Shown here: piece after piece, positions 1-64,000 of the stretch | Position numbering within the stretch: position 1 is the stretch's first letter | Layout: the number at the start of each line of letters is the position of its first letter | DNA from: Frankia sp. QA3 | GTDB lineage: Bacteria; Actinomycetota; Actinomycetes; Frankiales; Frankiaceae | DNA: 64,000 nucleotides | Direction: 5' to 3' | NCBI RefSeq assembly: GCF_000262465.1 | Contig: NZ_CM001489.1 | Coordinates: forward strand, 3,545,899 to 3,609,898 | Notes under the pieces: generated by a model | What the model saw: the letters and a program-made list of their open reading frames with translations, nothing else | Databases searched by the model: none | Told to the model about the DNA's origin: nothing | Translations under genes and position numbers: made by a program

Positions 1-1
1 C

Positions 2-2743
2 GACTTTCTCCAGGCCGAGCACGACGACCGGGAAAAGCTGCTCAAGACGCTGTTCCACGTCAGCCGCTTCGAGTTCACCGAGCAGTGGCTGCGCGACCGG
101 GCCAAGAGCGGCCGCGACGGGCTGGCGGTCGCCACGGCCGAGCTCGGCCGGGTGGCCGCGCGGATCGCCCAGGTCGCCGGGGTGACCGAGCCCGCGGACC
201 CGACGGACGATCCCGGCTGGGCCACCGATCTGGCCCGCCAGGCGGACGCGGCGGCGGCCCAGGCCGAGGCTGCGCACCAGGCGGCCGGCCGCGCCCGCAC
301 CGCCGCCGACGACGCGCTCGCCGACGCCCGCGACCTCGTCCGCCGCATCGACCGGCGCCGGACGCTCACGGCGCGGCGCGGCGAGCTGGACGACCGCCGC
401 GCCGCGGTCGATCGGCTCGCCGCCGACGCCGATGCGGCTCGACGGGCCGCGGTCGTCACCCCCGCGCTGGCCGAGCTGCGCCGGCGCACCGCGGCCGCCC
501 AGCAGACCCGCGCGGCGGCACAGGCCGCGTGGCAGCGCCTGGCCGCTCACCCCGCGGGCCTGCTCCCCGCCGACCAGCCCGCGCGCCCGGCCGCCGAGAC
601 CTCGCCGCGAACCCCGGACGGCGACCGGGCTGCCGCCAGCGCCACGGGCCGCGGTGGAACCGACCAGGACGACGGCCCTGGCGGACCCACCGACGTCGAG
701 GAGCTCGCCGGACTCGTCCGGCTCGCCCACGTCGAGGTCGGCCGGCTGGAGGGACTGGCGCGGACCCGGGCGGAGGCCGAACAGGATGACCGGACCGCGC
801 AGGAGGCCGAGCGCGAGGCCGAGGAGCATCGGCGCGAAGCCGAGGCGCTCGCTCGCCGGCTCTCCACCGAGCTGCCGGCGGTCCGGGCAGCGGCCGAGTC
901 CCGGGTGGCCACCGCGCGCCGCGCCGGCGCCGCCCTGCCCGCCCTGACCGAACGGGCCCGGTGGACCCGGGAACTGGCCGGCGCGGTCGCGGACCAGCAC
1001 CGGGCCCGCCGGGACGCCGACGTCGCCCGCGACCGCGCCGCGACCGCCCGCTCCCACGCCGGGGACGTGCGCCGGCAGCGCTTCGACGCGATCACCGCGG
1101 AACTCGCCGCGGCGCTCGTCGACGGCACGCCCTGTCCGGTGTGCGGCGCGTTCGAGCACCCCGACCCGGCGGAGGTCCGTGCCGACCACGTGAGCAAGGA
1201 GGAGGAGACCGCCGCCGAGCAGGAGGCGGATCGGCTCGCGGCCGAGGCGGCGGTGGCCCTGCGCGCCGTCGACCGGTTGGAGACGCAGGTCCGGACGCTT
1301 CATGCCGAGCTGGCCCGCGAGCCGACCGGCCTGTCGGACCTGCCCGCCGCGCCGGGCCCGAGCACCGACGACACGCCCGACCTCCCGGCCACAAACGAGT
1401 CAGGGGCACCGGACGACGAGGCCGAGGACGCGCTGGCGCAGGTGCGGCGCTTCGATCTCGTGCGGCTGCTCGACGACCGGGCGCCCGCGTCGGCGCTCCG
1501 GCTCGAGAAGCTCGCCGCCGGCGTGGACGACCTGGTGACGGTCCGCGCCCGAGCCGCCGCGGACCTGGCCCCCGCCGAAGCCGCCCTGCTCGCCGTGTAC
1601 GAGGAGGAGAAGAACGCCGCCGCCCGTCTGGCGGCGTCGCGGTCCAGCGAGCAGGCGGGCCGGCTGCGCGCGACGCAGATGCGCCAGCTCGCCGCGACGA
1701 GGCTCGCGGCGGTACCCGCCGACCTGCGCGAGACCGAGGCGCTGGCGGCCCGGCTGGACGCGGTGACGGCGCTCGCCGCCGACCAGGAGGCCACGTACGA
1801 CGCGGAGCTGGCCGCCGAGCGGGCCCGCGCGGAACACGTCCGGGCCGGCCTCACCGCGCTCGATCTCGTCCGCCAGGCGGGCTTCACCGATCTGGACGAC
1901 GCTGCCGCCGCCGTCCGCGAAGGGGACTGGCTTCGGGCCGCCGAGCAGGAGGTCCAGGCGTACCGGGAGGAGAGCGCCGCGATCGCCGGGGCGCTGGCCA
2001 GCGACGATCTCGCCGTCGACCCCGACACCGCGGTGCACCTTGCCGAGCATGAGGCGGCCGCCGAGGCGGCTCGGCAGGCGCACGAGTCGGCCGTCGCCGC
2101 ACTGGCGCGGGCGAGCGGGCGGGCCAGCGAGCTCGCCGCCCTCCACACCACCTTCACCGCGGACCTCACCGAGCTGGGCCCCCTGCGCGCCGCGGCGGAC
2201 GAGCTGCATCAGCTGGCCGAGCTCGCCGCGGGCCGCGGCGGCAACACCGAGGGAATGCCGCTGTCCAGCTTCGTGCTCGCCGCCCGGCTGGAGGAGGTGG
2301 CGATCGCGGCAAGCCGGCGGTTCGCCGCGATGAGCGCCGGGCGGTTCACCCTCGTCCACGACACCGAGGAGCGGCGCGACCGACGGCGGCGCGCGGGGCT
2401 GGGCCTGCTCGTCGAGGACGCGTGGACGGGCCGTCGACGCAACACCAGGACGTTGTCCGGCGGCGAGACCTTCCAGGCCGCGCTGTCGCTGGCCCTGGGG
2501 CTCGCCGACGTCGTGACCGCCGAGGCGGGCGGGCGGCGCATGGATGCGCTGTTCATCGACGAGGGCTTCGGGACCCTGGATCCCGACAGCCTGGACGAGG
2601 TGATGGCCGTCCTCGACGAACTGCGTTCCGGCGGGCGGCTCGTCGGTGTCGTCAGCCACGTCGCCGATCTGCGCCAGCGCATCCCGAATCAGATCCGGGT
2701 CATCAAGGGCACGAACGGCAGCCGCGTCGAGACCACACCCTGA
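2..2743 (+). CDS. sbcC: SbcC/Rad50-type SMC nuclease ATPase, 5' end outside window
   Basis: This is the ATPase subunit of the SbcCD (Mre11-Rad50 type) nuclease, which processes DNA ends and hairpins in the cytoplasm. The reading frame is open from the left edge, so the N-terminal Walker A half is missing; 913 residues are visible. Long Ala/Arg/Glu-rich coiled-coil arms flank a zinc-hook motif PCPVCG (Cys codons at 1133 and 1142). The C-terminal head carries the ABC signature LSGGETFQ (about 2455-2478) and a Walker B segment LFIDEGFGTLD (about 2550-2580). It converges on proB with only 25 bp between stop codons. The sbcD partner would be expected just upstream, outside the window. The family call is firm; the exact start cannot be seen. 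Confidence 0.93.
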   Translation, partial: DFLQAEHDDREKLLKTLFHVSRFEFTEQWLRDRAKSGRDGLAVATAELGRVAARIAQVAGVTEPADPTDDPGWATDLARQADAAAAQAEAAHQAAGRARTAADDALADARDLVRRIDRRRTLTARRGELDDRRAAVDRLAADADAARRAAVVTPALAELRRRTAAAQQTRAAAQAAWQRLAAHPAGLLPADQPARPAAETSPRTPDGDRAAASATGRGGTDQDDGPGGPTDVEELAGLVRLAHVEVGRLEGLARTRAEAEQDDRTAQEAEREAEEHRREAEALARRLSTELPAVRAAAESRVATARRAGAALPALTERARWTRELAGAVADQHRARRDADVARDRAATARSHAGDVRRQRFDAITAELAAALVDGTPCPVCGAFEHPDPAEVRADHVSKEEETAAEQEADRLAAEAAVALRAVDRLETQVRTLHAELAREPTGLSDLPAAPGPSTDDTPDLPATNESGAPDDEAEDALAQVRRFDLVRLLDDRAPASALRLEKLAAGVDDLVTVRARAAADLAPAEAALLAVYEEEKNAAARLAASRSSEQAGRLRATQMRQLAATRLAAVPADLRETEALAARLDAVTALAADQEATYDAELAAERARAEHVRAGLTALDLVRQAGFTDLDDAAAAVREGDWLRAAEQEVQAYREESAAIAGALASDDLAVDPDTAVHLAEHEAAAEAARQAHESAVAALARASGRASELAALHTTFTADLTELGPLRAAADELHQLAELAAGRGGNTEGMPLSSFVLAARLEEVAIAASRRFAAMSAGRFTLVHDTEERRDRRRRAGLGLLVEDAWTGRRRNTRTLSGGETFQAALSLALGLADVVTAEAGGRRMDALFIDEGFGTLDPDSLDEVMAVLDELRSGGRLVGVVSHVADLRQRIPNQIRVIKGTNGSRVETTP

Positions 2744-2768
2744 TCGCCCCGGCGGCGAGGCGCGAGGA

Positions 2769-3881
2769 TCAGCGGGTCGGCAGCAGCAGGACGAGGTCGT
2801 CCCGGTGCACGATCTCCCGTTCGTAGGAGGGACCGAGTTCGGCGGCAAGCTCGGCGGTGGACCGTCCCAGCATCGCCGGCAGCTCTGCCGCGTCGAACGC
2901 CACCAGCCCCCTGGCCACCGGGCGGCCGTCGGGATCGACGAGATCCACGGGGTCGCCCGCGGCGAAGTCGCCCTCGACGCCGGTGACCCCGGCGGGCAGC
3001 AACGACGCCCGCCGCCGCACGACGGCCGCGACGGCACCGTCGTCCAGGCGCAGCAGCCCCTCCGGCGCAGTGGCGTGCGCCAGCCACAGCAGCCGAGAGG
3101 CCCGGCGCGGGCCGGTGGGATGGAACACCGTCCCGACCTCCTCGCCGCGTAGCACCGACGCGGCGTTCGCCGCCGAGGTGATGATCGCGGTGACCCCGCC
3201 GGACGCGGCCATGCGGGCGGCCTCGATCTTGGTTGCCATGCCGCCGACGCCGACGCCGGCGGTTCCCGTCCCGTGGGCGGTGAGCCCGGCGAGGTCCGCG
3301 TCCGAGCGCACCTCGCGCAGCAGGTTCGCCGGCCCGTGGCGGGGGTTGGCGTCGTAGAGACCGTCCACGTCCGACAGCAGCACCAGCAGGTCGGCGGACA
3401 CCAGGTGGGCGACGATCGCGGCGAGGCGGTCGTTGTCGCCGAAGCGGATCTCCTGGGTTGCCACCGCGTCGTTCTCGTTGACGATCGGAACGACGCCGAG
3501 TTCAAGGAGCCGGTCGAGCGCGGTACGCGCGTTGCGGTAGTGGGTGCGGCGGATGACGTCGGTGGCGGTCAGCAGCACCTGGCCGACGCGGTAGCCCGCC
3601 CGGCCGAAGGCCGCGGCGTAGCTGTGGACCAGGGAGCTCTGCCCCACGCTGGCCGCGGCCTGCTGGGTGGCGAGGTCACGCGGCCGGCGGGCCAGCCCGA
3701 GTGGGGCGAGACCGGCTGCGATCGCCCCGGAGGAGACGAGCACGAGCTGCCCGGCCCTGGGCAGCAGCGCGGACACGAGGCTCTCCAGGCGGGCGACGTC
3801 GAGCCCGCCCGCCGCCGTCGTCAGCGAGGACGACCCGACCTTGACGACGACACGCTGCGCATCGGCCACGAACGCCCGCAT
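2769..3881 (-). CDS. proB: Glutamate 5-kinase
   Basis: Catalyses ATP-dependent phosphorylation of L-glutamate, the first step of proline synthesis, in the cytoplasm. The 370-residue protein begins MRAFVADAQRVVVKVGSSSL, with the KVGSS nucleotide-binding loop of the amino-acid kinase fold. It continues with VNENDAV and GDNDRLAA substrate-loop motifs and GTGGM-like text (GTAGVGVGGMATK), and ends in a C-terminal PUA domain of about 85 residues. Length is normal for the kinase-plus-PUA form. It starts 8 bp after the obg stop on the same strand, so it is probably the last gene of the obg transcript, the usual actinobacterial order. Confidence 0.96.
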   Translation of the reverse strand: MRAFVADAQRVVVKVGSSSLTTAAGGLDVARLESLVSALLPRAGQLVLVSSGAIAAGLAPLGLARRPRDLATQQAAASVGQSSLVHSYAAAFGRAGYRVGQVLLTATDVIRRTHYRNARTALDRLLELGVVPIVNENDAVATQEIRFGDNDRLAAIVAHLVSADLLVLLSDVDGLYDANPRHGPANLLREVRSDADLAGLTAHGTGTAGVGVGGMATKIEAARMAASGGVTAIITSAANAASVLRGEEVGTVFHPTGPRRASRLLWLAHATAPEGLLRLDDGAVAAVVRRRASLLPAGVTGVEGDFAAGDPVDLVDPDGRPVARGLVAFDAAELPAMLGRSTAELAAELGPSYEREIVHRDDLVLLLPTR

Positions 3882-3889
3882 CTGCGCTC

Positions 3890-5494
3890 CTATGCGTCCG
3901 CGTCGGCGGCGCCGCCGGTCCGGGCGTCGGCGGCCGCGGTGTCCTCGTCGAGCAGGCGGGCACGCCGCGACCGGGCCATCCGCTCGGCCCGGGTGAGCCG
4001 GACCGAGCCGCTCAGCCGGTCGTCGCTGCCGCGGGGGCCGAGGGAGGCGGGCGCCGGGCCCGCCGCACGGTCCGCGGGACGCGGCGGCGCGGTCGTGACG
4101 TCCGGGTGCCGCTCCCCCGCCGTGGCGCCACGGGCGCCGGCACCCGGCTCGTCGGCGCCGAGACGGTCCTCGGTGACGTCGCCGCCGGCTCCCAGCCCAC
4201 CACCGCTCAGGGTCGGCTCCCAGTCGAAGGTGACGTCGCCGATCGTGACCTCGACGCCCGCGGTCGCGCCGAGCCGGGCGAGTTCCTTCTCCACTCCGAG
4301 CCGAGCGAGACGGTCGGCGAGGAACCCGATGGCCTCATCGTTGGTGAAGTCGGTCTGGCGCACCCAACGCTGCGGCTTCGCCCCGGAGATGAGGAAGCCC
4401 TCACCGAGGGACGTCACGGTGAAGTCCGGTTCGTTCACCGCCCGGGGACGCAGGACGATGCGGGTCGCGGACCGGCTCGGCGCCGCCGCCCGCAGCGCCG
4501 CGACCCGCTCCGCCAACGCCAGTGACAGCGCATGCACCCCCTGGCGGGTGGCGCTACTGACCGCGAACACGTCGAGCCCGCGGGCCCGCAGATCGGCGGT
4601 GACCAGTTCGGCGAGGTCGGCGGCGTCGGGCACGTCGATCTTGTTGAGGACGACGAGCCGGGGACGGTCGGACAGGTCGGCCGAATACGCCGCGAGCTCG
4701 GCCTCGATGACGTCGAGATCGGTCAGCGGGTCGCGTCCCGGTTCGAGCGTGGCGCAGTCCAGCACGTGCACGATCAGCGAGCAGCGCTCGATGTGCCGGA
4801 GGAACTCCAGGCCCAGACCGCGCCCCTCGCTGGCGCCCGGGATGAGGCCCGGGACATCCGCCACCGTGTACGGCGGGTGATCCCCTGCCCGCGCCACCCC
4901 GAGGTTGGGCACGAGGGTGGTGAACGGATAGTCGGCGATCTTGGGCTTGGCGGCGCTCAGCACGGACACCAGGGACGACTTCCCCGCGCTGGGGAATCCG
5001 ACGAGCGCGACGTCGGCCACCGTCTTGAGCTCCAGGACGGCGTCGAGCGACTCGCCGGGCTCACCGAGCTCGGCGAATCCGGGTGCCTTGCGGCGGGCGG
5101 AGGCCAGCGCCGCGTTCCCCCGGCCACCACGGCCGCCCCGGGCGAGCACGAACGCGCTGCCCGCCCCGACCAGGTCGATGAGCTGCTCACCGTCGTCGGT
5201 GAGGACGACCGTGCCGTCGGGCACGGGCAGGATGAGGTCCTCCCCGTCCGCGCCGTGACGGTTCGATCCCTGGCCGGGGCGACCCCGCGAGGCCCGCTGG
5301 TGCGGATGGAAGTGGAAGTCGAGCAGAGTGGTCACGCTCGGATCCACGACGAGGCGGACGTCGCCTCCGCGGCCGCCGTCGCCGCCGTCGGGACCGCCCA
5401 GCGGCTTGAACTTCTCCCGGTGGATGGAGGCGCAGCCGTGGCCGCCGTCCCCAGCCGCCGCGTGCAACACCACCCGGTCGACGAAGGTCGGCAT
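3890..5494 (-). CDS. obg: Obg-family GTPase (CgtA)
   Basis: Essential ribosome-associated GTPase linked to 50S assembly and stress. The start [18 protein letters not shown] was chosen because GGGGAGAGGAAG lies just upstream; a longer open frame has no family similarity. Domains in order: glycine-rich Obg fold (residues 1-160), G domain with P-loop GFPSAGKSS, switch text [13 protein letters not shown]3 [12 protein letters not shown] and G4 NKID, then an OCT domain. After the OCT domain comes a tail of roughly 100 residues rich in Gly/Ala/Asp. At 534 residues the protein is longer than most Obg proteins because of this tail. It lies between rpmA (289 bp upstream, with a terminator between) and proB (8 bp downstream). 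Confidence 0.96.
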
Positions 5495-5594
5495 CGCTGC
5501 TTCCTCTCCCCTGCTCTGTGTCGTGCGGTCTTCGGACCGTCGTCCGCCGCAGGCGCCTCGCCCCATCGTGCGCCCGTCTCGCGACGCCCCGCGC

Positions 5595-5642
5595 ATCCCC
5601 GCGTCCGGGGATCCCCGCGTTCAGGGATCCCAGCGTTCCGCA
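5595..5642. repeat. Three tandem 16-bp units between rpmA and obg
   Basis: Units begin at 5595, 5611 and 5627 and read ATCCCCGCGTCCGGGG, ATCCCCGCGTTCAGGG and ATCCCAGCGTTCCGCA, so they are close but not identical copies. They lie in the obg leader, about 100 bp upstream of the obg start. Confidence 0.8.
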
Positions 5643-5656
5643 CCGCGGCACATGCC

Positions 5657-5698
5657 AAAACCGCGCGCACCAAACCCGAAGCGGGATGATGCGCGCGG
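5657..5698 (-). terminator. Intrinsic terminator after rplU-rpmA
   Basis: Read on the minus strand, CCGCGCGC (5698-5691) pairs with GCGCGCGG (5668-5661), with an inner CCC/GGG stem in the loop. It is followed directly by TTTT (5660-5657). It lies 86 bp beyond the rpmA stop and before obg. A hairpin with a U-run is rare in such GC-rich DNA, so this is a good candidate for at least partial termination between the ribosomal genes and obg. Confidence 0.6.
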
Positions 5699-5783
5699 CT
5701 GTGTGCTTGGCATCGGGGACGGCGAGCGCGTGGACGGGCGGGCCATGCCTGGCTCACCCGACCGGCATCGCCGTCCGGTCGAG

Positions 5784-6053
5784 TCAGGCGGCGGGCGCCG
5801 CCACCTGCTCGACCACGTTCACGACGCGGCGACCACGACGGTGGCCGAACTGCACGTGGCCGGCCGACAACGCGAAAAGCGTGTCGTCCTTACCGCGCCC
5901 GACCAGCTCACCCGGGTGGAAGTGGGTGCCGCGCTGACGAACGATGATCTCGCCGGCCTTGACGAACTGGCCGCCGAAGCGCTTCACGCCCAGCCGCTGA
6001 GCGTTGGAGTCCCGACCGTTGCGCGAGGAGCTCGCGCCCTTCTTATGCGCCAT
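5784..6053 (-). CDS. rpmA: 50S ribosomal protein L27
   Basis: Component of the 50S subunit near the peptidyl-transferase centre. The 89-residue sequence starts [20 protein letters not shown], the diagnostic L27 N-terminus, and continues with [20 protein letters not shown]. Length is normal, with a short Ala-rich extension at the C-terminus. It follows rplU by 5 bp on the same strand, so the two are co-transcribed. Confidence 0.98.
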
Positions 6054-6058
6054 CTCGC

Positions 6059-6376
6059 TCAGGCCTTCCCGGTCTCGATGCCGGTCACCTTGAGACGCGT
6101 CAGCTTCTGGCGGTGGCCCTGACGCTTGTGGTAGCCGGTCTTGTTCTTGAACTTGTGGATCCGGATCTTCGGACCCTTGACGACGCCGACCACCTCGGCG
6201 GTCACCTCGACGGACGCGAGCGCGTCGGCGTCGTGGGTGACCGAGTCGCCGTCGACGAGCAGGAGCGCCGGAAGGTTCACGGCCGCGCCCGGCTCTCCGG
6301 AAAGGAGTTCGACGTCGACGACATCGCCGACGGCGACCCTGTGCTGCTTGCCGCCGCTGGCAACGACCGCGTACAC
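6059..6376 (-). CDS. rplU: 50S ribosomal protein L21
   Basis: Binds 23S rRNA in the 50S subunit. The 105-residue protein starts [20 protein letters not shown] and has the conserved C-terminal segment [20 protein letters not shown]. Length is typical. It is the first gene of the rplU-rpmA unit. Its promoter must lie in the gap to 6829, which it shares with a divergent gene. Confidence 0.98.
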
Positions 6377-6829
6377 CAGATCTCCCTGCTGTTGTTGTAC
6401 CGCTGTGACCGCACGGAACCAGGTTCCCCGCGGAGCTTTGGGTGCGTCCCCGCCGCCACCGGCCGCACCGCAGCCGTCCGGCGGCTCTTCCGGTGGGCCG
6501 GGCCCAGTCCGGATGAACGCGCGGACTCCACCTTACAGGTCATCGCCGCGTGGGTGACGGTCGGGAGCCGCACCACCGGTGCCCACCGGGCGGAGGCCGG
6601 CCGGCGAGGAGGCCGAGGTCGCCTTTTTCCGCCTGCGGTCCGGGCGGCTCGCCCGGACCGGTCACCGAGGTCGCACCACCCTGTCCCCGCGCGCACGGAC
6701 CATATCCCCGGATGACCCGGACGGGCCATGGTGGAGCACGCCGGGGAAGGGGAAGCATGGATCGTCCGCATGGCGCAGTTCCACGATGGATCGTGAGGCT
6801 TCGACGCCGGAGGCAATGTCGCGTCGGGG
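6377..6829. other. Divergent intergenic region, rplU leader
   Basis: This 453-bp gap between rplU and the divergent membrane-protein gene should hold both promoters; I cannot assign -10/-35 boxes with confidence. One clear structure is a perfect hairpin at 6637-6659, GGTCCGGGCG pairing with CGCCCGGACC around a 3-base loop. A run of five T (6624-6628) lies on its left side. No convincing coding sequence is seen. Confidence 0.5.
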
Positions 6830-7402
6830 GTGATGGGGATGGTCTGGCAACTGCTCGTCTGGACCGCGGGCGCCGGGACCGCCATAGCGCTGGCCGTAGC
6901 CTGCCGCCCGGCGGCCGAGGCGGCCCGCCGCCACGGCTCGGTTCCCGGCACGGTGCCGGCCGCGACCGGAGCGCTGGCGGCGCTGGTGGTGGTCGGCCTC
7001 GTCCTCACCGCCCTCGCCGGCGTGCCGCCGCGGGTGGGTGCCTGCTGGCTGCTGGGGACCGCGCTGGCGGCGGGATGGATCGCGCTGCGGCGCCGGGATC
7101 CGGCGGCCTGGGGCGTGCCGCCGGTGGCGCAGCCTGCGGGCGGGGAGGCGGGGCAGGACGGCGCGGCGCGCCAGCGGATGAGTCCGGACCTCGCCGATCA
7201 GGACGATCTCGTCCAGTCACTGACGATCGCTTCATATGCGTTGCAGATGGGCGACCCTGGGCGCGCCCATCAGGCGGTCGAGGTCGCGCTGTCCCGCTCC
7301 CGGGCCACCCTGGATCTGCTGATGCGGGAGAATCCCGGCCGCGGGTTCGTCCGCTCCGGACCGGCCACGGCCCAGAGCCCGGCCGGTCCGACCGCCGCCT
7401 GA
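6830..7402 (+). CDS. Hypothetical two-helix membrane protein
   Basis: Family not recognised. The 190-residue product starts at a GTG followed by ATG (MMGMVWQLLVW). Two hydrophobic stretches are visible, about residues 5-25 and 45-85 (the second probably two helices: LAALVVVGLVLTALAGV, then a segment ending in GTALAAGWIAL). After that come a positively charged RRRD and a cytoplasmic tail. The tail has a helical section, DLVQSLTIASYALQMGDPGRA, that looks structured rather than random. It is divergent from rplU and converges on rne; nothing in its context gives a function. Confidence 0.65.
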   Translation: MMGMVWQLLVWTAGAGTAIALAVACRPAAEAARRHGSVPGTVPAATGALAALVVVGLVLTALAGVPPRVGACWLLGTALAAGWIALRRRDPAAWGVPPVAQPAGGEAGQDGAARQRMSPDLADQDDLVQSLTIASYALQMGDPGRAHQAVEVALSRSRATLDLLMRENPGRGFVRSGPATAQSPAGPTAA

Positions 7403-7422
7403 GGCTGCCGCTCATCCGGCGC

Positions 7423-7445
7423 CGGGCGGTGGCCCTCCCCGCCCG
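7423..7445. terminator. Hairpin between convergent genes
   Basis: CGGGCGG (7423-7429) pairs with CCGCCCG (7439-7445) around a 9-base loop. It lies between the stop of the membrane-protein gene and the stop of rne, so it could end transcription from either side. There is no T-run. Confidence 0.4.
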
Positions 7446-7529
7446 GAAGGATCCGAGGGGGAGGACGACCAGCCGGGCTTGGGGGCTCCTGCGCTCGGCA
7501 GCGGCGGCGTGCGCGCGGCTGCCGGTCGG

Positions 7530-10500
7530 TCAGGTGCCGGCGGATTCGGCCGAGGGCGGCACGGACTCCAGTGACTCCGCCGGCTTGGAGACCGGACGGG
7601 ACGCCCGGCGTCGCCGGCTGCGGACGGGCTTGCCAGCGGCCACACCGCCGTCGGCGGTGGCGAGGCTGTCGGGGTCGTCGGAGTTCGCATAGACGGGCGG
7701 CGCCGTGTCCCCGCCGCCGGTCGGTGCCGCGATCGGGGCGGCCACCGGAACCGCCGTTGCGGGGACATGGCCGTTGCCATTCACCGCGACGATCGGCTCG
7801 GCCGCGGCCAGCACCGTGGTGGTGGGTGCCGACGGCGAGTCCGGGGTGCCGCCGGCATTGCCTGCCGTCACGCCGGTGGCTTCGTTCTCCGCCGCGGCCG
7901 GCTGGTCGACGTCGGCCGCCGGTGCGGTGCCGCCGGCCACCTCGGTGGCTGCCTCGGCCGAGCCGGCGGGAGCGCCGGACGAGGCGGCCGCGACGAGCGC
8001 GGGGCCGCCCGCGGCGCGGGTAGCGGCGCCCCGCGAGCGCCGACCTGACCCGCCGGGCCCGGCACCGACCGCGGCCGGTTCGGACTGGCTGGCGCCGGAC
8101 CCACCGGAAGCGGCCGAACCGGCCCCCGGGTGGGCCTGCCCGCCGTGGGCGCCGTTGCCGTTGAGGTGGATGAGCACGCCGCGACCGTTGCAGTGCACGC
8201 ACGGCTCGCTGTACGCCTCGAGCAGGCCCTGACCCACCCGCTTGCGGGTCATCTGGACCAGGCCGAGGCTCGTCACCTCCGCGACCTGATGCCGCGTGCG
8301 GTCACGGCCGAGGCACTCGGTGAGCCGGCGCAGGACCAGCTCCCGGTTGCTCTCCAGAACCATGTCGATGAAGTCGATGACGATGATCCCGCCGATGTCC
8401 CGCAGCCGCAGCTGGCGGACGATCTCCTCGGCGGCCTCCAGGTTGTTCTTGGTGACGGTCTCCTCGAGGTTGCCGCCCTTGCCGGTGAACTTGCCGGTGT
8501 TGACGTCGATGACCGTCATCGCCTCGGTGCGATCGATGACCAGCGACCCGCCGGAGGGCAGCCAGACCTTGCGGTCCAACGCCTTGGCGAGCTGCTCGTC
8601 CACCCGGTAGTCGACGAAGACGTCCCCGGTCCCCGTGTAGCGACGGATGCGCGGACGCAGGTCGGGGGCGACGGCGTCGATGTACTCCTCGATCGTCGCG
8701 GCCTCACCGGCGCCCTGGACGACCAGCTCGGTGAAGTCCTCGTTGAAGATGTCGCGGATCACCCGCACGACGAGGTCCGGCTCGCCGTAGAGCAGGGACG
8801 GCGCCGACGCCTTCTTCGCCCGCCGCTGGATGTCCTCCCACTGCGCGGCGAGCCGTTCGACGTCGCGTTCGAGCTCGGCCTCGCTGGCGCCCTCGGCGGC
8901 GGTGCGCACGATGACGCCGCCGTCCTCAGGCGTGATCTTCTTGAGGATGCTCTTGAGCCGCGCCCGCTCGGTGTCGGGCAGCTTGCGACTGATGCCGGCG
9001 TTCTGGCCGTCCGGCACATACACGAGGTACCGGCCCGGCAGGCTGATCTGGCTGGTGAGCCGGGCGCCCTTGTGACCGATGGGATCCTTGGAGACCTGGA
9101 CCAGGACCGACTGGCCCGACTTGAGCACCTGTTCGATCTTGCGGGGACGGCCGTCGAGCCCGGAGGCGTCGTAGTTGACCTCGCCGGCGTACAGGACGGC
9201 GTTGCGGCCCTTGCCGATGTCGACGAACGCCGCCTCCATGCTGGCCAGCACGTTCTGCACCCGGCCGAGGTAGACGTTGCCCGCGTACGACGCGGAGCTC
9301 GCCCGGGTGACGAAGTGCTCGACGAGCACGCCGTCCTCCAGGACGGCGATCTGGGTGCGGTCGCCCGCGTGGCGCACGACCATGCGACGCTCGACCGCCT
9401 CGCGGCGGGCGAGGAACTCGGCCTCGGTGACGATCGGCGGGCGGCGCCGGCCGCTGTCCCGGCCCTCGCGCCGCCGCTGGCGCTTGGCCTCCAGCCGGGT
9501 CGAGCCGCTCAGGCCGCGGACCAGGTCCTCGTCCCGACGGATCTCCCGCACGTGCACGACCGTGTTCGGCGGGTCGTCGGCCACCGCCGGCTCGTCGCCG
9601 CCGGCACGCCGGCGCCGCCGGCGGCGCCGGCGCGAACCGCCCGCGCGATCGTCCTCGTCCTCATCGTCGCGATCACCATCGTCGGTGCGGTCCGCCGCCT
9701 CGCCGCCGTCGGCCGCGGCGGCCGACTCCAGCTCGCCGCCCCGCCCGGGACGATCGGTGGCGTCCGCGGCCACGGAAGCGCGCGGGCCCTCGTCGGTCTC
9801 GCCGGCGCCGTCCTCGACGTCGGCGTCGGTACCGTCCTCGTCTCCGCGGGCCCGACCACGGCCCCGGCGGCCACGGCGGCGGCGACGGGTGGAACCCGAC
9901 CCGCCGCCCTGGTCGTCCTCGTCGAACTCCCCGTCCTCGTCAACGGCGACGAGTTCCTCGGCCGCGGCGATGTCGGTGTCGGTGGCCTCGACGGAAGGCT
10001 CACCCTCGCCGAGCGGCTCGTCGGCGTCGGTGGCCTCGAGGACGGCTGCCGATCCTGCCTCGTCCGCATCGTCGGCGCGCTGCCAGCGCGACTCGGCGGC
10101 CGCCGGCTCCGGCGCCTGGAAGGTCACCATCGCCACCGGGCGGCGGGCCGCCGGGCGGGGCACGGGCTCGGCGGGCAGTTCGTCTCCGATGCCAGCCCAG
10201 GTCGGAGCGGTGGCACGCCGGGTCCTCGTCCGGGTGCGGGTGCCGGCCGGGGCCGGCTCGGCGGCAGGCGGTACGGGCTGTGCCTGCTCACCCTCGGCGG
10301 GTGCGGAAGCAGGAGCCGAGCCGACCGGGGCACCAGCCGCAGCCGACGCCTCGGAGACGGCGGGCGGCCCAGCAACGGCGGGCGGCCCAGCAACGGCGGG
10401 CGGCCCAGCGACGGCCGATGGCTCAGCGACGGAGGCCGACGGAACCTCGCTGGCCGACCCTTCGGCCGCGCGGGCCGTGCCGGCGGGAGCCTCGGCTGAG

Positions 10501-11582
10501 GGCGCCCCGCTGGCCGATGCCTCGGCTACGGGCGCCGGGCCGGAGGGAACCTCGACGGACGCGGCCTCGACGGACGCGACCTTGGCGGATGTCGCGCGAC
10601 GCCTCGTGGTCCGGGTGCGCGTAGTGCGAGTCGTGGTGGCGTCGCCACCGCTGACCTCGTCGGCCGCGGCGGAGGCGGCCGTCGGCTCGACCGCGGACGG
10701 CACGGCGGCGGACGGCACGGCGGCGGACGGCTCGGCGGCAGGGGCCACGGATGGTGGCGTGACGGGGCCGGAAGTGGCCCGGCGCGAACGGGTTCGCTTG
10801 GGCTTCGGCGCGTCCTCGACGATTGGGGCCGCCACGGCGTCACCCGATGGCGCCCCGACGGCGGACGAGGACGGGAACTCGGTGGTAACGGCGGCGGTGA
10901 CCGGGGCAACAGCCGAGGCGGGCGGGGTGCCGGCGGCGCCGGACGGCCCTGCCGCTGCGGTGTCGGCGGTGGTCACAGGCTCGACCGGAGCCGGGATCTC
11001 GGCCGCGGCGACGTCACGGACGGCGCGGCGGCTGCGCGTTGCGCGGGTACGCCGGGCCGGCGCCGCGGGCTCGGTCCCCTGGGCCGCGCCGTCGCTCGCG
11101 GCCGCACCGGCGTCGGTGACCGTGGCGGATGGCGGCGTGGCGCTGTCGACGGCGGGCGGGACGGTGCCGGAAACGGCCGGATCGGCCGCATCCGCTGCCT
11201 GCACCGCGGCTGGATCGGCCGTGTCGGCACCGCCCGCGTCGTTCGCCTTCGCCCTGGTCGCCCTGGTCGCCCTGGTACGCGTCGTGGTGCTGGTCCTCGA
11301 CCGCCGTCGGGTGGTGGGCGGCGCGTCGGCTGACTGCGGCTCCCCCGCCGGGGCACCGCCGTCCCCGGACGAGGACACGGGGGCCGACGAGGACACGGGG
11401 GCCGACGAGTCGGCCGCGTCGCTGGTCACGCTCGGGGCGGCGGTTGCCACGGCGCCGTCGGGAGCGGACCCGTCCGGGTGCTCGGGGGGCGGGCCTGCTG
11501 CCCGCCCGGCGGCCCTGCGCCGACGCGGCGCGGGGCGGGTGGATTCGGATTCGGTCTGGGTGGTCAGATCATCGTCGGGCAC
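7530..11582 (-). CDS. rne: Ribonuclease E/G with very long N-terminal extension
   Basis: Endoribonuclease of mRNA decay and rRNA processing. The start is GTG at 11582 and the product is 1350 residues. The first ~690 residues are low-complexity, Ala/Pro/Glu-rich, with basic patches (TRTRRAT, RRRRRGRRGRGRA, SRRRRRRRRR). The catalytic core begins near residue 730: S1 domain GNVYLGRVQNVLASMEAAFV, DNase-I-like domain with TVIDVNTGKFTG and IIVIDFIDM (catalytic Asp residues), then the zinc-link EPCVHCNGRG. A second disordered tail of ~200 residues follows. In this layout the scaffold region precedes the core, unlike E. coli RNase E. It is transcribed toward the rplU operon and converges with the small membrane-protein gene. 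Confidence 0.95.
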   Translation of the reverse strand: MPDDDLTTQTESESTRPAPRRRRAAGRAAGPPPEHPDGSAPDGAVATAAPSVTSDAADSSAPVSSSAPVSSSGDGGAPAGEPQSADAPPTTRRRSRTSTTTRTRATRATRAKANDAGGADTADPAAVQAADAADPAVSGTVPPAVDSATPPSATVTDAGAAASDGAAQGTEPAAPARRTRATRSRRAVRDVAAAEIPAPVEPVTTADTAAAGPSGAAGTPPASAVAPVTAAVTTEFPSSSAVGAPSGDAVAAPIVEDAPKPKRTRSRRATSGPVTPPSVAPAAEPSAAVPSAAVPSAVEPTAASAAADEVSGGDATTTRTTRTRTTRRRATSAKVASVEAASVEVPSGPAPVAEASASGAPSAEAPAGTARAAEGSASEVPSASVAEPSAVAGPPAVAGPPAVAGPPAVSEASAAAGAPVGSAPASAPAEGEQAQPVPPAAEPAPAGTRTRTRTRRATAPTWAGIGDELPAEPVPRPAARRPVAMVTFQAPEPAAAESRWQRADDADEAGSAAVLEATDADEPLGEGEPSVEATDTDIAAAEELVAVDEDGEFDEDDQGGGSGSTRRRRRGRRGRGRARGDEDGTDADVEDGAGETDEGPRASVAADATDRPGRGGELESAAAADGGEAADRTDDGDRDDEDEDDRAGGSRRRRRRRRRAGGDEPAVADDPPNTVVHVREIRRDEDLVRGLSGSTRLEAKRQRRREGRDSGRRRPPIVTEAEFLARREAVERRMVVRHAGDRTQIAVLEDGVLVEHFVTRASSASYAGNVYLGRVQNVLASMEAAFVDIGKGRNAVLYAGEVNYDASGLDGRPRKIEQVLKSGQSVLVQVSKDPIGHKGARLTSQISLPGRYLVYVPDGQNAGISRKLPDTERARLKSILKKITPEDGGVIVRTAAEGASEAELERDVERLAAQWEDIQRRAKKASAPSLLYGEPDLVVRVIRDIFNEDFTELVVQGAGEAATIEEYIDAVAPDLRPRIRRYTGTGDVFVDYRVDEQLAKALDRKVWLPSGGSLVIDRTEAMTVIDVNTGKFTGKGGNLEETVTKNNLEAAEEIVRQLRLRDIGGIIVIDFIDMVLESNRELVLRRLTECLGRDRTRHQVAEVTSLGLVQMTRKRVGQGLLEAYSEPCVHCNGRGVLIHLNGNGAHGGQAHPGAGSAASGGSGASQSEPAAVGAGPGGSGRRSRGAATRAAGGPALVAAASSGAPAGSAEAATEVAGGTAPAADVDQPAAAENEATGVTAGNAGGTPDSPSAPTTTVLAAAEPIVAVNGNGHVPATAVPVAAPIAAPTGGGDTAPPVYANSDDPDSLATADGGVAAGKPVRSRRRRASRPVSKPAESLESVPPSAESAGT
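10357..10410. repeat. Three tandem 18-bp units inside rne
   Basis: Units at 10357, 10375 and 10393 (ACGGCGGGCGGCCCAGCA, last base variable) encode the repeated hexapeptide seen as AVAGPP on the minus strand, within the disordered N-terminal region of RNase E. The 18-bp length keeps the frame. Confidence 0.85.
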
Positions 11583-11697
11583 GGGTTAAGAAGCCTCTCG
11601 GGCTCCCGGGCGCGCTGCCTGGTGCAGTCGCGGCCGCGCAGAAGCCAATGTCTCGGTCCGGCTCGGGTGCTGCCGGGAAAGCCTGCGACGCCCTGCA

Positions 11698-12459
11698 TCA
11701 CGCTGATGATCGACCTGCCAGCCGGCCAGCGTCGTTGCGGTCCGGCGCCAGCGGGTCTGCCAGCGTCCTATCCTCGCGCAGTCGGCCCTGCTCCAGCCGC
11801 GTTGGCTCGGGCGGCACCGACGGGCGCAGACCGGCTACCACGCCGAGGGCGGTCAGCACGTCGTCTGGTCGCACAGCGGGCGTCGTGTGCCGCACGACCA
11901 TCTCCAGTATCGCACACGTGTCGTTCTCTGCACGACAAACGGCCAAGACCATGGCGGCACGCACATCGAACCGGCGCCGACCGTCCTTGGTCGCCCGCTC
12001 GACCTGCACGACATCACGCCCCAACAGCTCGGCCACCGCGGCGCGCAGCTCGGGCTCCGCGACCCCCGGTAGCCGGACCACCCAGCGGGAGCCGTCGATC
12101 CGCTCCGCGAGCCCGGTCCCCTGGGCCGTTGCGGCCTCCAACACGTCCAACCCGGGCGGCAACGCCGCGTCCAGGGCGGCCCGCAGCTGCGCCGGATCCA
12201 CCACCACGGCCAGCGCCAGCTCGACGTACTCGGCCTCGCTCGCGGCGCCGGTGGGCGCGGCGCCGACCCAGGAGATCCGGGGATGCGGGCTGAAACCCGC
12301 CGAGTACGCCATCGGCACCGCCGCCCGGCGCAGCCCCCGTTCGAAGGTGCGGGCCACATCCCGATGTGACAGGAATCGCAGCCGCCCCCGCTTCGCGAAG
12401 CGCAGCCGGACCCGTTGGACGACCGGCGGGGGCGGCGGCCCCTCAGGCCGGCGTGCCAC
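11698..12459 (-). CDS. TIGR03936/DUF2344 radical-SAM-linked protein
   Basis: Conserved partner of the radical SAM protein encoded just upstream. I chose GTG at 12459 (VARRPEGPPPPPVVQRVRL) because family similarity begins at VQRVRLRFAKRGRLRFLSHR. The region upstream in this frame only mirrors the neighbouring gene. The predicted length is 253 residues. The motif LRFLSHRDVARTFERGLRRA and SAGFSPHPRISW are typical of the family. The start lies 17 bp inside the end of the preceding gene (overlap 12443-12459), implying translational coupling. The exact biochemical role is not known to me; a tRNA/RNA-modification role is often suspected because of the partner. Confidence 0.85.
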   Translation of the reverse strand: MARRPEGPPPPPVVQRVRLRFAKRGRLRFLSHRDVARTFERGLRRAAVPMAYSAGFSPHPRISWVGAAPTGAASEAEYVELALAVVVDPAQLRAALDAALPPGLDVLEAATAQGTGLAERIDGSRWVVRLPGVAEPELRAAVAELLGRDVVQVERATKDGRRRFDVRAAMVLAVCRAENDTCAILEMVVRHTTPAVRPDDVLTALGVVAGLRPSVPPEPTRLEQGRLREDRTLADPLAPDRNDAGRLAGRSSA

Positions 12460-14491
12460 TGCCCACCGCCGCCGGGTCGATCCGGGAGCCGGCGGCCGGC
12501 ACGTCCCCGGCGCCGCTCCCGGCCACGACCTCGACCTCGACCGGGGCGGTGACCACCGGCGAACCCGCCGACACGCCCACCACGGGTAGCAACGACCGGC
12601 CGGTCGGGCCGATCTGAGTGTCGGTCCCCATCGTCGGGCAGACGCCACAGTCGTAGCAGGGGGTCCACCGGCAGTCGTCGAGCTCGGTCTCGCGCAGCGC
12701 CTCCTGCCAGTCGGCCCACAGCCAGTCCCGGTCGAGGCCCGCGTCGAGATGATCCCAGGCCAGCACCTCGCGCTCGTCGCGCTCGCGGGTGGTGAACCAG
12801 TCGAGGGAGACCCCGAGCGGTTCGAGCTCGGCGGCGCACGCCGACTCCCAGCGCTCGAACGAGAAGTGCTCGTTCCAGCCGTCGAAGCGACCGCCCTCGC
12901 GCCAGACCCGCTCGATCACGGCGCCGACGCGGCGGTCACCGCGGGCCAACAGGCCCTCAATGATGCCCGGACGGCCGTCGTGGTAGCGGAACCCGACCGC
13001 CCGGGCGATCTCCCGATCCGCCCGCACGGTGTCCCGCAGGAGCTTCAGGCGCGCGTCGGTGACCTCGTGCGACGCCTGCCCCGCCCACTGGAACGGGGTG
13101 TGCGGCTTTGGAACGAAGCCGCCGATCGACACCGTGCAGCGGATGTCACGGTGGCCACTGGCCCGGCGGCCGGCCCGGATCACCTCCCGGGCGAGGTCGG
13201 CGATCTCCAGCACGTCCTGGTCGGTCTCGGTCGGCAGCCCGCACATGAAGTAGAGCTTCACCTGACGCCAGCCGTGGGCGTAGGCAGTGCTGACGGTGCG
13301 CACCAGGTCTTCGGCACTGACCATCTTGTTGATGACCTTGCGTAGCCGCTCGGAGCCGCCCTCCGGGGCGAACGTCAGCCCGCTGCGCCGGCCGTTACGG
13401 GAGAACTCGTTCGCCAGGGTGATGTTGAAGGCATCCACCCGCGTCGAGGGCAGGCTCAGCGAGACCTTCTCGCCCTCGTACCGGTCGGCGAGACCGGTCG
13501 CGATCTCACCGATCTCGGTGTGGTCCGCGCTGGACAGCGACAACAGGCCGACCTCGTTGAAGCCGGTGGCCCGCAGGCCCGCGTCGACCATGGCTCCGAT
13601 GGTGGAGATGTTGCGCTCCCGCACCGGCCTGGTGATCATACCGGCCTGGCAGAACCGACAGCCACGGGTGCAGCCCCGGAAGATCTCCACGCTCATCCGC
13701 TCGTGCACCGTCTCGGCGAGCGGGACCAGCGGGGCCTTCGGGTACGGCCAGGAGTCGAGATCGGACAGCGTGTGCTTGCTCGGCCGGGCCGGGACGTCGT
13801 CGCGGTTGGCGGTGACCGCCTGGATGCGGCCGTCGGACCGGTAGGTGACGTCGTAGAACGCCGGCACGTAGACCAGCCGGCGGCGGGCAAGCCGGGCCAG
13901 CAGCTCGGTGCGCCCACCAGGAGCGCCGGCCGCCTTCCACGAGCGGATCACGTCGGTGATGCCGAGCACTGCCTGCTCGCCGTCGCCGAGCACTACGGCG
14001 TCGACGTAGGCGGCGATGGGCTCGGGGTTGAACGCGGCGTGCCCGCCCGCGACGACGATCGGATCGGACTCGCCACGCCGCTCGGCGTGCAGGGCAATCC
14101 CGGCGAGGTCGAGCGCGGTGAGCATGTTGGTGTAGCCGAGTTCGGTGGAGAAGCTGACGCCGAACACGTCGAAGTCGCCGACCGCCCGGTGCCCGTCCAC
14201 GGTGAACTGCGGCAGGCCGTGCTCGCGCAGCAGGGCCTCCAGGTCGGGCCATACCGAGTAGGTCCGCTCGGCGAGTACGTCCGGCTGCTCGTTGAGGATC
14301 TCGTAGAGGATCTGCAGACCCTGGTTGGGCAGGCCGACCTCGTAGGCGTCCGGATACATCAGGGCCCAGCGCACCGCGGCGGCGTCCCAGGGTTTGACGA
14401 TGGAGTTCCCCTCGCCGCCGACATACTGCACGGGCCTTCGCACCCGCGGGAGCAGCGGCTCCAGGCGAGCGAACAGCGACTGTCCGGACAT
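12443..14491 (-). CDS. B12-binding-domain radical SAM protein (TIGR03960 family)
   Basis: A 682-residue radical SAM protein. The start MSGQSLFARLEPLLPRVRRP was preferred over an upstream in-frame ATG because family-like sequence begins here. The N-terminal ~200 residues resemble the B12-binding-like domain (MYPDAYEVGLPNQGLQILYE). The iron-sulfur motif RGCTRGCRFCQAG gives the CxxxCxxC cluster near residue 300. Radical SAM barrel text follows (TFAPEGGSERLRKVINKM). A cysteine-containing C-terminal end, CYDCGVCPTMG, may bind a second cluster. It overlaps the next gene by 17 bp. Substrate unknown. Confidence 0.9.
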   Translation of the reverse strand: MSGQSLFARLEPLLPRVRRPVQYVGGEGNSIVKPWDAAAVRWALMYPDAYEVGLPNQGLQILYEILNEQPDVLAERTYSVWPDLEALLREHGLPQFTVDGHRAVGDFDVFGVSFSTELGYTNMLTALDLAGIALHAERRGESDPIVVAGGHAAFNPEPIAAYVDAVVLGDGEQAVLGITDVIRSWKAAGAPGGRTELLARLARRRLVYVPAFYDVTYRSDGRIQAVTANRDDVPARPSKHTLSDLDSWPYPKAPLVPLAETVHERMSVEIFRGCTRGCRFCQAGMITRPVRERNISTIGAMVDAGLRATGFNEVGLLSLSSADHTEIGEIATGLADRYEGEKVSLSLPSTRVDAFNITLANEFSRNGRRSGLTFAPEGGSERLRKVINKMVSAEDLVRTVSTAYAHGWRQVKLYFMCGLPTETDQDVLEIADLAREVIRAGRRASGHRDIRCTVSIGGFVPKPHTPFQWAGQASHEVTDARLKLLRDTVRADREIARAVGFRYHDGRPGIIEGLLARGDRRVGAVIERVWREGGRFDGWNEHFSFERWESACAAELEPLGVSLDWFTTRERDEREVLAWDHLDAGLDRDWLWADWQEALRETELDDCRWTPCYDCGVCPTMGTDTQIGPTGRSLLPVVGVSAGSPVVTAPVEVEVVAGSGAGDVPAAGSRIDPAAVGSGTPA

Positions 14492-14600
14492 GCAGGCGAG
14501 CCTACGGCACGGCAGCACCCCACCACGGGCCCGCGCGTTCGCCGGATCTCCGGCCACTCCCTTGCCCTTCCACAGCCCCACGTGCCCGAGTCGTCTCTGT

Positions 14601-14676
14601 GGAGAAGCAGGGCAGGCGGACTCCCCTGCTTCTCCAGAGGCCTCCGCGCCCGATTCGTCCCTCTGGATAAGCAGGG
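14601..14676. repeat. Interlocked inverted/direct repeat, possible rodA terminator
   Basis: GGAGAAGCAGGG (14601-14612) pairs perfectly with CCCTGCTTCTCC (14624-14635). The second arm, extended to 14640 as CCCTGCTTCTCCAGAGG, also pairs with CCTCTGGATAAGCAGGG (14660-14676) with one mismatch. So a central copy can fold with either flank. The flanking copies are direct repeats of about 33 bp with four differences. The block sits directly 3' of rodA (stop at 14691) and 5' of the radical SAM gene, so it may act as a terminator, but the three-copy form suggests a small repeat element. Confidence 0.8.
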
Positions 14677-14690
14677 CAGGCCGACGGCGG

Positions 14691-15926
14691 TTACAGGGCG
14701 TAGGGGTCGGAACGCGAGCGCAGACGGACGTTCTGCAGCAGGCCGACGGCGATCATGTTGGCGAACATCGACGAGCCGCCGTAGGACAGGAACGGCAGCG
14801 GCAGGCCGGTGACGGGCATGATCCCCAGGCACATCCCGATGTTGACGAACGACTGGAAGGTGAACCAGCAGACCACGCCGGTGGCGATCAGCGCACCGAA
14901 GGAGTCCTGGGAGGCGAAGCCGATCGACAGGGCCCGCCACAGCACCACGCCGAGCAGCACGATGATCCCGCCCGCGCCGAGATAGCCCAGCTCCTCGCCG
15001 GCCACGCTGAACACGAAGTCGGTCTGCTGCTCGGGAACGAACTGCCCCTGGGTCTGCTGGCCGTGCAGCAGGCCACGGCCGGTCACACCACCGTTGGCGA
15101 TGGCGATCATGGCCTGAGCGACGTTGTAGCCGGTGCCGGATGAGGCCTTGTTCTCGGAGACGAACGAGGTGAGCCGGGCCTCCTGGTACGGCTGGAGCAG
15201 GTGGAACTGCAGGATCGCGCCGCCGAACAGCACCCCGCACAGGATCAGCCCCAGCACCCATCGCCGCGGCGCCCCGCTGACCGCCAGCATGCCGAGGGTG
15301 GTGAAGACCAGCACCATGACCGTGCCGAAGTCCGGCTGGAGCATGATCAGTGCGATCGGGACCACGGTCAGCCCGAGCACGAGCAGGACGTCGCCGTGGC
15401 CGGGGGCGCTGCGCCGGATCCCGGTGTGGCGGTCCTCGTGCTGCTCCCCCAGGATCATCGCCGCGCCGACGACCAGCGCCACCTTGGCGAATTCCGACGG
15501 CTGGAGCTGGAAGCCGGCGGGCAGCACGATCCACGAGTGCGCGCCGTTGATCGTCGATCCGAACAGCAGCACCGCCACGAGCCCGACGAGGGAGCCGAGG
15601 TAGACGAACGGCGCGTACGCGCGTAGCACCCGGTAGTCGACGACGGTCGCGACCGCTCCGAGTACCAGCCCGATGGCGAGATTCAGCAGATGCCGCTTGA
15701 GGAACGTCTGCGGATCGCCGCCGGCCTCACCGAGGCGCTGGCGGGTCGCCGACCACACCAGCAGCGCGCCGACGACGGACAAGCCGATGACGCACAGCTG
15801 CAGCGTCCAGTCGAGCCGCCGCAGCGGCGAGTGGCGCCCTGACGCGCGGTCCCGCAGCTGCCCGATCCGCCCCCGGACGGGTACCGGGGACGAACGCAGC
15901 GCGGTAGGTCCCGCCTCCTGCGTCAC
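14691..15926 (-). CDS. rodA: RodA, SEDS-family peptidoglycan glycosyltransferase
   Basis: Membrane glycan polymerase that works with a class B penicillin-binding protein in side-wall synthesis. Start GTG at 15926 was chosen for the strong GGGAGGAGG directly upstream. The product is 411 residues with about ten hydrophobic segments. Family signatures include GAHSWIVLPAGFQLQPSEFAK and LQPDFGTVMV in the middle, and GLPLPFLSYGGSSM near the C-terminus. It lies 79 bp after mrdA in the mre block, which favours RodA over FtsW. Confidence 0.94.
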   Translation of the reverse strand: MTQEAGPTALRSSPVPVRGRIGQLRDRASGRHSPLRRLDWTLQLCVIGLSVVGALLVWSATRQRLGEAGGDPQTFLKRHLLNLAIGLVLGAVATVVDYRVLRAYAPFVYLGSLVGLVAVLLFGSTINGAHSWIVLPAGFQLQPSEFAKVALVVGAAMILGEQHEDRHTGIRRSAPGHGDVLLVLGLTVVPIALIMLQPDFGTVMVLVFTTLGMLAVSGAPRRWVLGLILCGVLFGGAILQFHLLQPYQEARLTSFVSENKASSGTGYNVAQAMIAIANGGVTGRGLLHGQQTQGQFVPEQQTDFVFSVAGEELGYLGAGGIIVLLGVVLWRALSIGFASQDSFGALIATGVVCWFTFQSFVNIGMCLGIMPVTGLPLPFLSYGGSSMFANMIAVGLLQNVRLRSRSDPYAL

Positions 15927-16005
15927 AACGCCTCCTCCCAAACATCGCCCGGCCGTCGGCGCGCGCCCGGGACCCCACCGGCGCCGGGTGGTCCGGCGGG
16001 GCGGG

Positions 16006-18405
16006 TCACGGGCGCGCGGTACCCGCGGGCGGGGCTCGGCTCGGCGCCGATGACAGAACGCCGACGGCGGCGGGCCGGCCCGCGTTCCCGGGCGGCGGGT
16101 GCCAGACGGCCGGGCCGGTGGCACCGGTCGCCAGGGCGGGGCCGGTGCGGGCGGCATCGGCGGTCGTCGACAGCGCGGGCAGCACCGCGAGCGGGCCGCC
16201 GGCCGATGGGCCGGTGACGGGACCCGGCCCCGGCGCTGACACCGGCGCCGCCACGATGGTCCCGACCGGCGGCACGGTCCGCGAGGTCGACGCGGTGGAC
16301 ACCGCCGGGGACGGGGTGAACGGGTCCGCGGCCGACGTCGCGGCGATCGTCCCGTCCCGGTTGATCTTCGGTAGGGAGCCCGGGGGCTTGCCACCCGGCA
16401 TCGCCGCCGCCTGGCCGACGCCGTAGATGGCCTGGTAGATCCGCTTGGCGACCGGGCCGGCGTACTCGGCGCCGGTGCCGGAGTCCGGAATCGTCACCAC
16501 GACGGCGAACCGCGGGTCGTCGGCCGGAGCGAAGGAGGCGAACCAGGAGGTGTCGCCCTTGCCCTCGACCTCGGCGGTGCCGGTCTTGGCGGCGATCGGG
16601 ACGATGTCGCTCGGCCAGTCCGCGAAGACGCCGGTCGCCGTGCCACCGCCCTCGGTGGTGACGCCGCGCAGGCCGCCGCGGATGTAGGCGAGGATCTCCG
16701 GGGAGACCGGCAGCGTCCCGGCCTTGCGTGGCTGGAAGGTCCGCACCACCCGGCCGTCCGGGGCGACCGCAGCCTTGGCCAGGGTCGGCTTCCACAGGGT
16801 GCCGCCGTTGGCGATCGCGGCGTAGGCGGTGGCCAGCTGCAGCGGGCTCAGCGACAGGTACTGGCCCTGGCCGATCGCGAACTGGGTGGCCGCACCGGCG
16901 TTGTAGAGGTATCCGTCCACGCACGCCTCGGCGGCGTACTTGCGGAACCGCTCCGCCTTGACCGGATCACGTTCCTCCGGGTAGCCGTTCTTGGCCCGCC
17001 GGCAGTAGGAGTCCTTCAGCTCCTCCCAGATCGCCCGGGCGCCGGCGCGGTCGACGACGGACCCCTCGGCCTCCCCGGGCAGGTCCAGGCCGGTGGCCTT
17101 GCCGAAGCCCATGGCCTCGGACATCCGGGCGAAGTACTCCTTCGGCGGCGAGTAGGGCCCCCGGCCGTTGCGCAGCCCGCCATCGGCAAGCCACGAGTCG
17201 TAGGCGAACTGGTCGAAGATGACGTCGCAGGAGATGACGAGCGCCCGGTGCAGGGTGATCGGCCCGGCCGACTCGCCGTCGAAGTTGTGGAAGACCTGGT
17301 CGCCGATCTGCAGCGTCGGGGCACAGTCGAAGAGCTGGTCGCCCTTGGCGCCCAGGTTCTGCATCGCGACGGCGGTGGAGACGACCTTGAAGGTCGAGCC
17401 GGCCGCGCCCGAGCCCTGGTAGGCCCGCGAGAGCAGGGGGATGCCGTTGGCGGGGTCGGACAGCGCCCGGTAGTCCTGCTCGGAGACGCCGCCGACGAAC
17501 ACCGACGGGTCGTACGAGGGCAGGCTGGCCATCGCGACGACGCCGCCGGTGCGCACGTCGAGGACGACCGCCGACGCGGTCCGATTGCCGCCGCCGAGCT
17601 GGTTGATCGTGTCCTGCAACGCCTGCTCGGTCGCCTGCTGGACACCGAGGTCGAGGTTGAGCACCAGATGGTCGCCGCTGACCGGGGCGGTGGTCGACGC
17701 GGTGCCGGCCACCCGGCCGAAGCGGTCCACCTCCAGGCGCTCCACCCCGTCGGTGCCGCGCAGCTCGTCGTCGTAGGTGCTCTCCAGGCCGGCGACGCCG
17801 ATCAGGCTGTTGAGGTGGTAGCCCTTCTCGTCGCCCTGCTTGTCGAGCTGATCCTGGGTGACCGGGGCGAGGTAACCCAGCTCGTGGGCGGCCAGGGAGC
17901 CGTGCGGGTACTCGCGCACGGCCTGCAGGTCCGCCGACACTCCCGGGAAGCGGTCCGGATGCTCGATGACGGCGAGCGCCTGCTGCGGGCTGACGTCCTT
18001 GGCGACCGGGACCGGCTGGTAGGGCGAGCCGTTCCAGCACGGCGGCTTCACCTGCGCGGTGCAGAACCTGATCCGCCGGGTCAGCTCGTCCGCCGGCGTG
18101 CCGATCACGGTGGCGAGCCGGGTGAGGACCGCCTTGCCGTGGTCGGCCTGCCGGTCCGTCGTGGAACGGTTCACCGAGATGACCAGCGAGGTGCGGTTGC
18201 GGACCAGGGGCTGACCGCGGTCGTCGAGGATCATCCCGCGGGTCGCGGGCGTCACCACCTCGCGCACCCGGTTGGTCTCGGCGACCTGGCGGTAGTGGTC
18301 GTTGTCGAGAACCTGCAGGACCCACAGCCTCGCACCCAGGGTCGCGAGAAGTGACAGGACCAGCACACGCAGCAGCAGGACGCGGATCCGCATCCGATCG
18401 TTCAT
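16006..18405 (-). CDS. mrdA: Penicillin-binding protein 2 (class B transpeptidase)
   Basis: Membrane-anchored D,D-transpeptidase of the elongation machinery. The 799-residue protein starts MNDRMRIRVLLLRVLVL, a single N-terminal signal anchor. A dimerisation domain comes next, then the transpeptidase domain with the active-site tetrad STFK (in GAAGSTFKV), the second motif SCD (ISCDVIFDQFAYDSW) and KTGTAEV. A Pro/Ala-rich C-terminal tail of ~130 residues has no known domain. Its ATG overlaps the mreD stop by 4 bp (18402-18405) and rodA follows, the expected pairing of polymerase and transpeptidase. Confidence 0.95.
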   Translation of the reverse strand: MNDRMRIRVLLLRVLVLSLLATLGARLWVLQVLDNDHYRQVAETNRVREVVTPATRGMILDDRGQPLVRNRTSLVISVNRSTTDRQADHGKAVLTRLATVIGTPADELTRRIRFCTAQVKPPCWNGSPYQPVPVAKDVSPQQALAVIEHPDRFPGVSADLQAVREYPHGSLAAHELGYLAPVTQDQLDKQGDEKGYHLNSLIGVAGLESTYDDELRGTDGVERLEVDRFGRVAGTASTTAPVSGDHLVLNLDLGVQQATEQALQDTINQLGGGNRTASAVVLDVRTGGVVAMASLPSYDPSVFVGGVSEQDYRALSDPANGIPLLSRAYQGSGAAGSTFKVVSTAVAMQNLGAKGDQLFDCAPTLQIGDQVFHNFDGESAGPITLHRALVISCDVIFDQFAYDSWLADGGLRNGRGPYSPPKEYFARMSEAMGFGKATGLDLPGEAEGSVVDRAGARAIWEELKDSYCRRAKNGYPEERDPVKAERFRKYAAEACVDGYLYNAGAATQFAIGQGQYLSLSPLQLATAYAAIANGGTLWKPTLAKAAVAPDGRVVRTFQPRKAGTLPVSPEILAYIRGGLRGVTTEGGGTATGVFADWPSDIVPIAAKTGTAEVEGKGDTSWFASFAPADDPRFAVVVTIPDSGTGAEYAGPVAKRIYQAIYGVGQAAAMPGGKPPGSLPKINRDGTIAATSAADPFTPSPAVSTASTSRTVPPVGTIVAAPVSAPGPGPVTGPSAGGPLAVLPALSTTADAARTGPALATGATGPAVWHPPPGNAGRPAAVGVLSSAPSRAPPAGTARP

Positions 18406-18965
18406 CTCGCGCCCCGCCGGAGGCGGCCGGACGATTGCCGGGGGCGGCCGGACAACCGCCGGGAGCCCGCGGCCAGCAACGGGAACAGAAACGGGGTGAG
18501 CAGCACCGCGTAGACCCCGGCGGCCAGCGCCCGGCCGACGGCCTCACCGCCGGTCAGCGCCGCCGCACCGAAGATCGAGGTCGTCGCCGCGTAGCCCAGG
18601 GTGCCCGCCACGCTGGCCCCGCCTATCGCCGAGAGGGGCACCGCCACCGACGACTCCGCCGCATCCATCACCAGGCCAACAGCGTAACCGACCAGACACA
18701 TAACGAGAGCGGACTGCCCGAGAACGTGACTTGACGCCAGATCGGCCAACACCCCTACCACAAACCCGCTGACCGACCCGACCACCGGACCCTCGATCAG
18801 CGAGATCACCGCCAGCAGGACGAGCACGAGATCCAGCCGGCCGCCGGGAAGGCCCAGTCGGGCGACGATCGAGACCTGCACGACGAGGGCGACCGCCAGC
18901 AGCGTTACCGCGGCGACGAACGTGCGGGCGCGCAGGGTGTCCGCGGAGCCGGCTATATCCCACAT
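18402..18965 (-). CDS. mreD: Rod-shape-determining protein MreD
   Basis: Integral membrane component of the Mre elongation complex. The 187-residue sequence has five or six hydrophobic helices and the typical LPGGRLDLVLVLLAVISLIEG segment near residues 38-60, followed by GSVSGFVVGVLADL. Length is normal. It starts 6 bp after the mreC stop and overlaps mrdA by 4 bp, so translation is probably coupled. Confidence 0.9.
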   Translation of the reverse strand: MWDIAGSADTLRARTFVAAVTLLAVALVVQVSIVARLGLPGGRLDLVLVLLAVISLIEGPVVGSVSGFVVGVLADLASSHVLGQSALVMCLVGYAVGLVMDAAESSVAVPLSAIGGASVAGTLGYAATTSIFGAAALTGGEAVGRALAAGVYAVLLTPFLFPLLAAGSRRLSGRPRQSSGRLRRGAR

Positions 18966-18971
18966 GCCGGC

Positions 18972-19988
18972 TCAGCCCGTCCCGCCCTGGCCGGGGCGGG
19001 TCGGCCCGGTGCCGGGGGCCGCCACGGGCGCCGACGCGGGCGGCGAGCCGGGGTTGGTGGGGGTGGCCGCGGCGCCGCCGGGGGTGGTGGGCGCGCCGGT
19101 GCCGGCCGCGGGCGCCTGGGCGGCCGGCGGGGGCGGCACCGGCTGCGGTGCCAGCAGCCGGTCGCCCGGGTCGGTCGCCGGCCGGCCGACGACCACGCCG
19201 ACGAGATCGAGCGTCCCGACCGACACGTACGGCTTGACCTCCGCAGTCCGAGACAGCCCGCCGACGTCGGTGACCTTGGTGACGACGCCGATCGGCACGC
19301 CGGCGACGTAGTCCATGCTACCAAAGGTCACTAGACGGTCACCCTTCTGCACTCGGTAGGAGGCGTCGTACAGGGTGAAGGTCAACGCGCTCGGCCCCTG
19401 CCCGCCGGCCACGGCGCCGAGCAGCTGGGTGCGTTCCAGGCGGGCGCCGACCCGGCTGCCGGGGTCGCAGGCGAGGCGGACCACCGCCGTGTGCGCCGTG
19501 GCCGAGGAGACCGTGCCGACGAGCCCGTCGGCGTTGAGGACGGTCTTGTCGACGTCGACGCCGTCGTCCCGGCCGGCGTTGATGGTGACGGTCCAGTCCG
19601 TGCCGGTCACGTCGCCGACCGCGATCACCTTGGCCGGCACGATGGAGTACTGGCCCTTGTCCGCGATCAGCCGCAGGTCGCCCAGCTGTTTGGACATCCG
19701 GCCGATCTCGGCGTTGTCGGCGAGCTGGCGGCGCAGCCCGGCGTTCTCCTGGGCCAGCCGGTCGGCGCGGTCGTGGTAGCGGTTCGGGTGGGTCAGCGAC
19801 GAGGCGGTCCGGCCGATCGGCCGGGTCACCGTGGTCACGCCGTCCTCGACGCCGCCGAGGACCGAGTGCACGACACCCCGCGCGCCGCTGGCGGAGCGGC
19901 CGGTCTTGTAGTCGAGGGTGATCAGGGTAAAGGCGACGATGAGCAGGGCGACGATCACCAGGCGGGATCGCCTCGTGTCACGCCCCAC
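18972..19988 (-). CDS. mreC: Rod-shape-determining protein MreC
   Basis: Periplasm-facing scaffold of the elongation complex. Start GTG at 19988 (VGRDTRRSRLVIVALLIVAF) was chosen for GGAGG five bases upstream and because a transmembrane helix begins at once. The predicted length is 338 residues. After the helix there is a coiled-coil (HDRADRLAQENAGLRRQL), then the beta-rich MreC core (VINAGRDDGVDVDKTVLNADG as seen in the frame). The C-terminal ~70 residues are Pro/Ala/Gly-rich and low complexity. It lies between mreB (274 bp upstream) and mreD. Confidence 0.93.
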   Translation of the reverse strand: MGRDTRRSRLVIVALLIVAFTLITLDYKTGRSASGARGVVHSVLGGVEDGVTTVTRPIGRTASSLTHPNRYHDRADRLAQENAGLRRQLADNAEIGRMSKQLGDLRLIADKGQYSIVPAKVIAVGDVTGTDWTVTINAGRDDGVDVDKTVLNADGLVGTVSSATAHTAVVRLACDPGSRVGARLERTQLLGAVAGGQGPSALTFTLYDASYRVQKGDRLVTFGSMDYVAGVPIGVVTKVTDVGGLSRTAEVKPYVSVGTLDLVGVVVGRPATDPGDRLLAPQPVPPPPAAQAPAAGTGAPTTPGGAAATPTNPGSPPASAPVAAPGTGPTRPGQGGTG

Positions 19989-20262
19989 AGCAGCCTCCGA
20001 ACAAGCTCTCAGGCCCCGCGCCGCCGCGCGGCGGGCGCCGGGGCGGCACGGGGCACCCGCCCGGGCACTCGGGCGGGCACCGGCCGGGCGGCGACGGGCC
20101 GGTGGCGCCGGCCGGAGCCGGCCGCCGAGCGCGGTCCGTCGCTGAGGTCGGACGATCCACATCGCCGCGACGTTCCCGGATCTGACACGAAATCCCCCAC
20201 CAGCGGGGGCGTCCCGGACAGCGCCCGGGACCGAGCGCGCCGAGGGTTGCGGCCGCAGCCCG

Positions 20263-21294
20263 CTACCGCCGGGGCTCGGAGATCAGCACCTGCTGGAGCG
20301 CCTCGAACTCCTCGACGCACTTGCCCGACCCCATGGCCACCGAGTGCAGCGGGTTCTCGGCGATGTGGATGGGCATGCCGGTCTCGTGCCGCAGCCGCTC
20401 GTCGAGCCCGCGCAGCAGAGCACCGCCGCCGGTCAGGACGATGCCACGGTCCATGATGTCGCCGGACAGCTCCGGCGGGCAGCGGTCCAGCGTCACCTTC
20501 ACCGCGTCGATCACGGCGTTGACCGGCTCCTCGATCGCCTTGCGGATCTCCTCCGCGGTCACGACGATCGTCTTGGGCAGGCCGGTGACGAGGTCGCGCC
20601 CGCGGATCTCGGCGCTGGGCTCGTCGGGCACCTTGTGCGCCGAGCCGATCGCCATCTTGATCTCCTCGGCGGTGCGCTCGCCGAGCATCAGCGAGTACTC
20701 CTTCTTCACGTAGGAGATGATCGCGACGTCCAGCTCGTCGCCGGCGGTGCGGATCGACTGGCTGGTGACGATGCCCCCCAGCGAGATCACGGCGACCTCG
20801 GTCGTCCCGCCGCCGATGTCGACGACCATGTTGCCGGTCGGCTCGTGCACCGGCAGGCCGGCCCCGATGGCGGCGGCCATAGGTTCCTCGATGATGTACA
20901 CCTTGCGGGCGCCGGCCTGGTAGCCGGCGTCCTTGACGGCCCGCTGCTCCACCCCGGTGATCCCCGACGGCACGCAGACGACCAGCCGCGGCTTGGCGAA
21001 GTGGCGGCGCCGGTGCACCTTCTGGATGAAGTACCGAAGCATCCGCTCGGTCGTCTCGAAATCGGCGATGACGCCGTCCTTCAACGGGCGCACGGCCACC
21101 ACGTTCCCCGGGGTCCGGCCGATCATCCGCTTGGCGTCCGTGCCGACGGCGAGGATGCCCGAGGTCGTGGTGTTGATGGCGACCACGCTCGGCTCGTTGA
21201 GGACGATCCCGCGGCCACGCACGTACACCAGTGTGTTGGCGGTACCGAGATCGACGGCCATGTCACGACCGAGGAACGACAGCGAACTGGACAT
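20263..21294 (-). CDS. mreB: Actin-like rod-shape protein MreB
   Basis: Cytoplasmic actin homologue that positions wall synthesis. The start [20 protein letters not shown] was used because the family begins there. The 343-residue product shows phosphate-1 [16 protein letters not shown], phosphate-2 [20 protein letters not shown] and the adenosine motif [15 protein letters not shown]. Length is normal. First gene of the mreBCD-mrdA-rodA block. A long 5' gap (to 21895) should contain the operon promoter. Confidence 0.97.
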
Positions 21295-21571
21295 CGTCGG
21301 GTACCGACCTTCCCGGGGGATGCGGTCCTGGCCGCCTCCGGCGCGGCCGACGGCACGGCCAGCCAGGGAGCCGGAGAAGCGCGTGGAACACGTACAGGGT
21401 TCGTAGATCGGGCAGGACGACCCGGAGCGCCCCGCGAGGAATCGACCGCGGCAACCAACCAGCACAGCCGGTCCCCGCGACCCACCGGACACGCTCCGGG
21501 CAAGTACTAGAAGGGTAGACCGCCGGGGAGCCCCTCGCCGCCCCGGCCGGTGGCGGGGCGGCTCGTGTCAC

Positions 21572-21594
21572 CCTTGGGTCGGATCGACCCAAGG
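21572..21594. promoter_or_regulatory. Perfect 10-bp inverted repeat upstream of mreB
   Basis: CCTTGGGTCG (21572-21581) is mirrored by CGACCCAAGG (21585-21594) around a 3-base centre. Immediately next to it the minus strand reads a consensus -35 hexamer TTGACA (21601-21596), pointing toward mreB about 300 bp away. No good -10 is seen at the right distance, so it may be an operator or an RNA hairpin. Confidence 0.45.
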
Positions 21595-21779
21595 TTGTCA
21601 ATGGGTCACAATCCCGATACGCAACGCGTCTCAACGAGGCCACGACAGGCCGACGAGGAAGCGATGCAGGCACACAATGGCCTGCCGCGATCAACTATCG
21701 CCGGTTTGCGGCGCCGCGGACGGGACCATCCGGGGGCCTCGCGACGCCGGGGAACTCACCCGGAACCGGTGAGCGCACG

Positions 21780-21807
21780 GTGTGGTCCGGTCCGCCCGGG
21801 ACCACAC
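21780..21807. other. Hairpin in the ndk-mreB gap
   Basis: GTGTGGTCC (21780-21788) pairs with GGACCACAC (21799-21807) around a 10-base loop. It is one of three strong inverted repeats in the 601-bp gap between mreB and ndk; apart from these I see no gene there. Confidence 0.5.
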
Positions 21808-21848
21808 CGCGGCCACTCACCCATCCGTGCCGGTGAGGACGCACGCCC

Positions 21849-21879
21849 GACCGTCCCCGCCCGCGAGCCGGGCGGGGAC
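21849..21879 (-). terminator. Terminator hairpin after ndk
   Basis: CCGTCCCCGCCCG (21849-21861) and CGGGCGGGGACGG (21867-21879) form a perfect 13-bp stem with a 5-base loop, 17 bp beyond the ndk stop. No T-run, as is common in GC-rich actinobacteria. Confidence 0.65.
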
Positions 21880-21895
21880 GGACGAGCCGCCCAGC

Positions 21896-22309
21896 TCAGC
21901 TCAGGCCGGGGAAGAACAGGTCGATCTCGCGCTTGGCGGACTCCGGCGAATCGGAGCCGTGCACGAGGTTCTGGCCGATCTCCAGCGCGTAGTCGCCGCG
22001 CAGCGAGCCGGGGGCGGCCTTCACCGGGTCGGTGGCGCCGATGAGCCCGCGCGACGCCTCGACGGCCCGCGGCCCCTCGACGACCAGGGCGACCAGCGGG
22101 CCGGAGGTGATGAAGTCGACCAGCTCACCGAAGAAGGGCTTGCTGGCGTGCTCGCCGTAGTGCGTCTCGGCGACGGAACGCTCCAGCGTGCGCAGCTCGA
22201 GAGCCACCAGGGCGAGCCCCTTGCGCTCCAGCCGGCCGACCACCTCACCGACGAGGCCACGGCTGACGCCATCGGGCTTGACCAGGATGAGGGTGCGCTC
22301 GGCGGACAC
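21896..22309 (-). CDS. ndk: Nucleoside diphosphate kinase
   Basis: Transfers the gamma-phosphate from NTPs to NDPs through a phosphohistidine. The 137-residue protein starts [20 protein letters not shown] and contains the active-site histidine in NLVHGSDS near residue 117. Length is exact for the family. It is followed by a strong hairpin and is preceded by the FolC-like gene on the same strand (104 bp). Confidence 0.98.
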
Positions 22310-22413
22310 GGTACTCCTTCTCGATCATTGACATCGTCGTCCTCGAAGGGCCCGCGGGCCCCTCGTCAACTTACAGGGTGCCCGCGCCATCACCATGGCC
22401 GAACCGGGCCACC

Positions 22414-23850
22414 TCAGGACCGCAGCAACGCCCGCGCCCGACCCACAACGGGGGCCGAACCAGTCACCAGCACCCCGGCTCCGCCCAGGTCTGCGTCCTC
22501 CTCGGCGAGCCGGACCGCATCGTCGATCGCGTCGTCGAGCCGAGGGGCGACCTCGACCCGGTCTGCACCGAAGACCCCCGTCGCCACGGCCGCGAGGTCG
22601 TCGACGCCCAGCGCCGCCGTGGCTCCGGTCGTGACGACCACGGCGCCGAGGACCGGTTCGAGCGCGGCCAGGATCCGGGCGGCGAGCGCCTCGTCGCCGT
22701 CGACGGCGACCACGCCGACAAGCACGTCGAAGGTGAACGCCTCGTCCAGCGCGGCCGCGAGCGCCGCCGCGGCGACCGGGTCCTGGGCGATGTCGAGCAC
22801 GATCGTCGGCGAGCGGCGCACGACCTCCAGCCGGCCCCGGGCGTCCACCTGGGCCAGGCCCGCCCGGACGGCGTCGATGTCGAGGGCGCCGCGACCGCCG
22901 CCGAGGAACGCCTCGACGGCGGCGAGCGCGACGGCGGCGTCGTGCGCCTGATGGGCCCCGTGCAGCGGCAGGAAGAGTTCGTCGTAGGTGCCGCCGAGCC
23001 CCTTCAGCGTGATCATCTGCCCGCCGACGGCGACCCGCCGGCCGACCACGCCGAACTCCATGCCCTCACGGGCCACCGTCGCCCCACTGCCGGCCGCCCG
23101 CCGCAGCAGCGCCTGCGCGACCGGCAGGGCCTGCTGGGCGAGCACGACGAGGGTGTCCGCCCGGATGGCCGAGCCAGCCCGCGCGGCGATCCGGTCGAGC
23201 TCCGCCTCGGCGGCTTCGGTGTCCCCGGCGAGCACGGCGGCGTCGGCGGCGTCGAGCAGGCTCCCCCCAGCGGCGCCGTCCGCCCCGGCGACCGTCACCT
23301 GGGTGACCGCGGCCACCGGCGCGTCGAGCAGGTCGGCCAGGTCGCCGAGTTCCGCGGAGCCGTCCCAGCCCGACTCGACGACGGCCAGGTCGACCGGGGC
23401 GTCCGCGAACGCGGCGAAGGCCACGGCGGCGAGCAGCTCGAAGGCACTCAACGGGCCGTCGTCCTCGATCAGCGGCAGGTACGGCGCGATGTCGTCGAAG
23501 GCGGCCCCGAGCACGTCGGGCGGGATCGCCGCGCCGGCCAGGCCCACCTGCTGGGCGCTGCCGAGCCAGCCGGGAGAGCGCAGGGAGCCCGCGCGGATGC
23601 CGAACGCGTCGAGCAGGGCGGTGATGGCGGCGACAGTGGAGCTCTTCCCGACGGACCCCGCGACCACGATGCTGGGGAAGGCACGCTGCGGCTGTCCGAG
23701 CAGGTCCAGCAGGCGGCGCAGCCGCGCCAGCCCCGCCGGGACCGCGACGGCGGCCCGCTGCGCGTACGCGGCCGCGAACTGCGGAGGGCCCGTCCGAGCG
23801 GCATCGCCGGACGCGGAGGTGGTCCCGGCGTTCGCCGCGGCGCCTGTCAC
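22414..23850 (-). CDS. Divergent Mur-ligase/FolC-like protein, catalytic motifs degraded
   Basis: A 478-residue protein with the three-domain plan of folylpolyglutamate synthase, aligned by eye with the folC product next door. The P-loop GTNGKTST is replaced by GSVGKSST. The tetrapeptide-like motif SPHL has become SPGW. The REKAGI lysine segment is absent, and the C-terminal DGAHNP is DIAQDP. Segments such as FLPLHGAHQAHDAAVALAAV and the terminal VLVTGSAPVV are clearly shared with FolC. ATP binding may be kept, but folate ligation as in FolC is unlikely. It starts head-to-head with folC, with 154 bp between the starts. Function unknown; I infer a paralogue that has moved to a new role. Confidence 0.75.
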   Translation of the reverse strand: MTGAAANAGTTSASGDAARTGPPQFAAAYAQRAAVAVPAGLARLRRLLDLLGQPQRAFPSIVVAGSVGKSSTVAAITALLDAFGIRAGSLRSPGWLGSAQQVGLAGAAIPPDVLGAAFDDIAPYLPLIEDDGPLSAFELLAAVAFAAFADAPVDLAVVESGWDGSAELGDLADLLDAPVAAVTQVTVAGADGAAGGSLLDAADAAVLAGDTEAAEAELDRIAARAGSAIRADTLVVLAQQALPVAQALLRRAAGSGATVAREGMEFGVVGRRVAVGGQMITLKGLGGTYDELFLPLHGAHQAHDAAVALAAVEAFLGGGRGALDIDAVRAGLAQVDARGRLEVVRRSPTIVLDIAQDPVAAAALAAALDEAFTFDVLVGVVAVDGDEALAARILAALEPVLGAVVVTTGATAALGVDDLAAVATGVFGADRVEVAPRLDDAIDDAVRLAEEDADLGGAGVLVTGSAPVVGRARALLRS

Positions 23851-24004
23851 GGCACCGATCCTACGAGTCCGGACGACCGGCGGTCCCCGGCACCCGCAGC
23901 GGCCCGCCGACCTGCCTCTGCGCCGCCGCAGGCCGCCCGGCCAACTCGTCCGGGTTGCGCGGGTCGCTACTGTCGAGCGCGGGTGAAGGAGGCGGGAACA
24001 GCAG

Positions 24005-25297
24005 GTGACGTGGACCTACGAGGCAGCATGCGCCGCGCTGGCCAGCTCGGTGGACCTGGAGAAGCAGGCGATCACGGCCGAGCCGCCGGTGCCGAGTCTG
24101 GACCGGATGCGGGAGCTGGCCCGCCGGCTCGGCGACCCGCAGAACCGGGCCGCGGTGATCCATCTGACCGGCACGAACGGGAAGACGTCGACGGCGCGGA
24201 TCACCTCGGCCCTGCTCGGCGCCGCGGGGCTGCGGGTCGGCCAGTACACCAGCCCGCACCTGGAGCGGACGAACGAGCGGCTGGTCGTCGACGGCCGTCC
24301 GATCGACGACGGCGAGTTCGCCCGCTGCGTCGGCGCGGCGGTGGACGCGGCCGCGCCGATGGCGGACCGGCCGACCTTCTTCGAGCTGCTGACGGCCGCG
24401 GCGTTCCGCTGGTTCGCCGACCGGGCCGTCGACGCCGCGGTCGTCGAGGTCGGGCTGCTCGGCCGCTGGGACGCCACGAACATCGCCGACGGCCGGGTCG
24501 CGGTCGTCACCGGCATCGGCGCGGACCATCTGGACTACGCCGGGAGCCTGGCCGGGGTCGCCCGGGAGAAGGCCGGCATTGTCAAGCCCGGCGCGGACCT
24601 CGTGCTCGGCGAGGTCGACGCCCGCTTCGACGACGTCTTCACGCGGACGCCGGCGGCCCGGGTCCTGCGTCTGAGTCGGGACTTCGCCATGGTCGACGGC
24701 CGCCCCGACCCCGCCGGTCGCCGCGGCGACCTGCGCACCCCCACCGCCCGCTACGACGACGTCCTCCTGTCGCTGCACGGCGCATACCAGGAGGCCAACG
24801 CCGCGTGCGCGCTCGCGGCGGTGGAGGCGTTCCTCGGCCGTCCGCTGCCCGACGAGGCGGTCCGGGCCGGGCTCGGCTCGGTGCGGGCACCCGGCCGGCT
24901 GGAGATCGTCGGGACGGCGCCGCTGTGCGTGCTCGACGGCGCCCACAATCCGGCGGCCGCGGCGGCGCTGGCCCGCTCGCTCGCGGAGGAGTTCCCGGGC
25001 CGGAGCTGGACGGTCGTCTACGGCGCGCTGCGCGGCCACGACTTCGCCGCCACTCTGGCGGAGCTGCGCGGCCAGCGGATCGACTCGTTGGTCTGCTGCG
25101 AACCGGCGTCACCGCGGGCGATCCCGGCCGAGCAGGTCGCCGAGACCGCGCGACGGTGGGCCATTCCGGCCGAGAGCGCCCCCGGGGTCGCGGCCGCGGT
25201 GCGGCTCGCCCGGCGGCGGGCGGGAACGGCCGGCGCGATCCTGGTGACCGGGTCGTTCTATCACCTCACCGAGGCGCGGCGGGCGCTGGCCGCGTAG
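24005..25297 (+). CDS. folC: Dihydrofolate synthase / folylpolyglutamate synthase
   Basis: Adds glutamate to dihydropteroate and to tetrahydrofolate. The GTG start at 24005 gives 430 residues, with GGAGG a little upstream. Motifs in order: P-loop HLTGTNGKTSTARI (residues ~52-65), TSPHLERTNER, EVGLLGRWDATN, DHLDYAGSLAGVAREKAGIVK, LHGAYQEANAACALAA, DGAHNPAAAAA and a C-terminal VTGSFYH. All residues expected for activity appear present. It is read opposite to its neighbours; valS, which often precedes folC in actinobacteria, is not here. It converges with clpX. Confidence 0.96.
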   Translation: MTWTYEAACAALASSVDLEKQAITAEPPVPSLDRMRELARRLGDPQNRAAVIHLTGTNGKTSTARITSALLGAAGLRVGQYTSPHLERTNERLVVDGRPIDDGEFARCVGAAVDAAAPMADRPTFFELLTAAAFRWFADRAVDAAVVEVGLLGRWDATNIADGRVAVVTGIGADHLDYAGSLAGVAREKAGIVKPGADLVLGEVDARFDDVFTRTPAARVLRLSRDFAMVDGRPDPAGRRGDLRTPTARYDDVLLSLHGAYQEANAACALAAVEAFLGRPLPDEAVRAGLGSVRAPGRLEIVGTAPLCVLDGAHNPAAAAALARSLAEEFPGRSWTVVYGALRGHDFAATLAELRGQRIDSLVCCEPASPRAIPAEQVAETARRWAIPAESAPGVAAAVRLARRRAGTAGAILVTGSFYHLTEARRALAA

Positions 25298-25321
25298 CCG
25301 CCCGCTGATCCGGAGCCGGGA

Positions 25322-25358
25322 CGGGGCGGGACGGCGGCTCTCGCCCCGTCCCGCCCCG
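25322..25358. terminator. Bidirectional terminator, folC/clpX
   Basis: CGGGGCGGGACGG (25322-25334) pairs with CCGTCCCGCCCCG (25346-25358), a perfect 13-bp stem with an 11-base loop. It lies centrally in the 75-bp gap between the convergent stops of folC and clpX. Confidence 0.7.
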
Positions 25359-25372
25359 GCCCGGCTGCGGCC

Positions 25373-26671
25373 TCAGGCCGACTTCTCCTGGCGGGGCGCC
25401 CGCTTCGAGGCGACGTCCCGGGGCACGAGCGTGGGGTTGACGTGCTCCAGGACGACCTCGCGGGTGACGACGACCCGGGCGACGTCCTTGCGACTCGGGA
25501 TGTCGTACATCACTGACAGCAGCACCTCCTCCATGATCGCCCGCAGACCGCGGGCGCCGGTGCCGCGCAGGATCGCCTGGTCGGCGATGGCCTCCAGCGC
25601 GTCGGAGGTGAAGTCGAGATCGACGCTGTCCAGCTCGAACAGCCGCTTGTACTGCCGGACCAGGGCGTTCTTCGGCTCGGTGAGGATGCGGATCAGCGCC
25701 TCACGGTCCAGGTTGGACACGCTGGTGATGACCGGCAGCCGGCCGATGAACTCCGGGATCATGCCGTACTTGAGCAGGTCCTCGGGCATGATGTCGCCGA
25801 AGACGTCGGAGGAGTCCGGGTCGTCCTTGCCGTGCAGCACGGCGCGGAAGCCCAGCGACTTCTTGCCGATCCGCGACTCGATGATCCGGTCCAGCCCGGC
25901 GAAGGCCCCACCGACGATGAACAGGACGTTCGTCGTGTCGATCTGGATGAACTCCTGGTGTGGGTGCTTGCGGCCGCCCTGCGGCGGCACACTCGCGGTG
26001 GTGCCCTCCAGGATCTTCAGCAGGGCCTGCTGCACGCCCTCGCCGGACACGTCCCGGGTGATGCTGGGATTCTCCGACTTACGGGCGATCTTGTCGACCT
26101 CATCGATATAGATAATCCCGGTCTCGGCCTTTTTGACGTCATAGTCGGCGGCCTGGATCAGCTTGAGCAGAATGTTCTCGACGTCCTCGCCGACGTAGCC
26201 CGCCTCGGTCAGCGCGGTCGCGTCGGCGATGGCGAACGGGACGTTGAGCATCCGGGCCAGGGTCTGGGCCAGCAGCGTCTTGCCGCACCCGGTCGGACCG
26301 AGCAGCAGGATGTTGCTCTTGGCGAGCTCGACCTCGCTCTTGTTGCCCTCACCGCCGCCGCCCCCGCCGGAACCGCCGGCCTGTACCCGCTTGTAGTGGT
26401 TGTAGACCGCGACGGAGAGGGTCTTCTTCGCCGTCTCCTGCCCTACGACGTAGCTGTCGAGGAACTCGTAGATCTCCCGCGGCTTGGGGAGCTCGTCCCA
26501 CTTCAGCTCGGAGGACTCGGAGAGCTCCTCCTCGATGATCTCGTTGCACAGATCGATGCACTCGTCACAGATGTAGACGCCAGGGCCGGCGATGAGCTTT
26601 TTCACCTGCTTCTGCGACTTACCGCAGAACGAGCACTTGAGCAGGTCACCGCCATCACCGATGCGTGCCAC
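25373..26671 (-). CDS. clpX: ATP-dependent Clp protease ATP-binding subunit ClpX
   Basis: AAA+ unfoldase that feeds substrates to ClpP. GTG at 26671 ([20 protein letters not shown]) was chosen because the zinc-binding domain begins at once; the longer frame upstream has no similarity. The 432-residue product has the C4 zinc finger (CSFC...CDEC), Walker [16 protein letters not shown] and Walker [12 protein letters not shown]. It also has the pore/ClpP-contact region ([12 protein letters not shown]) and a sensor-2 region ([14 protein letters not shown]). A Gly run ([11 protein letters not shown]) extends the linker before the AAA+ domain. Confidence 0.97.
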
Positions 26672-27095
26672 CGAGGACTCAGTCCCTTCGTCCAGACGAT
26701 GGTGTCGCCTGCGTGTCAGGGGCGGTTGACACCGCCCGGTCGTCGCGTGTCTGCCTGCAACCATCCCCGTGGGGACGGTACCCCGCCGAGCGACCCGGTG
26801 AGTGCCCTATCGCTCGGCTCATACCGGTCAGCCTACGGTCACCATGGCCGTCCTCGCGCGTCCGCGCAGTCCTGTAAGGCCAACGCGTCACGGACGCCGA
26901 GGGGCTGACCACATTCGACCTGTCGGCGCGTCGCGTGTACCAGCCCCCGACCACCCCCAGCCACGGGCCGGCCTCGCGCGGCGTCATGCCGCGCGAGGCG
27001 TCGGCCGCGCGGTGCGCGTGGCGCCGGACCGGTGCCCCGACCAGCGCCGGGTACCCGGTGAGCGCCCGCCGTCCGGTCACGCCCGGGACCCGTCT
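26672..27095. other. clpP2-clpX intergenic region
   Basis: A 424-bp gap with no credible gene. It contains the clpP operon terminator (26971-26999) and must contain a separate clpX promoter between about 26672 and 26960. I see no HspR- or ClgR-type operator here. Confidence 0.5.
26971..26999 (-). terminator. Terminator after clpP2
   Basis: GCCTCGCGCGG (26971-26981) and CCGCGCGAGGC (26989-26999) form a perfect 11-bp stem with a 7-base loop, about 97 bp past the clpP2 stop. It would separate the clpP1P2 transcript from clpX. Confidence 0.6.
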
Positions 27096-27776
27096 TTAGC
27101 GCGTGGTGGCGAGCCGCGAGGACTTGCGGGTCTTGATGACCTCGTCGATCAGGCCGTACTCCTTGGCCTCGTCGGCGCTGAAGATCTTGTCCCGCTCGAT
27201 GTCCTTGCGGATGTCCTCCTCCTTCTTGCCGGTGTGGGTGGCAAGCATCCGCTCCAGCAACGACCGCATCCGCAGGATCTCGCGGGCCTGGATCTCGATG
27301 TCGCTGGACTGGCCCTCCCCCGACGCCGACGGCTGATGGATCAGGATCCGGCTGTTCTCCAGCGCGAACCGCTTGCCCGGCGTCCCCGCCGCCAGCAGCA
27401 CCGCCGCCGCCGACGCCGCCTGCCCCATGCAGATCGTCGAGATGTCCGGCCGCACGAACTGCATCGTGTCGTAGATCGCCGTCAACGACGTGAACGACCC
27501 ACCCGGCGAGTTGATGTAGATCGAGATGTCCCGGTCCGGATCCTCCGACTCCAGGAACAGCAACTGCGCCATCACGTCGTTCGCCGACACATCGTCGATC
27601 TGCACGCCGAGGAAGACGATCCGCTCCTTGAGCAGCTTCGAGTACGGGTCCATGCCGTACTCGCCGCGGGAGGTCTTCTCGATGATGTTCGGTAGGACGT
27701 AGCGGCCCTGCGGCTGGGCGGCGGCCTGGCGGCCCTGCTCAGACCTCATCTGCTGGTAGAGCGTCTCATGGAACAT
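27096..27776 (-). CDS. clpP2: ATP-dependent Clp protease proteolytic subunit (second copy)
   Basis: Serine peptidase of the ClpXP/ClpCP barrel. The 226-residue product starts [17 protein letters not shown], with GGAGG upstream. The catalytic serine is in [14 protein letters not shown], the histidine in ILIHQPS, and the aspartate in the [11 protein letters not shown] region. The oxyanion segment [17 protein letters not shown] is intact. It follows clpP1 by 57 bp; actinobacterial ClpP1 and ClpP2 normally assemble into one mixed particle. Confidence 0.96.
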
Positions 27777-27833
27777 GATGGCTGCCTCCGGGAACGGATG
27801 ACGATGGTTCGGTCCGGTGAGCGGGCTGCCCGC

Positions 27834-28475
27834 TCAGCTCACCGGCCCCTCGCTGGGAACCTGGCGGGCCTGCTGGACCACATGGTCGACGAACCCGTAG
27901 TCCTTGGCCTCCTCGGCGGTGAACCACCGGTCCCGGTCGGAATCGCGCTCGATCTGCTCGATCGGCTGCCCGGTGTGGAACGCGATGCGCTCCTGCATCA
28001 TCCGCTTGGTGTAGAGCATCTGCTCCGCCTGGATGGCGATGTCGGAGGCGGTGCCCCCGATCCCTCCCGACGGCTGGTGCATCATGATCCGCGCGTGCGG
28101 CAACGAGTAGCGCTTGCCCGGCGCCCCGGCGCAGAGCAGGAACTGACCCATCGACGCGGCGAGGCCGAGCGACACGGTCGCGACATCGTTCTCGACGAAC
28201 TGCATGGTGTCGTAGATCGCCATACCGGCGCTCACGGACCCACCCGGCGAGTTGATGTAGAGGAAGATGTCCCGGGTCGGGTCCTCCGCGTTGAGCAGCA
28301 GTAGCTGCGCGCAGATCGCGTTGGCGATCGCGTCCTCGACCACCGATCCGAGGAAGACGATCCGGTTGGCCAGCAGGCGGTTGAACACCTGGTCGTCGAA
28401 GGCGGGTCCACCCTGGCCGGGCGAACGGAGCTCCGGACCCGGAACTGGTAGGCGCGGAACTGCGAGGTTACTCAC
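27834..28475 (-). CDS. clpP1: ATP-dependent Clp protease proteolytic subunit (first copy)
   Basis: The 213-residue ClpP begins at GTG 28475 ([15 protein letters not shown]), with GAGGAG upstream. Catalytic serine in [14 protein letters not shown], histidine in IMMHQPSGG, aspartate in [15 protein letters not shown], and the conserved [17 protein letters not shown]. First gene of the clpP1P2 unit. A ClgR-like box lies about 95 bp upstream. Confidence 0.96.
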
Positions 28476-28567
28476 GGTCAGCTCCTCGGCTTCCTCACAT
28501 GGGGCGGCTGATTGACCGGCTCGACACTATCTGTGACACGCGCAAGTTCTCGCCCTTCAGGCTCGAT

Positions 28568-28581
28568 GTTCGCGCTGGGCG
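28568..28581. promoter_or_regulatory. Possible ClgR-type activator box upstream of clpP1
   Basis: GTTCGC, five bases, then GCG (28568-28581), 93-106 bp before the clpP1 start. This resembles the GTTCGC...GCG operator reported for ClgR at Streptomyces clpP1, though the spacing differs by one base. Short and GC-rich, so chance is possible. Confidence 0.3.
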
Positions 28582-28650
28582 TGAGGACCGGCCAGTTCGG
28601 ACGTCCTCGCGGCACCGCCCGCCAGCGCCCGACCACGGCCCGCCGACAAC

Positions 28651-28689
28651 GCCAGACGGCCCCCGGACCGGGTCCGGGGGCCGTCTGGC
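28651..28689 (-). terminator. Very strong terminator hairpin after tig
   Basis: The 19 bases at 28651-28669 are the exact reverse complement of 28671-28689 (GCCAGACGGCCCCCGGACC and its mirror), with a single base at the centre. It lies 43 bp beyond the tig stop and upstream of clpP1. No T-run. Confidence 0.75.
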
Positions 28690-28731
28690 GGGCTGGAATC
28701 CGCGGGGCGCAAGCCCGCCTCTGCCGCGAGG

Positions 28732-30198
28732 TCAGATGTCGCGGTCCCCGCTGTCGCTCGTGGCGGTCGCCGCCGGGGCCTGGGCCGGCTCCGCCGCGGC
28801 CTCCCCGTCGGCGTGGTCGTGGCCGTCGTGGTCGTGGTCGGCGTGGTCGTGGTCGTCGTCGGCCTCGTCGGCGTCCGGCGCCGGGCGGGCCGGCAGCGCC
28901 AGCTCCACCGGGTTGCCCTCCCCGTCGACGACCTTCGCGTTCTCCAGCAGCAGGAACAGCGCCTTGGTCCGCAGGACGTCGGCCATCAGCGCCTGCAGCC
29001 CCTCGCCCTGGGCGAGCTGCTGGGCGTAGACGTCGGGCTGCAGGCCCGAGCGCTGGGCGCGCAGAATCACCTGCTCCATGAGCTCGCCCTGGTCGATGCC
29101 GATCGACTCGACGTCGATGACCGCGTCGAGGATGAACTGGGAACGGATCGCCTTGCCCGCGGTCTCGCGGACCTCGGCGTCGAACTCCTCGGCGCTCTGA
29201 CCGAGCGTCTCGAGGTAGGTCGCGCGGTCGGTGCCGATGTGCTCCAGCTCGTGGGACAACCGGTGCTCACGGGCCTCGATCTCGCCCTCGAGCAGGGAGT
29301 CCGGGACAGGCACCTCGACCCGCTCCAGCAGGCTCTCCAGCAGCTTCTCCCGGGCCTGCCCGACCTGCTCGGTGCGCCGCGACTGCTCCAGCCGCGTGCG
29401 CACGTCGGCGCGCAGCTCGTCGAGCGTGTCGAACTCGCTGGCAGTGGTGGCGAAGTCGTCGTCGAGGGCGGGGAGCTCCTTCTCCTTGACCCCGCGCACC
29501 GTCGCGGTCACCTCGGCCTGCTGGCCCGCCTGGTCGCCGGCCAGCAGCTCCGTGGTGAACGTGCGGGACTCACCGTCGGTGGCGCCGACGATCGCCTCGT
29601 CCAGACCCTCGATGAGATTGCCGCTGCCGACCTCGTAGGACAGCCCCGTGGCCTCGGCCCCCTCGATCGGCTTGCCGTCGGCCTGCGCGGACAGGTCGAG
29701 CGAGACGAAGTCGCCCGTCTGCACCGCCCGCTCGACCGGCTGGAGCTGCGCGAACCGGTCCCGAAGCGCGCCGAGCTGCTCCTCGACCTGCTCGTCGGTG
29801 ACCTCGACGGCGTCGACCGTGACCGACAGGTCGGAGAACTCCGGCAGTACCACCTCGGGACGGACGTCCACCTCGGCGGTGAACACGAGCTGGCCGCCGT
29901 CGGCGAACTCGGTGATGTCCACCTCGGGGCGCGACAGCACGTCCACCTCCTCGGCCTGCACGGCCTCGGAGTACAGCTGCGGCAGCGCCTCCTGGACTGC
30001 CTCGTCCAGGATCACTCCGCGCCCGAGGCGCTGGTCGAGGATCCGCGGCGGGACCTTGCCCGGCCGGAAGCCGGAGACACGGACCTGGCGGGCGAGCTTG
30101 CGGTAGGTGGCGTCGAGCGAGGGCTTGAGCTCGTCGAAGGGCACCTCGACGGTGAGCTTGACCCGGGTCGGGCTGAGGGTCTCCTTGGTGGCCTTCAC
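28732..30198 (-). CDS. tig: Trigger factor, with His/Asp-rich tail
   Basis: Ribosome-associated chaperone and peptidyl-prolyl isomerase. The 488-residue product starts at GTG 30198. The ribosome-binding signature GFRPGKVPPRI lies near residue 44. An FKBP-type domain follows (GDFVSLDLSAQADGKPIEGA) and then the long helical C-terminal arms. The last ~60 residues form an acidic tail with DHDHADHDHDGHDHADG, which looks able to bind metal. It is preceded 55 bp upstream by tRNA-Pro on the same strand and followed by a 19-bp hairpin. Confidence 0.96.
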   Translation of the reverse strand: MKATKETLSPTRVKLTVEVPFDELKPSLDATYRKLARQVRVSGFRPGKVPPRILDQRLGRGVILDEAVQEALPQLYSEAVQAEEVDVLSRPEVDITEFADGGQLVFTAEVDVRPEVVLPEFSDLSVTVDAVEVTDEQVEEQLGALRDRFAQLQPVERAVQTGDFVSLDLSAQADGKPIEGAEATGLSYEVGSGNLIEGLDEAIVGATDGESRTFTTELLAGDQAGQQAEVTATVRGVKEKELPALDDDFATTASEFDTLDELRADVRTRLEQSRRTEQVGQAREKLLESLLERVEVPVPDSLLEGEIEAREHRLSHELEHIGTDRATYLETLGQSAEEFDAEVRETAGKAIRSQFILDAVIDVESIGIDQGELMEQVILRAQRSGLQPDVYAQQLAQGEGLQALMADVLRTKALFLLLENAKVVDGEGNPVELALPARPAPDADEADDDHDHADHDHDGHDHADGEAAAEPAQAPAATATSDSGDRDI

Positions 30199-30253
30199 GG
30201 CGCGGCGGTCTCCTGGTACGACGTTGGACGGGGTGACACGCCGAGGCTATCGG

Positions 30254-30326
30254 TCGGGGCGGGGAGACTCGAACTCCCGATCTCCTGCACCCAAAGCAGG
30301 CGCGCTAGCCACTACGCTACGCCCCG
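30254..30326 (-). tRNA. tRNA-Pro (TGG anticodon)
   Basis: Cloverleaf read on the minus strand: acceptor CGGGGCG pairs with CGCCCCG plus discriminator A. The anticodon stem CCTGC/GCAGG holds loop TTTGGGT, giving anticodon TGG. The T arm is GGGAG-TTCGAGT-CTCCC. It is 73 nt with no encoded CCA. It ends 55 bp before the tig start, so read-through into tig is possible. Confidence 0.95.
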
Positions 30327-30373
30327 AGGCGTTGCCCGCTTATCCTACGGGGTAAGCTCGCTTCGATCACCCC

Positions 30374-30444
30374 GCGGGTGTAGCTCAATGGCAGAGCCCC
30401 AGCCTTCCAAGCTGGCCATGCCGGTTCGATCCCGGTCACCCGCT
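30374..30444 (+). tRNA. tRNA-Gly (TCC anticodon)
   Basis: Acceptor GCGGGTG pairs with CACCCGC plus T. The anticodon stem CCAGC/GCTGG holds loop CTTCCAA, giving anticodon TCC. The T arm contains GGTTCGATCCC. It is 71 nt with no encoded CCA. It is divergent from tRNA-Pro, with 47 bp between them that must carry both promoters. Confidence 0.95.
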
Positions 30445-30836
30445 CTTTCCCCCACCGCCCGGCGTGGCCCTGCGGTGGTCCACGTCGCGCCGGGCGCCCC
30501 GCCCCGGCAGCCGTCGACCCGACCGGGGCCGATGTGCCCCGCCCACCCGGATGCGGACGCCCGAGGTCGGGTCCCCGCCCGTGACACCCCCGCCGATTCG
30601 GCAGGCGACGATCTTGCCCTGGGCAGGTACCGCCTTCTTCTCCAGTCCGCCCGCCGGTATGCCCAGCTGGCATGTTCGCCGGCATGTCGCGTGGCCGGGA
30701 ACGACGTGGGCGGTCATCGTCCGTCGACGGATCAATCGAGGGCCACGCCAGGGCGCGCCGGACGCCCGGGCGTATTTTCGGGGGCTTCCCCCGACACCGG
30801 CCCGTGACTGCCGCCGGACCACCCGAAGGAGTGCAC
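30445..30836. other. Region between tRNA-Gly and methyltransferase gene
   Basis: 392 bp without a credible gene. A possible tRNA-Gly terminator is CCACCGC (30452-30458) with GCGGTGG (30472-30478). A tight hairpin at 30778-30794 (TCGGGGG, loop CTT, CCCCCGA) lies in the leader of the methyltransferase gene, 42 bp before its start. Confidence 0.45.
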
Positions 30837-32780
30837 ATGGTGATGAGGCGCCGCGGCTGGCTACCGGTGGCGGTCGGGATCGGGATCGGGATGAACACCG
30901 TCCGGCTGCGCGCTCGGCTGCACGCCATCGAGGTGATCGAAGCAGGCGAGGAGACCGCGACCGACGCGCCCGGCACCGGGCCGAACTCCTCCTCCTATGT
31001 CCTGCTTTCCGTGTCGGGGATGCCGCTCACTGCCGCCCAGCGCCGCGCCGCCGAGGCGCACGCCCACCGGCACGGGTTGGAGGTGCTCGACCTGGTCCCG
31101 GCGGAGCTGGCCGCGCACCGGGTCCTCGACCTGGCCCGGATGGTCGAGCCGGCCACCTACCGGGCGGCCCGGCTCGCCCGCGGCCGCGGGGCGTTCCAGG
31201 CGGTGCTCGTCGACCGCGAGGTGCTGGCGCGTACCCGGCTCCCGGCGGCGGACGACCCCCGGCTCGCCGAGCGGTCGGAGCTCACCGACTTCACCGACGC
31301 CGAGCTCGTCGCGGTGGTGCAGGTCTGCAAGCGGCACGCCGCCACCACCACCGACCTCGCCGTCCTGCCCGGGCTGACCGGTGGGGGGCCGGACGACGGT
31401 GCCACCCGGCTGCCCGTGCAGCGGGCCGCGTACGCCTGGGAGCCCGCCCGACGCATCCTGCCCGCGTTGCGCGACGGCGCGATCCTGCTCGGCGCGGCGA
31501 GCAACCCGCCGGCCACCCTCGCCGCGCTCGGACTGTCCTGGCTACAGCCGGTGATCGTCGGCGGGGACCGGGTGCGGGTGACATCCGGGACGCTGCGCCA
31601 CAGCGCGCTCACCCGCCGCCGGGTCGCCGCCGCCCAGGTGCGGGGAGCGGGCGGCCGCGTGCGGGAGCTGCTCGGCGCTCCCGCGGTCGCCCCAGACGTC
31701 CCCGGGGGGCGCCGGCGGCCGCCACCCCCGCCCGGGCGGCCGAGCCCGGCGGAGATCGCCCGCCAGCGCGCCGGTTACCGGGCGGACCTCGCCGGCGGCC
31801 TCGACCGTTTCTTCGAGCGGCCGCGCACCACCTGCCCGTGGTGCGGCGGCGGCGAGCTCGCCGCGCGCCTGCGCGGCCGCGACGTGGCTCAGGGCAAGCC
31901 CGGGGAGTTCCGGTACGACCGGTGCGCGGGCTGCGGCCACGTCTTCCAGAACCCGCGGCTGTCCCTTGACGGGCTGGACTTCTATTACCGGGACTTCTAC
32001 GACGGACTCGGCGCGACGGCGCTGGAGGAGGTATTCGGCTTCAGCCCGGAGCCCTACCTCGACCGCGCCCGCCAGGCCATTCCGACTCCCCGGAACTGGC
32101 TGGACGTGGGGGGCGGCCACGGGCATTTCTGCAATGTGGCGAGAACCGTCTGGCCGGCGACCCGGTTCGACGCCCTGGACATCGGCGCCGGCATCGAGGA
32201 GGCCGCTCGGCGGCGCTGGGTGGACCGTGCCTACCGCGGTTTCTTCCCGGAGCTCGCCGCCGAGGTCAAGGGACGTTACGACATCATCAGCATGTTCCAC
32301 TACCTGGAGCACACGAGAGATCCGCTGGCCGAGCTGGACGCCGCCGCGGCAGTGCTGCAGCCGGGCGGTCATCTGCTCATCGAGGTGCCGAATCCCGACA
32401 GTCCGGCGGCCCGACTGTATGGCCCGCTGTGGCCGGGCTGGTTGATCCCGCAGCACCAGCACCTGATGCCCGCCGCCAACGTGGCGGTGGCGCTGCAGGA
32501 ACGGGGCTTCGCGGTGCAGGAGACCCGCTTCGGCGAGGTGCACCAGAAGGGTGACCCGGTGATGGCCCTGTACGGCCTGCTGCAACGGCTCGCGCCGTCG
32601 CCGTCGGCCGCCTGGCGCACCGCCGCGCTTCCCGGCCGAGCGCGGGCCGTCCGGGCCCTGACGGCGGCGGCGCTGGTGCCGGCCTTCGCGGCCGGCCTGG
32701 TCCTGGATGAGGTGAGCCGCCCCTACCTGACGTCGGGCTCGCGGGCGAACGCCTACCGGATCCTCGCCCGCCGACTCTAG
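30837..32780 (+). CDS. Class I SAM-dependent methyltransferase with unknown N-terminal domain
   Basis: The start ATG 30837 follows GAAGGAG with normal spacing; 647 residues. The C-terminal half is a Methyltransf_23-type protein. It begins with a zinc ribbon, CPWCGGG ... CAGCGHVFQNPRL (residues ~332-374). Next is the SAM loop NWLDVGGGHGHFCNVAR, then FHYLEHTRDP and LLIEVPNPDSPAARL. The first ~300 residues (LPVAVGIGIGMNTVRLRARL, then VLLSVSGMPLTAAQRRAAEA) form a domain I do not recognise, joined by a Pro/Arg-rich linker. Enzymes with this zinc-ribbon layout often modify sugars or lipids, but the substrate cannot be told from context. A terminator follows. Confidence 0.8.
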   Translation: MVMRRRGWLPVAVGIGIGMNTVRLRARLHAIEVIEAGEETATDAPGTGPNSSSYVLLSVSGMPLTAAQRRAAEAHAHRHGLEVLDLVPAELAAHRVLDLARMVEPATYRAARLARGRGAFQAVLVDREVLARTRLPAADDPRLAERSELTDFTDAELVAVVQVCKRHAATTTDLAVLPGLTGGGPDDGATRLPVQRAAYAWEPARRILPALRDGAILLGAASNPPATLAALGLSWLQPVIVGGDRVRVTSGTLRHSALTRRRVAAAQVRGAGGRVRELLGAPAVAPDVPGGRRRPPPPPGRPSPAEIARQRAGYRADLAGGLDRFFERPRTTCPWCGGGELAARLRGRDVAQGKPGEFRYDRCAGCGHVFQNPRLSLDGLDFYYRDFYDGLGATALEEVFGFSPEPYLDRARQAIPTPRNWLDVGGGHGHFCNVARTVWPATRFDALDIGAGIEEAARRRWVDRAYRGFFPELAAEVKGRYDIISMFHYLEHTRDPLAELDAAAAVLQPGGHLLIEVPNPDSPAARLYGPLWPGWLIPQHQHLMPAANVAVALQERGFAVQETRFGEVHQKGDPVMALYGLLQRLAPSPSAAWRTAALPGRARAVRALTAAALVPAFAAGLVLDEVSRPYLTSGSRANAYRILARRL

Positions 32781-32849
32781 CGCCGTCGCAGAAGTAGCCG
32801 TTCAGCCGGCGCACCAGCCACGCTGCCCGGGAGCAACGGGGGTCAGCGC

Positions 32850-32887
32850 GATGGTGCCGGCCGTCGACACTGACGACCGGCACCATC
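32850..32887 (+). terminator. Terminator after methyltransferase gene
   Basis: GATGGTGCCGGCCGTC (32850-32865) and GACGACCGGCACCATC (32872-32887) form a 16-bp stem with one mismatch and a 6-base loop, 70 bp after the stop. Confidence 0.65.
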
Positions 32888-33040
32888 TCCCAGACCCGGA
32901 CGAGCGGCAGGCCCACCCGGCGGCCGGGGTGTCGCCGGCCCGCTGATGGGTTCCCGACCGGCAGGTCACCGGGGTGCGATCAGCTCACCGTCAGCCGGTT
33001 GGCGCTCCACCGACCGGAGCAACCTGGCGCGACGGCCGCG

Positions 33041-33520
33041 TCACCACTCCCGGTCGTCGCGCCACTCCCGGTCGTCGTCCTTCCACCTGTCCTCGTGCTT
33101 GTCGTCATCGAACCAGTCGTCCTTGTGCCGGTCGTGCTTGAACCAGTCGTCCTTGTGCCGGTCGTGCTTGAACCAGTCGTCCTTGTGCCGGTCGTGCTTA
33201 CGCCAGTGGTCCTTGTGCCGGTCGTGCTTACGCCAGTCGTCCTTGTGCCGGTCGTCCTTGTGCCAATCGTCCTTACGCCAGTCATCCTTGCGCTTGTCAC
33301 CGAACCAGTCGTCATCGAACCAGTCGTCCTTGTGACGGTCGTGCTTACGCCAGTCATCCTTGTGACGGTCATCCTTGCGCCAATCGTCGCCGCCCCAGTG
33401 CTGGGCCTGCTTGACCGTGTCCCCACCGTCGGACGCCCAGGCACTCGAAGCCGCTGGTCCCAGCGCGACGAAAATGGTCGCCATGCTCGACAGCGCGACC
33501 ACTGCCGCCCGGGTCCTCAT
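33041..33520 (-). CDS. Secreted His/Lys/Asp/Trp decapeptide-repeat protein
   Basis: Not a family I recognise. ATG 33520, preceded by GGAG, gives 159 residues; a GTG four codons earlier is also possible. It starts MRTRAAVVALSSMATIFVAL, a standard signal peptide ending at an AWA-SD site. Nearly all of the mature part (~127 residues) is built from variants of HKDDWRKHDR and HKDDWFKHDR. It has about 15 tryptophans and is dominated by D, H, K, R and W; no cysteine occurs in it. The density of His and Asp suggests metal or polyanion binding, which is inference. It stands alone on the minus strand with a less GC-rich upstream region. Confidence 0.8.
   Translation of the reverse strand: MRTRAAVVALSSMATIFVALGPAASSAWASDGGDTVKQAQHWGGDDWRKDDRHKDDWRKHDRHKDDWFDDDWFGDKRKDDWRKDDWHKDDRHKDDWRKHDRHKDHWRKHDRHKDDWFKHDRHKDDWFKHDRHKDDWFDDDKHEDRWKDDDREWRDDREW
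33121..33270. repeat. Five tandem 30-bp units (decapeptide repeat)
   Basis: Units start at 33121, 33151, 33181, 33211 and 33241; the first two are identical and the others differ at a few positions. More degenerate copies extend to about 33390 and toward 33100. Each 30-bp unit encodes one ten-residue repeat on the minus strand. Confidence 0.9.
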
Positions 33521-33894
33521 TGATCTCCGCACAGTTCTCCCCTACGGTTTCGGAAAAGCAACCAACCAAGGTCACGAGAAAGCCTATCCGGCCTGCCGCG
33601 GACCGCAAATCCAGCCACTCACCCTCGGTTTTATTCACGTTTCATCCCGCGTTTCCTCGCGCTCGCCACTCATGACCGAAGAATCACCGGAAAGAGATTT
33701 CGACGACTTGGCCCCGCGGTGCACGGTCGGGCCCGGGCGGGGTGCGACGGGCGTGGCGCGGCCATCCGCCGGGATCGGCCGGCATGCCCCGGTCCGCCGG
33801 GAGCAACCGGCGCCCGCCACGGGGCCACACCGGCCCGCGTGGGCGCACCCGCCCCTCCGACTACACAAAGTAATCGACAGAGGGCCGAGGGGGT
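33521..33894. other. Divergent upstream region with lower GC
   Basis: 374 bp upstream of the repeat-protein gene. About 33530-33690 is visibly less GC-rich than the surroundings (runs such as GGTTTCGGAAAAGC and TTTTATTCACG), fitting a promoter region and perhaps acquired DNA. I could not assign a clear -10/-35 pair. No credible gene. Confidence 0.45.
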
Positions 33895-34245
33895 TTGGAT
33901 GCGCAGCACCAATACGGGCCGCCCGCCAACGCCGGGCCTCGGCGCCGCCGGCCCGGGCAACGCGTCCCCCGGCCGTTACCGGCGCTCGAGTTCTACCTCA
34001 CCGAACTGCTGCGACCCGCGGATCCGACCGGGCCGTGGGGCCCGTACGCCTTCGGCCTGTCGGGCTTCTCGGACGTGATTACCCAGTTCAACGGCGCCAA
34101 CGGGCTCATCGGGCTGCACGGCGTGAACCGTCCCGACCTGGTCGGGACGGACGCCAGCCACGGATGCATCCGACTACGCAACGCCGACATCGAAAAGCTG
34201 GCGGGAATCCTCCCCATCGGCACGCCGATCTCCATCAGGGGGTGA
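33895..34245 (+). pseudogene. C-terminal remnant of an L,D-transpeptidase (YkuD)
   Basis: The last ~85 residues match the end of a YkuD catalytic domain: FYLTELLRPADPTGPWGPYA, FGLSGFSD, GLIGLHGVNRP and the active-site block TDASHGCIRLRNADI, with the catalytic cysteine present. The first half of the domain, and any signal or substrate-binding part, is missing. The first ~30 residues (from a TTG at 33895) are Pro/Arg-rich with no similarity, and no other frame upstream supplies the lost part. I read it as a 5'-truncated gene; a short active fragment is unlikely. Confidence 0.6.
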
Positions 34246-34294
34246 TTGCGCGTCATTCCTGGCGGATGCGGGACGACATCCCTAGGCTACTTTC

Positions 34295-34855
34295 ATGACG
34301 GGTTACCATCTGGCCCAGGTGAACATCGCCCGAGTACTCACCCCGCTCGACTCCCCCGCGCCGGATGACATCGTGGCCGGCCTCGCGCCGGTGAGCGACC
34401 TCGGCGACGGGCAGCCCGGCTTCGTCTGGCGGCTGCAGCCCGAGCAGGGCGCCGCCGCCGTGCACACCTTCCGGCTCGACGCCGAGGCCGACCTCACCGT
34501 CATCGTGAACCTGACGGTGTGGGAGTCGGCGGACGCGCTCGCCGACTTCGTCTTCCGCAACGATCAGGGCGCGTTCCTGCGGCGCCGGCGGGAGTGGTTC
34601 CATCCGACCGACCGCGCCACCAACGCCCTGTGGTGGGTGCCCGCCGGGCACCGGCCCGGCACGCCGGAGGCCGAGGAACGGGTCCGGCACCTGCGCACGC
34701 ACGGGCCGACCGCGACCGCGTTCACCTTCCGGCTGACGTTCCCCCCGCCGGATCGGCGGATCTCCCTGGTGCCGGGCAGCGGTACGGAGCTCGCCGCCGA
34801 GCCCGCGGGTCCCGCCGACGTCGACGCGCCGAGGAGCCTGGCCGCCGGCGGCTGA
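34295..34855 (+). CDS. DUF3291 domain-containing protein
   Basis: A 186-residue protein starting MTGYHLAQVNIARVLTPLDS, the family's typical opening. It contains VIVNLTVWESADALADFVF and the diagnostic RRRREWFHPTDRATNALWWV with PAGHRPGTPEAEERV. The fold resembles dimeric alpha-beta barrel (ABM-like) proteins; activity unknown. It follows the transpeptidase remnant by 49 bp and converges with the dihydroorotate dehydrogenase gene. Confidence 0.85.
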   Translation: MTGYHLAQVNIARVLTPLDSPAPDDIVAGLAPVSDLGDGQPGFVWRLQPEQGAAAVHTFRLDAEADLTVIVNLTVWESADALADFVFRNDQGAFLRRRREWFHPTDRATNALWWVPAGHRPGTPEAEERVRHLRTHGPTATAFTFRLTFPPPDRRISLVPGSGTELAAEPAGPADVDAPRSLAAGG

Positions 34856-34924
34856 GCCCGGCCCACCACGGCGGGCGACGGCCGCGCCGACGGTCACCGC
34901 GAGGCGCGCCAAGGCCGCCGCGGC

Positions 34925-35866
34925 TCACGGGACCGCCGGGTCCACCTGGTCGATCCAGCCGGCAAGGATCGACCCGAACACCGACGGGTCCTCGCCACGG
35001 TTCCAGAACGCCGTCGCCGCCTGCACGGCCGCCGCCCCCGCCCGCAGGTACTCTGCGACGTCCCGTCCCTCGCCGATCCCGCCGACCCCCACGATGTCGA
35101 CGGTGTCGGGCAGCAGCCGGCGTAGCTGGCGCACCTGGCCGAGACCGACCGGCTTGAGCGCCGGCCCGCTCATCCCGGCCAGCTCCACGTCGACGACGGG
35201 ACGGTTGTCGGCGTCGACGACGAGGGCGTTGGGGAAGGTGTTCACCGCGGTGACGAACCCCGGGCCGCCGGGGCGCCCGGCGAGTTCGGCGAGCACCACG
35301 GCGAGTTCGGCGAGCGCCGCCGGGTCGGAGAACGGCGAGATCTTGACGCCGTACGGGATGCGGCGGCCCTGGTCGCCCGCGGCCCGCGCGAGCAGTGCGT
35401 CCCCGACGGCCGTGCAGACCGCCGCGGTCTGGCCGGGGTCGAAGCAGGCGATGCGCTTCTGGGCGCCGCCGTCCCAGACGTTCGGACAGGCCAGGTTCAG
35501 CTCGATGAGATCGACCCCGGTCCCCGCGACGACCTCGGCGATCTCCTGGTACTCCCCGACGTCGAACCCGGCGACGCTGACGATCAACGGCTTGCCCGCC
35601 TCGTGCGCCCGCTCGACCATCCCGGGCAGGTGCGCGCCGTAGTAGTCCAGGCCGCGGTTGGGCAGCCCGAGCGCGTTGATCGAGTAGACCCGCCCGGGCC
35701 AGTAGACGTTGCCCGCGTTGCCGGTCCGCGGCTGGCGGGTGATCGAGCCGACGACGATCGCCGCGACCGCGGACCGGGCGAAGGCGTCGACATCCTCCAC
35801 CGATTTGCACGTGCCGGCCGCGTTCATGACCGGGTGTTCCAGGGCGACGCCCGCCAGAGCACTCAT
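34925..35866 (-). CDS. pyrD: Dihydroorotate dehydrogenase, class 1A-like
   Basis: FMN enzyme oxidising dihydroorotate in pyrimidine synthesis; class 1A enzymes are cytosolic and use fumarate. The 313-residue protein starts MSALAGVALEHPVMNAAGTC. It carries NALGLPNRGLDYYGAHLPGM and the active-site motif NLACPNVWDGG, with Cys flanked by two Asn as in class 1A. It also has YGVKISPFSD, VNTFPNAL and VDIVGVGGIGEGRDVAEYL. It is not in a pyr operon, so a second, class 2 enzyme may exist elsewhere. The family is certain; a role in the main pathway is less so. Confidence 0.85.
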   Translation of the reverse strand: MSALAGVALEHPVMNAAGTCKSVEDVDAFARSAVAAIVVGSITRQPRTGNAGNVYWPGRVYSINALGLPNRGLDYYGAHLPGMVERAHEAGKPLIVSVAGFDVGEYQEIAEVVAGTGVDLIELNLACPNVWDGGAQKRIACFDPGQTAAVCTAVGDALLARAAGDQGRRIPYGVKISPFSDPAALAELAVVLAELAGRPGGPGFVTAVNTFPNALVVDADNRPVVDVELAGMSGPALKPVGLGQVRQLRRLLPDTVDIVGVGGIGEGRDVAEYLRAGAAAVQAATAFWNRGEDPSVFGSILAGWIDQVDPAVP

Positions 35867-35905
35867 GCCCGCCAGCCTAGGGGCCGCCGCCGCACCGCCC
35901 GCCGG

Positions 35906-37165
35906 TCAGGCGAGGGCCGGCGACCCTTTGCCGCGGCCACGGCCGCGGCGCGTCCGGTGCCGGTCGATGGCCTTCTGGTAGACCTCGACGCGCAGGGCGG
36001 CGATCCGCTTCGGCTCCAGCTCCTCGGTGCCGGCCCGGCCGCGGGCGCCCACGGCGGCGGCGAGTTCCGGGTCGGTGAGGTACGGCTCCAGCGCGTCGGC
36101 GAGCGCGGGGGCGTCCTCCGGCGGGACGACCGTGCCGCCCTCCCACTTCGCCACCCAGGTCGCGACGCCCGTGGTCGCGGTCGCGACGACCGGCCGGCCC
36201 GAGGCCATCCCCTCCAGGCCGGCGATGGAGAAGCTCTCGAACCGGCTCGGGACGACGACCGCCCGCGCCTCCTCGTACGCCTTGACGAGCTCGGGCCTGG
36301 TGAGGTGGCCCGCGAAACGGCAGGTGACGCCGAGCTCGGCGGCGCGGCGCGCCAGCCAGGTGCCGGTGGGGACGCCGTCGATGAGGCCGGACGACTGGCC
36401 CGCGAAGACCACCGTCGGCTTGACGCCGCGCTCCCCGAGCAGCGCGGCGGCTTCGATCAGCACGTCGAGGCCCTTGCGCCATTCGAGCCGGCCGACGACG
36501 AGCAGCGTGGGGTCGGTCTGCTGCGGCGGCGGCACGGCAAGGTACGAGGAGCGGTCGAACGGGTAGGGGATGACGTCGGCGTCGGTGTTCGTCTTCAGCC
36601 AGCCGAAGCCGCGCAGGGTGGTGACGATCAGCTCGGACGGGGCCGTCCGCGCGTCGGCGCGCAGCGCGGAGAACCGGTCGAGCCGGTCGGCCAGCGCGCC
36701 CCGGCCGTGCAGCTCGCCCTCGCGCAGGCGGACGTCCATCATCGTCGGCGTGTGCAGATGGATGACGAGGGGAACGTCGCGGCGCAGCGCGGTACGCAAT
36801 CCCCGGGTCTCGCCGTCCTGGGTCTCGATGACGTCGGGGCGCAGCCCGAGGCGGCGCAGCCAGAAAGCATAGGAGACGGCGAGAACCACCCGCAGGGAGA
36901 GGGAATCGCGGGGATGGTTCTTCCCCTGAAACGACCGCCCCAGCGGGCCGAGATATCTGCTGACCGGCAAACGGAGCAACGGGCGCCGATGCACCTTGAC
37001 CCCGTCATGATCCTCGTCGGTGCGGCGACGTCCCTGGGCGCAGAGGATATGGACCTGATGGCCGAGCGCGGCCAGCGCGTGAGCGATGTCGTGCGTGTAG
37101 ACACCCGCCCCATCCCAAATGATCGGCGGATACTGCTCGCACAAGAAGACGATCTCCATACCCAT
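35906..37165 (-). CDS. GT4-family glycosyltransferase
   Basis: A 419-residue GT-B glycosyltransferase starting MGMEIVFLCEQYPPIIWDGA, with the glycine-rich acceptor-side loop GAGVYTHDIAHALAALGH. The donor half has VVGRLEWRKGLDVLIEAAAL and the E-x7-E motif in SRFESFSIAGLEGMASGRP. The final ~20 residues are Arg/Gly-rich. Likely transfers a sugar from a nucleotide donor to a glycan or lipid on the cytoplasmic side; substrate unknown. It lies 39 bp upstream of pyrD on the same strand, which may be chance. Confidence 0.85.
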   Translation of the reverse strand: MGMEIVFLCEQYPPIIWDGAGVYTHDIAHALAALGHQVHILCAQGRRRTDEDHDGVKVHRRPLLRLPVSRYLGPLGRSFQGKNHPRDSLSLRVVLAVSYAFWLRRLGLRPDVIETQDGETRGLRTALRRDVPLVIHLHTPTMMDVRLREGELHGRGALADRLDRFSALRADARTAPSELIVTTLRGFGWLKTNTDADVIPYPFDRSSYLAVPPPQQTDPTLLVVGRLEWRKGLDVLIEAAALLGERGVKPTVVFAGQSSGLIDGVPTGTWLARRAAELGVTCRFAGHLTRPELVKAYEEARAVVVPSRFESFSIAGLEGMASGRPVVATATTGVATWVAKWEGGTVVPPEDAPALADALEPYLTDPELAAAVGARGRAGTEELEPKRIAALRVEVYQKAIDRHRTRRGRGRGKGSPALA

Positions 37166-37444
37166 CCCCCACGGCGGCGAACTCCGGACGGCTCACCATA
37201 GCGCCAGCTTATCGAGCTGCCGCGGGGGGTTTCGGCCATTAGCAAACGCTGAGGATCTTAACCTTAACGTAAGAGAAGTGCCGCCCGAGCGCCATCTGAC
37301 CTGCACGTTGACACGCTGCCCAACCGGAAAACACCAGGCCGGACAACCGCCCCCCACGAGTCGACCGGCGGCACACGGACACGCGGGCGACACCGGCCGA
37401 ACGACCACGACTCGGCGAGACGACACCGGCCGGACGGCGGCGAC

Positions 37445-37594
37445 TCAGCGACCGACACCCGGCCGTGACACCCGGCGCGCCTTCCCGGGACGCGGGGCGG
37501 GCAGGCCGTAGCTCCGGTCGCGGGTATCCGGCCCGAACACCGCGGCCAGTCCGACCAGAATCGCGAACAGCCCCAGTAGCAGAAGTTCAGGCAT
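37445..37594 (-). CDS. Small single-helix membrane protein (hypothetical)
   Basis: ATG 37594 gives 49 residues, MPELLLLGLFAILVGLAAVF and then a charged tail with DTRDRSYGLPAPRPGKARR. One transmembrane helix and a basic cytoplasmic end are clear. There is a purine-rich GGGCGGG upstream. It lies between the GT4 gene and the MocR gene, divergent from the latter. No homologue recognised; such a short frame in GC-rich DNA can be chance. Confidence 0.4.
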   Translation of the reverse strand: MPELLLLGLFAILVGLAAVFGPDTRDRSYGLPAPRPGKARRVSRPGVGR

Positions 37595-37637
37595 CGGGAA
37601 CCCGCCCGACAATGCCGAGGTGCGAAAGCACTGTGGG

Positions 37638-37692
37638 CTGACACGCGATAGCGCTATCATCTAATCTCATGGTCAACGATAGCAGTATCGAC
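37638..37692 (+). promoter_or_regulatory. MocR promoter with two palindromic operators; leaderless start likely
   Basis: A perfect palindrome GATAGCGCTATC (37647-37658) and a second copy GATAGCAGTATC (37678-37689), 31 bp apart (about three helical turns), bracket the start codon ATG 37669. TATCAT (37655-37660) could be the -10, which would place transcription start at the ATG itself. No ribosome-binding site precedes the ATG. This fits autoregulation of a leaderless mRNA. Confidence 0.6.
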
Positions 37693-39078
37693 CGGGTCGT
37701 GGTCGAGCTTCGCCGGCTCGCGGACAGCGGGGCTGTCGGGGAGAAGCTGCCCAGCACGCGGGCGCTGCAGCAACGGCTGGGCGTCGGCCCGGTGACCGTG
37801 CAGCGGGCGCTGGGCCGCCTGGTCGCCGAGGGCAGGCTGGTGACCAGGCCCGGCGCGGGCACGTTCGTCTCGGCCCGGCGCACCGTCCAGGCCAGCGACA
37901 CCGACTGGCAGCAGGTCGCGCTCGGCCCGAGCCCCGTGCAGACCTCCGGCCTCGACGTGCTGTTCCAGCTCATGGGCACCCCGGGATTCCAACTGGGGGC
38001 CGGCTATCTCGATCCTGGGCTGCGGGCGGACACCCGGCTGGCCGCCGCCGCCAGCCGGGCGGCGCGGCGGCCGGACGCCTGGGCCAGCTCCCCCACGGCC
38101 GGCATCCCGGAGCTGCGGAGCTGGTTCAGCCGGCAGATCGGCGCCGAACCGGAGAACGTACTGATCACCCCTGGCAGTCAGGGCGCGCTGTCGGCGACGT
38201 TCCGCGCGATCCTGCCCGCCGGCCATCCCGTGCTGTTCGCCACCCCCACCTATCCCGGCGCGCTCGCCGTCGCCCGCAGTGCCGGGCTCATCCCCATCCC
38301 GGTGCCCGGCGACCAGGACGGGATTCGGCCCGAGCTGCTGCGCGACGCGTTCGCGCGGACGTCGGCCCGGCTGCTGGTCATCCAGCCCACGTACGCCAAC
38401 CCGGACGGCAGCGTGCTCGCGGCGCAGCGCCGCGGCGAGGTGCTCGACATCTGCCGGCGGGCCGGCGCGTTCATCGTCGAGGACGACTTCGCCCGCTGGC
38501 TCGGCTTCGCCGCCGTCCCGCCGCCCCCGCTGTGGCAGGACGACGACCACGGGCAGGTCATCACGATCCTCTCGTTGACCAAGGTTCTCGCCCCCAGCCT
38601 GCGGGTGGGCGCGGTCATCGCCCGCGGGCCGGTGATGAGCCGGATCGCGGCCATGCGGATCGTCGACGACTCCTTCGTCGCCCGCCCGGTCCAGCACACG
38701 GCGATCGAGCTGGTCAGCGGGCCGGCCTGGTCGGCGCAGGTCCGGACGGTGGGTAGCGCCCTGCGGGAGCGGGCGGCAACGCTGGGCGCGGCGCTCGCCC
38801 GCGAGCTGCCCGAATGCTCCTTCACCCCGCCGCGCGGCGGGGTGAACCTCTTCCTGCGCCTCCCCCAGGGGGTCGACGACATCGCGGTGGCGACCAGCGC
38901 CGGGCGGCTCGGGGTCGCGGTGGCCCCGGGCCGGTTCTTCACCATCGGCGAGCAGGAGGCGGGCCATCTTCGCCTGTCCTACGCCGGTATCCGCAACGAG
39001 GACATCCCGACCGCCGTCGGCCTGCTCGCGCAGGCCCTGCATGCTGTGGCCGGCCGGACGCCCGGGTTCGCGAACTGA
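37669..39078 (+). CDS. MocR-type regulator (GntR wing-helix + PLP aminotransferase fold)
   Basis: The 469-residue product starts MVNDSSIDRVVVELRRLADS. Residues ~1-70 are a GntR winged helix (LPSTRALQQRLGVGPVTVQR, AEGRLVTRPGAGTFVS). The rest is an aminotransferase-I fold with the PLP-lysine motif SLTKVLAPSLRVG and QPTYANPDGSVL. MocR proteins sense PLP or amino acids and usually control a neighbouring gene. The convergent MFS transporter gene (34 bp away) is the obvious physical neighbour, but the operators lie at the regulator's own start. Confidence 0.92.
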   Translation: MVNDSSIDRVVVELRRLADSGAVGEKLPSTRALQQRLGVGPVTVQRALGRLVAEGRLVTRPGAGTFVSARRTVQASDTDWQQVALGPSPVQTSGLDVLFQLMGTPGFQLGAGYLDPGLRADTRLAAAASRAARRPDAWASSPTAGIPELRSWFSRQIGAEPENVLITPGSQGALSATFRAILPAGHPVLFATPTYPGALAVARSAGLIPIPVPGDQDGIRPELLRDAFARTSARLLVIQPTYANPDGSVLAAQRRGEVLDICRRAGAFIVEDDFARWLGFAAVPPPPLWQDDDHGQVITILSLTKVLAPSLRVGAVIARGPVMSRIAAMRIVDDSFVARPVQHTAIELVSGPAWSAQVRTVGSALRERAATLGAALARELPECSFTPPRGGVNLFLRLPQGVDDIAVATSAGRLGVAVAPGRFFTIGEQEAGHLRLSYAGIRNEDIPTAVGLLAQALHAVAGRTPGFAN

Positions 39079-39112
39079 TCCGGCGCGCCACCACCGGGGG
39101 CCGCCCCGCGGC

Positions 39113-40492
39113 CTACGGCCGGCCGGGTGTCGCCGCCGAGTCCGGCCCCGCCGCCATCCCGACCGCCGCGCCCGTCCCGACCGCCGCGCCCGTCCCGACC
39201 AGCCCTGGCCTCCCGGCCAGCCCTGGCCTCCCGGCGGCCCGCGCCTGGGCCCGCGCCTGGGCGACCGTGCCGGTGACCTCCCGCCACAGCGGCGGCAGCA
39301 GGGCTGCGGTGACCAGCGCCGCGAGCGCGGCCAGCACGAACGGCAGCCGCGGATCCGCCGCGAACAGCGCCCCGGAGACCAGGGCAGCGAGCACGGTCGC
39401 GCCGGTCTGCGTCGTCGCGAACAGGCCCTGGCCGCGGCCGGCGCCGTCACCGGCGGCGCTCTCCTGGGCGAGCAGGGACTGGGCCGCGGGGAAGGCGACG
39501 GCGAGGACCGCCGCCTCCAGACAGCTCAACAGGACGATGAGCGGGATCGAGTGCAGGAACGGGTAGCTGGCGACCGTCACGGACAGGACGAGTGTGGTCA
39601 CCCCGATCAGCCAGCGCCGGTCGAACCGATCCGCGAGCCAGCCGGCGGGCCAGGCGAAGACGAGGTACGGCAGCGCGAAGAGGGTGAAGGTGAGCCCGAT
39701 CAACGTGGTGGACGCGCCGTCACGCTCCATCAGCAGGCTCCAGCACGTCTCGTAGACGCCGCTGATCAACCCGTTGCAGCCGGCGACGAGCAGCAGCCCG
39801 ACGACGCCCCGGCGCAGCAGCCGCCGGGCCGGGGGGTCACGCTCCGGCCCCGTCACGGCATTGCCTACCCCGGCAGCGACACCAGCAGTGGGAGCCGCCC
39901 CGGTGCGGGCACCCGTGGGCAGCAGCCACAGCACCGGCAGCGACGCCAGCACGGCGGCCGCGCCGCTGGTCAGGAAAACCAGGTCCATCCGGTGCTCGCC
40001 GGCGAACCCGCCGAGCAGCGGGCCGATCGCGATGCCGAGAAGCTGCCCGGTGTGCACGGCGCTGAAGGCGCGTCCCTGCATACCGGGGGTGACCGTCGCG
40101 GCGACCGCGGTCAGCGCGGCGACCTCGAACGCGCCCGCGCCGGCGCCCTGCAGCATGCGCATGGCCGCGTCCATCCCGACCCCCGTCGAGGCGAACAGGC
40201 CGAGGCAGCCGGCGGCGTAGGCGGCGAGCCCGGCGAGCAGCACCCCGCGGTGACCACGAGCCGCCGCCGCACGCCCGGCCGCGTACTGCGACAGCAGCGC
40301 ACCGAGGAAGAACGCCGCCATCACGACCCCGACGCCGGCGGCGGAGATGTGCCGGTCGGCCAGGTAGAGCGGCAGCAGCGGAGCGATGGCGAAGGAACCC
40401 AGCCACTGCAGCAGCGTCGCGGCCGTCAGGACGGCGAGCAGGCGACCCGGGCGGGACGTTCCCGCCTGCACCGGTTCGTCCACCTCGCCCAT
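39113..40492 (-). CDS. MFS transporter
   Basis: A 459-residue major facilitator with about 12 hydrophobic helices, starting MGEVDEPVQAGTSRPGRLLA. The first half has the loop GRAAAARGHRGVLLAG, like the MFS motif between helices 2 and 3, and the second half has AGWLADRFDRRWLIGVTTLV. The C-terminal ~35 residues are a Gly/Ala/Pro repeat tail (GTGAAVGTGAAVG). Likely a drug or metabolite exporter; substrate not known. It converges on the MocR gene. Confidence 0.85.
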   Translation of the reverse strand: MGEVDEPVQAGTSRPGRLLAVLTAATLLQWLGSFAIAPLLPLYLADRHISAAGVGVVMAAFFLGALLSQYAAGRAAAARGHRGVLLAGLAAYAAGCLGLFASTGVGMDAAMRMLQGAGAGAFEVAALTAVAATVTPGMQGRAFSAVHTGQLLGIAIGPLLGGFAGEHRMDLVFLTSGAAAVLASLPVLWLLPTGARTGAAPTAGVAAGVGNAVTGPERDPPARRLLRRGVVGLLLVAGCNGLISGVYETCWSLLMERDGASTTLIGLTFTLFALPYLVFAWPAGWLADRFDRRWLIGVTTLVLSVTVASYPFLHSIPLIVLLSCLEAAVLAVAFPAAQSLLAQESAAGDGAGRGQGLFATTQTGATVLAALVSGALFAADPRLPFVLAALAALVTAALLPPLWREVTGTVAQARAQARAAGRPGLAGRPGLVGTGAAVGTGAAVGMAAGPDSAATPGRP

Positions 40493-40624
40493 CTCTGGGT
40501 CCTACCCCGCGGGCGCGGTACCTGGCAACGTAAATATGACCGGACGAGCAGCCGGCGGGCGAGCCGACCGGGGCTCGGCGGGGACCTTCACCCCGGCGCC
40601 GGGGCCGGCAGGAGGTGGGCGGCG

Positions 40625-41014
40625 ATGAACATCCGACGCGGGACGCGGGCAGCCGGGACGGCCGGCGCAGGGGTACCGGACCGTTCGGCGCCGTTCGCCG
40701 AGAAGATGGCGTACTACCGCTCCCAGCACACCGGCCGGGCCATCCGGCTGACCCATCTGGTCGGCATCCCGGGGGTGGCGTTCTCGCTGCCGGTCGTGCT
40801 CGCCCGGCCCAGGATCGGCCTGCCGGTGTTCGCGGCGAGCTGGGCCGTGCAGGTGGCCGGGCACGTGCTGTTCGAGCACAACCGCCCCGCGCTGACCGAG
40901 GGCCCGCTGACCTACCAGCTGTGCGGGCTGGCCTTCTGGTGCGAGGAGATCGCCGACCTCCTCGGCGGACGCGGGCTGGCCGGCGTCCCCGCCCCGAAGG
41001 CCGGCCGCCGCTGA
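40625..41014 (+). CDS. DUF962 / Mpo1-like membrane protein
   Basis: ATG 40625 with AGGAGG upstream gives 129 residues. The Mpo1-like signature is present: FAEKMAYYRSQHTGRAIRLT with its HxxGxxIRLxHLVGIP pattern, and the second His segment WAVQVAGHVLFEHNRPAL. The yeast relative Mpo1 is an iron-dependent dioxygenase acting on 2-hydroxy fatty acids. Whether this bacterial form does the same is inference. It is divergent from the MFS gene and converges with the FHA-ABC gene. Confidence 0.85.
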   Translation: MNIRRGTRAAGTAGAGVPDRSAPFAEKMAYYRSQHTGRAIRLTHLVGIPGVAFSLPVVLARPRIGLPVFAASWAVQVAGHVLFEHNRPALTEGPLTYQLCGLAFWCEEIADLLGGRGLAGVPAPKAGRR

Positions 41015-41053
41015 CCTCCGGCCGCCCACCGGCGGTCAGGCCCCCACCGGCGG

Positions 41054-43744
41054 TCAGCCGCGCAGCGGCATCCGGCCCGTGGGCGGCTGCCCGTGGACCG
41101 GCCCGGGCCCGAACCCGGGCGGCCCCGCCGCGCCCGCCGCCGGCACGGCGTCCGCCGCCCGGGTGACCTTGGGTTCGATCCGGCGCAGCATGAGCGTGGT
41201 GAGCGCCAGCGCGACGGCGCCGATCACGACAGCGATCAGGATGTCGAGCGCCCAGGTGCCGGCGCTGTGCTCCCAGAGCCGGTCGGGGGGGTCGGTGCGC
41301 AGGGTCGGGTTGCCGAGCTTGCTCACCACGTTGAGATCGTCGGTGGAGGCCAGCGCCGCGAACCCCCACCGGGCCGGGACGAGGAAGCTGATCTGCTCCA
41401 GCACGAGCCGCCCGGTCATGGAGGTCAGGCCGCCGGAGAACACGAGCTGGCCCATGGTGACCAGGACGAGGATCGGCATCGCCTTGTCCGCGTTGTCGAT
41501 CAGGGTGGAGACGAACAGTCCGATCATCATCGAGGCCAGGGCCGCGACGATCACCGCGAGCAGGCACTCCAGTAGCGGCGAACCCAGCGCGGCGGCCTGC
41601 GGCGGAGTGCGGCCCACCACCGCGATGAGCGTGAAGACCAGGCACTGCGCGGTGGTGATCGCGGTCAACAAGATGATTTTGGAACCGAGGTAGGCGGTGC
41701 GGGACAGCCCGATCGTCCGCTCTCGCCGGTAGATCGCGCGTTCCTTCACGATCTCCCGGATCGAGTTGGCCATCCCCATGAAGCAGGCGCACAGCACCAA
41801 CACGACGAGCACCTTGGTGGCGTCGGCGTTCGGCGTCTGCGGCAACGGGCCCAGGCCGTCGGGAGCCTTGAGCACCCGCGGCACGATGCCGAGCAGGAAC
41901 GGGTAGGCAATGATCAGTCGCAGGTAGGACCGATCGGCGAGGACGACCCGCCAGTAGCGGCGGGTCAGCGTCGCGAGCTGCGCGGTCACCGGCTGCTGGC
42001 GGACGCTGGGCAGCTCCGGCGGCGCCTTGCGCACCGCCGGCGCCACGACCGCCGAGGGCACGAAGAACTCCGACGCCCGGAAGCGGGCGGCCATCTGATC
42101 GCCCGGGGTGGCCTCCAGCTCCCGGAACACCGCGGCGAACTCGCGGAAGTCCTGCTTGCCGAAGAAGCGCAACGCCCCGTCGGCCGGGCCGAAGTAGGCG
42201 ACGTGCCCACCGGGCGCGAGCACCAGGATGAAGTCGCACAGGTCCAGGAACAGCACGCTGTGCGTGACGACGATGACGGTCCGGCCGCTCTCGTCCGCGG
42301 ACCCGGCGCCGCCGCCCTTCGCGAGGCCACGCAGCGTCTCCATCACCGACTGGTCGTTGGCCGGGTCGAGGCCGGAGGTCGGCTCGTCGAGAAAGAGCAG
42401 CGACGGGCGGGTGAGCAGTTCGAGCGCGACGCTGGTGCGCTTCTTCTGGCCGCCGGAGAGCTGGGAGACCCGGGTGTCGGCGTGCGCGGACAGCCCGAGC
42501 TGGCCGATGACCTCCTCGACCCGGGCACGCCGCTCGGCCGCGGTGGTGTCGGCCGGGAAGCGCAGCTCGGAGCCGTAGAGCAGGGCCTCGCGCACGGTGA
42601 GCTGGTCGTGCAGCGGGTCGGCCTGAGGCACGTAGCCGATGCGTCGGCGCAGCTCGTCGTATTCGGCGTAGAGGTCCCGGCCGGCGTAGCGCACCGAGCC
42701 GCGGTCGGCGGGCCGGAAGCCGGTGAGCGCGTTGAGCAGGGTGGACTTGCCGGCGCCGCTCGGGCCGACCACGCCGAGCAGGGACCGGCCGGGCAGCCGG
42801 AAGGTCATGTCGTGCATGAGCTGCTTCGTGCCGGCCCAGACGGAGACGTCCTGGACCTCGAAGGCGACATCACCGGAGTCGACGTACTCGACGAGCGAGC
42901 TGCCCTCGAGCTGGAACAGATGGTGGCCGATGGCGATGACGTCGCGCTGCATCACCGGGGCCCGGCTGATCCGGTGGCCGTTGACGAACGTGCCGTTCGC
43001 CGACGCGAGGTCGACCAGCTCCACCCCGCCGAGCGAGATGTGCAGCTCGGCGTGGTGACGAGAGGCGAGCAGATCCCCGACGTTGATCTCGTTGTCGCGG
43101 GAGCGCCCCATCCGCATCCGGCCAGGCTGAAGGGGATGCACGCGGCGCCGGTCGTGCACGACCGCGCTCTGCGCCGTCGCCGGGTCGATCGGTAGGCCCC
43201 CCGAAACCCCCGGCGCAGCGCGGGCCGGCCCCGACGGCTGCCCCGGCACCCCCGGCCCGCCCGGCTCCGCGTTCCCCGGCACGCCGCCGGCCGGCCCCGG
43301 GGGCCCGCCAGGCGCAGCCGGCCCCACCGGCGCCGACGTGAGCGACGTGGCCGGCGTGGGTGCGAAGGCCGCGAGGTCCTCGACGGAGATGGGCGCCGCA
43401 TCCGGCCCGCGGGTCGGGGCCGTCGGCGGGATCACCGGTCGGGCCGGCCGGGGCAGGAGCACCACCTCCGGGCCATCCGCGGCGCCGAGGCGCAGCCGCA
43501 GCTCGCCGACAATGTCGACGTCGCCCAGCCGGCGGCCGTCGCACCACAGCCCGTTGGCGCTGATGTCCTCGACGCGCCAGCCGACCGCCGAGGGGTGCAG
43601 CACCAGATGCCGGCGCGACACCCGCCCGTCGTTGATCACGATGTCCGCGGACCGGGCCCGCCCCACCACGACGGGCTCGTCGCCGGTGAGCGTCACCTCC
43701 CCGGCCGGGGTGTGGACGCGTAGCGGGGTCCCTGCCACCAGCAC
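41054..43744 (-). CDS. FHA-FHA-ABC transporter (Rv1747-like)
   Basis: An 896-residue fusion. FHA domain 1 (~20-80, VVVGRARSADIVINDGRVSR) and FHA domain 2 (~200-265, MRMGRSRDNEINVGDLLASR) are phosphothreonine readers. The ABC ATPase (~290-520) has Walker A GPSGAGKSTLLNALTG, signature LSGGQKKRTSVALELL and Walker B LLFLDEPTSGLDP. An ABC2-type membrane domain with six helices follows (~610-870). A Pro/Gly-rich linker separates the FHA domains. Mycobacterium Rv1747 has the same layout and is controlled by a Ser/Thr kinase through its FHA domains; the same kind of control is inferred here. No kinase gene is adjacent. Confidence 0.92.
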   Translation of the reverse strand: MLVAGTPLRVHTPAGEVTLTGDEPVVVGRARSADIVINDGRVSRRHLVLHPSAVGWRVEDISANGLWCDGRRLGDVDIVGELRLRLGAADGPEVVLLPRPARPVIPPTAPTRGPDAAPISVEDLAAFAPTPATSLTSAPVGPAAPGGPPGPAGGVPGNAEPGGPGVPGQPSGPARAAPGVSGGLPIDPATAQSAVVHDRRRVHPLQPGRMRMGRSRDNEINVGDLLASRHHAELHISLGGVELVDLASANGTFVNGHRISRAPVMQRDVIAIGHHLFQLEGSSLVEYVDSGDVAFEVQDVSVWAGTKQLMHDMTFRLPGRSLLGVVGPSGAGKSTLLNALTGFRPADRGSVRYAGRDLYAEYDELRRRIGYVPQADPLHDQLTVREALLYGSELRFPADTTAAERRARVEEVIGQLGLSAHADTRVSQLSGGQKKRTSVALELLTRPSLLFLDEPTSGLDPANDQSVMETLRGLAKGGGAGSADESGRTVIVVTHSVLFLDLCDFILVLAPGGHVAYFGPADGALRFFGKQDFREFAAVFRELEATPGDQMAARFRASEFFVPSAVVAPAVRKAPPELPSVRQQPVTAQLATLTRRYWRVVLADRSYLRLIIAYPFLLGIVPRVLKAPDGLGPLPQTPNADATKVLVVLVLCACFMGMANSIREIVKERAIYRRERTIGLSRTAYLGSKIILLTAITTAQCLVFTLIAVVGRTPPQAAALGSPLLECLLAVIVAALASMMIGLFVSTLIDNADKAMPILVLVTMGQLVFSGGLTSMTGRLVLEQISFLVPARWGFAALASTDDLNVVSKLGNPTLRTDPPDRLWEHSAGTWALDILIAVVIGAVALALTTLMLRRIEPKVTRAADAVPAAGAAGPPGFGPGPVHGQPPTGRMPLRG

Positions 43745-43863
43745 TCTCCCTCGATCGCCAGACGCACCATAGTGTGCCCGCGCGAGGGTCGTTTTCCGGC
43801 CTCCTTCCGCGACATGTCCGAAAGCCGACCGTCATCGGTCAGGCGGGGCCGCCAGTCAGCGGA

Positions 43864-44718
43864 TCAGCGGAACTCCCGCCCACCGGGGCCTGCCTCCCGA
43901 CCAGGTGAGCCGGCCTCCCGACCTGCGAAGCCCGTCTCCCGGCCAGCCGACCCGGCCTCCCGGCCTGTCGACTCCGTCTGTCGGCCTGTCGACCCCGTCT
44001 GTCGGCCTGTCGACTCCGTCTGCCGGCCTGTCGACTCCGTCTGCCGGCCGGCCGGTCCTGTCTCCCGCTGGGCCGAGCCCGTGTCGCGATCAGCCGACCC
44101 GGCCTGCCGGCCCCCGGCCTGGCCACGGTCGACGCCGCTGTCACCGGTGGTCAGCCCGCCCTGGCCGGCGCGCCCACCGGCCGTCGACGTCCCGCCGCCC
44201 GGGAACTCGGCGGAGCGCTGGGCGCTCGTCCCGGCCTCATCCCGGTCACCGGCGGTGATCTCGATGTGCCGCTGCTGGCTGCGGCGGGCCTTGGGCAGGC
44301 TCACCGTGAGGACCCCGTCGGCCAGGCTCGCCGAGACGCCCTCGGTGTCGACCTCGCCGGGCAGGGTGATCCGATGCTCGAACCGACCGACCCGCCGCGA
44401 CTGGCGGCGCACGACACCTGTCCGCTCACGCTCGCGGATCTCCCCGCTGACGTGGAGCTCGTTGTCCCGTAGGTCGATCGAGACGTCCTCGCGCCGGACG
44501 CCTGGCAGCTCCAGTTCGACGACGTAGGCGTCGTCGGTCTCCTCGATGTCGACCGGCAGCGCCGCCCCGGCCAGCACGCCGAGCGGCCGGCCCGAGCCGC
44601 CCGCGACGTCGCCGAGCAGGCTGCCCATCCGGCTCCAGGCCTCCTCGATCTCGCGGAAGGGGTCCCAGCGGCCCAGGGCGGCCCCGCTGCCGGGCGTGCT
44701 TCGGGTGGAGAGCGCCAT
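43864..44718 (-). CDS. Hsp20 small heat-shock protein with heptapeptide-repeat tail
   Basis: ATG 44718, with GGAGGTGGGAG upstream, gives 284 residues, about twice the usual length. Residues ~1-160 are a normal alpha-crystallin protein: DPFREIEEAWSRMGSLLGDV, DAYVVELELPGVRREDVSID, and the edge-strand ADGVLTVSLPKA. The remaining ~120 residues are Gly/Arg/Glu/Thr-rich, ending in a run of seven-residue units such as GRQTEST, GREAGSA, GRETGFA and GREAGSP. The chaperone part should hold unfolded proteins. The tail looks disordered and its purpose is unknown. No HAIR element is seen upstream, unlike the second Hsp20. Confidence 0.88.
   Translation of the reverse strand: MALSTRSTPGSGAALGRWDPFREIEEAWSRMGSLLGDVAGGSGRPLGVLAGAALPVDIEETDDAYVVELELPGVRREDVSIDLRDNELHVSGEIRERERTGVVRRQSRRVGRFEHRITLPGEVDTEGVSASLADGVLTVSLPKARRSQQRHIEITAGDRDEAGTSAQRSAEFPGGGTSTAGGRAGQGGLTTGDSGVDRGQAGGRQAGSADRDTGSAQRETGPAGRQTESTGRQTESTGRQTGSTGRQTESTGREAGSAGRETGFAGREAGSPGREAGPGGREFR
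43961..44044. repeat. Four tandem 21-bp units in the Hsp20 tail
   Basis: Units start at 43961, 43982, 44003 and 44024 (CGGCCTGTCGACTCCGTCTG plus one base) and differ at one or two bases; degenerate copies flank both sides. The 21-bp period gives the seven-residue repeat. Confidence 0.9.
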
Positions 44719-44825
44719 TACTCCCACCTCCATCATCATTACAGGATGTTAAAGGGTAACTACATTCTGATCAGTACCCGGCGACTGTAGGCCGGCAAAC
44801 CGGTGGTATCAGTCACGATGAAGGG

Positions 44826-46385
44826 ATGGCTAGGAGGGATCGGTCGGCTTCGGTGAACGGCACGGGCGCGCCGGGACGCGGCCCCGCCCGGCAGGCGCGC
44901 CGGTTCCAGCCGCACAGCCTGCCGACACGGGTCGGTGACGATCCGCGTCAGGCCCACTGGGCGGACGCGATGAAGACGGTGCTCAACCGCGAGCAGATCA
45001 GCCTGCCCGCGCTCGCCGAGCGGGTGGCCGGCCCGCTCGACCTGCAGGGCACCCACAAGCTGCGCCGCTGGCTGAGCAACGAGACGACCGTCCCGGCGCA
45101 CGCCATCATCGAGCTCGCCCGGGCCGTCGGCGCCCACGAAAGCGACATGCTCGCCGCCTACGGCCTGCGCAGCCCGTCCATCAGCAAGCTCGTCCGCCGG
45201 GCCGAGCAGGCCGAGGAGCGGGAGTGGCAGCTTCGCGCACGCTCCGCGCAGGAGGGCCGGACCACCGGCGGCGCGCTGTTCGCGGCGGCGGCGGCCCGCG
45301 ACGGGCGGTGGTCGGTGACGGTGCGGCCGCACTGGCGGGGCCGGCGCCACCGCTGCCACTTCGCCGACCATGTCCTGCTCGAACGCGTCGACGCGATCAG
45401 CGAGCGGGCCGACGCCGAACGAGACTTCGCCGAGGTCTTCGAGCGCACCGCCGCGAGCTGGGACGCCACGCCGCTGCTGGTCGAGGGGCTGCCCGCGGGC
45501 CCGCTGCCGCCGCTGATCGTCCACCGCTTCACGGCGCCGCACGAGCCCACGGCCCACCACGCCCCGACCGACGCGTCCGGTGTCGGCGCGCAGGGGGTCG
45601 TCGTCACCGGCCTGCAGTGGACCGGCTCCTACACGGTGGCGGCACTGCTGGCCAAGGCGCTCGGCTGGGGCCTGGGCAGCTTCGCCCGCGCGGCCCGGTC
45701 GGTACACGGTGGGGCACGACTCGACTTCGCCCTCGCCGACGAGATCATGCAGGACTGGCTGCGCCGCCCGGACAACTCCCCGCGCCGGGTCTGGGCGCAT
45801 GTGCTCACCGAGTCACCGGAGCCGAGCGCGCCCAGCGCGCGGCTGCTGGGGGACGCGGGGCCCGACGTGCGGGTGGTCATGGTGGTGCCGGAGCCGGAGC
45901 TCATCGAGATCATCGCGGCGCTGTCCGGCACGGCGCCGGCGGAGCTGACCGCGCAGAGCCGGGCCTGGGCTGAACTGCTCGCGCCGCACCCCCGGCTGCT
46001 GCACGTGCCCGCGTCCGCCCCGCGCGCAGCGGACGGTTCGGTGCTGCGGGCGGGTGATCCGCGCTTCCTCGACGCCTACTTCGACGCCTCCGTCGACGCG
46101 GCGTTCGACGCCCTGCGCCGGCTCGCGGGCGACCGTCCGGTGAGCGCGCTGGTCCCCGAACAGGCCCGGCTGAGCGACCCGTTCGCGGCGCTGGTCGCGG
46201 GCGGGGCTCAGGCCGCGAGCAACAGGGACCCGGCAGCGCCGGTCCCGCCGGGCTCGCCCGCCGCCATCCCGACACCACCCACGCCACCGGCACCGCCACC
46301 ACCCCCACCGGCATCGGCGTCACCGGCATCGGCGTCACCGGCGGCACCGGCTTCGACCCCGTCGGCGGTCGGCGCCGTGGGCTGA
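44826..46385 (+). CDS. XRE-like regulator with possible degenerate P-loop domain (unknown)
   Basis: 519 residues. An N-terminal helix-turn-helix-like section (~55-115: ISLPALAERVAG, HKLRRWLSNETTVPAHAIIE, ARAVGAHESDMLAAYGL) resembles Cro/CI-type domains. A middle section follows, then a domain beginning VVVTGLQWTGSYTVAALLAK. That segment has the spacing of a Walker A loop (GxxxxGS) without the lysine, and VRVVMVVPEPELIEIIAAL comes later. The tail from ~465 is Pro/Ala/Ser-rich. I do not know a function; a DNA-binding sensor is a guess from the HTH. Its last 178 bp overlap the convergent next gene. Confidence 0.65.
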   Translation: MARRDRSASVNGTGAPGRGPARQARRFQPHSLPTRVGDDPRQAHWADAMKTVLNREQISLPALAERVAGPLDLQGTHKLRRWLSNETTVPAHAIIELARAVGAHESDMLAAYGLRSPSISKLVRRAEQAEEREWQLRARSAQEGRTTGGALFAAAAARDGRWSVTVRPHWRGRRHRCHFADHVLLERVDAISERADAERDFAEVFERTAASWDATPLLVEGLPAGPLPPLIVHRFTAPHEPTAHHAPTDASGVGAQGVVVTGLQWTGSYTVAALLAKALGWGLGSFARAARSVHGGARLDFALADEIMQDWLRRPDNSPRRVWAHVLTESPEPSAPSARLLGDAGPDVRVVMVVPEPELIEIIAALSGTAPAELTAQSRAWAELLAPHPRLLHVPASAPRAADGSVLRAGDPRFLDAYFDASVDAAFDALRRLAGDRPVSALVPEQARLSDPFAALVAGGAQAASNRDPAAPVPPGSPAAIPTPPTPPAPPPPPPASASPASASPAAPASTPSAVGAVG

Positions 46386-47290
46386 GCGGTGCGCCGCAGC
46401 GCGGCGGCGAGGTCGTCGTCGTCGGCCCGCGCGGCGGCCGGTCCGAGCGCCTCGACCAGCGCCGCGCGCAGCGCGCGCACTGCGACGGCGCCTGTCCCGT
46501 GCAGGCCGGCCACGGTCGCGGCGAGCCCGGTGATCCGATAGCCGGCGACCTCCCGCCGCACCGCCTCCGCGGCCGGTGCCGCACCCCCGGCCGCCTCCCA
46601 CAGCGGCCGGGCCGACGGCGGCCAAGCGCACCGGTCACCCGGGCCGCCCCACTCTCCGGGGTCCCGGGCGAGCTCGTCGAGCCCCGCGCCACAGCCGGCG
46701 AAGGCGCTGAACGGCGCCACGACGGGCACCTTGTCGGCCAGCGGCCGCGCGAGGTAGCGCCGGTGGCGCCGAGGCGAGGACGCCTCGACCGCGGCCGTCA
46801 CCCGGCGGATCCAGGCCGCCATCTCGGCCGGGGTGGTGCCGTAGCGGTCGGCCCAGGCCGACAGCGGCCAGCCGACGCCGGCGACGGCGGGCACGTCGCT
46901 GCCCAGCCAGGTCATCAGGTGCGCCAGCAGGGCCCGGTCGGCGGGGTCGGGCAGCGCCTCGCGAGCCCAGGCCGCGTCGGGCACGCGTTCGGGCCGCTGC
47001 TGCAGGCCGTGGATGCGCCGCCGGTCCCGGTGCAGCTCGCCGAGGGCCGAGCGCACCACCCGGACGAGGTAGCCGTGGGGGACGGCCGTACCCCGCTGGC
47101 CGAGGCGCTCGACGACCCGTTCCAGCAGGGGCACAGCGTCGTCGAAGCACCCGAGGTCGCATGCGGCGAGGACGCCGATGTGGATCGCCCGCGGCCCCGC
47201 GGGGCAGGGCATCCCGCCGTGGCGGGCCGACCGGCGGGACAGGGTGTCGTTGACCGCGCGGACGGCCGCCGCGAACGTCATATGTTCCAT
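46208..47290 (-). CDS. Hypothetical protein, convergent overlap with neighbour
   Basis: Not recognised. ATG 47290 (MEHMTFAAAVRAVNDTLSRR) gives 360 residues; a second ATG lies three codons later. The body is helical, with tryptophan-rich segments (WAREALPDPADRALLAHLMT, TWLGSDVPAVAGVGWPLSAW) and an HTH-like stretch ADRYGTTPAEMAAWIRRV. The tail from ~310 is Gly/Asp/Ala-rich (DADAGDADAGGGGGGAG) and is encoded opposite the tail of the plus-strand gene (46208-46385). Codon use and continuous frame support a real gene; the tail of one of the two may be a by-product of the other. Confidence 0.6.
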   Translation of the reverse strand: MEHMTFAAAVRAVNDTLSRRSARHGGMPCPAGPRAIHIGVLAACDLGCFDDAVPLLERVVERLGQRGTAVPHGYLVRVVRSALGELHRDRRRIHGLQQRPERVPDAAWAREALPDPADRALLAHLMTWLGSDVPAVAGVGWPLSAWADRYGTTPAEMAAWIRRVTAAVEASSPRRHRRYLARPLADKVPVVAPFSAFAGCGAGLDELARDPGEWGGPGDRCAWPPSARPLWEAAGGAAPAAEAVRREVAGYRITGLAATVAGLHGTGAVAVRALRAALVEALGPAAARADDDDLAAALRRTAQPTAPTADGVEAGAAGDADAGDADAGGGGGGAGGVGGVGMAAGEPGGTGAAGSLLLAA

Positions 47291-47491
47291 ATGTCCCGAG
47301 CGTGCCGCCCAGGTCACGCCCGCGGACTCCCGCGGACTGCCGAGTTGACCGGTTTGGACGGCAGAAAGTGCCAGTCCGAGCATCGGCCGCGGGGATGGCT
47401 GCCCCGCGCGCCCGCGTCCGGCTGTCCCCGCGCGGGCAGGCATCGCTACGAGCCGGTCGTACCCCCGCATCGACGCCCTACGCTGCATGCT

Positions 47492-48088
47492 GTGTCCACC
47501 GAGCCGGGCGAGCAGGCCCTCGAACGGGTCATCGCCGCCCGGGTCCGCGAGTACCGCCTCGCCGCCGCGCTGTCGGTGGCGGAGCTCGCGCGGCGCACCG
47601 AGATGTCCAAGGCGATGCTGTCGAAGATCGAGAATGCTCAGACCTCCTGCAGCCTGTCCACTCTCAGCCGACTCGCCGCCGGGCTCGGCGTCCCCGTGAC
47701 GGCGTTGTTCCGGGGCGTCGACGACGAGCGGGAGGCGGTGTTCGTGCCCGCCGGGCACGGCGCGCGGATCGTGCGCCGCGGCAGCCGGGTGGGCCACCTC
47801 TACGAGCTGCTGGGCACCCTGCGCGGCGGGGCCAAGCGGATGGAGCCCCTGCTGGTCACCCTGACCGAGGCCAGCGAGGTCTTCCCGCTGTTCCAGCACG
47901 AGGGCACCGAGTTCCTCTACGTCCTCGACGGCGTGCTGGAGTACGGCCACGGCGAGGCCCGCTACGTGCTGCACCCCGGCGACGCGCTGATGTTCGACGG
48001 CCAGGGGCCGCACGGCCCGGTCCGCCTGCTGGAGCTGCCGATCCGCTTCCTGTCCGTCACCGCCTACGGCTCCCACGACGGCTCCTGA
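47492..48088 (+). CDS. XRE-family regulator with cupin domain
   Basis: GTG 47492 gives 198 residues. The N-terminal HTH (~14-68) contains LSVAELARRTEMSKAMLSKI and NAQTSCSLSTLSRLAAGLG. The C-terminal cupin (~110-195) has QHEGTEFLYVLDGVLEYGHG and LHPGDALMFDGQGPHGPVRL, the metal-binding His/Glu pattern. A TACGCT box seven bases before the GTG, and no ribosome-binding site, suggest a leaderless mRNA. Regulators of this type often control amine or amino-acid catabolism. It converges on the glutamine-synthetase/mgs-like operon, which it may regulate. Confidence 0.88.
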   Translation: MSTEPGEQALERVIAARVREYRLAAALSVAELARRTEMSKAMLSKIENAQTSCSLSTLSRLAAGLGVPVTALFRGVDDEREAVFVPAGHGARIVRRGSRVGHLYELLGTLRGGAKRMEPLLVTLTEASEVFPLFQHEGTEFLYVLDGVLEYGHGEARYVLHPGDALMFDGQGPHGPVRLLELPIRFLSVTAYGSHDGS

Positions 48089-48100
48089 CTCCTGGCTCCG

Positions 48101-48160
48101 CGCATCCAAGGCCGGCTCAGCGCATCCAAGGCCGGCTCAGCGCATCCAAGGCCGGCTCAG
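48101..48160. repeat. Three perfect 20-bp tandem repeats between convergent genes
   Basis: CGCATCCAAGGCCGGCTCAG occurs at 48101, 48121 and 48141 without change, followed by a partial copy. The third copy runs over the stop codon of the FAD oxidoreductase gene (48157). GCCGGC in each unit is self-complementary, so neighbouring units can pair and may help end transcription from both sides. Confidence 0.95.
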
Positions 48161-49404
48161 CGCATCTGGCCGGCGCCGGCGTAGGGGTGCGGGCTGACCA
48201 GGGGGGCGTTCTCGGCGAAGCGGGAGAGACGGAAGTCGGCGGCGGGGATGAGCGGATGGCTGGAATCCCCGTCGACGACGAGGTCCGCGACGAGCTCACC
48301 GACCGCGACGGAGATCTTGAAACCGTGCCCGCTGAACCCCGCCGCGACGAACAGCCCGTCGACCGGCGTCGCCGAGATGATCGGGTTGTAGTCGGGAGTG
48401 ACGTCGTAGCAGCCGGCGTAGGACGACGACAGCGCCACCTCGGGCAGGCCGGGGAAGCGGTGGGCGAACCGGCCGACGGCGCGCTCCACGTACTGCGGGT
48501 CCGCGGTACCGGGGTAGGCATCGGGGTCGACCCACTGCGGCCGGCTGTGGTCGCTGTTGCCGACCAGCAGCTCGCCGGAGCGTTCCGGGCGCACGTACTG
48601 CAGGCCGACGAGGTCGGACAGCACCGGCACGTTACCGACCGGCGCGCCCGGCGCCACCAGCAGGATCTGCTCCCGCTGGGCGCGCAGCGGCAGGTCGACG
48701 CCGACCCCGGCGGCCAGCGCCGCCGACCACACGCCCGCCGCGAGCACGACCGTGCCGGCGGCGATCCGGCTGCCGTCGGCGAGCTCCACCCCGATCGCCC
48801 GCCCCCCGGACCCCTCGCCCCCACCTGCTCGTTCGTCCCCACCGGCACGCTCGCCCGAGGTCAGGATGCGGGTCACCGGGACGCCCTGGCGCACCCGGAC
48901 CCCGCCCTGGCGGGCCGCGGCCAGGTACGCGTGGCAGGTCCGGTAGGCGTCGCCGTAGCCGCCGCGTGGCTCGTAGGCGAACGCGGCGAAGTCGGCGAGG
49001 TCGGCCGCCGGCCACAGCTCGGCGACCTCCGTGGGGTCGGCGAGGCGGGTGTCGATGCCGACCGCCGCCGCCGCCGCGACGTTGGCCGCCAGCGCCGCGG
49101 CGTCACCCGGCCCGACGCCGACGAGGTAGCCCACCGGCTCGAAGCCGACCCCGTCGGCCACCCCGAGGATCTCGGTGGCATGGGTGAGCAACTGCACGCC
49201 GTGCCAGGCCATCACGGCGAGCGAGCGCACCCCGTAATGGCAGCGGACGATGCCGCTGGACCGGCCCGTCCCGCCGGAGCCGACGGTGGCCCGTTCGAGG
49301 ACCAGCACGTTGCACACGCCCTTGCGGGTCAGCGCCCAGGCGGCCGCGGCCCCCTCGATGCCGCCGCCGACGATGACGACGTCGGCGCTCGCCTGCACGG
49401 TCAC
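48157..49404 (-). CDS. FAD-dependent amine/sarcosine-oxidase-like oxidoreductase
   Basis: A 415-residue D-amino-acid-oxidase/sarcosine-oxidase-beta-type flavoprotein. The dinucleotide-binding loop is ADVVIVGGGIEGAAAAWAL at the N-terminus. Next comes RATVGSGGTGRSSGIVRCHY, and near the end SSSYAGCYDVTPDYNPII and VAAGFSGHGFKISVAVGELV, typical of the family. Its start overlaps the upstream FMN gene by 4 bp (49401-49404). As the last gene of the operon it probably oxidises a secondary amine or N-methyl amino acid; N-methylglutamate or a related compound is inferred from the neighbours. Confidence 0.88.
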   Translation of the reverse strand: MTVQASADVVIVGGGIEGAAAAWALTRKGVCNVLVLERATVGSGGTGRSSGIVRCHYGVRSLAVMAWHGVQLLTHATEILGVADGVGFEPVGYLVGVGPGDAAALAANVAAAAAVGIDTRLADPTEVAELWPAADLADFAAFAYEPRGGYGDAYRTCHAYLAAARQGGVRVRQGVPVTRILTSGERAGGDERAGGGEGSGGRAIGVELADGSRIAAGTVVLAAGVWSAALAAGVGVDLPLRAQREQILLVAPGAPVGNVPVLSDLVGLQYVRPERSGELLVGNSDHSRPQWVDPDAYPGTADPQYVERAVGRFAHRFPGLPEVALSSSYAGCYDVTPDYNPIISATPVDGLFVAAGFSGHGFKISVAVGELVADLVVDGDSSHPLIPAADFRLSRFAENAPLVSPHPYAGAGQMR

Positions 49405-50840
49405 CGGCCCGGGATCCAGTCGGTCCCGGCCAGCGGCACCCCGGCCATCGCCGCCGCCTCGACGGTGAGCGCGACGAGGTCCTCGGGTTCGAGGCGGTGC
49501 ACGTCGCTCTTGCCGCAGGCGCGGGCGAGCATCGCCGTCTCCATCGCCAGCGCCCGCAGGTAGTTGGCCACCCGGTGGGCGCCGAGCTCCGGGTCGAGGC
49601 GGGCGGCCAGCTCGTCGTCCTGGGTGGTGACGCCGACCGGACAGCGGCCGGTGTGGCAGTGGGTGCAGTGACCCGCAGCGGTGCCGAGCGCGGCGTACTC
49701 CGTCGTCACGTCGACCTCCACGCCGGCGAACGCTGCGGCGGGCTCGTCGCCGGGACCGCCCGACCCGCCGGCCCCGTCGGTGCGCGCAGCGAGACGGCGG
49801 TAGGTCGGGGCGTTGCAGCCCAGCGCGACGAGCGGGGCGACGCCGAGGGAGACGGCGTCCGCGCCGAGCGCGAGCGCCTTGGCGACGTCGGCGCCGGTGC
49901 GGACGCCACCCGAGATGATCAGCCCCACGTCACCGGTGAGTCGCAGGTCCGCCAGCGCCTCGGCGGCCAGGCGCACCGCGGCCAGGGTGGGGATCCCGGT
50001 GTGCTCGATGAAGGCGTCCTGGGTGGCACCGGTGCCGCCCTGCATCCCGTCGACGACGACGACGTCCGCCCCGGCGGCGACGGCGAGGCGCACGTCGTGG
50101 TCCACCCTGGTCGCGCCGATCTTGACGTAGACGGGCACCTGCCAGTCGGTGACCTCGCGGATCTCCTCGATCTTGATCTTCAGGTCGTCGGGGCCCGTCC
50201 AGTCCGGATGCCGGCTCGCCGAGCGCTGGTCGACCCCCTCGGGCAGGGTGCGCATCCCCGCCACCCGGGCGCCGACCTTCTGGCCGAGCAGCATCCCGCC
50301 GCCGCCGGGCTTCGCCCCCTGGCCGAGCACGATCTCCACCGCGTCGGCGGCGCGCAGATCGACCGGGTTGAACCCGTAGCGCGACGGCAGGCACTGGTAC
50401 ACCAGCGTCGTCGAGGCCGACCGCTCCTCCGGCGTCATCCCGCCGTCACCCGTCGTCGTGGACGTCCCGACCAGCGACGCGGCGCGGCCCAGCGCCTCCT
50501 TCGCCGGCGCGGACAGCGAGCCGAACGACATTCCCGCGATGGTGATCGGGATGTCGAGGACCACCGGTCGGGCCGCGCGGCGGGCGCCGAGGACGGTGCG
50601 CGTGTCGCAGCGTTCCCGGTAACCCTCCAGCGGGTAGCGCGAGGCACTGGCGGTGAGCAGCAGCAGGTCGTCGAAGTCCGGGACCGCGCGGCGCGCGCCC
50701 CAGCCGCGGATCGGGTAGCGCCCCAGCTCCGCCCGCTCGCGGATCTCGGCGATGACCGGCGGGCCGAAGGTGTGGTGCGGCGGGTACCGCTTGTCCGCGG
50801 GCCATGGGTTCGGACCATCGATCGTGTCGGGGTGGGGCAT
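49401..50840 (-). CDS. FMN-binding glutamate-synthase-family protein (MgsC/GlxD-like)
   Basis: 479 residues, like the synthase domain of glutamate synthase as a separate subunit. Motifs: ITIAGMSFGSLSAPAKEALG, TTGDGGM, EIVLGQGAKPGGGGMLLGQK, DGMQGGTGATQDAFIEHTGI and ISGGVRTGADVAKALALGAD. The iron-sulfur set is GHCTHCHTGRCPVGV. It starts 12 bp after the GXGXG gene. Together with the glutaminase and GXGXG proteins it reconstitutes the three parts of a glutamate-synthase-like enzyme, as in N-methylglutamate synthase. Confidence 0.92.
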   Translation of the reverse strand: MPHPDTIDGPNPWPADKRYPPHHTFGPPVIAEIRERAELGRYPIRGWGARRAVPDFDDLLLLTASASRYPLEGYRERCDTRTVLGARRAARPVVLDIPITIAGMSFGSLSAPAKEALGRAASLVGTSTTTGDGGMTPEERSASTTLVYQCLPSRYGFNPVDLRAADAVEIVLGQGAKPGGGGMLLGQKVGARVAGMRTLPEGVDQRSASRHPDWTGPDDLKIKIEEIREVTDWQVPVYVKIGATRVDHDVRLAVAAGADVVVVDGMQGGTGATQDAFIEHTGIPTLAAVRLAAEALADLRLTGDVGLIISGGVRTGADVAKALALGADAVSLGVAPLVALGCNAPTYRRLAARTDGAGGSGGPGDEPAAAFAGVEVDVTTEYAALGTAAGHCTHCHTGRCPVGVTTQDDELAARLDPELGAHRVANYLRALAMETAMLARACGKSDVHRLEPEDLVALTVEAAAMAGVPLAGTDWIPGR

Positions 50841-50852
50841 CGTCGACTCCGA

Positions 50853-51647
50853 TCAGTAGGCGCCGTGATGGGCGGTGTCGAAGTGGTAGAGCTGGCGGGC
50901 CGACGCCACCCGGGTGACGTTCTCCGGGTCGACATGGTCGAAGCCGGCCTGCGCAGCCAGCGCTCGCACCGCGGCCACGTCGGCGTCGGTGAGGTCGGAG
51001 ATCCGCGCGTCGGTGCCGAGGCCGCGGACGCGCCCGGCCACGTAGATCACCGCCTCGTAGAGGGAGTCGCCGAGCGCGTCGCCCGCGTCGCCGCCGACGA
51101 GGATCGTCCCGGCCTGCGCCAGGAACGCGCAGTACCGGCCGACGTCCCCGGCGACCGCGAGCCGCCCGCCCTTGAGCGAGATCCCGGCGCGTAGCGACGC
51201 GTCGCCCTCGACGACGACGAGCCCCCCGTGCGCGGACGCCGCCGCGCTCTGGCTGGCCGCGCCACGCACCCGCACCGTGCCGGACATGAGGTTCTCCCCC
51301 GCGCCCCAGCCGACCGGCCCGTCCACGGTCACCTCGGCCGCCTCGCCGAGGCCGCCGACGTAGTAGCCGGCCGGTCCCGCGACCGTCACCCGGACCGCCC
51401 GGCTGAGCCCCACCGCCAGGTTGTGCCGGCCGGCGGGGTTGACCAGCCGGGCCCGCGCGCCGTCCGGCAGTGCGCGCAACGCCGCGTTGACCTGCCGGGT
51501 CGGCATCTCGGCCAGGTCGAGCACGAGCTCACCCGGTTCCCCTCCGGCGGCGCCGTCACCGGCCGCCGCTCCGGCGGTGGCGGTGTCGGCGGTGTCGGCG
51601 GTGTCGGCGGTGTCCGTGCCGCGGACGGCGCCGGTCAGCTTGCCCAC
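50853..51647 (-). CDS. GXGXG-domain protein (MgsB/GlxC-like)
   Basis: GTG 51647 with GGAGGAGG upstream gives 264 residues. It corresponds to the C-terminal beta-helix of glutamate synthase: repeated Gly motifs such as GPAGYYVGGLGEAAEV, GPVGWGAGENLMSGTVRVRG, DASLRAGISLKGGRLAVAGD and ILVGGDAGDALGDSLYEAVI. A short TADTADTADT stretch near the N-terminus comes from 9-bp repeats. Its start overlaps the glutaminase stop by 13 bp, so translation is coupled. Acts as a structural subunit. Confidence 0.9.
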   Translation of the reverse strand: MGKLTGAVRGTDTADTADTADTATAGAAAGDGAAGGEPGELVLDLAEMPTRQVNAALRALPDGARARLVNPAGRHNLAVGLSRAVRVTVAGPAGYYVGGLGEAAEVTVDGPVGWGAGENLMSGTVRVRGAASQSAAASAHGGLVVVEGDASLRAGISLKGGRLAVAGDVGRYCAFLAQAGTILVGGDAGDALGDSLYEAVIYVAGRVRGLGTDARISDLTDADVAAVRALAAQAGFDHVDPENVTRVASARQLYHFDTAHHGAY

Positions 51648-52378
51648 AGGTAGACCTCCTCCGGCTCGGGTTCGAACACCGCCGCATCGGCGAGTCCCGG
51701 CAGGCCGAGCAGGGCCCGGTACTCCGACACCATCGCCACCCACCGGTCGGTCTCGGCGATGATCGCCGGCTTGCACGCGATCGGGTCGCGGACGACCGCG
51801 AAGCTGTCCGCGGTGGTCACGGCGAGGGTGAAGAACCCGTCGAAGGTCGCGGTGAGCCGGCGCAGGGCCGCGGCGAGGTCGTCGCCGGCGGCGAGGCGCG
51901 CGGCCAGGTAGCGGGCGGCAACCTCGGAGTCGTTGTCGGTCTCGGTGGTCACGCCCTCGTCGGCGAGCCGGCGCCGGATGGAGGCGTGATTCGCGAACGA
52001 CCCGTTGTGGACCAGGCAGAGTCTCGTGTCTACCGGCGTCGCCGCGGCGGCGCTCGCCTGTCCGGCGGCCGTCCCACGCGCGGGCTCGGGCGGGCGGACC
52101 GCGAACGGGTGGCAGTGCGCGGCGGTGACCGCGGACTCGGTCGCCATCCGGGTGTGTGCGAGCGCGCGGACCCCCGACCGGGTGGCGAGGCCGATCCGCG
52201 CGGCGAACGCGAGCGGGTCGCCGACCGCCTTGAGGACCTCCAGCCCGTCGGAGTGGATGGCCACCCCCGCCGAGTCGGGGCCACGTTCGGCGACGCCGCG
52301 CAGCATGCCCGCGACCATCGCGCCCAGCCGATCCCGGTAGGTGTCGTCCTTCAGGTGCAGGCCCGCGATGCCACACAT
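51635..52378 (-). CDS. Class II glutamine amidotransferase (MgsA/GlxB-like)
   Basis: 247 residues starting MCGIAGLHLKDDTYRDRLGA; Cys2 is the nucleophile that releases ammonia from glutamine. Typical N-terminal-nucleophile text follows: AERGPDSAGVAI, LAHTRMATESAVTAAHCHPF, LVHNGSFANHASIRRRL and TDNDSEVAARYLAARL. It starts 72 bp after the glutamine-synthetase-like gene and overlaps the GXGXG gene by 13 bp. Supplies nitrogen to the FMN subunit. Confidence 0.93.
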   Translation of the reverse strand: MCGIAGLHLKDDTYRDRLGAMVAGMLRGVAERGPDSAGVAIHSDGLEVLKAVGDPLAFAARIGLATRSGVRALAHTRMATESAVTAAHCHPFAVRPPEPARGTAAGQASAAAATPVDTRLCLVHNGSFANHASIRRRLADEGVTTETDNDSEVAARYLAARLAAGDDLAAALRRLTATFDGFFTLAVTTADSFAVVRDPIACKPAIIAETDRWVAMVSEYRALLGLPGLADAAVFEPEPEEVYLWAS

Positions 52379-52400
52379 GCTGACGCCTCTCCTCTCCCCG

Positions 52401-52440
52401 CCCTGGTCTCTCCCCGCTCTGGTCTCTCCCCGCCCTGGTC
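52401..52440. repeat. 16-bp tandem repeat in the operon
   Basis: CCCTGGTCTCTCCCCG at 52401 and CTCTGGTCTCTCCCCG at 52417, then a partial third copy, between the glutamine-synthetase-like gene and the glutaminase gene and just upstream of the latter's ribosome-binding site. Confidence 0.8.
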
Positions 52441-52450
52441 CCGCGGTCCG

Positions 52451-53806
52451 TCAGAACGCCGTGAGGTAGCGCTCGACCTCCCAGGAGCCCACCCGGCTGT
52501 GCCAGTCCAGGAACTCCGCCCGCCGCCGGGCGGCGTAGTAGGCCGGGACGCCGGCGGCGGAGCCCGCAGCCGCGAGCACCCCGGTGATCACCGGATCGGC
52601 CGCGAACGCCTCCACGGCGTGCAGCAGCGTCGGCGGCAGTTCCGCGGCCATGGCGGCGGCCCCGCCCACCCCGCCGGGGCCGCCGACCGGGCCGGGGTCG
52701 AGCCCGGCGTCGATGCCGTCCAGGCCCGCCGCGATGAGCCCGGCGATCGCCAGGTAGGGGTTGGCCGCGCCGTCGACCACCCGGATCTCCACCCGCTCGC
52801 CGTCGGGCACCCGGATGAGGTGGGTCCGGTCGTTGCCGCCGTAGGTCGCCCGGGCCGGCGTCCACGTGGCGCCGGAGGTCGGCGGCGGCGCGCCCGTCCG
52901 CTTGAACGAGTTCACCGTCGGGGTGAGCAGGGCGAGCAGCGCCGGCACGTGGCTGAGCACCCCGGCGACGAAGGAGTAGGCGAGCTTGGACAGGCCCAGG
53001 CCGCGCGGGTCGGACTCGTCGGGGAACAGCGCCCGCTGGCCCGCCCACAGGGAGACGTGCAGGTGCATGCCGCTGCCGGTCAGCCCGGTGAACGGCTTGG
53101 GCATGAAGGTGGCGATCATCCCGCGCCGCTCGGCCGTCATCCGGACGAGGTAGCGCAACGCGATGACCCGGTCGGCCGTGGTGAGGGCGTCGGCATGGCC
53201 GAAGTTCTGCTCGAACTGGCCGTTGCCGTCCTCGTGGTCGTTGGCGTAGTTGTCCCAGCCCAGGTCGTTCAGCGCGGTGGAGACGTCGGTGAGGTGGTCG
53301 TACATCCGGGTGAGGTCGCGGGCGTCGTAGCAGGGCTTCGCGGCGGCGTCCTCGGCGTCGGCGGGGACGATCGTCCCGGCGGGACCGCGGCGGACGAGGA
53401 AGTACTCGCACTCGGCGCCGACCTGCATCGACATCCCGGCGCCGGCGAGGCGCTCGCGCAGCCGGCGCAGGATGATCCGCGGCGCGAACGGCCACGGCAC
53501 GCCGTCGACGTACGGGTCGCACTGCACCATCGCCAGCCCCGGCCGGACGGACGGCAGCGCCACGTACGAGTCCGGATCGGGCATCGCGATGATGTCCGGA
53601 TCACCCGGCACCTGGCCGGTGCCGCCGGCCGCGAAGCCGGCGAACCCGACCCCGTCGGCCTGGGCGCGGTCGAGCGCCGCGGCCGGGACCAGCTTGGCGC
53701 ACGGCTTGCCGTCGAGGTCGACGAAGGTCGCCAGGACGAAGGTCGTGCCGTCGGCGGCCGCCCGTTGCGCAAGCGACGCACCCCCGGAGCCCGACGCGCC
53801 GGTCAC
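52451..53806 (-). CDS. glnT: Type III glutamine synthetase (GlnT / gamma-glutamylmethylamide synthetase-like)
   Basis: 451 residues from GTG 53806, preceded by a G-rich site. The glutamine-synthetase fold is clear: VGAECEYFLVRR, DHEDGNGQFEQNFGHADAL, GLTGSGMHLHVSLWAGQRAL and ANPYLAIAGLIAAGLDGIDA. In methylotrophs and rhizobia the relative next to mgs/glx genes makes gamma-glutamylmethylamide from methylamine. Because all three mgs-like genes follow, that activity is more likely than housekeeping glutamine synthesis. First gene of the operon; an inverted-repeat operator lies 38 bp upstream. Confidence 0.88.
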   Translation of the reverse strand: MTGASGSGGASLAQRAAADGTTFVLATFVDLDGKPCAKLVPAAALDRAQADGVGFAGFAAGGTGQVPGDPDIIAMPDPDSYVALPSVRPGLAMVQCDPYVDGVPWPFAPRIILRRLRERLAGAGMSMQVGAECEYFLVRRGPAGTIVPADAEDAAAKPCYDARDLTRMYDHLTDVSTALNDLGWDNYANDHEDGNGQFEQNFGHADALTTADRVIALRYLVRMTAERRGMIATFMPKPFTGLTGSGMHLHVSLWAGQRALFPDESDPRGLGLSKLAYSFVAGVLSHVPALLALLTPTVNSFKRTGAPPPTSGATWTPARATYGGNDRTHLIRVPDGERVEIRVVDGAANPYLAIAGLIAAGLDGIDAGLDPGPVGGPGGVGGAAAMAAELPPTLLHAVEAFAADPVITGVLAAAGSAAGVPAYYAARRRAEFLDWHSRVGSWEVERYLTAF

Positions 53807-53843
53807 GGTCGACCACCCCCAACTTGTCTCCTCACATGAACCA

Positions 53844-53864
53844 TCGTCAACTGATATTTGACGA
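53844..53864. promoter_or_regulatory. Inverted-repeat operator upstream of the glnT operon
   Basis: TCGTCAA (53844-53850), seven bases CTGATAT, then TTGACGA (53858-53864): a perfect 7-bp dyad. On the minus strand one half reads TTGACG, like a -35 hexamer, so a bound regulator would compete with polymerase. It is the best candidate site for the XRE-cupin regulator or another operon controller. Confidence 0.6.
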
Positions 53865-54131
53865 GAGGGCGATGTCGGGGGAACGGCGCCGCAGTAACGA
53901 TCCCGTAACGTTCCGCTCCGTCCGGGAACGCGGGAAACCGGTACCGAGTCGAAGGCGACCTCTGCCTGGTGCTGTCAGCGTGACCTGGCGGCCAAGCTGT
54001 TGGAACAGGCGGGTCTTCCTCGACCGGCCAGGAGCGGAAGCCCTCGTCATGGAGGTCCCTGCGGTAGCCCGATTCGACGGCGCGACGCACGAGCTTCGGT
54101 GAGGCTGCGATTCCTCGCGACAGGAGCCGTG
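53865..54131. other. Non-coding/decayed DNA upstream of the glnT operon
   Basis: No credible complete gene. On the minus strand a stretch near 54000-54130 reads SPKLVRRAVESGYRRDLHDE in one frame, faintly like the end of a PPOX-type protein. This suggests a frameshifted continuation of the broken gene next to it. Confidence 0.35.
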
Positions 54132-54755
54132 TCATCGTCGCCTTGGCGCCGTTCGTCTTGTTGCGGGCGAGGTGTTGTGCGGCGCCAGCAGAGCGGAACC
54201 GTCGGTCGCGTAGGCGTGGCCGCTCAGGTGCAGCACCTCGTCGCAGCCGGGGACGGCGGCGGCCAGGGAGATCTCGTCGCACGTGAGCAGATTGTGGAAG
54301 GTGTCGGTTCGCTGGTTTCCCGTCCGGTCGGGAATCGCGAGTGTCGCCTCGTCGAGAATGTGCACGAATCCGGGCCGGTCGCCTCTCGGACTCGTGTCGC
54401 CGTCTCCATCCGAGTCCCACGACGACGGGACTGCGAACGGGGCGGACCGCAGGAAGGCTGCGACCTCCGGGTCAGCGAGGTGGTGCGGCCTGTCGCCCGG
54501 GTGGTCGGCGTGCTCGGCGCCGGGTTCCTGTGGTCGGCCGTCCGAGCCGGATTCCTTCCACAGGCCCGACCGGCGCATGCACTTCGCGCAGTGGACGAAC
54601 GCCTCCTCGATGTCGATCGTGACACGGGCCCCGTTCCGGCGCGCGGCACCGGTGAGTCGCGGCGTCTCACCGATTCCGGGCATCAGGAAGAGCAACGACG
54701 CCCCACCCGCACCCGGCTGCTCGTCCTGATCGACGTTCAGAAGAAACGAGATCCG
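54132..54755 (-). pseudogene. Broken two-domain PPOX (pyridoxamine-phosphate-oxidase-like FMN) gene
   Basis: One open frame contains the second half of one PPOX domain (LLFLMPGIGETPRLTG, IDIEEAFVHCAKCMRRSGLW) at about 54755-54552. The first half of another follows at about 54470-54180 (EVAAFLRSAPFAVPSSWDSD, DTSPRGDRPGFVHILDEATL, AIPDRTGNQRTDTFHNLL, VPGCDEVLHLSGHAYATDG). This is the order expected for the middle of a two-domain protein. The N-terminal half of domain 1 and the C-terminal half of domain 2 are absent in frame. A 16-bp duplication lies 5' of the preserved part and would shift the frame. I read it as a decayed gene. Confidence 0.6.
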
Positions 54756-54788
54756 GGTTGCCGAATCGACATCGGCGAACCCGGCGAC

Positions 54789-54820
54789 TCCTCCTACGAA
54801 CGTCTCCTCCGACGAACGTC
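54789..54820. repeat. 16-bp tandem duplication, frame-shifting
   Basis: TCCTCCTACGAACGTC (54789-54804) and TCCTCCGACGAACGTC (54805-54820), one mismatch. Since 16 is not a multiple of three, the second copy would shift the frame of any gene crossing it. Confidence 0.85.
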
Positions 54821-55016
54821 TCCTCCTCCCACTCAGGGCCTCCGGGTGCCCGCCGACACGTCCGCGCGCGGTCGCGATGCACGACCCGCATCCTGTCCGG
54901 AGACCGCCGACCACGATCATCAGGTGCCGTTGCGGTACCAGGGCGCGTATTTGGTTGTGATCGAGGGAGGTTCGTGTGCGCTCGTCGATCCGGACCGTCG
55001 AGGCGTGGGCCTGGGA

Positions 55017-55146
55017 ACACACCATGATCGCTGGGAGTCGGGCTGAAGCCGGGGCTGGGGTCGGCCGGCGTGGCGCGGTTCCGCGGAACACCATGATCGT
55101 CGGAGTCGGGTCGGGGCGGGGCTCGGACGCGTGGCGCGGTTCCGTG
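55017..55146. repeat. Imperfect ~60-bp tandem duplication
   Basis: Two successive blocks share AACACACCATGATCG or AACACCATGATCG at the start, GAGTCGGG in the middle and GCGTGGCGCGGTTCCG at the end. The blocks run about 55017-55078 and 55087-55146, with small insertions between the shared parts. Confidence 0.7.
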
Positions 55147-55255
55147 CTCGCCACACTGAGGCCCGACCGGCGAGCACGAGGCAGCCCTCGCGTCGGCAAA
55201 CACGCGATCTCCCCTACCTCGCCGGCGCCGCCCAAGGCCGGCTTCACGCCCGCAG

Positions 55256-56695
55256 CTAGGCGTTCGGATCGAGGATGTCCCGCGCGGCGCCCCCGGACGG
55301 ACGGGGCACCTGCGGCGCCTCGGTCCCGGCGGACGGGGCGGGCCCACCGGGTGAGGCGGTCACCTCAGCCGGTCCCGCCTCCGGTCCCGATGACCGCGCC
55401 TGCGCCTGCGCGACGGCGGCCTTCGCGTCGTAGCGGACCAGCGCGGGTACGGCGGCCGTCGCCAGCAGCAGGCAGCCGATGCCGGCCAGCCCCCCGCTGA
55501 TCACGGAGAACGCCGGCGAGGTCGCCGCCGCGACGCTGCCGGCCTCCAGGTCCCCGAGCCGTGGCCCGCCGGTGACGACGACGAGGAACACGCCCTGGAG
55601 CCGCCCGCGCATCTCGTCGGGGGTCGCGACGTTGAGGATCGCGTTGCGCAGGATGGCGCTGACCATGTCGGCGGCGCCCGCGAGCGCCAGCAGCGCCAGG
55701 CCAAGCACGATGTCGTGGGCCAGGCCGAACCCGGCGATCGCCCCGCCCCACAGCGCGATCGAGACCACCACCGCGAGACCCTGGCGGCGGACCCCGCCGA
55801 GCGGGCCGGACAGCCCGGCGGCCAGCAGGGAGCCGACCGCGACCGCCGAGTACATCGCGCCCGCCGTCGCGCTCCCCCCGCCGAAGCGTCCCTCGGCGAG
55901 CTCCGGGAACAACGCCCGCGGCATTCCGAACACCATCGCGATGAGGTCGACGACGAAGGTCATCAGCAGCACCGGCTGCCCGTGCAGAAACCGCAACCCC
56001 TCGGCGACGCTGGCCACCCCCGCGCCGCGCCCGCCGCCGCGCGGCGGCATCGCCGGCAGCCGGGCCAGCCCGTACAGCGGGGCGGCGAAGGTGACCAGGT
56101 CGACCGCGTAGGCGACCGAGAAGCCGCCGGCGGCCACCGTCACACCGGCGATGAGCGGGCCGAACACCCCGGCGGCCGTGCCGCCGATCTGGGACAGGGC
56201 GCTGGCGGCCGACAGGCGCTCGAGCGGGATCAGGTTCGGCGTCATCGCCCGGCGCGCCGGCTGGTCGGCGGCCAGCAGCGCGGACTGCACGGCGACGAGG
56301 CACATCAGCGGCCACGCGACGCTGTCGACGGCACCGGCGAGGGTCAGCAGCAGGAACGCCGCCGAGACCGCGGCCAGCCCGCCGGAGGTGACCATGGCGA
56401 GGCGGCGGCGGTCCACCGCGTCCACGATGGCGCCGCCGAACAGCCCGCCGACGACGAGCGGCACCAGCGCCACCAGGCTGACCAGGCCGACCTGGAACGA
56501 CGAGCGGGTGACGGCGAAGACCTGCAGCAGCACCGCGGTCGCGGTGATCTGGGAGCCCAGGGAGGAGATCGTCTCCCCCGCCCACAGCCGGCGGTAGGCC
56601 GGATACTCACGCAGCGGGGAGATGTCGGCAAGCAGCTTGCCGGGGCGCGGGTGCCGACGCGGGCGCGCACCACCCGCCGCCCGGCCAGCCCGCAC
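55256..56695 (-). CDS. MFS_3 / EntS-type exporter
   Basis: A 479-residue major facilitator with about 12 helices. Core similarity starts near SPLREYPAYRRLWAGETISS, typical of the EntS/MFS_3 group. It continues with AIVDAVDRRRLAMVTSGGLA, QPARRAMTPNLIPLERLSAA, RNAILNVATPDEMRGRLQGV and GPRLGDLEAG. The first ~25 residues may be excess; an internal start is possible. The Pro/Ala-rich C-terminal tail of ~50 residues is unlikely to be membrane-bound. Members export siderophores or drugs; substrate unknown. Confidence 0.87.
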   Translation of the reverse strand: MRAGRAAGGARPRRHPRPGKLLADISPLREYPAYRRLWAGETISSLGSQITATAVLLQVFAVTRSSFQVGLVSLVALVPLVVGGLFGGAIVDAVDRRRLAMVTSGGLAAVSAAFLLLTLAGAVDSVAWPLMCLVAVQSALLAADQPARRAMTPNLIPLERLSAASALSQIGGTAAGVFGPLIAGVTVAAGGFSVAYAVDLVTFAAPLYGLARLPAMPPRGGGRGAGVASVAEGLRFLHGQPVLLMTFVVDLIAMVFGMPRALFPELAEGRFGGGSATAGAMYSAVAVGSLLAAGLSGPLGGVRRQGLAVVVSIALWGGAIAGFGLAHDIVLGLALLALAGAADMVSAILRNAILNVATPDEMRGRLQGVFLVVVTGGPRLGDLEAGSVAAATSPAFSVISGGLAGIGCLLLATAAVPALVRYDAKAAVAQAQARSSGPEAGPAEVTASPGGPAPSAGTEAPQVPRPSGGAARDILDPNA

Positions 56696-56790
56696 CCGCG
56701 TCCCCTCCGCTCAGCCCGCCGCCGATTCGGGCAGAACGCACGCTACCGCGCCGGACCGGTCATCCGGGCGGCGCTCCCGGCGTGTGAGGA

Positions 56791-56828
56791 CGGCCCCGGC
56801 CGGCACCCGTGGGCACCGGCCGGGGCCG
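56791..56828 (-). terminator. Terminator after the DUF1206 gene
   Basis: CGGCCCCGGCCGG (56791-56803) pairs with CCGGCCGGGGCCG (56816-56828), a perfect 13-bp stem with a 12-base loop, 22 bp beyond the DUF1206 stop. Confidence 0.65.
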
Positions 56829-56850
56829 CCCTCGCACGGGCCGCCGCCGG

Positions 56851-57720
56851 TCAGAGCTTGCGGTAGCGGGCCTCGAAGAACGAGTAGATGCCGAACAGCG
56901 CCAGGCCGATCGCGCACAGGGTCAGCAGCCACTGGCCGTAGGCCTGCCCGGCGAGGGTCTTCAGCGTGCCGTCGAGGCCCTTGGCCTCCTTCGGGTCGAA
57001 CTCGATCGCCGCCTTGGTCACGAACGCACCGGCCAGCCCGAACACCACGCCGCGCACGATGTACCCGACGAACCCCGCGGGCTTGGCGATCTTACGGGCT
57101 CCGGCGCCCATCTCCCCGGTCTTCAGCTTCTCCTCGAACTTCCGCTTCGCCCCACGGATGATCATCCCGATGCCGATCCCGACGACCACGAGGCCGACGA
57201 TGGCCACGAGCACCCGGCCGGCGTCGTTGCGCATGACCCGCGCCGTCCAGGGCGCCGGCTCGCCGGACCCGCCGCTGCCCGAGACGAGAAAGCTGATCGT
57301 GCTGCCGGCGATCGCCAGGTAGATGACGCCGCGCGCGGCGGAGACCACGCGCTTGGCGGTCCGCTTCTTCTCGTCGTTCTCGTCCTGGACGCCGACCGCG
57401 GCCTCGAGCAGCCGCCAGGCCGCGTACCCGAGGAAGCCGATGACGAGGATGACCAGGACCGCGGACCCGAACGGCTTGTCCTTGATCTCCCCGAGGGCAC
57501 CGTTGCGGTTCGTCTGGGCGTTGCTCAACCCGAAGGCGACCTGGAGTGCGAGAACCCCGATGAGAACGTAGACCAGGCCCCGTCCGGCGAGCCCGATCCG
57601 GGCGGTGAGGTCGACGGTCCGGCTGTGGCGGGCCTGGCGCGCCGCACCCTTCGCCTGGCTGCCGGCCTCGCCGCCGCTGGTGACAGCGCGCCGCAGCCGG
57701 CCGCCGGTCTGCACCGACAC
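56851..57720 (-). CDS. DUF1206 membrane protein
   Basis: GTG 57720, nine bases after GAGGGA, gives 289 residues; GTG 57729 is the alternative. Three repeats of a two-helix unit are visible: TARIGLAGRGLVYVLIGVLA, SAARGVIYLAIAGSTISFLV and FVGYIVRGVVFGLAGAFVTK, each followed by a second helix, giving six helices. This is the DUF1206 pattern. Function unknown; it lies alone between hairpins, downstream of the RibD-C gene. Confidence 0.85.
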   Translation of the reverse strand: MSVQTGGRLRRAVTSGGEAGSQAKGAARQARHSRTVDLTARIGLAGRGLVYVLIGVLALQVAFGLSNAQTNRNGALGEIKDKPFGSAVLVILVIGFLGYAAWRLLEAAVGVQDENDEKKRTAKRVVSAARGVIYLAIAGSTISFLVSGSGGSGEPAPWTARVMRNDAGRVLVAIVGLVVVGIGIGMIIRGAKRKFEEKLKTGEMGAGARKIAKPAGFVGYIVRGVVFGLAGAFVTKAAIEFDPKEAKGLDGTLKTLAGQAYGQWLLTLCAIGLALFGIYSFFEARYRKL

Positions 57721-57806
57721 AGTGATCACTCCCTCGGACCGTGGGATCGGTCGATCCGGATGGAGCGATGCCCGGGGGAGCGCGCCCAAAACCGGACGAG
57801 GGGCGC

Positions 57807-58544
57807 TCAGGTCGAAGTAGGCAGCAGATACCGAAGCAGCACCACATCGTCGAGTTGTCGGACCTCGGCCAGCCGCAGCGGGGAATGGACGTCCTGCGGG
57901 AACGCCCCGGGGCCGACGAACGTCGGCGCGTCCCCCTCGCCGACGAAGAACGGGGCGACGGCGAGGTGCAGTTCGTCGACGAGGCCGGCGGTGAGGAAGG
58001 CGGTGTGCACCGAGGTTCCCCCTTCGACCAGCAGGCGGCGCACGCCCCGGCGGTCGAGATCGGCGAGCACGGCGGCGACGTCCACCAGCGGCCGGCCGGG
58101 CAGGTCGACGACGGTCACCCGCCCACCGGGGACAGGCCCGTCGGGAACAGGCCCGTCGGGGACAGGCCCGCTGCCGGCGCGGCGGTAGACGAGGGTCTCG
58201 ACCGGGTCGGCGCCGAACAGACGGGAACGGGGATCGAGGCTGCCGCCGCCGGAGAGCACCACCTTGACCGGCGTCGGCGGCAGGCCGGCGGCGACCCGGG
58301 CGGCCCGGCGATGCTCGGCGCGCACGGCGAGGCGGGGGTTGTCCCGCCGCACGGTCGCGGCGCCGATGAGGATCGCGTCGCAGCCGGCGCGCACCTCGTC
58401 GACCCGGTCGAGGTCCGCCGGGCCGGAGAGGATCAACCGCGCGTCCGAGCAGTCGTCGATCCGGCCGTCCAACGACATCGCGCAGCTGCAGATGACGTAG
58501 GGCCGCCCCACCGTCGCGTGCTCGCCGTCCACGCGCAGCAGCAT
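57807..58544 (-). CDS. RibD C-terminal-domain reductase
   Basis: 245 residues with the dihydrofolate-reductase-like fold of RibD-C. Motifs: PYVICSCAMSLDGRIDD, DEVRAGCDAILIGAATVRRD, NPRLAVR, GVRRLLVEGGTSVHTAFLTA and VDELHLAVAPFFVG. RibD-C enzymes reduce pyrimidine intermediates of riboflavin synthesis with NADPH. The stand-alone form without a deaminase domain may act on another substrate. A PVPDG repeat from a 15-bp triplication (58129-58173) lies in a surface loop. Confidence 0.85.
   Translation of the reverse strand: MLLRVDGEHATVGRPYVICSCAMSLDGRIDDCSDARLILSGPADLDRVDEVRAGCDAILIGAATVRRDNPRLAVRAEHRRAARVAAGLPPTPVKVVLSGGGSLDPRSRLFGADPVETLVYRRAGSGPVPDGPVPDGPVPGGRVTVVDLPGRPLVDVAAVLADLDRRGVRRLLVEGGTSVHTAFLTAGLVDELHLAVAPFFVGEGDAPTFVGPGAFPQDVHSPLRLAEVRQLDDVVLLRYLLPTST
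58129..58173. repeat. Three 15-bp tandem units in the RibD-C gene
   Basis: GGGACAGGCCCGTCG at 58129, GGAACAGGCCCGTCG at 58144 and GGGACAGGCCCGCTG at 58159. They encode the repeated PVPDG loop and keep frame. Confidence 0.85.
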
Positions 58545-58603
58545 CGCATGCTGGCCGGGATCGGCCGCAGGGCCGTCGCGGCGCGGTACTACCGTGAACA
58601 GCT

Positions 58604-59494
58604 GTGCGGATCGCGACGTGGAACATCAACTCCGCGAAGGCCAGGCAGGCCCGGCTGATCGAGTGGCTGGACCGCGCCGGGCCGGACGTGGTGTGCCTGC
58701 AGGAGACGAAGCTGTCGGACGAGGCCTTCCTCGAGCTGTTCGACGAGGACCTGTTTCGGCGCGGCTACCGGGTCGCCCATCACGGCGACGGCCGGTGGAA
58801 CGGCGTGGCAATCCTGTCGCGGGGCAGCCTCGACGACGTCGTGCGGGGTCTGCCGGGCGGGCCGGGCTTCCCCGACCCCGAGCCTCGCGCGATCGCCGCG
58901 ACCTGCGACGGCATCCGGGTCTGGTCGCTGTACGTGCCGAACGGACGCACCGTCGACGACCCGCACTTCGTCTACAAACTGTCCTGGCTGGCCGCGTTGC
59001 GCGACGTCGTCACCGCGGAGGTGTCCAGGGGCCCGCTGATGGCCCTGGGCGACTTCAACATCGCCCCGACGGACGCCGACGTGTGGGACGTCTCGCAGTT
59101 CGAGGGCGCCACGCATGTCACGCCGGCCGAACGCGCCGCCCTCGGGGAGCTCATCGACGCCGGTCTCGTCGACGTCCTGCGCACCCGTTGGCCCGACGAT
59201 GTCGTCTACACCTACTGGGACTACCGCCAGCTCTGCTTCCCGAAGAACTTCGGCATGCGCATCGATCTGACGCTGACATCCGCCGACGTCGCGGGCCGGG
59301 TGCGCGCGGTGTGGGTGGACCGGGCGGCCCGTAAGGGAACCGGCACCAGCGACCACGCGCCGGTCATCGTTGACCTGGACACCGCCCCGGACGGGGACGT
59401 GGGCCCGATGGTGCCGCCGCCGTCGAGCCGCGGCTCGACCGGCCGCACGGGCGGCGGACGGTCGTCATCCACCGGCGGCTCGCTGCGCCGCTGA
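58604..59494 (+). CDS. xthA: Exodeoxyribonuclease III (AP endonuclease)
   Basis: 296 residues from GTG 58604, starting MRIATWNINSAKARQARLIE. All family motifs are present: CLQETKLSDEAF, GDFNIAPTDADVWD, FPKNFGMRIDLTLTS and TGTSDHAPVIVDLD. Repairs abasic sites and degrades 3' ends. The last ~35 residues are a Ser/Gly/Arg-rich extension beyond the normal end. It is divergent from the RibD-C gene (59 bp) and converges on hsp20. Confidence 0.95.
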   Translation: MRIATWNINSAKARQARLIEWLDRAGPDVVCLQETKLSDEAFLELFDEDLFRRGYRVAHHGDGRWNGVAILSRGSLDDVVRGLPGGPGFPDPEPRAIAATCDGIRVWSLYVPNGRTVDDPHFVYKLSWLAALRDVVTAEVSRGPLMALGDFNIAPTDADVWDVSQFEGATHVTPAERAALGELIDAGLVDVLRTRWPDDVVYTYWDYRQLCFPKNFGMRIDLTLTSADVAGRVRAVWVDRAARKGTGTSDHAPVIVDLDTAPDGDVGPMVPPPSSRGSTGRTGGGRSSSTGGSLRR

Positions 59495-59501
59495 TGCCGG
59501 T

Positions 59502-59533
59502 TCGGGCCCGGGACGCACGCGCCCCGGGCCCGA
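59502..59533. terminator. Bidirectional terminator, xthA/hsp20
   Basis: TCGGGCCCGGG (59502-59512) pairs with CCCGGGCCCGA (59523-59533), a perfect 11-bp stem with a 10-base loop, between the convergent stops. Confidence 0.65.
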
Positions 59534-59582
59534 CGCCACGACGCCTCCGGGATGCGGAGGGACTCGCACCCCGGTCACGCCG

Positions 59583-60170
59583 TCACGCGGCCGGCGTGTT
59601 CGCGGACATCGGCTGCGTGCCCTCGGCCTCGGCCGAGGCGGGCTGCGCCGAGGAGGCCGGGAGCTCGCCCGGCTGGGCCGGCGCGACCTCGGCCGGCTTG
59701 TAGTCGCCACTCGCGGCGGTGACCGCGATCCGGGTCGTCCTCGGCTCGGCCGCCGCACCCGCGAGCCGGACGGTCAGCACGCCCCGCTCGTAGCCGGCGG
59801 AGATCCGCGAGGCGTCGACCCGCTCGGGGAGCTGGAACTCCCGGCGGAAGCTGCCGGACCAGCGCTCGCGGTAGACGCGGCCGCCTCGCTCCTGCTCCCG
59901 CTGCCCACCGCGCTGGCCGCGGACGACCAGACGACCGCGGTCGATCTCCACGACCACGTCGTGCTCCACGTCGACACCGGGCAGCTCAAGGTTGATCAAC
60001 ACATCGTCACCCTCGGCGACCACGTCCGCCGGGGGAACGGAGAGCTCCACGCTCTGGGAGCGGCCGGTGAGCGCCGGACGCCGCGTACCCCACGCGCGTC
60101 GAACGATCTCGTCGAACTCCCGGTCCATCCGCCCCAGCGCCGCGAACGGGTCCCACAGGTAGGTGCTCAC
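59583..60170 (-). CDS. Hsp20 small heat-shock protein (second copy)
   Basis: GTG 60170, with GGGAGGCC upstream, gives 195 residues; the frame continues upstream but without similarity. Start VSTYLWDPFAALGRMDREFD; alpha-crystallin core with DDVLINLELPGVDVEHDVVV, SGSFRREFQLPERVDASRIS and YERGVLTVRLAGAA. An Ala/Pro-rich tail follows. The HAIR-like operator at 60292-60319 suggests control by HspR, the heat-shock repressor. It differs from the other Hsp20 here in tail and control. Confidence 0.9.
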   Translation of the reverse strand: MSTYLWDPFAALGRMDREFDEIVRRAWGTRRPALTGRSQSVELSVPPADVVAEGDDVLINLELPGVDVEHDVVVEIDRGRLVVRGQRGGQREQERGGRVYRERWSGSFRREFQLPERVDASRISAGYERGVLTVRLAGAAAEPRTTRIAVTAASGDYKPAEVAPAQPGELPASSAQPASAEAEGTQPMSANTPAA

Positions 60171-60291
60171 AAGGGCCTCCCTCGTCTTGATCGATCTCCG
60201 AGTGTCGCGCCGGTCCGGGCCACCCCGAAGCGATCCCCGGCGACTCTTCGCCGCCCGACCTCCGGTTTCAGCCCGCCCGTCGTTCACAGTT

Positions 60292-60319
60292 CATGAGTCT
60301 AGAACGCTCAACCTTGAGG
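60292..60319 (-). promoter_or_regulatory. HspR-type HAIR element upstream of hsp20
   Basis: CATGAGT (60292-60298), seven bases, GCTCAAC (60306-60312): 11 of 14 positions match the HAIR consensus CTTGAGT-N7-ACTCAAG. An overlapping CTCAA-CC-TTGAG palindrome (60307-60318) adds another half-site. It lies about 120-150 bp upstream of the hsp20 start. Confidence 0.55.
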
Positions 60320-60484
60320 ATGCAAGCGGCTGCAGCACATTTGGGTGGGGATGACGTAGACGACGTCCGACGGCCGCCCCGGTGGGCGCGCGTCGTCGCC
60401 GCGACCGCCCGTCGCCCCACGGCCCCACGGCCCCAACATGATCACCAAAGCCACGATCGACAGAACAGCGATCGCCGAGACCAT
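60308..60484 (-). CDS. Possible small membrane peptide
   Basis: ATG 60484 gives 58 residues: one hydrophobic helix (MVSAIAVLSIVALVIMLGPW), a Gly/Arg/Asp linker and an end with two adjacent cysteines. It ends inside the HAIR element. No good ribosome-binding site; may be chance. Confidence 0.25.
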   Translation of the reverse strand: MVSAIAVLSIVALVIMLGPWGRGATGGRGDDARPPGRPSDVVYVIPTQMCCSRLHPQG

Positions 60485-61272
60485 GATCGTCGAGACGTCC
60501 CCGCGCACCCGATCGTCCCCGGGGGTACCCGGAACCCGCCGCCGCGGCGCCGGGTCGGCCCGTTCGGGCTGCCCGAAAAGTGCTCGACACCCCTCGGGCG
60601 GGGCGGGGTCGGCGAGGGGGCACCGGAGCGGCCTGCGTACCCGAAACAACCCGCGCATCCGGGGCGGACGGCTCCGGAGCACCACTGGCGGCTGCCGACG
60701 CCCCGGGCCGCCGGCCGATCGGCGGAACACGCCGACCACCTGGGACGCCGGGCCCGACCCGGCGGCACCGGGACCCCGACGCGCCCATCGGGAGAATGCC
60801 CGACGACTGCAGATCAGCCTCGCGTGACCGGTTCGCGCCGCTGCCGGAATACCCGGCAACACCAGCAAATCCATACGGCGTGGAGAAACCTCGACCCGGA
60901 TTACCTGCTGGTAAACCGACACTTCCGTCAAGGTTACGAGGGGTGACGGCAAGTAAGCCACACCATCGTGGTATAAAGTCCCACGCTATATCGGACTGCA
61001 TGCTGGGGAGGCTGTTCGTGTACCTCGAGCGAACGGTTGCAGCGCCGCACGTGTTTCCTTGGCGGGGTCGCCCAGAACGGCCCACTCCCGTCAGGCGGCA
61101 TCCCGCCGACAGCCCCGCCCGTCCGTCGCTGCGGCGACGGCCCTTCGGGGCGTTTGCGGCGGACCGCCCGGTCGCGCGCGACTGACGAGCCGACGATCGG
61201 CGAGAGCACGTGGTCGAGGGTCATCTGTCGTGGACCGATGGCGCCGGCAGCACAGAGGACGAAGGAGTGGCA
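60485..61272. other. Intergenic region upstream of the NRPS-like gene
   Basis: About 790 bp with no credible gene; long open frames on both strands here have no recognisable domains. The less GC-rich stretch 60880-61000 looks like a promoter region. TATAAA at 60972-60977 follows the small dyad ACCA-TCG-TGGT (60963-60973), and TATATC is at 60987-60992. The leader of the downstream gene would then be about 280 bp. Confidence 0.45.
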
Positions 61273-64000
61273 TTGAACGAGAGCGATCGGCGCGCGGCTC
61301 TGGCGGTCGCGGCGCCCGGAGATGACGTCTCCTTCCCCGCGTTGGACTTCGATGATCTACCGGCCTCCGTGGTCAGCCGGTTCCGGGAGGTCGCCGCCCA
61401 CCTGCCGAACACCCCCGCGGTGGTGTCCCCGGGCGTCACGATGACGTTCGCCGAGACCGACCGCCGCACCGATGACATCGCGGTGGCCGTGCTCGGGCGG
61501 CTCGACGCGACCGAGGACGGCCCGGTGGCGACGCTGCTTCCGCACGGGGTCCCCGGGCTGCTCGGCGTGCTGGCGGCGATGAAGACCGGCCGGCCCGTCG
61601 TCCCGCTCGACCCGATGGTGCCGGCCGAGCGGATGGCCCAGATCATCCGCCAGGCCGGCTGCGCCGCGCTGATCACCGATCTGGGCGACGGCTCCGTGGC
61701 CCGGTCCACGGTGGGCCTGCGGCCGGTGGGGTCGCCGGGCGCGCAGTCGCCCGCCGCGGCGACGGTCGACCCGAAGCCCCTGCTCGAGCTGCTGGCCGGC
61801 GACGGTCCCCGGCTGGTGCTGGACCTCGCCGCCGCGGCGAGCGACGGCGCCGAGTGGATCGCCGCCAACGGGGCCGACGCGGTCTGGTGGCCCGAGCCGC
61901 GGATCACCGACCCGGCCTGCATCGTGTTCACCTCCGGCTCCACCGGCGCACCCAAGGGCGTGGTGTGGACGCACGGCACGTTCCTGTGCGACGCCTATGC
62001 CGGCGCCGAGCGGCTCGGCTTCGCGCCCGGCGACCGGCTGGCGCTGGTGCTGCCGTACTCGTTCGCAGCCGGGATCACCGTGGTCGTGTTCGGCCTGCTC
62101 AACGGCGCGGGCCTCTACGCCTACGACCCGCGGTCGGCGGGGCTGCACGGCCTCGGGGACTGGATCACCACCCAGCACCTGACGGCGTTGCAGACCACGC
62201 CGTCGCTGCTGCGGGCGTTGCTCGGCTCGCTCGAACCGGACGAGGTCCTCGCCGACCTGCGGATCGTCACCACCTGCGGCGAGGCCGCCTACGGTCGCGA
62301 CATCGCCGCGCTGCGCCCGCACGTGCCCGCGACCTGCACGTACGTGAACTGGTCGGGTGCTTCGGAGATCGCCTCGCTGGGCTTCTTCGAAATCCCGCCG
62401 CACGCGCCGCTGCCCCAGGGCACGGTGCCGGCGGGGCTGCCCGCGCCGGGCAAGGAGGTGGTGTTCCGCCGCGAGGACGGCACGATCGCCGGGCCCGGCG
62501 AGTCGGGCGACGTCGAGGTGACCTCGGCCTACCTGTCCGCGGGCTACTGGGGCAGCCCGGAGCTGACGGCGGAGAAGTTCACCCCGCGGCCGGACGGGCG
62601 AACCACCTGCCGCACCGGCGACCTCGGCCGGTTCGAGCCCGACGGCACGGTCGTGCTGCTCGGTCGGCGCGACGCCGCGGTGAAGATCCGTGGATACCTG
62701 GTGGAGCCGAGCGAGGTCGAGGCGGCCCTGCTGAACTCCCCGGAGATCGCCGAGGCGGTGGTCACCGCGGTGACCACCGGGGCGCAGAACCGGCTGGTCG
62801 CCTACGTCGTCCCGGCGGTGAACGGCAACACGCTGTCCCCGGTGCGCATCCGCCGGGCGCTACGCGAGCGGCTGCCGGTCTGGATGGTGCCCGCGACGAT
62901 CGTGGCGCTGGCGGAGATGCCCCGCAACGAGCGCGGCAAGGTCGACCGCGGCGCCCTGCCGCCCCCGCCCGAGGCGCCCGCCGGGTCCGCCCGGCCGCGG
63001 ACCCAGTGGGAGATCGTCGTCGCCGACATCTGGACCCGGGTCCTGGATCTGGAGGAGGTGGGGATCGAGGACGACTTCATGGAGCTCGGCGGCGACTCGC
63101 TGGCCGCCAACGAGCTGCTCACCCTGATCACCGAGAAGCTCGGGGTCTCCCTGCCGTCGTCGGCGCTGGTCGATGCTCCCACCCTCGGCGCGTTCGCCCG
63201 CACGGTCTCCCTCGCCCAGCAGGCCGGCCCCCGCCACCCGACCGTCGTGCCGCTGCGCACCACCGGCTCGCGCCCGCCGCTGTTCTGCTTCGCCGGGGCC
63301 GGCGCGCTCGCGCTCGGCTTCCACTCTCTGGCCCGCCGGCTTGGCGACGACCAGCCGGTCTATGCCTTCCAGGCGCACGGCCTGGAGCGGCGCGGCTTCC
63401 CGGACTGGAGCGTGGTGAAGACCGCTCGCCGCCATCTGGAGATCATCCGGATCATCGCGCCGCGGGGCCCCTACCTGCTGGCCGGGCACTCCCTCGGCGG
63501 TCTGATCGCGATGGAGATCGCCCAGCAGCTCGTGGCGGCCGGCGACGAGGTCGGTTTCCTGTCAATCATGGACACCTACATGCCGTCCTCCCTACGGATC
63601 GCGTCCGGCGAGGAGGACGGCGCAGCGCCGGCCGCGGACACCGGGAACGGCGCCGGCGCACCGGTGACGCCCGGCGGTGCCCAGGAGCACGCCCGCAACT
63701 ACCGCCACCGGTTGGCCCGCTTCACCCAGCGGCTGCTGCCGGAACAGCGGACGAACTTCGCCAACATCGCGACGCTCAAGAAAATGGTGCAGATTCCGCT
63801 GACCGGTGTGGTGCAGTTCGGCGGAATGGAGCAGTTCGACGTCTTCTTCAATCACGGCAGGCTGCTCGAAAGGTTCTACCGGCCACAGCCGTGGGCCGGC
63901 CGTACCCTCGTCTACCGGTCGGCAGAAAATCCGGACCCCGAGGACGCCTGGACGGCTTTCCTCACCGGCAGCCACGACACCCATTACGTCCCTTGCGAAC
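61273..64000 (+). CDS. NRPS-like adenylation-carrier-thioesterase protein, 3' end outside window
   Basis: A three-domain protein. TTG 61273, six bases after GAAGGAG, is the chosen start; GTG 61267 or GTG 61210 in the same frame are possible. The adenylation domain has IVFTSGSTGAPKGVVWTHG, NWSGASEIASLGF, TCRTGDLGRFEPDG, AAVKIRGYLVEPSEVEAALL and NERGKVDRGALP. The carrier domain is DDFMELGGDSLAANELL, with the pantetheine serine at residue 609. The thioesterase has GHSLGGLIAMEIA, nucleophile serine at residue 740. The frame runs to the right edge and GSHDTHYVP suggests the end is near. There is no condensation domain, so it loads one acid and releases it, or passes it to a partner. First gene of what may be a biosynthetic cluster to the right. 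Confidence 0.9.
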   Translation, partial: MNESDRRAALAVAAPGDDVSFPALDFDDLPASVVSRFREVAAHLPNTPAVVSPGVTMTFAETDRRTDDIAVAVLGRLDATEDGPVATLLPHGVPGLLGVLAAMKTGRPVVPLDPMVPAERMAQIIRQAGCAALITDLGDGSVARSTVGLRPVGSPGAQSPAAATVDPKPLLELLAGDGPRLVLDLAAAASDGAEWIAANGADAVWWPEPRITDPACIVFTSGSTGAPKGVVWTHGTFLCDAYAGAERLGFAPGDRLALVLPYSFAAGITVVVFGLLNGAGLYAYDPRSAGLHGLGDWITTQHLTALQTTPSLLRALLGSLEPDEVLADLRIVTTCGEAAYGRDIAALRPHVPATCTYVNWSGASEIASLGFFEIPPHAPLPQGTVPAGLPAPGKEVVFRREDGTIAGPGESGDVEVTSAYLSAGYWGSPELTAEKFTPRPDGRTTCRTGDLGRFEPDGTVVLLGRRDAAVKIRGYLVEPSEVEAALLNSPEIAEAVVTAVTTGAQNRLVAYVVPAVNGNTLSPVRIRRALRERLPVWMVPATIVALAEMPRNERGKVDRGALPPPPEAPAGSARPRTQWEIVVADIWTRVLDLEEVGIEDDFMELGGDSLAANELLTLITEKLGVSLPSSALVDAPTLGAFARTVSLAQQAGPRHPTVVPLRTTGSRPPLFCFAGAGALALGFHSLARRLGDDQPVYAFQAHGLERRGFPDWSVVKTARRHLEIIRIIAPRGPYLLAGHSLGGLIAMEIAQQLVAAGDEVGFLSIMDTYMPSSLRIASGEEDGAAPAADTGNGAGAPVTPGGAQEHARNYRHRLARFTQRLLPEQRTNFANIATLKKMVQIPLTGVVQFGGMEQFDVFFNHGRLLERFYRPQPWAGRTLVYRSAENPDPEDAWTAFLTGSHDTHYVPCE

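Follow-up and report, generated by a model that had tools for sequence, protein, structure and literature searches.

CotG-type spore-coat proteins carry low-complexity charged repeats and diatom cingulins are Lys/Trp-rich, both being secreted or coat proteins; their repeat units differ from the pentad described below for Frankia. Pentapeptide repeat proteins of the A(D/N)Lxx type form a beta-helix with a period of five and have D before the central residue. Unlike these, the Frankia proteins are without a confident predicted fold and without a Pfam match (none at E ≤ 0.1 for the protein of strain QA3 and none at E ≤ 0.01 for any of 17 members, hence no pentapeptide-repeat or ChpA-C match). Extracellular disordered proteins of bacteria have been little studied. 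Chaplins and rodlins are small secreted proteins on actinobacterial hyphae, a site comparable to the one proposed here (PMC4255298); they are amphipathic and assemble at interfaces, whereas the Frankia chain is polar with 0–8% aliphatic residues. A chaplin search of the QA3 genome gave no match, but the control genomes gave none either. In Brucella, the operon encoding the MxKDx protein BcrX adds to HOCl resistance, and the BcrX homologue of Azospira is described as a sacrificial HOCl scavenger acting through its own oxidation (PMC8315932). The Frankia protein resembles this MrpX/BcrX type in being a small exported pentad protein with K-D at unit positions 3 and 4, and differs from it by Trp (or Lys/Arg) at the anchor, the lack of Met, the mostly Trp-rich C-terminus and an occurrence, here, only in Frankiaceae.

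The gene is encoded in the 7,590,853 bp genome of Frankia sp. QA3 and was analysed in a window of 64,000 nucleotides (G000:C1:3545899-3609898), which is the whole stretch of DNA that all positions below refer to. Where labels are needed, G000 stands for QA3, G005 for Frankia alni ACN14a, G010 for F. casuarinae CcI3, G017 for EuI1c and G024 for DC12 (PMC9956245). The gene and its product comprise the following features:

33041 to 33532, minus strand: coding sequence of an exported WxKD(D/G) pentad-repeat protein of 163 aa, with a GTG start and an alternative ATG at 33520
33434 to 33532, minus strand: Sec-type signal peptide (residues 1–33), cleavage predicted between AWA and SD (AxA rule, by eye)
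33044 to 33397, minus strand: pentad/decad repeat region of the mature chain, ending in Trp (from TRF, the periodicity test and the C-termini)

The initial annotation had placed the frame at 33520-33041 on the minus strand, running from an ATG to the stop codon (159 aa) and encoding a signal peptide followed by HKDDW/RKHDR-type repeats. This frame was found as described, with the exception of its start, which is most likely the GTG at 33532, 12 nt upstream of the ATG. The codon four residues above the ATG is GTG or ATG in 19/19 members of the family and follows a purine-rich GGGGGAA-type site, and a Met at the place of ATG 33520 is retained in 10/19; the gene was therefore taken as 33532-33041, encoding 163 aa. 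As the pattern used for collecting the members demanded Met or Val at the start, the independent evidence in this comparison consists of the choice of GTG among the Val codons and the ribosome-binding site. The signal-like N-terminus was similar in all 19 members (judged by eye).

The pentad-repeat gene looks real, judging from the relatives, which preserve the pattern while the letters change. The pN/pS ratio was 0.47 in frame and reached 1.56 and 1.01 in the two other sense frames (nine Frankia genomes, codons 2 to 44–51, a stretch made up largely of the signal peptide with the first repeats), and the third-position GC of the mature part ranged from 0.84 to 0.97 among the 19 members. Over the QA3 array, two frames on the plus strand and a shifted one on the minus strand are open as well; they were taken as by-products of the repeat, the antisense frames having been compared for stops only, with several open in relatives too. 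Loss of the frame despite conserved DNA, which had been named as evidence against the gene, was not observed: an open family-A frame is present in 12 of 13 genomes of the same genus, and this count per genome is the test, since the 19 members had been gathered as open frames. In the 13th genome (G006), the gene is absent from the locus, where the methyltransferase frame stops at 5608 and the YkuD gene begins near 5696, so that the roughly 87 bp between these neighbours leave no room for it. Judged by position, a single TGA reported in four of the family matches is either the stop codon of the protein itself or situated immediately behind it. Relatively AT-rich DNA lies upstream, as the initial annotation stated, the kilobase 33001-34000 having a GC content of 0.665, the second lowest of the 64 one-kb bins.

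The repeat was detected by TRF as an array at 33089-33388 with a period of 30 nt, 10.1 copies, 79% matches and a sub-period of 15 nt. Eleven of the 14 gaps between neighbouring Trp residues in QA3 measure 5 or 10 residues (shuffle mean 1.6, maximum 7; 2000 shuffles), as do 167 of 266 in all 19 members. This spacing was significant in 16/19 members, beating all 2000 shuffles in ten of them and being equalled by no more than 10 of the 2000 in the other six, and it was not significant in G008, G010 and G034 (2000 shuffles each). The consensus around the 285 Trp of the 19 members, K(-3) D(-2) D/G(-1) W x K(+2) D(+3) D/G(+4) W(+5), reads (W-x-K-D-D/G)n. The decapeptide put forward as the repeat unit in the initial annotation thus gives way, family-wide, to the pentad W-x-K-D-(D/G) of five residues. 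At the anchor of the [x]-x-K-[DHN] units (total 285, 19 members), W was counted 139, K 44, D 31, R 29 and G 16 times, besides others, i.e. Trp is replaced mainly by Lys or Arg (73/285). The QA3 anchor is W eight times, R eight times and K and D once each, and Trp and Arg pentads accordingly take turns in the decapeptide of this strain; in CcI3 the anchor is never W.

From residue 35 onwards, the QA3 chain (129 residues) consists of W15 D43 E3 K20 R17 H16 G5 F5 and five others, in agreement with the 15 Trp, the many His and Asp and the absence of Cys noted before. Freedom from Cys is not general, as 5/19 members carry one to seven. A Trp is located within the last four residues in 18/19 members, and W-x-W (x = D, N, E or G) within the last eight in 16/19; the latter is absent from the C-terminus of QA3 (ending REW), G003 and G004. 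What is conserved is Trp, Lys and Asp together with the signal peptide and the ribosome-binding site, and copy number and letters drift. W-x-K crosslinks are known from streptide/triceptide-type RiPPs. A RiPP precursor with such crosslinks was rejected on account of the Sec-type signal and because no radical-SAM protein was found among the eight window proteins scanned.

By their position relative to the charge-hydropathy line, the dividing line used for disorder, all 19 members plot as disordered. Their net charge per residue lies between -0.13 and +0.03 at a charged fraction of 0.44–0.71, and the charges are well mixed, kappa (own implementation, approximate maximum) being below the shuffled mean in 19/19 and below all 40 shuffles in 10/19. 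AlphaFold2 gave no confident fold, neither for the QA3 chain alone (pLDDT 55.9, low-confidence helices in the second half, chiefly at 94–135) nor when ten of the 19 members were supplied as an alignment of 10 rows (pLDDT 46.0, no DSSP elements). We infer disorder in solution, self-association, a location on the hypha and the role discussed below.

Two further features flank the coding sequence:

33533 to 33617, minus strand: 5' leader, a possible promoter region with ribosome-binding site (from the upstream alignment)
32838 to 32898, no strand assigned: hairpin between the convergent methyltransferase gene and the repeat gene (from folding energy and a palindrome in relatives)

Among 12 aligned upstream regions, nine are clearly alike, and those of G001, G008 and G010 are alike only at the ribosome-binding site; a sigma-70 promoter scan found none. 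On the minus strand, the hairpin folds with -46.9 kcal/mol (z -7.1), and on the plus strand with -39.8 kcal/mol (z -5.5). It is very stable, is not followed by a U-run and is matched as a palindrome in several relatives, e.g. G002, G009 and G011, which makes it likely to be a shared bidirectional terminator. The single Rfam match, on this hairpin, was at chance level. With its own leader and its own hairpin, the repeat gene is probably a transcription unit of its own.

The explanation favoured here, with a probability of roughly 0.4, is that the disordered Trp/Lys/Asp polyampholyte serves as an extracellular coat or matrix protein on the hyphae. A stand-alone gene would give rise to a small exported polyampholyte (W-x-K-D-D/G)n with some Trp swapped for Arg or Lys, in which the Trp rings would pair with Lys/Arg (cation-pi) and positive with negative charges, and many such disordered chains would gather on the hyphal wall into a water-rich, reversible condensate. 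The physics of polyampholytes is general knowledge, applied here to the repeat protein. It is the combination of Trp with Lys/Arg and of balanced charges, suited to weak multivalent self-association, for which a hyphal coat or matrix is favoured, and the shared export signal and start site, the 5/10 spacing, the charge mixing, the lack of a confident fold and the Lys/Arg substitution speak for it. Since composition, spacing and ends would matter more than sequence, copy number and letters would be free to drift. Selection indeed seems to act on composition, spacing and charge balance, and for the most part on the ends, rather than on the exact letters, a conservation pattern typical of disordered proteins acting in bulk. 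Against a coat, none of the neighbour genes points to one, the terminal W-x-W that most members conserve may point to a particular partner, Asp at the anchor (31/285) suits cation-pi pairing less well, and three members (G008, G010 and G034) are without significant spacing. The Trp content of the chains, 10–19% with pentad spacing, is costly and unusual and has been kept by evolution. The 19 natural sequences form a series for probing the sticker-spacer rules of condensates, and the protein offers an entry point to the surface of Frankia, a nitrogen-fixing soil bacterium that grows as filaments.

A sacrificial extracellular oxidant sink of the MrpX/BcrX kind, with Trp oxidised in place of Met, is the main rival, possible if doubtful; should it prove right, the MxKDx principle would reach beyond Met to a second residue. 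Besides the precedents of BcrX and its Azospira homologue (PMC8315932), it draws on the NCBIfam model TIGR02953 (pentapeptide MXKDX repeat), which is matched by 10/17 members at E ≤ 0.01. When three matching members were shuffled with their composition preserved, none of the nine resulting sequences matched at E ≤ 10, so the similarity depends on the pentad order. The order x-x-K-D-x of the model is found family-wide, less regularly in QA3, and an export signal is present (by eye); on the other side, the anchor Met is lacking and all matches stay below the cut-off of 41 bits (the highest scores being 27.7 bits for proteins and 28.6 bits for genomes), with none for the QA3 protein at E ≤ 10. 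The earlier statement that no family with this repeat is known thus stands for Pfam and for QA3's own protein, and needs qualification for those 10 members with their sub-threshold matches to the MxKDx model. In 34 Frankiaceae genomes, seven places in six genomes were found at E ≤ 0.001, three on the repeat gene (G009, G025 and G031) and four on other repeats, and no genome passes the cut-off. Four matches at E ≤ 1e-5 among 396 genomes of the phylum, none over the cut-off, read as M-x-E-D, M-T-Q-P and T-E-D repeats and not as Trp pentads, and were rejected as relatives.

The mature chains are free of Met in 19/19 members, so that the MsrPQ repair cycle cannot apply, and oxidised Trp is not known to have a reductase, which also counts against an oxidant sink. 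No MsrPQ/YedYZ gene was found among the neighbours identified in the window and the syntenic loci; two Oxidored_molyb genes are located elsewhere in the QA3 genome. Rather unlikely is a combination of both functions, i.e. a secreted Trp polyampholyte, possibly from an MxKDx-like ancestor, that would form a condensate-like shield both coating the hypha and absorbing oxidants; it would then be a bacterial sticker-and-spacer material, Trp standing at every fifth or tenth residue.

Metal or polyphosphate binding through regularly spaced His and Asp, as suggested in the initial annotation, is improbable. The QA3 chain is rich in both residues (16 His and 43 Asp of 129), and Frankia EuI1c is recorded as tolerating copper through binding at its surface (from a title cited in PMC4531530). 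However, His makes up 78 of 1983 residues over the 19 members (0–16 per chain, with 16 in QA3 and 0–8 in the other 18), and conserved, regularly spaced His are absent. The abundant His is a feature of QA3 that is not conserved, which leaves the metal idea weak; moreover, Asp is largely balanced by Lys/Arg, and no metal gene was found among the neighbours identified.

The distribution was followed with a whole-chain profile (A1) built from 17 of the 19 members, G008 and G013 being left out. At E ≤ 1e-5, it matches 26 of the 35 genomes in the family, which was taken to be Frankiaceae because of its named members; the 17 genomes from which the profile members came match by construction. The true family was read in 24/35 genomes, namely in 12/13 of g1, 6/6 of g2 and 6/8 of g6; as for the other g6 genomes, the one of two G032 matches that was read belongs to another paralogue group and G027 had no frame after the filter. 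No match at E ≤ 1e-5 was obtained in g3 (5/5 genomes) or in g4, g5 and g7 (one genome each). Searches at E ≤ 10 of G006, the five g3 genomes and g5 gave only matches with E ≥ 0.0015. The best G006 match at this threshold is a paralogue from the anchored Asp-Lys group described below, and G023 has seven matches. Among the relatives, a direct scan named Frankia gtarii, F. torreyi CpI1, F. tisae and strains AiPs1 and AiPa1.

Of the 393 genomes in the class sample, 27 have a match (best 10 candidates per genome), namely 26 Frankiaceae and one of 358 others (G167). The protein of the latter (L103) is a short exported W/D/H/N-rich repeat protein without K-D pentads, for which reason it was taken as probably convergent. 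A second profile (A2; mature chain, 10 members) matched one of 396 phylum genomes, QA3 itself. No match was found in plasmids at E ≤ 1e-3, in the PDB at E ≤ 0.1 or in PHROGs at E ≤ 1.

In the Frankia secretome study, 52 Frankia-specific core secreted proteins were reported, as defined by reciprocal matching among three strains (E 1e-20), and the accessible text does not mention a Trp-Lys-Asp repeat (PMC2266912). Nor is it mentioned in the accessible text of PMC8951365, PMC5768760, PMC10520049, PMC10252897, PMC11093716, PMC4531530 and PMC9956245; within text of the same scope, no protein or transcript evidence for the repeat gene was found. Literature searches returned no published Trp-Lys-Asp pentad family and no paper naming FRAAL190, the ACN14a locus tag being estimated as FRAAL190x from folC (FRAAL1914 at 2,074,787).

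That the protein acts as a symbiosis effector or as a signal to the host plant is very improbable in view of this distribution. The protein is exported, Frankiaceae-specific in the samples searched and present in QA3, ACN14a and CcI3. Against such a role, it is also present in the cluster IV strains EuI1c and DC12 and is thus not tied to efficient symbiosis; cluster 4 has been called non-infective (PMC10252897), though EuI1c is able to form nodules according to a title cited in PMC9956245. Furthermore, no match at E ≤ 1e-5 was obtained in G006, which appears to fit the in-planta sporulating 'Candidatus F. nodulisporulans' AgTrS (PMC9956245), or in the five g3 genomes, which may be symbiotic cluster II.

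Several other exported repeat proteins were noticed during these searches. L041, L042/L091, L109, L111 and L143, all from Frankiaceae, are Asp-Lys-rich and have a hydrophobic, Arg-tipped C-terminal anchor after P-(I/L/V)-A-G; they are possibly wall- or membrane-anchored. A paralogue-like group (G000:C1:5024293-5024649, L108, L110 and L097) contains, twice, a Lys-rich block that terminates in (R/S)V-x-WF, with DDHKKW- or DHDKGK-type repeats following in QA3 and G003. L019, L025 and L027 form a third exported group with Trp repeats, rich in Arg/Gln/Asn instead of Lys/Asp, and two of the three end in GGIVR.

The gene order in QA3 is ClpP, trigger factor, methyltransferase, repeat gene (on the opposite strand), YkuD L,D-transpeptidase (Ldt), DUF3291, DHO dehydrogenase and glycosyltransferase. 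All or part of this order is kept at the locus in G002, G005, G008, G009, G010, G011 and G012. The methyltransferase gene had no match in the stretches read for G002 and G009, and none of these neighbours was found in those read for G003, G004, G007 (3.6 kb only), G019, G025 and G034. A function based on an operon was rejected, since the neighbours vary among genomes and the gene is probably its own unit, so that they say little about its role. The divergent neighbour is the following:

33895 to 34245, plus strand: shortened YkuD L,D-transpeptidase gene, a candidate only for a functional link to the repeat gene

A substrate fixed to peptidoglycan via its Lys side chains by this transpeptidase is hardly credible: both genes adjoin in G000, G005, G008, G009, G011 and G012, but the CcI3 locus has the repeat gene without an Ldt match, the Ldt gene of G001 and G006 adjoins the methyltransferase gene with no repeat gene between them, the Ldt is shortened in QA3, and the repeat gene is located elsewhere in G003, G004, G019, G025 and G034.

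The YkuD gene of QA3 aligns to the G006 protein over the C-terminal 88 aa only, with an internal stretch of several hundred bases missing; the frames are longer elsewhere (334 aa from stop to stop in ACN14a, 287 aa in F. torreyi). The trigger factor encoded elsewhere in the window (28732-30198, minus strand) carries a long His/Asp-rich C-terminal tail (HDHADHDHDGHDHADGEA...).
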